Positions 1-10,000 of a DNA stretch of 10,000 nucleotides are shown one piece after another. This DNA comes from Kiritimatiellota bacterium. Its GTDB lineage: Bacteria; Verrucomicrobiota; Kiritimatiellia; JAAZAB01. The notes under the pieces are model-generated. The model was not told where the DNA came from and did no database searches. It worked only from the letters and a program-made list of their open reading frames with translations. Where the stretch lies: NCBI GenBank assembly GCA_008636095.1, contig VSJD01000133.1, positions 1 through 10,000 of the forward strand. The letters are read 5' to 3'. Position numbers and translations under genes: made by a program. Within the stretch, counting starts at the first letter, position 1. Every line of letters starts with the position of its first letter.

Positions 1-188
1 GTCACAAAAAGCGTGATAGCTTGGCGAATTTAATCTAAAAAGCCTTGTCGAACCTTTTTTCAATGTCATATCTGTGCGTGCGGCCGTCACAACAGATGAT
101 AGGCTCTATTTAAAAAAGGTTAGGTTTTTTAAGCTAAACTATTGATAGAAAGCACATAATTCAAAACATGAGTATTCGCTCTTCTCCG

Positions 189-220
189 GTCTGGCATCAG
201 TCGTCTGGCGTCTGGCGTCC
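189..220. repeat. TCTGGCG word array upstream of the MFS gene
   Basis: Degenerate tandem copies of a GTCTGGC(GT/AT) word of about 8-9 bases: GTCTGGCATCA, GTCGTCTGGC, GTCTGGCGTCC. The same word family occurs at 8721-8752 (opposite orientation) and 8778-8830. It lies inside the open frame upstream of the likely MFS start. Function unknown. Confidence 0.7.
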
Positions 221-248
221 ATCTTCATTCCTGGCCCGCGCGCGTCAG

Positions 249-1400
249 ATGAATCCGCAACTGAAACTGTTCCTGGTAGGAGTTGCGCTCTTGAGCATCA
301 CCGGCGGCATTGGCGAAAGCACGTTCAATAATTTCTTGAGCGACACCTTTGACCTGAATGCCGCCGCCCGCGGCTTGCTGGAGTTTCCCCGGGAACTGCC
401 GGGGCTCCTGACGGCCCTTTTTGCCGGGGCGCTTTTTTTTCTCAGCGAAACGCGCATTGCCGCGTTTTCCGCGCTGTGCATCGGGGTGGGCATGCTGGGT
501 ATTGCAATCTGGGGCGCTTCCTGGACGGTCATGCTGGTCTTCATGTTTGTCTGGAACGCGGGCATGCACATGATGATGCCGGTGCGCTCGTCCATCGGCA
601 TGGAATTAGCTCACGCCGAACACAAGGGACGGCGCCTGGGTCAGATCCAGGGGTTTGGAATTGCCGCCAGCATTGTGGGCTGTGCCCTGGTGTGGATCCT
701 GATGAAGTACATCGGCGCCGGGTACCGGACCATGTTTATCATCGGCGGACTCGTGGCCTTGCTCGCCGCTTTTATTCTGTTCACCATGTGGATGCCGAAT
801 GCCCATCTGCAACGTCCGAAATTCGTGTTCCGGCGTCAGTATTGGCTATACTACACGCTGGCCTTTTTGTTCGGCGCGCGCAAACAGATTTTCATTACCT
901 TCGGCCCCTGGGTGCTGATTAAAATTTTTCACCAGCCGGCTTATATTTTTGCCCAGCTCTGGATGGTGGCCGGCGCGCTGGGTATTTTTTTCCAGCCCGC
1001 GTTGGGCCGGGCCATTGACCGGTTTGGCGAACGCTGGGTTTTGGTGGTGGATTCCGGGATGGTTTTCCTGGTGTGTATCGGTTACGGCTACGCGCACCTG
1101 GTTGGCAGTCACGCGCTGGCGCTGGGCGTGCTCTATACATGTTTTGTGGGCGATCTCCTGCTCTTTGGGACCAATATAGCCCGCGATACTTACCTGGCCA
1201 AAATTGCCCTCAAACCCGAGGACGTGGCGCCCTCGCTCTCGCTGGGGGTCAGCATTAATCACGCAGTTTCCATGTCCGTGCCGGCCCTGGGCGGGTTGAT
1301 GTGGATGAAATACGGGCACGCCTCCGTGTTCCTGGCGGCGGCTGGCGTGGCCGTTGTGATGTTATTCTTCAGCAACCGGATCCGCACGGGCCGCGTCTAA
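249..1400 (+). CDS. Major facilitator superfamily (MFS) transporter
   Basis: Inner-membrane secondary transporter of about 383 residues; substrate unknown. The protein is almost entirely alternating hydrophobic segments and short basic loops, consistent with 12 membrane helices in two halves. The central basic loop (after FTMWMPNAHLQRPKFVFRRQ) separates the halves. The second half has a GRAIDRFGERW loop, the MFS-type G-x-x-x-D-R-x-G-x-R/K signature between helices 8 and 9. I chose ATG 249 (MNPQLKLFLVG). The frame stays open to an ATG at 168, but the extra 27 residues are encoded largely by a TCTGGCG-type word array (189-220) and look like translated repeat. Neither start has a convincing Shine-Dalgarno. 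It stands alone, with a hairpin directly after the stop. Family assignment is firm; substrate and start are not. Confidence 0.85.
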   Translation: MNPQLKLFLVGVALLSITGGIGESTFNNFLSDTFDLNAAARGLLEFPRELPGLLTALFAGALFFLSETRIAAFSALCIGVGMLGIAIWGASWTVMLVFMFVWNAGMHMMMPVRSSIGMELAHAEHKGRRLGQIQGFGIAASIVGCALVWILMKYIGAGYRTMFIIGGLVALLAAFILFTMWMPNAHLQRPKFVFRRQYWLYYTLAFLFGARKQIFITFGPWVLIKIFHQPAYIFAQLWMVAGALGIFFQPALGRAIDRFGERWVLVVDSGMVFLVCIGYGYAHLVGSHALALGVLYTCFVGDLLLFGTNIARDTYLAKIALKPEDVAPSLSLGVSINHAVSMSVPALGGLMWMKYGHASVFLAAAGVAVVMLFFSNRIRTGRV

Positions 1401-1424
1401 ATCCGCGCGTAACGACGCGCGGAT
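1401..1424 (+). terminator. Perfect hairpin directly after the MFS stop codon
   Basis: ATCCGCGCGT (1401-1410) pairs perfectly with ACGCGCGGAT (1415-1424) around a 4-base AACG loop, starting on the base after the TAA stop. The 10-bp GC-rich stem suits transcription termination or 3'-end protection of the MFS message. No T-run follows, so it is not a canonical intrinsic terminator. Confidence 0.55.
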
Positions 1425-1694
1425 AATGGTTAATGGATGATGGTTGATGGTTCATGAAGCGAGTCGTACCGAGCTTTGCCGCAGGACCGCGAGACCTCGA
1501 TCGGCAAGGTGCGCTCCGGGTTCAAGCGTGCTTCGTCTGGGTCGTATCGGCCATCGACCATTCCCGCCGAAGGCGGGTCTGCCTATGGCGGAAACCATAA
1601 ACCATCAGCCATTCCCGATCGGCGCGTTTGCCCGGATCGGGGGCCGCGCTTCGAGCATTGTGGAAAGGCCGGTAGATGGTATAGTGCATGAATC
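1425..1694. other. Gene-free stretch with inverted word arrays and hairpins before hypA
   Basis: I see no credible gene here. An ATGGTTA/ATGGATG/ATGGTTG word array at 1426-1453 is mirrored by its reverse complement, AACCATAAACCATCAGCCATT, at about 1594-1613. Between and after them are short perfect hairpins: CCCGCC-GAA-GGCGGG (1563-1577) and CCCGATC (1614-1620) with GATCGGG (1635-1641). The open frames running through have no family resemblance and follow the repeats. Any hypA promoter should lie in this stretch, but I cannot point to a good -35/-10 pair. Confidence 0.6.
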
Positions 1695-2054
1695 GTGCAT
1701 GAATTCTCGATAGCCCAAACGATTGTGCAGGCCGTGCTGGCGGAATTGAAAAAAGTTCAGCCCTCTCGCCTGGTCCGCGCGCGGATTGTGGCCGGAGGCC
1801 TGCATCAGCTCGTGAGCGCCAATCTGACCTTTGCCTACAAGGTGTTGACCAAAGAAACGCCGGCGGCGGGGTCGCGCTTGAGCATCCGCCGTGTGCCGAT
1901 CACGGCCGAATGCCGCCAGTGTCATTGGCGCGGCAAAATCCGGGGCGCTCTGTTTGTCTGCGGCCGGTGCAAGGCCGGTGACATCGAGATTACCGGTGGC
2001 AGGGAACTGTACCTGGACAGTATCGAGGTGGAATCAGCATCCTTGCGGGATTGA
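1695..2054 (+). CDS. hypA: HypA nickel metallochaperone for hydrogenase maturation
   Basis: Cytoplasmic 119-residue protein that binds Ni(II) and, with the GTPase HypB, delivers it to the large subunit of [NiFe] hydrogenase (in some bacteria also to urease). Length matches the family. The GTG start at 1695 is fixed by the invariant N-terminal M-H-E, where His2 and the amino terminus bind nickel. The structural zinc site is two CxxC pairs, C73/C76 (ECRQCHW) and C89/C92 (VCGRCKAG). The C-terminal ELYLDSIEVE is typical. The start region is duplicated: GTGCATGAATC at 1684 precedes GTGCATGAATT at 1695, and only the second is in frame. Shine-Dalgarno is weak. The VanX-like gene follows after 3 bp. 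hypB is not next to it but about 6 kb downstream. Confidence 0.95.
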   Translation: MHEFSIAQTIVQAVLAELKKVQPSRLVRARIVAGGLHQLVSANLTFAYKVLTKETPAAGSRLSIRRVPITAECRQCHWRGKIRGALFVCGRCKAGDIEITGGRELYLDSIEVESASLRD

Positions 2055-2057
2055 CCG

Positions 2058-2672
2058 ATGAAAAGATATGTTTTGACGGTAATGGGAGCGATATTATTCG
2101 CCCTGGCGGGGGTGGCCCGAACCAATCTCCTCGTGGCCGTTACTTCGGTAAACAGCCAGATCCGCCTGGACATCCGCTACGCCACGACCAATAATTTCAC
2201 GGGCCAACAGATTTATCCCGTACCCAAAGCGTATCTGCGTCCCGCGGTCGCTGAAAAACTGTCGCGCGCACAAAACGAACTGATGCAACAGGGTCTGGGA
2301 TTGAAGGTCTTTGATGCGTACCGTCCGCTTACGGTCCAAAAAAAGTTCTGGGCCATTTTACCGGACGAACGCTACGTGGCGAATCCGGCCAAAGGCTCCC
2401 GGCATAACCGCGGCAGTGCGGTAGATATTACGCTGATTCAACTGAATACCGGGGAAGAGCTGCCGATGCCGACCGGCTACGACAATTTCACGGAGAAGGC
2501 GCATTATGCCTATACCAATCTACCGCCGGAGGTTCTGCGCAATCGCACCCTGCTGCGGGATACCATGGTCCGTAACGGCTTCGTCCCGTTCGACACTGAG
2601 TGGTGGCACTTCGACGATGCCGCCTGGCAGACATATGCTCTGCTGGATCTGACAATCGAGAGCCTCCCATGA
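2058..2672 (+). CDS. Exported D-alanyl-D-alanine dipeptidase (VanX/DdpX type, peptidase M15D)
   Basis: Zinc dipeptidase of 204 residues that should cleave free D-Ala-D-Ala, or a related D,D- or L,D-dipeptide, during peptidoglycan turnover. All family catalytic motifs are present: FDAYRP (R89), SRHNRGSAVDITL with zinc ligands H116 and D123, and EWWH with catalytic base E181 and zinc ligand H184. Residues 1-22 (MKRYVLTVMGAILFALAGVA) look like a signal peptide, placing the enzyme in the periplasm. That fits cell-wall recycling better than VanX-type vancomycin resistance, which is cytoplasmic. No vanH, vanA or vanRS gene is nearby. ATG 2058 lies 3 bp after the hypA stop, so the two are probably co-transcribed, though their roles do not obviously connect. 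Confidence 0.9.
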   Translation: MKRYVLTVMGAILFALAGVARTNLLVAVTSVNSQIRLDIRYATTNNFTGQQIYPVPKAYLRPAVAEKLSRAQNELMQQGLGLKVFDAYRPLTVQKKFWAILPDERYVANPAKGSRHNRGSAVDITLIQLNTGEELPMPTGYDNFTEKAHYAYTNLPPEVLRNRTLLRDTMVRNGFVPFDTEWWHFDDAAWQTYALLDLTIESLP

Positions 2673-2765
2673 AGCCGATCCCTTATTCTTAGCCAGCCCT
2701 TTCCCCCTGAGCGCCGGTGCCGGAAGACTGCCACTAAATAATATCCAAAATAGTCGTCAATTAGC

Positions 2766-2794
2766 TTGTAAGCCGGTTGCGAGTGTGGTAAACT
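2766..2794 (+). promoter_or_regulatory. Candidate sigma70-type promoter for the FG-GAP repeat gene
   Basis: TTGTAA (2766-2771) and TAAACT (2789-2794) are 17 bp apart, each matching the consensus at four of six positions. A perfect TATAAT also occurs at 2825-2830, without a recognisable -35 at the right distance. It could be an alternative -10 giving a leader of about 50 bases before ATG 2889. Both are pattern matches only. Confidence 0.35.
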
Positions 2795-2888
2795 ACAAAC
2801 ATCTGGTGGATTTTTTACGGTTGATATAATACGGTGAATGTTACAGTGCAGCAAGTGTTATGTTCAAAACAAAGCGCAAGGAGATACC

Positions 2889-5147
2889 ATGAAAACTGCC
2901 ATCGGATTATTATTGTCCCTCATTATTACGGGATCGGTATTTGCTACAGGCATATCCGTCAATTTTGATGGAGCCAAGGTTGTCTACATTGACCAAAATA
3001 ATGTCCTGAACAAAATAGATGACCACGGAAATGTGTCGTTCGTATTGAGCACGAATGTAGGCGTCTCTTACATTCATTTCAGCGAGCAGGGCAACCTGTT
3101 TGTGGTGTTCCAGTCAAAACAACGCTTCAGCGACGGATATGATTATCTGCTAGCCAGAGCAGTGCCAACCAATAATACGATTTCAGGAATTGATACGAAC
3201 TTATCGTCTATCACATTGGATTCAAGTGGCTTGTGCCCTGGGGTCCAATCGGATTCATCAGAAAATTTATATTATCTTGCTGGTAACGGGATACTTAACA
3301 AATGCGTGGGTGCCAACGGAACGAATATTGTTAATTTGATTAATGATAACATTTCTATAGACGAATGGTTGGTGCGGTCAGACGGCATAATTCTTATGGG
3401 AGGATCTACGGCATCAACAGATGTCAATTGGCTGAGAAAACTGACACCGGATAATAATCTGTCGTCATTGGCAGTTGGTGCTTCTGTGCAATTCTTGCTG
3501 GATTTCCCTGACGATCGTGTTTACGCCGGGATATGGGGCAGTACCCCGTATTATGGTGTTTTTAAACTGCCGGTTGCCTTGACTACTATTGATGCTTATA
3601 CACCTTATATTGCTGGAAACATGGGGGTAGGCGCTACCCCCGAATATGCGGTCGATTCAATGACAAATGGGCATAATTCAACATATACGGAGGGATTACG
3701 TGGTTGGTTCGGATCAATAATCGAAAAATGTATTAAAACAGATAATGGACGAACGATAGTGTTGGCAGGTTCTGGCAGTAGCAAAACCGTTGTTCAATAC
3801 TATCCGACACCAGAAATCATCGAACCCACTCTTATTGATAGTCCCACATTAATTGAAAAAATATCGAACCTTTTGCTGATTGCTGGCACAAAAAACGGTG
3901 TGAATAAACTGATTTTATATGATCCAGCAACATCTAATGACATCAGTCTCTTAAATGAGGATATTGAAGTTTATCACCTGACATCGCTCTATGATGGTTA
4001 TGTATGGCTGGATGGCTTGAAATTCAACGGCAATCAGTATGTGGTCGGTAAGATTCAAATCACAAACAGCCCGGCGTTACGTGGAGCATTACATGGGGCG
4101 GCTACATCAGTTGGATCATTTCAGGAAATGGCAACGCTGTCGGGTAAACCTGCTGACTTGGTGGGTGTTGTCGCATGTCCAATACTGGCACCGACCAGCG
4201 TGAACGCAAGTGATGGCACATACACGGACAAAGTACGTGTTACTTGGTCAGCAAGTACGGACGCAACCAGTTATCTGATTCTGCGTTACACGAACAGTTC
4301 TTCAGGATTGGCTAGTCAAATTGGAACAAGTACGGCAACCACTTATGACGATACTACGGCCACTCCAGGGACACCTTACTACTACTGGGTCAGGGCAACG
4401 GATGGGTCTAATGTTAGTTCCTTCAGCAGTTCCGATATGGGTTATTGCAGGGCACAAGCACCAAATGACTATGACGGTGACGGCAAGTCCGATTTGGCCG
4501 TGTATCGTGACGGCTATTGGTCCATCTACTTGATGACGGGTAGCGTTCTCCTCGACAACGATGGCGTCTGGGGCGGGGCGGATTGCATTCCGGTGCCCGG
4601 GGACTATGACGGTGATGGCAAGGCCGACCTGGCCTTTTACCGTGACGGCTATTGGTCTATCTACTCGTTGGCGAACGGATTAATCCTCAACAACGGTGGT
4701 GCTTGGGGTGGGGCGGATTGTATCCCAGTGCCAGGGGACTACGATGGCGATGGCAAGTCCGATCTGGCCTTTTACCGTGACGGTTATTGGTCTATCTACT
4801 CGTTGGCGAACGGATTAATCCTCAACAACGGTGGTGCTTGGGGTGGGGCGGATTGTATCCCAGTACCCGGGGATTATGACGGTGACGGCAAGGCCGACTT
4901 GGCCTTTTACCGTGACGGCTATTGGTCTATCTACTCGTTGGCGAACGGATTAATCCTCAACAACGATGGTGTCTATGGCGGGCCAGGCTGGACACCCGTG
5001 TCAGGGGACTACGATGGCGATGGCAAGTCCGATCGGGCCGTGTATCGTGACGGTGATTGGTACATCTACTCGGTGACGGGTAGCCTTATCCGGCATGCCG
5101 TCTGTGGCGGGGCAGGCTGGATCCCGGTGACGGTAAACGTTCAGTAG
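2889..5147 (+). CDS. Secreted protein with FN3 domain and five FG-GAP/VCBS-type calcium-loop repeats
   Basis: Large exported protein, 752 residues, probably cell-surface or extracellular. ATG 2889 is chosen because AAGGAG (2878-2883) lies 5 bases upstream and it opens directly into a signal peptide (MKTAIGLLLSLIITGSVFA); the frame extends to 2838 but without these. Residues about 20-430 are beta-rich, with short NLYYLAGNG- and GVFKLPV-like strands suggestive of a beta-propeller, but I do not recognise the family. Residues about 434-520 form a fibronectin type III domain (APTSVNAS...VRVTWSAS...YYYWVRATDGS). From residue 527 come five tandem 45-residue repeats starting DYDGDGKxDLAxYRDG, each with a DxDGDG calcium-binding loop. 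There is no obvious sorting domain or enzyme domain, so an adhesive or scaffold role is an inference. The N-terminal part is A+T-rich (22 G+C of 60 bases in 3241-3300); the repeats are much G+C-richer. Confidence 0.75.
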   Translation: MKTAIGLLLSLIITGSVFATGISVNFDGAKVVYIDQNNVLNKIDDHGNVSFVLSTNVGVSYIHFSEQGNLFVVFQSKQRFSDGYDYLLARAVPTNNTISGIDTNLSSITLDSSGLCPGVQSDSSENLYYLAGNGILNKCVGANGTNIVNLINDNISIDEWLVRSDGIILMGGSTASTDVNWLRKLTPDNNLSSLAVGASVQFLLDFPDDRVYAGIWGSTPYYGVFKLPVALTTIDAYTPYIAGNMGVGATPEYAVDSMTNGHNSTYTEGLRGWFGSIIEKCIKTDNGRTIVLAGSGSSKTVVQYYPTPEIIEPTLIDSPTLIEKISNLLLIAGTKNGVNKLILYDPATSNDISLLNEDIEVYHLTSLYDGYVWLDGLKFNGNQYVVGKIQITNSPALRGALHGAATSVGSFQEMATLSGKPADLVGVVACPILAPTSVNASDGTYTDKVRVTWSASTDATSYLILRYTNSSSGLASQIGTSTATTYDDTTATPGTPYYYWVRATDGSNVSSFSSSDMGYCRAQAPNDYDGDGKSDLAVYRDGYWSIYLMTGSVLLDNDGVWGGADCIPVPGDYDGDGKADLAFYRDGYWSIYSLANGLILNNGGAWGGADCIPVPGDYDGDGKSDLAFYRDGYWSIYSLANGLILNNGGAWGGADCIPVPGDYDGDGKADLAFYRDGYWSIYSLANGLILNNDGVYGGPGWTPVSGDYDGDGKSDRAVYRDGDWYIYSVTGSLIRHAVCGGAGWIPVTVNVQ
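4467..5141 (+). repeat. Five tandem 135-bp units encoding calcium-loop repeats
   Basis: Units start at 4467, 4602, 4737, 4872 and 5007, each exactly 45 codons. Units 2 and 3 share an uninterrupted run of about 80 identical bases (from the TAT TGG codons onward) and differ at 8 of 135 positions overall. Unit 4 shares its middle with them. Units 1 and 5 are more divergent. This indicates recent unit duplication or conversion. Confidence 0.9.
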
Positions 5148-5173
5148 CAACAATCATTCCTGTCATCTCTCAT

Positions 5174-5213
5174 AAAAAGGGATTCTGACCTAATAAGTCA
5201 GAGTCCCTTTTTT
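5174..5213 (+). terminator. Strong intrinsic terminator after the FG-GAP repeat gene
   Basis: AAAAAGGGATTCTGAC (5174-5189) pairs with GTCAGAGTCCCTTTTT (5197-5212) along all 16 positions with one T-G wobble, around the 7-base loop CTAATAA. The right arm runs into TTTTTTCTTCTT. It begins 26 bases after the stop codon and separates this gene from the small-gene cluster. Confidence 0.92.
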
Positions 5214-5234
5214 CTTCTTGTTCCGGGTGATCCA

Positions 5235-5417
5235 ATGGATTATAGTAACAGCATGAATGAAATAGTTTTTGAGGTTATACAGGAAGCAGACGGCGGCTTC
5301 GTGGCCGAATGTCTGACCGAGAGTATTTTCACTCAGGCCGATTCATGGGACGAGTTGCGTCGGAATGTGAAAGAGGCGGCGGGAGCATACTTTTTCGACA
5401 AAGTTCAACCACAATAG
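5235..5417 (+). CDS. Small HicB/UPF0150-like protein, probably frameshifted near its C-terminus
   Basis: Sixty-residue protein resembling the short HicB-like partial-RNase-H-fold family found in many toxin-antitoxin loci. The pattern is EIVFEVIQEADGGFVAECLTESIFTQADSWDELRRNVKEA. Family members usually continue for a further strand of the type xIRLHxVRDE, but here the frame ends at DKVQPQ. The missing strand is visible in the -1 frame starting at about 5411 (TTIVTLYHILMNE), as expected from loss of one base. The product may therefore be truncated, or the locus decaying. The start could be ATG 5235 (weak GGGTGA upstream) or ATG 5253 (MNEIVF), which fits family length better. No HicA partner is adjacent. 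Family match moderate; function inferred. Confidence 0.6.
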   Translation: MDYSNSMNEIVFEVIQEADGGFVAECLTESIFTQADSWDELRRNVKEAAGAYFFDKVQPQ

Positions 5418-5437
5418 TTACGCTGTATCATATTCTC

Positions 5438-5686
5438 ATGAATGAATACGGATTTACGGATTATTTCGAAAACGAGGTTTTGCGGAAACGCCCGTATCTC
5501 AGGAAGGATTGGTGTATTCGGGTCGTTGAGAACCCTTTAAAAACAGAGCCGCAGGAACACAATCGGTTCCGCTTCTGGGGTTCGGTTGATGAACTTGAAG
5601 GACGCATTCTGCGCGTGATAACGCTTGCGGATAAAAAAACGATACACAACGCTTTTCCAGACAGGAGATTCAAACCATGCGACTAA
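5438..5686 (+). CDS. Small basic protein, possible toxin of a TA-like locus (DUF4258-like)
   Basis: Eighty-two residues from ATG 5438 (MNEYGFTDYF). It is rich in Arg and Lys, with a conserved-looking core of RKDWCIRVVENP, HNRFRFWG and LRVITLADKKTIHNAFPDRRFK. This alternation of basic strands ending in a T-x-x-x-A-F/Y motif resembles small RelE/BrnT/DUF4258-type proteins, many of which are toxins paired with DUF2283-type partners. That likeness is from pattern alone. There is no clear Shine-Dalgarno, and translation may depend on the upstream small gene, whose stop lies 20 bases before. Its last 10 bases overlap the start of the DUF2283 gene, a tight arrangement typical of paired genes. Confidence 0.55.
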   Translation: MNEYGFTDYFENEVLRKRPYLRKDWCIRVVENPLKTEPQEHNRFRFWGSVDELEGRILRVITLADKKTIHNAFPDRRFKPCD

Positions 5687-5895
5687 AATATTATCGAGAC
5701 ACAGATTCCCTTTACATAGACTTCTCTTCAAAACCAAGCGCTGAAAGCCGGGAGATTTCCGAAGGCATCATGTTGGATTATGATACCGACGGGAATCTCG
5801 TCGGAATTGACATTGACAATGCCAGCCGGAAGATTGATTTGAAAGAGGTAATTTTGAGCAAGCTTCCTGCTGAAGTCGAAGCATTGATAGCCTGA
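5677..5895 (+). CDS. DUF2283 family small protein, possible antitoxin partner
   Basis: Seventy-two-residue acidic protein matching the DUF2283 pattern along its length: MRLKYYRDTDSLYIDFS at the start, then EISEGIMLDYDTDGNLVGIDIDNAS. Length is normal for the family. AGGAG (5663-5667) lies 9 bases before the ATG, and the start overlaps the preceding gene by 10 bases, so the two are translationally linked. DUF2283 proteins are often encoded next to small basic DUF4258- or RelE-like proteins, which suggests an antitoxin role; this is inference from context. Confidence 0.8.
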   Translation: MRLKYYRDTDSLYIDFSSKPSAESREISEGIMLDYDTDGNLVGIDIDNASRKIDLKEVILSKLPAEVEALIA

Positions 5896-5995
5896 TATTG
5901 CCTATATTGATCCCATTCATCTAATGCGGGCCTTATCGCTTGGTCGACTACGCCCAAATATTATACGCCATCCTTGTGCCCAATAATAATGTCAA
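5896..5995. other. Intergenic stretch with no recognisable content
   Basis: Between the DUF2283 stop and the hypA-like remnant. A weak resemblance at 5930-5945 (TATCGCTTGGTC) to codons 24-27 of hypA is too short to support a claim. TGT CAA CGC at 5990-5998 may be the decayed second cysteine pair of a hypA copy. Confidence 0.4.
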
Positions 5996-6067
5996 CGCAA
6001 GGCCTGTGACATCGAAATTACGGGTGAAAGAACCATATCCAACCAATCCTTAAAAATTGAATCCACC
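5996..6067 (+). pseudogene. Decayed 3' end of a second hypA copy
   Basis: Codons from 5999 read KACDIEITGERTISNQSLKIES, aligning without gaps to HypA residues 93-114 (KAGDIEITGGRELYLDSIEVES). At the DNA level the first 33 bases match hypA 1971-2003 at 27 positions; the remainder is much more diverged (38 of 66 overall). Two stop codons (TAATAA, 5984-5989) lie upstream in this frame, so it is not expressed as HypA. It runs directly into a hypB-like start and its frame closes inside it at 6086-6088. This preserves an overlapping hypA-hypB operon junction that the intact genes no longer have. Confidence 0.7.
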
Positions 6068-6068
6068 C

Positions 6069-6324
6069 ATGCCCAAGCTGAACATTAAAATCTATCGGAA
6101 CCTGATGGGCGCCACGGCAGTAGAGTTCCGCAAGTCGAAACACACTGCGTGGCTGTCCTGAAGCACTGCCCTGTAGCGTGCTGACTAAAAGGAGGCGCTG
6201 CTACAGGGTGCGCCGAGTCGGCGAGGCTCTACTTTAGGGCGCCAACGATAAGTGGGCGGAGCGCACGCGCGCCCTGCTGAAAAAGCACCATGTGATCATG
6301 CTCAACCTGATCGGCGCGCCTTAA
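6069..6324 (+). pseudogene. Truncated second hypB copy (first 40 codons) interrupted by a small element
   Basis: 6069-6114 plus 6245-6315 match the first 117 bases of intact hypB (8065-8181) with about 11 differences, roughly 90 percent identity. The joined product would read MPKLNIKIYRNLMGAN, DKWAERTRALLKKH, HVIMLNLIG, against MTKLNIKIYRNLMGAN, DRWAARTRALLKKH, RVIMLNLIG in HypB. Homology ends at the first Gly-Ser/Ala-Pro of the Walker A motif, where TAA follows (6322-6324), so the GTPase domain is absent. A 122-bp insertion plus its 8-bp duplication also breaks the frame. The beta-helix gene begins 15 bases after the breakpoint. Confidence 0.88.
6115..6236. mobile_element. 122-bp palindromic miniature element with 8-bp target duplication
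   Basis: The element interrupts the hypB remnant and is flanked by exact copies of GGGCGCCA (6107-6114 and 6237-6244). Intact hypB has one corresponding GGGTGCCA at 8103-8110, so removing the element and one copy restores the alignment. Near its ends are AGTAGAG (6119-6125) and CTCTACT (6227-6233), extending imperfectly to GTAGAGTTCCGC against GTAGAGCCTCGC. Inside are CCCTGTAGC (6169-6177) pairing with GCTACAGGG (6200-6208), and the near-perfect palindrome CGCCGAGTCGGCG (6211-6223). It has no coding capacity, so it would be a non-autonomous MITE- or REP-like element moved by a transposase encoded elsewhere. The parent family is unknown. Confidence 0.82.
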
Positions 6325-6339
6325 CCTCTTGGAGTCAAT

Positions 6340-7830
6340 ATGAATAAACTCGTTTTCTCTTTCCTTGCTGCCCTCCCTTGCATCCTGTCTGCAAGCACAC
6401 TGGCAAGGCCCCTTAGCGTGTTCAACTTTATGACCGTGACGCAAATCGCCCAGGTGCAAAACGGCACATCAACTGATGACACGCATCAGGTCCAAGCCGC
6501 ACTTAATGCCCTTCAAGCCGGCAGCCCAGGATCGCTATATTTCCCTGCGGGAACTTATAAAGTAAAGACTACGTTGTTTACTTCGGGGGTTTTGTCTTGT
6601 CGTATTTTTGGCGAAACGGGTTTCGATGGAGCAGAATCGGTCATGAACGGTGGTACTAAAACTATTATAAAATGGATAGGTCCAAGCGATCCTAGTTCCC
6701 CGGTTGTCAGACACACCCGTGCCAATGGCATGGTTTGGAGCGGGATTAGCATCGACTGCAATCACCTTGCGGGCTACGGCATTCAATTTGATTCCGACTT
6801 GCAGACGGCAGGTGCTGTAAGGAATGTCATCGAACTCTGTTCTGTCAATTATGCCCAAAGAGATGGCATCCTCATCGGATCAGAAGGTAGCCCTTCCGCC
6901 AATCCCGGGGATCGCCAATTCTTTGCATACACGGTACGTCAGGTGGTTGTACGCGGCTGCCAGCGCTCGGGAATCCACGTGAACGAATGGAATGCTGACG
7001 CCCACGTTTACGACCAGGTGTGGGGGTTCCCGGACGACACAAAAACCTGGAATTGCGCCAATGTTTTTTGGTTCGAGCGTGGAGGCAATGCCAGTGAGCT
7101 TAGGTCTTGCGAGTCCTCGGCAACCGTGGCGTCCGCGATAGAAGGTAGTGGTTTTATGATTAAGAATGGTTCGAGCGAGAAGAATACGGGATGCCAGGGT
7201 CTATCCGTGATTAACGCATGGTCTGAAGATCCCGGTGGGTTTTTCTGGGCAAATACCATTGGAGACATAAAAAACCCATACACATTTATCAACTGCAAGG
7301 CATACGGATATGGCACCGGAACGAAAGGCCTGTCTGTGTACGTTACGCTTAAAGGCGGGAAGCCGGCTTCCTTCACCTTTATGGGTTGCCATTTCAATTC
7401 AAATGTGAAATTCGATACGCCCAATATCACAAGCTCTTTTTTCGCTGATATCGGCAATTATTGGGGACCTACGGCCGGGGTCATCGACTGTCGCGGCGCA
7501 AAAACAATTAAACGATTTGCCAATTTAGGAAATGTAAATACCGTTGGAAAAGCTTTGGTCCCTCCTCGATTTGCAAATGTCATCATGATGACTCTCGCTG
7601 CCAACCTTCCTGCAATATACATGGAAGGGATGGATGACGTCTCAACGCCTGTGACACTAATAGTGAAGCAAGATGCGCTTGGGGATCGGACGATAGTGTT
7701 TGGCGCCGACCAGTGGGCTGACGCAAGTTCCATACCTCAACCAGCTCCAACCGCGAACGCCGTTACAATCTATGTTTTCACATCGGATGGAAATTATTGG
7801 CATCTTGTGAGTGTTAGAAGCAACCAATAG
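6340..7830 (+). CDS. Secreted pectate-lyase-superfamily right-handed beta-helix protein
   Basis: Exported 496-residue protein. ATG 6340 is supported by GGAG (6331-6334) 5 bases upstream and a signal peptide (MNKLVFSFLAALPCILSASTLA). Residues about 42-80 carry the Pectate_lyase_3 / glycoside hydrolase 55-like opening: GTSTDDTHQVQAALNAL then GSLYFPAGTYKVKTTL. The following roughly 300 residues are short beta-strand turns with GISIDCNHLAGYGIQFDS- and GILIGS-type rungs, expected of a parallel beta-helix. Residues about 410-496 (TLIVKQDALGDRTIVFGADQW, NAVTIYVFTSDGNYW) resemble the C-terminal module of phage tail and tailspike proteins. It probably binds or cleaves a polysaccharide; no catalytic residues can be assigned. 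It stands alone between the hypB remnant and intact hypB. Confidence 0.8.
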   Translation: MNKLVFSFLAALPCILSASTLARPLSVFNFMTVTQIAQVQNGTSTDDTHQVQAALNALQAGSPGSLYFPAGTYKVKTTLFTSGVLSCRIFGETGFDGAESVMNGGTKTIIKWIGPSDPSSPVVRHTRANGMVWSGISIDCNHLAGYGIQFDSDLQTAGAVRNVIELCSVNYAQRDGILIGSEGSPSANPGDRQFFAYTVRQVVVRGCQRSGIHVNEWNADAHVYDQVWGFPDDTKTWNCANVFWFERGGNASELRSCESSATVASAIEGSGFMIKNGSSEKNTGCQGLSVINAWSEDPGGFFWANTIGDIKNPYTFINCKAYGYGTGTKGLSVYVTLKGGKPASFTFMGCHFNSNVKFDTPNITSSFFADIGNYWGPTAGVIDCRGAKTIKRFANLGNVNTVGKALVPPRFANVIMMTLAANLPAIYMEGMDDVSTPVTLIVKQDALGDRTIVFGADQWADASSIPQPAPTANAVTIYVFTSDGNYWHLVSVRSNQ

Positions 7831-7971
7831 ATATGGTGGTGCTTCATCCAGGTTCTTTCTTCACCAAAACCATACCGACAGTGATCGCGCGACTATAAAC
7901 GCTTTCCTATCCGGCCTAACCGTTCGTTCCACTCAGACACTACCGGCACTGGCCGAAACTCAAACCATGGC

Positions 7972-7999
7972 TTGATAATGGGAGCCAAGGGGATATGAT
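7972..7999 (+). promoter_or_regulatory. Candidate sigma70-type promoter for hypB
   Basis: TTGATA (7972-7977) and TATGAT (7994-7999) are 16 bp apart, each matching consensus at five of six positions. Initiation would give a leader of about 58 bases containing the CTGAACA array. It suggests hypB has its own transcription after separation from hypA. Confidence 0.45.
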
Positions 8000-8029
8000 G
8001 ACGCGTTAATGGGTGCAATTACCGGCGAG

Positions 8030-8050
8030 CTGAACACTGAACACTGAACA
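8030..8050. repeat. CTGAACA x 3 tandem repeat
   Basis: Three exact copies of the 7-mer CTGAACA at 8030, 8037 and 8044, in the hypB leader 15 bases before the start codon. The word recurs within hypB at 8074-8080 (AAG CTG AAC ATT), which may be coincidence. Confidence 0.85.
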
Positions 8051-8064
8051 CCCGAGTAATTACG

Positions 8065-8760
8065 ATGACCAAGCTGAACATTAAAATCTACCGAAACCTG
8101 ATGGGTGCCAACGATCGGTGGGCAGCCCGCACGCGCGCCCTGCTGAAAAAGCACCGGGTGATCATGCTCAACCTGATCGGCTCCCCGGGCGCGGGAAAAA
8201 CCAGCCTGCTGGAAAAAACCGTGCGCTCGCTCTCCAAAACATGCCGGTTTGCCGTGCTGGAGGGCGACGTCGAAACCACGCATGATGCCGAGCGCTTAGC
8301 CCGGCTGGGCTGTCGGGTCAGCCAGTTGCTGACTGGCGGGGCCTGTCACCTGGAGGCTAAGTTGGTGCATTATGCACTCCGCGATCTGCCGCTCAATAAA
8401 CTTGACCTGGTAGTGGTTGAAAATGTCGGCAACCTGGTTTGTCCTGCAGAATTTGATATCGGCGAGCATGCCAAGGTGGCGATCTTAAGCGTTACGGAGG
8501 GCGAAGATAAACCCGTAAAATATCCAACGCTCTTCCGGGAGGCCAAGGCCGTGGCGCTGACTAAAATGGATTTACTTCCGCACCTGCCGTTCGATCTCAA
8601 GGTCTGTCGGGCTTACCTGCGCCAAATCAATGCCACCACGCCCGTATTCCAGGTTTCGGCTCAAACCGGCCGGGGAATGGCCGCTTGGATCAAGTGGCTT
8701 CGGGAAATGCATGCTGAAAGCCAGACGCCGGACGCCAGACACCGGACACCAGAAAGATAA
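8065..8760 (+). CDS. hypB: HypB GTPase for nickel insertion into hydrogenase
   Basis: Cytoplasmic SIMIBI-class GTPase, 231 residues, that works with HypA to load nickel into [NiFe] hydrogenase. Visible motifs: Walker A GSPGAGKT (39-46), EGDVETTHDAERL (67-79), the metal-binding GACHLEA (C94, H95), ENVGNLVCPAEFD (C126), the guanine-specificity motif as TKMD (166-169), and SAQTGRGM (198-205). The N-terminal Cys-rich nickel motif of E. coli HypB and any His-rich stretch are absent, as in many HypB proteins. The last 15 residues (ESQTPDARHRTPER) are not family sequence but the translation of a word array at 8721-8752. ATG 8065 is fixed by homology; the Shine-Dalgarno is weak. A truncated copy of the first 39 codons lies 2 kb upstream. 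Confidence 0.95.
   Translation: MTKLNIKIYRNLMGANDRWAARTRALLKKHRVIMLNLIGSPGAGKTSLLEKTVRSLSKTCRFAVLEGDVETTHDAERLARLGCRVSQLLTGGACHLEAKLVHYALRDLPLNKLDLVVVENVGNLVCPAEFDIGEHAKVAILSVTEGEDKPVKYPTLFREAKAVALTKMDLLPHLPFDLKVCRAYLRQINATTPVFQVSAQTGRGMAAWIKWLREMHAESQTPDARHRTPER
8721..8752. repeat. CCAGACGCC word array at the 3' end of hypB
   Basis: Tandem words CCAGACGCC, GGACG, CCAGACACC, GGACACCAG, read as SQTPDARHRTP in the hypB frame. It is the reverse complement of the TCTGGCG family at 189-220 and faces the opposite-orientation array at 8778-8830. Confidence 0.8.
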
Positions 8761-8777
8761 GAGATCGTTGTTCAGTT

Positions 8778-8830
8778 GTCCGTCAGGTGTCAGGCGTCTG
8801 GTGTCTGGCTTCCGTCATCCGGCGTCTGGC
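8778..8830. repeat. TCTGGCGTC word array at the 3' end of the cupin gene
   Basis: Words GTCAGGTGTCAGG, CGTCTGGTGTCTGGC, then CGTCATCCGGCGTCTGGC. On the minus strand it encodes the cupin tail (ESQTPDDGSQTPDA). Together with 8721-8752 it forms a long imperfect inverted repeat, loop about 25 bases, between two convergent genes, so it may act as a bidirectional terminator. Confidence 0.8.
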
Positions 8831-9218
8831 TTTCCGCGTCCCGGTGCACAATATCCGGCCCGAAAGCCGGCAGGCACACGGCCATGTATTCTGCGCCCTC
8901 TGGCGCCGGTGTGCTGTATTGAACCCATTCGCCCCGCCGCACAATCACGGCCTGGCCGGCCTTGACATCAATGGCGCCGGCGTGCGTCTTGACCCGCAGA
9001 TGGCCTTTAAAGACGACCGAGTATTCGTCGAACTCCGGTGTCTGGCCCGGCTCGCTCCAGCCGCCGGGACTGCGCATGCGGGCGATGCTGACCGCCTCGG
9101 TTTTGGAACTGACCCGGCCGATGAATTCATCAATGACTTTGGGCTTGTTGCCCGCGGCGCGAACGCTGACGGGAGCCTGGATTAATGTGGCTGGCATAGT
9201 TTGGCTTGAACCCTCCAT
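8790..9218 (-). CDS. Small single-domain cupin protein
   Basis: 142-residue cytoplasmic protein with a cupin beta-barrel pattern at residues about 48-118: MRSPGGWSEPGQTPEFDEYSVVFKG, then an AGQAVIVRRGEWVQY strand pair and GAEYMAVCLPAF. The first motif lacks the HxH pair of classical metal cupins; E62, D64 and E65 may substitute or the site may be degenerate. Ligand and role unknown; similar small cupins are often sugar- or metabolite-binding. Residues 127-142 are translated from the word array at 8778-8830. The start is either ATG 9218, without a Shine-Dalgarno, or ATG 9197 (MPATLIQAPV), which has GGAGGG about 13 bases upstream and may be the real one. It converges on hypB. Confidence 0.75.
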   Translation of the reverse strand: MEGSSQTMPATLIQAPVSVRAAGNKPKVIDEFIGRVSSKTEAVSIARMRSPGGWSEPGQTPEFDEYSVVFKGHLRVKTHAGAIDVKAGQAVIVRRGEWVQYSTPAPEGAEYMAVCLPAFGPDIVHRDAESQTPDDGSQTPDA

Positions 9219-9291
9219 TTACGTATAGTGTCTATATCCGCAACGCTCCGGTTTGGTTGCGGCATAAACCGCGTTAGAAATTTAAAAGTTT

Positions 9292-9362
9292 GCCACAAAG
9301 AGGCACAAAAAGATTTTTTAACTGCCAGTTTTCTTCTTGTGCTTTTTGTGCATTTTTGTGGC
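9292..9362. repeat. 21-bp inverted repeat, GCCACAAA/TTTGTGGC
   Basis: The arm at 9292-9312 begins GCCACAAAGAGGCACAAA and matches the reverse complement of 9342-9362 at 19 of 21 positions, around a 29-base spacer. It lies between two minus-strand genes, downstream of the beta-barrel gene and upstream of the cupin. It could fold as a terminator for the former, but no T-run follows the stem. Similar TTTGTGCC/TTTGTGGC words occur dispersed in some bacterial genomes, so it may be a dispersed repeat. Confidence 0.7.
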
Positions 9363-9421
9363 TAATCATTTTGTCAAAGTTGCGGTATCGGACGGCTTAA
9401 TTTAATGCTCTGACGAAAAAA

Positions 9422-9952
9422 TCAGAATGCCAGCCGTGCGGCGGCGCCGAGCGTAACCGTATCGGTATCGGCGCTTTTGCCCTCGGTGCTGAGGTCATTC
9501 CAGTTTTCAAACCGGTAATTGGCGTTAATGTCCAGATGCAGGATGGGCAACAGCGGAATATCCAGGCCGACGCGGAACGCGTAGAAGGGATTGTCGGCTA
9601 ATTTACCGTCCGAGTAGTAGCCGCCGATGCCCGCGGCCGCATAAATAACCTTGCCGAGAATGAGATAAGCCTGCGGCTGATAGACATCCTGGCTGGCGCC
9701 GCCGAATCCCTTTTGAAACCATTCCAAGTCTGCCTCGATGCCAACCCACCCGTAGTGGTACTGATACATGGCCAAGTACGAAAAACCGTTCTTGTCAACA
9801 TCATTCACGTCAATGTTTTTAACGGTTGTCCAGTAATGCACGCCAACGCCGAGTTGGTTGTTCCTTTCCTGTTCCTGCGCCTGACCGGTGGAGGCCATCC
9901 ATAGGAACCCCGCGCTCGCGACCAATAATGCAATCAAGCCCCGTTTAATCAT
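9422..9952 (-). CDS. Outer-membrane beta-barrel protein (OmpA/OmpW-like porin fold)
   Basis: Exported 176-residue protein. ATG 9952 is supported by AGGAG (9957-9961 on the complement) 4 bases upstream and a signal peptide (MIKRGLIALLVASAGF...) with probable cleavage after STGQA at residue 25. The mature part has alternating amphipathic strands ending in aromatic residues (LGVGVHYWTTVKNI, FSYLAMYQYHYGWVGIEADLEWF, KVIYAAAGIGGYYSDG, FYAFRVGLDIPL, LHLDINANYRFENW). It closes with TVTLGAAARLAF, whose terminal Phe is the BAM-complex sorting signal. Size suggests an 8-stranded barrel. Role could be structural or small-solute passage; no specific function can be given. Its promoter lies beyond the window. 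Confidence 0.8.
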   Translation of the reverse strand: MIKRGLIALLVASAGFLWMASTGQAQEQERNNQLGVGVHYWTTVKNIDVNDVDKNGFSYLAMYQYHYGWVGIEADLEWFQKGFGGASQDVYQPQAYLILGKVIYAAAGIGGYYSDGKLADNPFYAFRVGLDIPLLPILHLDINANYRFENWNDLSTEGKSADTDTVTLGAAARLAF

Positions 9953-10000
9953 GGTTCTCCTTTGGTTGTCGTTGGTTTGCGGTTACTGCGTTTACACACT

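Follow-up and report, generated by a model that had tools for sequence, protein, structure and literature searches.

The hypA and hypB genes lie 6 kb apart in the window (the whole 10,000-nucleotide stretch of DNA that was analysed), as the initial annotation had claimed on inspection. Profile matches to PF01155, PF02492 (78 bits on intact hypB) and TIGR00073 bear this out; the match of intact hypA to TIGR00100 reached 72.6 bits, below the cut-off of 88.1. Between the two genes lie several cargo genes and R, a contiguous copy of the 3' end of hypA and the 5' end of hypB (5997-6320). The features are:

1695..2054, + strand: intact hypA, GTG start (PF01155, 88.4 bits)
2058..2672, + strand: cargo 1a, M15 D-Ala-D-Ala dipeptidase-like (PF01427, 120 bits)
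2838..5147, + strand: cargo 1b, fn3/FG-GAP repeat protein (PF13517)
5235..5895, + strand: cargo 1c, three small ORFs: HicB-like (by eye), unnamed, DUF2283
5997..6068, + strand: left part of R, hypA 3' copy (KACDIEITGERTISNQSLKIES; repeat search, copy comparison)
6069..6114, + strand: middle part of R, hypB 5' copy as far as the inserted repeat (repeat search)
6115..6236, + strand: 122-bp dispersed repeat inside R (copies on other contigs, 8-bp duplication)
6237..6320, + strand: right part of R, hypB 5' copy as far as the Walker A codons (repeat search)
6340..7830, + strand: cargo 2, beta-helix protein of 496 aa (PF12708, 22.5 bits, below the cut-off of 27)
8065..8760, + strand: intact hypB, starting MTKLNIK (TIGR00073, 257 bits, cut-off 121)

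The matches of R to hypA (90% at 5997-6026) and hypB (91% at 6069-6114 and 89.9%, E 4e-25, at 6237-6315) in the repeat search are far above chance. The junction copy first placed at 5996-6324 is therefore real, but it is broken by a dispersed repeat rather than contiguous in its present form. The hypB part was correctly described as highly similar to the intact gene, although the figure of 106 of 117 bases becomes 90.9% over 110 bp when the insert is excluded; over the same 110 bp only, identity to the first R copy of the related genome G002 is 95.5%. It does end at the Walker A codons, but about 20 bp before the ATG of the beta-helix gene and not 15. The hypA part is an odd variant, and decay alone is insufficient to account for it since its peptide ISNQSLKIE recurs in the metagenome fragment P0015, where it is joined to yet another tail. 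Dating of the two halves of R was attempted, and sites conflict among the six R/hypB copies of 110 bp. No hypA 3' copy is present in the sequence upstream of intact hypB.

The 122-bp repeat has copies on contigs C55 and C132 and a partial copy on C272, and in R it is flanked by an 8-bp target duplication, GGGCGCCA (6107-6114 and 6237-6244). It occupies the identical insertion point in the metagenome fragments P0022 (13/13 and 12/12 residues matching the window at the two ends of the repeat) and P0023 (11/14 residues at one end). This tagged R is followed by three different right-hand sequences in the window, P0022 and P0023; the one in P0023, directly 3' of R, is closely related to the first ORF of cargo 1c.

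The cargo consists of separate ORFs, and those with matches belong to unrelated families and are not alternative C-termini of HypB. All ten main cargo ORFs from three species (hand-picked) are co-oriented with hypAB. The third ORF of cargo 1c matched PF10049 (67 bits) and the first two matched no family in the Pfam scan; parts of cargo 1c occur elsewhere in the class. The beta-helix protein has four relatives in protein sets (70-84% identity) and none in 331 other genomes of the class at E 1e-20. Judged by eye from their starts, the proteins encoded by cargo 1b and cargo 2 are secreted. The 135-bp repeats of cargo 1b have widespread copies across the genome (repeat search and DNA matches). Templated insertion from the bacterium's own genome was rejected: with 40 of 92 first-look candidates scored, no DNA copy of the beta-helix, M15 or small-ORF cargo was found, and only the FG-GAP repeats had own-genome copies (47 of 56 matches).

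The hypA-hypB junction in related genomes

Four members of the genus were found to carry hypAB, three with differing cargo at the junction and one uninterrupted. An intact operon in a relative and the same junction with other cargo had both been proposed as checks, and both were found. The G004 operon is uninterrupted and represents an empty site. G002 has the junction as a direct repeat (182 bp at 94.5%) on either side of 1713 bp containing a radical-SAM gene. G003 carries other cargo and remnants of R only (19/20 bp at L037 9019-9000 and 17 bp at L037 8519-8503). Thus two genomes have R copies beside cargo and the third has short remnants, and intact hypB lies downstream of the cargo in all three. 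A mis-assembled chimera, raised by the initial annotation as a refutation, is unlikely since two other, differently named assemblies hold junction cargo and the short HypB fragments described below were drawn from several sources. The divergence between R copies is 5.5% in G002 and 9% in the window, so recent exchange is not demonstrated.

The suspected recurrent insertion site is seen within the genus but not in hyp operons generally. Taking the best 80 of the 143 hypB loci in genome_contigs, we found hypA on 62; no more than 300 bp separate the two genes in 60 of these, the exceptions being G002 and G003. A peptide search of 332 genomes of the class, 28 of which gave matches, revealed second copies of the hypB start in G000 and G002 only; it is a better negative than the DNA search for R in 345 class genomes, which scored two candidates per genome.

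Splitting of hypAB is unremarkable by itself because gene-size indels are common in the genus: in our reading, about four of > 500 bp separate G004 from G002 in 16 kb, one being the hyp cargo. A genus-wide enriched mode of insertion was not supported, as densities of filtered partial duplications equalled those of two control genomes, G019 and G030 (11 pairs at 10 places in 1.326 Mb of the genus; 3 in 0.4 Mb of controls). The filter drops multi-copy and same-ORF pairs (41/55 in the genus, 5/8 in controls), and three pairs at the G000 and G002 hyp loci were left out of the filtered count. Before filtering there were 52 genus pairs (hyp loci excluded) against 8 in controls, about twice as many in the genus. 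Pairwise comparison of randomly sampled stretches gave too little shared sequence for counting events. Self-repeats resembling the hyp case were also seen elsewhere: the 5' end of a gene (lgt by eye) copied before cargo at L192 (G000:C18; 819-894/3448-3523), a promoter and gene start (GntR by eye) at L165 (G004:C12; 17381-17463/18732-18813), an upstream repeat at L188 (G000:C14) and the end of a gene (AraC by eye) on G003:C2.

Short HypB fragments with a common break point

Public protein sets contain 27 genus-like short HypB fragments, known as protein sequences and assumed to lie at hypAB, and 24 of them leave HypB at residues 41-44 or equivalent (Walker A). Each tail was checked against the six reading frames of native hypB. 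P0012 (KTRLL) and P0007 (RTCR, 6/12), which may be rearranged native hypB, and P0033, whose three-residue tail is too short for comparison, were set aside, leaving 21 whose tails are unlike any native frame (≤ 5/12 residues alike; 4 of 7-9 for short tails). A frameshift or homopolymer artefact was rejected as the cause of the common truncation, as most tails resemble no frame of native hypB; in P0009, an ordinary hypB has clearly been frameshifted. The break falls some six residues earlier in P0034 and P0035, which have a tail in common, and five weaker matches to less related HypB (P0036-P0040) were left out of the table.

The third tail residue is I or M in 8 of 13 non-redundant tails (0 of 20000 shuffles reach 8), or in 10 of 15 if P0007 and P0012 are kept, which points to a common origin for many joints; the query of the first fragment search included the G002 tail and may favour similar tails. 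The near-fixed break point, the many tails and the recurrent hypA' variant favour recombination over a single tandem duplication, as initially proposed.

Possible origins of the proposed cargo slot

The observation is real, and the arrangement is probably undescribed, though of a known kind. We give a probability of about one half to the reading that in this genus the hypA-hypB junction serves as a slot for cargo, holding an array of swappable cargo with R copies as homology arms. R, comprising the hypA 3' end and the first ~41 codons of hypB, would serve as such an arm: recombination between two R copies would release a circle of cargo with one R, or delete the cargo and restore hypAB. A circle, or a transformed fragment with one R, could then enter the hypAB of another strain by a single crossover, giving hypA-hypB', cargo and intact hypB downstream. 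Repeated insertion would build arrays, loss of R copies would lead to the present state of the window, and cargo expression would come from the hyp operon. With R copies 5.5-9% apart, exchange by RecA should be slowed. Homologous recombination relocates joints that already exist; alone it does not create new joints at one point.

Such joints might instead be the work of a trans-acting recombinase that links cassettes to hypB at codon 41. Every cassette would then supply a substitute 5' end for hypB, as with some elements whose integration site is a gene's 5' end. The near-fixed right break, the short extension common to many tails and the intact hypB downstream in three genomes agree with this, as do an integron integrase in G003 (TIGR02249, 475 bits, cut-off 265), on another contig than the hyp locus, and matches to tyrosine recombinases in each of the five genomes of the genus. 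It is nevertheless unlikely: no recombinase was found among the scanned cargo ORFs, and no integrase among those of the window and cargo (in G002 and G003 the flanking genes were listed). Strand folding of the hypB' unit is unremarkable (z about -1), and R was absent from the viral contigs, phages and plasmids searched, so that carriage by phage or plasmid was rejected. A search of the window and of L036, L037 and L038 by strict motif and pairing rules returned no attC-like site, weak evidence because ten recombinase neighbourhoods yielded one candidate (L304 18443) and sensitivity is doubtful. As to a transposon, Pfam revealed no transposase in six cargo ORFs of the window and four from sister genomes, and the repeat search no inverted repeats of at least 20 nt at the ends of the window cargo. 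Quite unlikely, too, is a dedicated cassette system that uses hypAB for attachment, in which a recombinase acting at hypB codon 41 and fresh 5' ends would preserve nickel insertion, and expression from the hyp operon would link capture to hydrogenase maturation.

R could also be made from the host each time, by offset nicks ~180 bp apart, joining of foreign DNA and filling of gaps. The 182-bp direct repeat of G002, with G004 as empty site, fits such a long target duplication exactly. However, tagged R and the odd hypA' recur with different cargo, which argues that R is inherited or travels and is not remade from native hypAB; tagged R could itself have been the target of a new insertion. The G002 R copies, moreover, differ as much as G002 and G004 hypB do beyond the 5' part (4.9%), and this origin is very improbable. 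An ordinary history, with one or two ancestral insertions and partial duplications followed by decay and unrelated gene gains and no ongoing exchange, would suit the old-looking divergence, the common gene-size indels and the equal density of filtered partial duplications in controls. Against it stand 21 non-HypB tails at almost one point, three neighbours for a single tagged R and cargo that differs in all three species, and we regard it as improbable.

If R is a recombination arm, a housekeeping operon can capture genes through the copied start of a gene, no enzyme of a mobile element being required at the locus, and tools that seek integrases, transposases or attC sites would overlook such loci. 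The combination of an almost constant break point and many tails can be turned into a simple rule for searches: look for short pieces from the N-terminus of a conserved protein that stop at one residue and continue into unrelated tails. This rule could reveal further slots in genome and metagenome data.

Comparison with known systems

Integron cassette arrays hold unrelated, co-oriented cargo separated by a repeated sequence. The putative hyp slot resembles them in these respects, and an integron integrase is present in the genus, but its repeat is a hypAB fragment in which no attC hallmark was found, and no integrase was seen at the locus. In rhs genes the joint between core and tip is fixed. 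The passages on rhs C-terminal displacement in Jackson et al. 2009 (PMC2935791) describe conserved core fragments preceding variable units in strings, and propose homologous recombination via circles bearing a core fragment. The likeness is that hypB 5' fragments are joined to variable units at one point (24/27 at residues 41-44). The tips described there are alternative C-termini of one protein, whereas hyp cargoes are separate genes, and the slot gene encodes a nickel-insertion GTPase of which a whole copy is retained downstream.

Immunity-gene arrays of the Vibrio cholerae T6SS are attributed to homology-facilitated illegitimate recombination (PMC5361080). There also, a conserved stretch anchors stepwise insertion and arrays remain, but the anchor is the region upstream of the incoming module, and a truncated gene copy recurring at a single point does not figure in that paper's passages on the arrays. 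Hotspots of gene transfer, where genes turn over rapidly, likewise combine a fixed place with varying cargo (PMC5635113); compared with those outlined there, the hyp slot differs in that it copies the flanking junction itself beside the cargo.

The hypAB locus in the window and its sister genomes

In the window, the MFS transporter, hypA, cargo 1, R, cargo 2 and hypB follow one another on the + strand, cargo being the unrelated genes between hypA and hypB:

between hypA and R, + strand: cargo 1 (M15 peptidase, FG-GAP protein and three small ORFs)
5997-6068, + strand: R, hypA 3' end (hypA')
6069-6114 and 6237-6320, + strand: R, hypB 5' end (hypB')
between R and hypB, + strand: cargo 2 (beta-helix protein)

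The initial annotation had proposed a ghost hypA/hypB junction here, and this is borne out, as R consists of a hypA 3' end joined to a hypB 5' end. A dispersed repeat of 122 bp, bordered by a target duplication of 8 bp, interrupts its hypB part. With this insert omitted, hypB' is 90.9% identical over 110 bp to the intact hypB of its own genome; the upstream copy of G002 (JAHIMN010000113) matches it at 95.5% and G004 (JAPLSY010000028) at 93.6%. The inserted repeat (6115-6236) is low-copy, and the strand at 6109-6236 is well folded (z -2.4). Other repeats of the GTCTGGCGTCTGG type, in direct and inverted copies, lie beside hypB (8713-8837) and near the start of the MFS gene (189-221). The 135-bp repeats of the FG-GAP cargo gene (4467-5141) are an expanded repeat family and account for 47 of the 56 own-genome DNA matches of a 6-kb query.

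Five members of the genus were sampled, including the source genome of the window (G000, contig C168, 10,000 bases; 87% complete), G001 (85%) and G002 (70%). There was no match to hypB in G001, at 85% completeness. In G004 the junction carries no insert and, by our own reading of the sequence, hypA and hypB overlap by a few bases. The order in G002 is hypA, a hypB' that breaks off in Walker A, a gene of the B12-binding radical-SAM kind (PF04055, PF02310), a hypA 3' copy and hypB, the junction being a 182-bp direct repeat (94.5%) flanking 1713 bp. In G003 (JAQUMN010000004), hypA is followed by a hypB remnant (19/20 bp), a 135-aa ORF, a 17-bp hypB-start remnant, a GT25 gene (PF01755), a further gene with a sub-threshold arginine-deiminase match, and hypB. 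Comparison of these loci thus shows junction cargo, different each time, in three of the four hypAB-bearing genomes. Intact hypB lies downstream of the cargo in all three, and the ten main cargo ORFs, as picked by us, are all co-oriented with hypAB. Both G002 hypB copies (L036 4230-4204 and 2336-2310) lack the ATG used in the sister genomes and read RPKLNIK there; the first ATG to follow comes 12 codons downstream (MGAND).

Outside the genus, hypA and hypB mostly stand together. When the best 80 of the 143 hypB loci were inspected, 62 yielded a hypA, which lay within 300 bp of hypB in 60; the sole exceptions were G002 and G003. Second copies of the hypB start occurred only in G000 and G002 (332 class genomes searched, 28 matched). 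The beta-helix protein has four relatives (70-84% identity) in protein sets (7992 candidates scored) and none at E 1e-20 in the 331 other genomes of the class. Of these 331, 14 have parts of the small-ORF block (two candidates scored per genome). Since NiFe-hydrogenase large-subunit matches were obtained in four of the five genus genomes, hypAB probably has a client; G002, 70% complete, gave no such match.

HypB fragments with a common break point

The truncated HypB of G002, used as query, returned 23 short proteins (admitted size 47-150 aa), and a profile search returned 32, nine of them new (up to 145 aa). Five less related HypB fragments (P0036-P0040) were set aside. HypB is left at residues 41-44 or equivalent in 24 of the 27 kept, and this common break is informative because the sizes admitted and returned should have shown later truncations. 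P0034 and P0035 break off some six residues before this point, and P0009 is an ordinary HypB with a frameshift. The metagenome fragments are assumed to be located at hypAB loci.

For the tails, the sequence right of the break, P0007 and P0012 (possibly rearranged native hypB) and P0033 (tail too short for judgement) were removed, leaving 21 of the 24. I or M stands at the third residue in 8 of 13 non-redundant tails, a number reached in none of 20,000 shuffles. Many joints thus probably share one ancestor; the remaining tails are without the I/M sign. The first query itself bore such a tail and may favour hits with like tails.

The insert marks individual copies of R. P0022 holds MGATAVEFRKSKH and ESARLYFRAPTI, frames of the window's hypB'-insert joints (13/13 and 12/12 residues), and P0023 holds VCRVNEALLQGAND, matching VRRVGEALL*GAND of the window at 11 of 14. 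Likeness to the insert is 9/10 residues in P0022, 7/10 in P0023 and at most 5/10 in the rest of the 27. The P0022 tail is SIRVYKVSSGYI; that of P0023 continues into an ORF closely related to the HicB-like one that stands upstream of R in the window. As these tails and the window's beta-helix differ, one marked R has three right-hand neighbours. In P0015, SISNQSLKIEPN, the window's odd hypA' sequence, directly precedes the hypB start, and the tail is a fourth one, common to P0018. Such recurrence with different tails indicates that copies of R are passed on or move as units, with changing neighbours.

Possible routes of cargo exchange

R or its remnants adjoin changing cargo, and the right end of the fragments is near-fixed. 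By analogy with rhs tips, R may be where cargo is exchanged, through homologous recombination. A site-specific route for joining cargo at hypB is also plausible, given how constant the right end is; G003 has an integron integrase, and the attC search that came up empty at hypAB was a weak one. The integrase (TIGR02249, 475 bits) lies at L304 14692-15294 (G003:C34), and a single attC-like candidate was located at L304 18443; each of the five genus genomes has PF00589 matches.

Once filtered, partial duplications round cargo show equal density in the genus and in controls (10 places in 1.326 Mb versus 3 in 0.4 Mb of two controls, excluding the hyp contigs of G000 and G002; 52 and 8 pairs before filtering), and G004 and G002 differ by frequent gene-size indels. 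Copies of R within a genome are 5-9% apart, so recent movement is not demonstrated, and with 110-120 bp the histories of hypB' and the rest of hypB are inseparable. Architecture resembling the hypB case is seen in G000:C18, where a 76-bp lgt-like 5' end (by eye; 84%) is copied upstream of about 2.5 kb of cargo (L192 819-894 and 3448-3523). A regulator promoter-and-start (83 bp, 95%) is present in two copies, one on either side of a 367-aa gene, in G004:C12 (L165 17381-17463 and 18732-18813). In control G019:C1 (L230), a vapBC-like two-gene block (by eye) is partly duplicated round one gene (156550-156845 and 158030-158325), the same cargo-flanking architecture in another family.

In the open-licence library searched, no paper was found for Kiritimatiell with hypB or with integron/attC. 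The only match for 'truncated hypB' was a paper on HypA-HypB interaction, and among the 15 of 16 papers listed for cassettes, hotspots and direct repeats, no title concerned this hypAB locus.

Homologous recombination at R would have counterparts in known systems. Jackson and colleagues (PMC2935791) proposed that rhs tips exchange by homologous recombination via circles that bear a fragment of the core. The homology-facilitated illegitimate recombination proposed for V. cholerae immunity arrays (PMC5361080) is a scheme related to that suggested for R.
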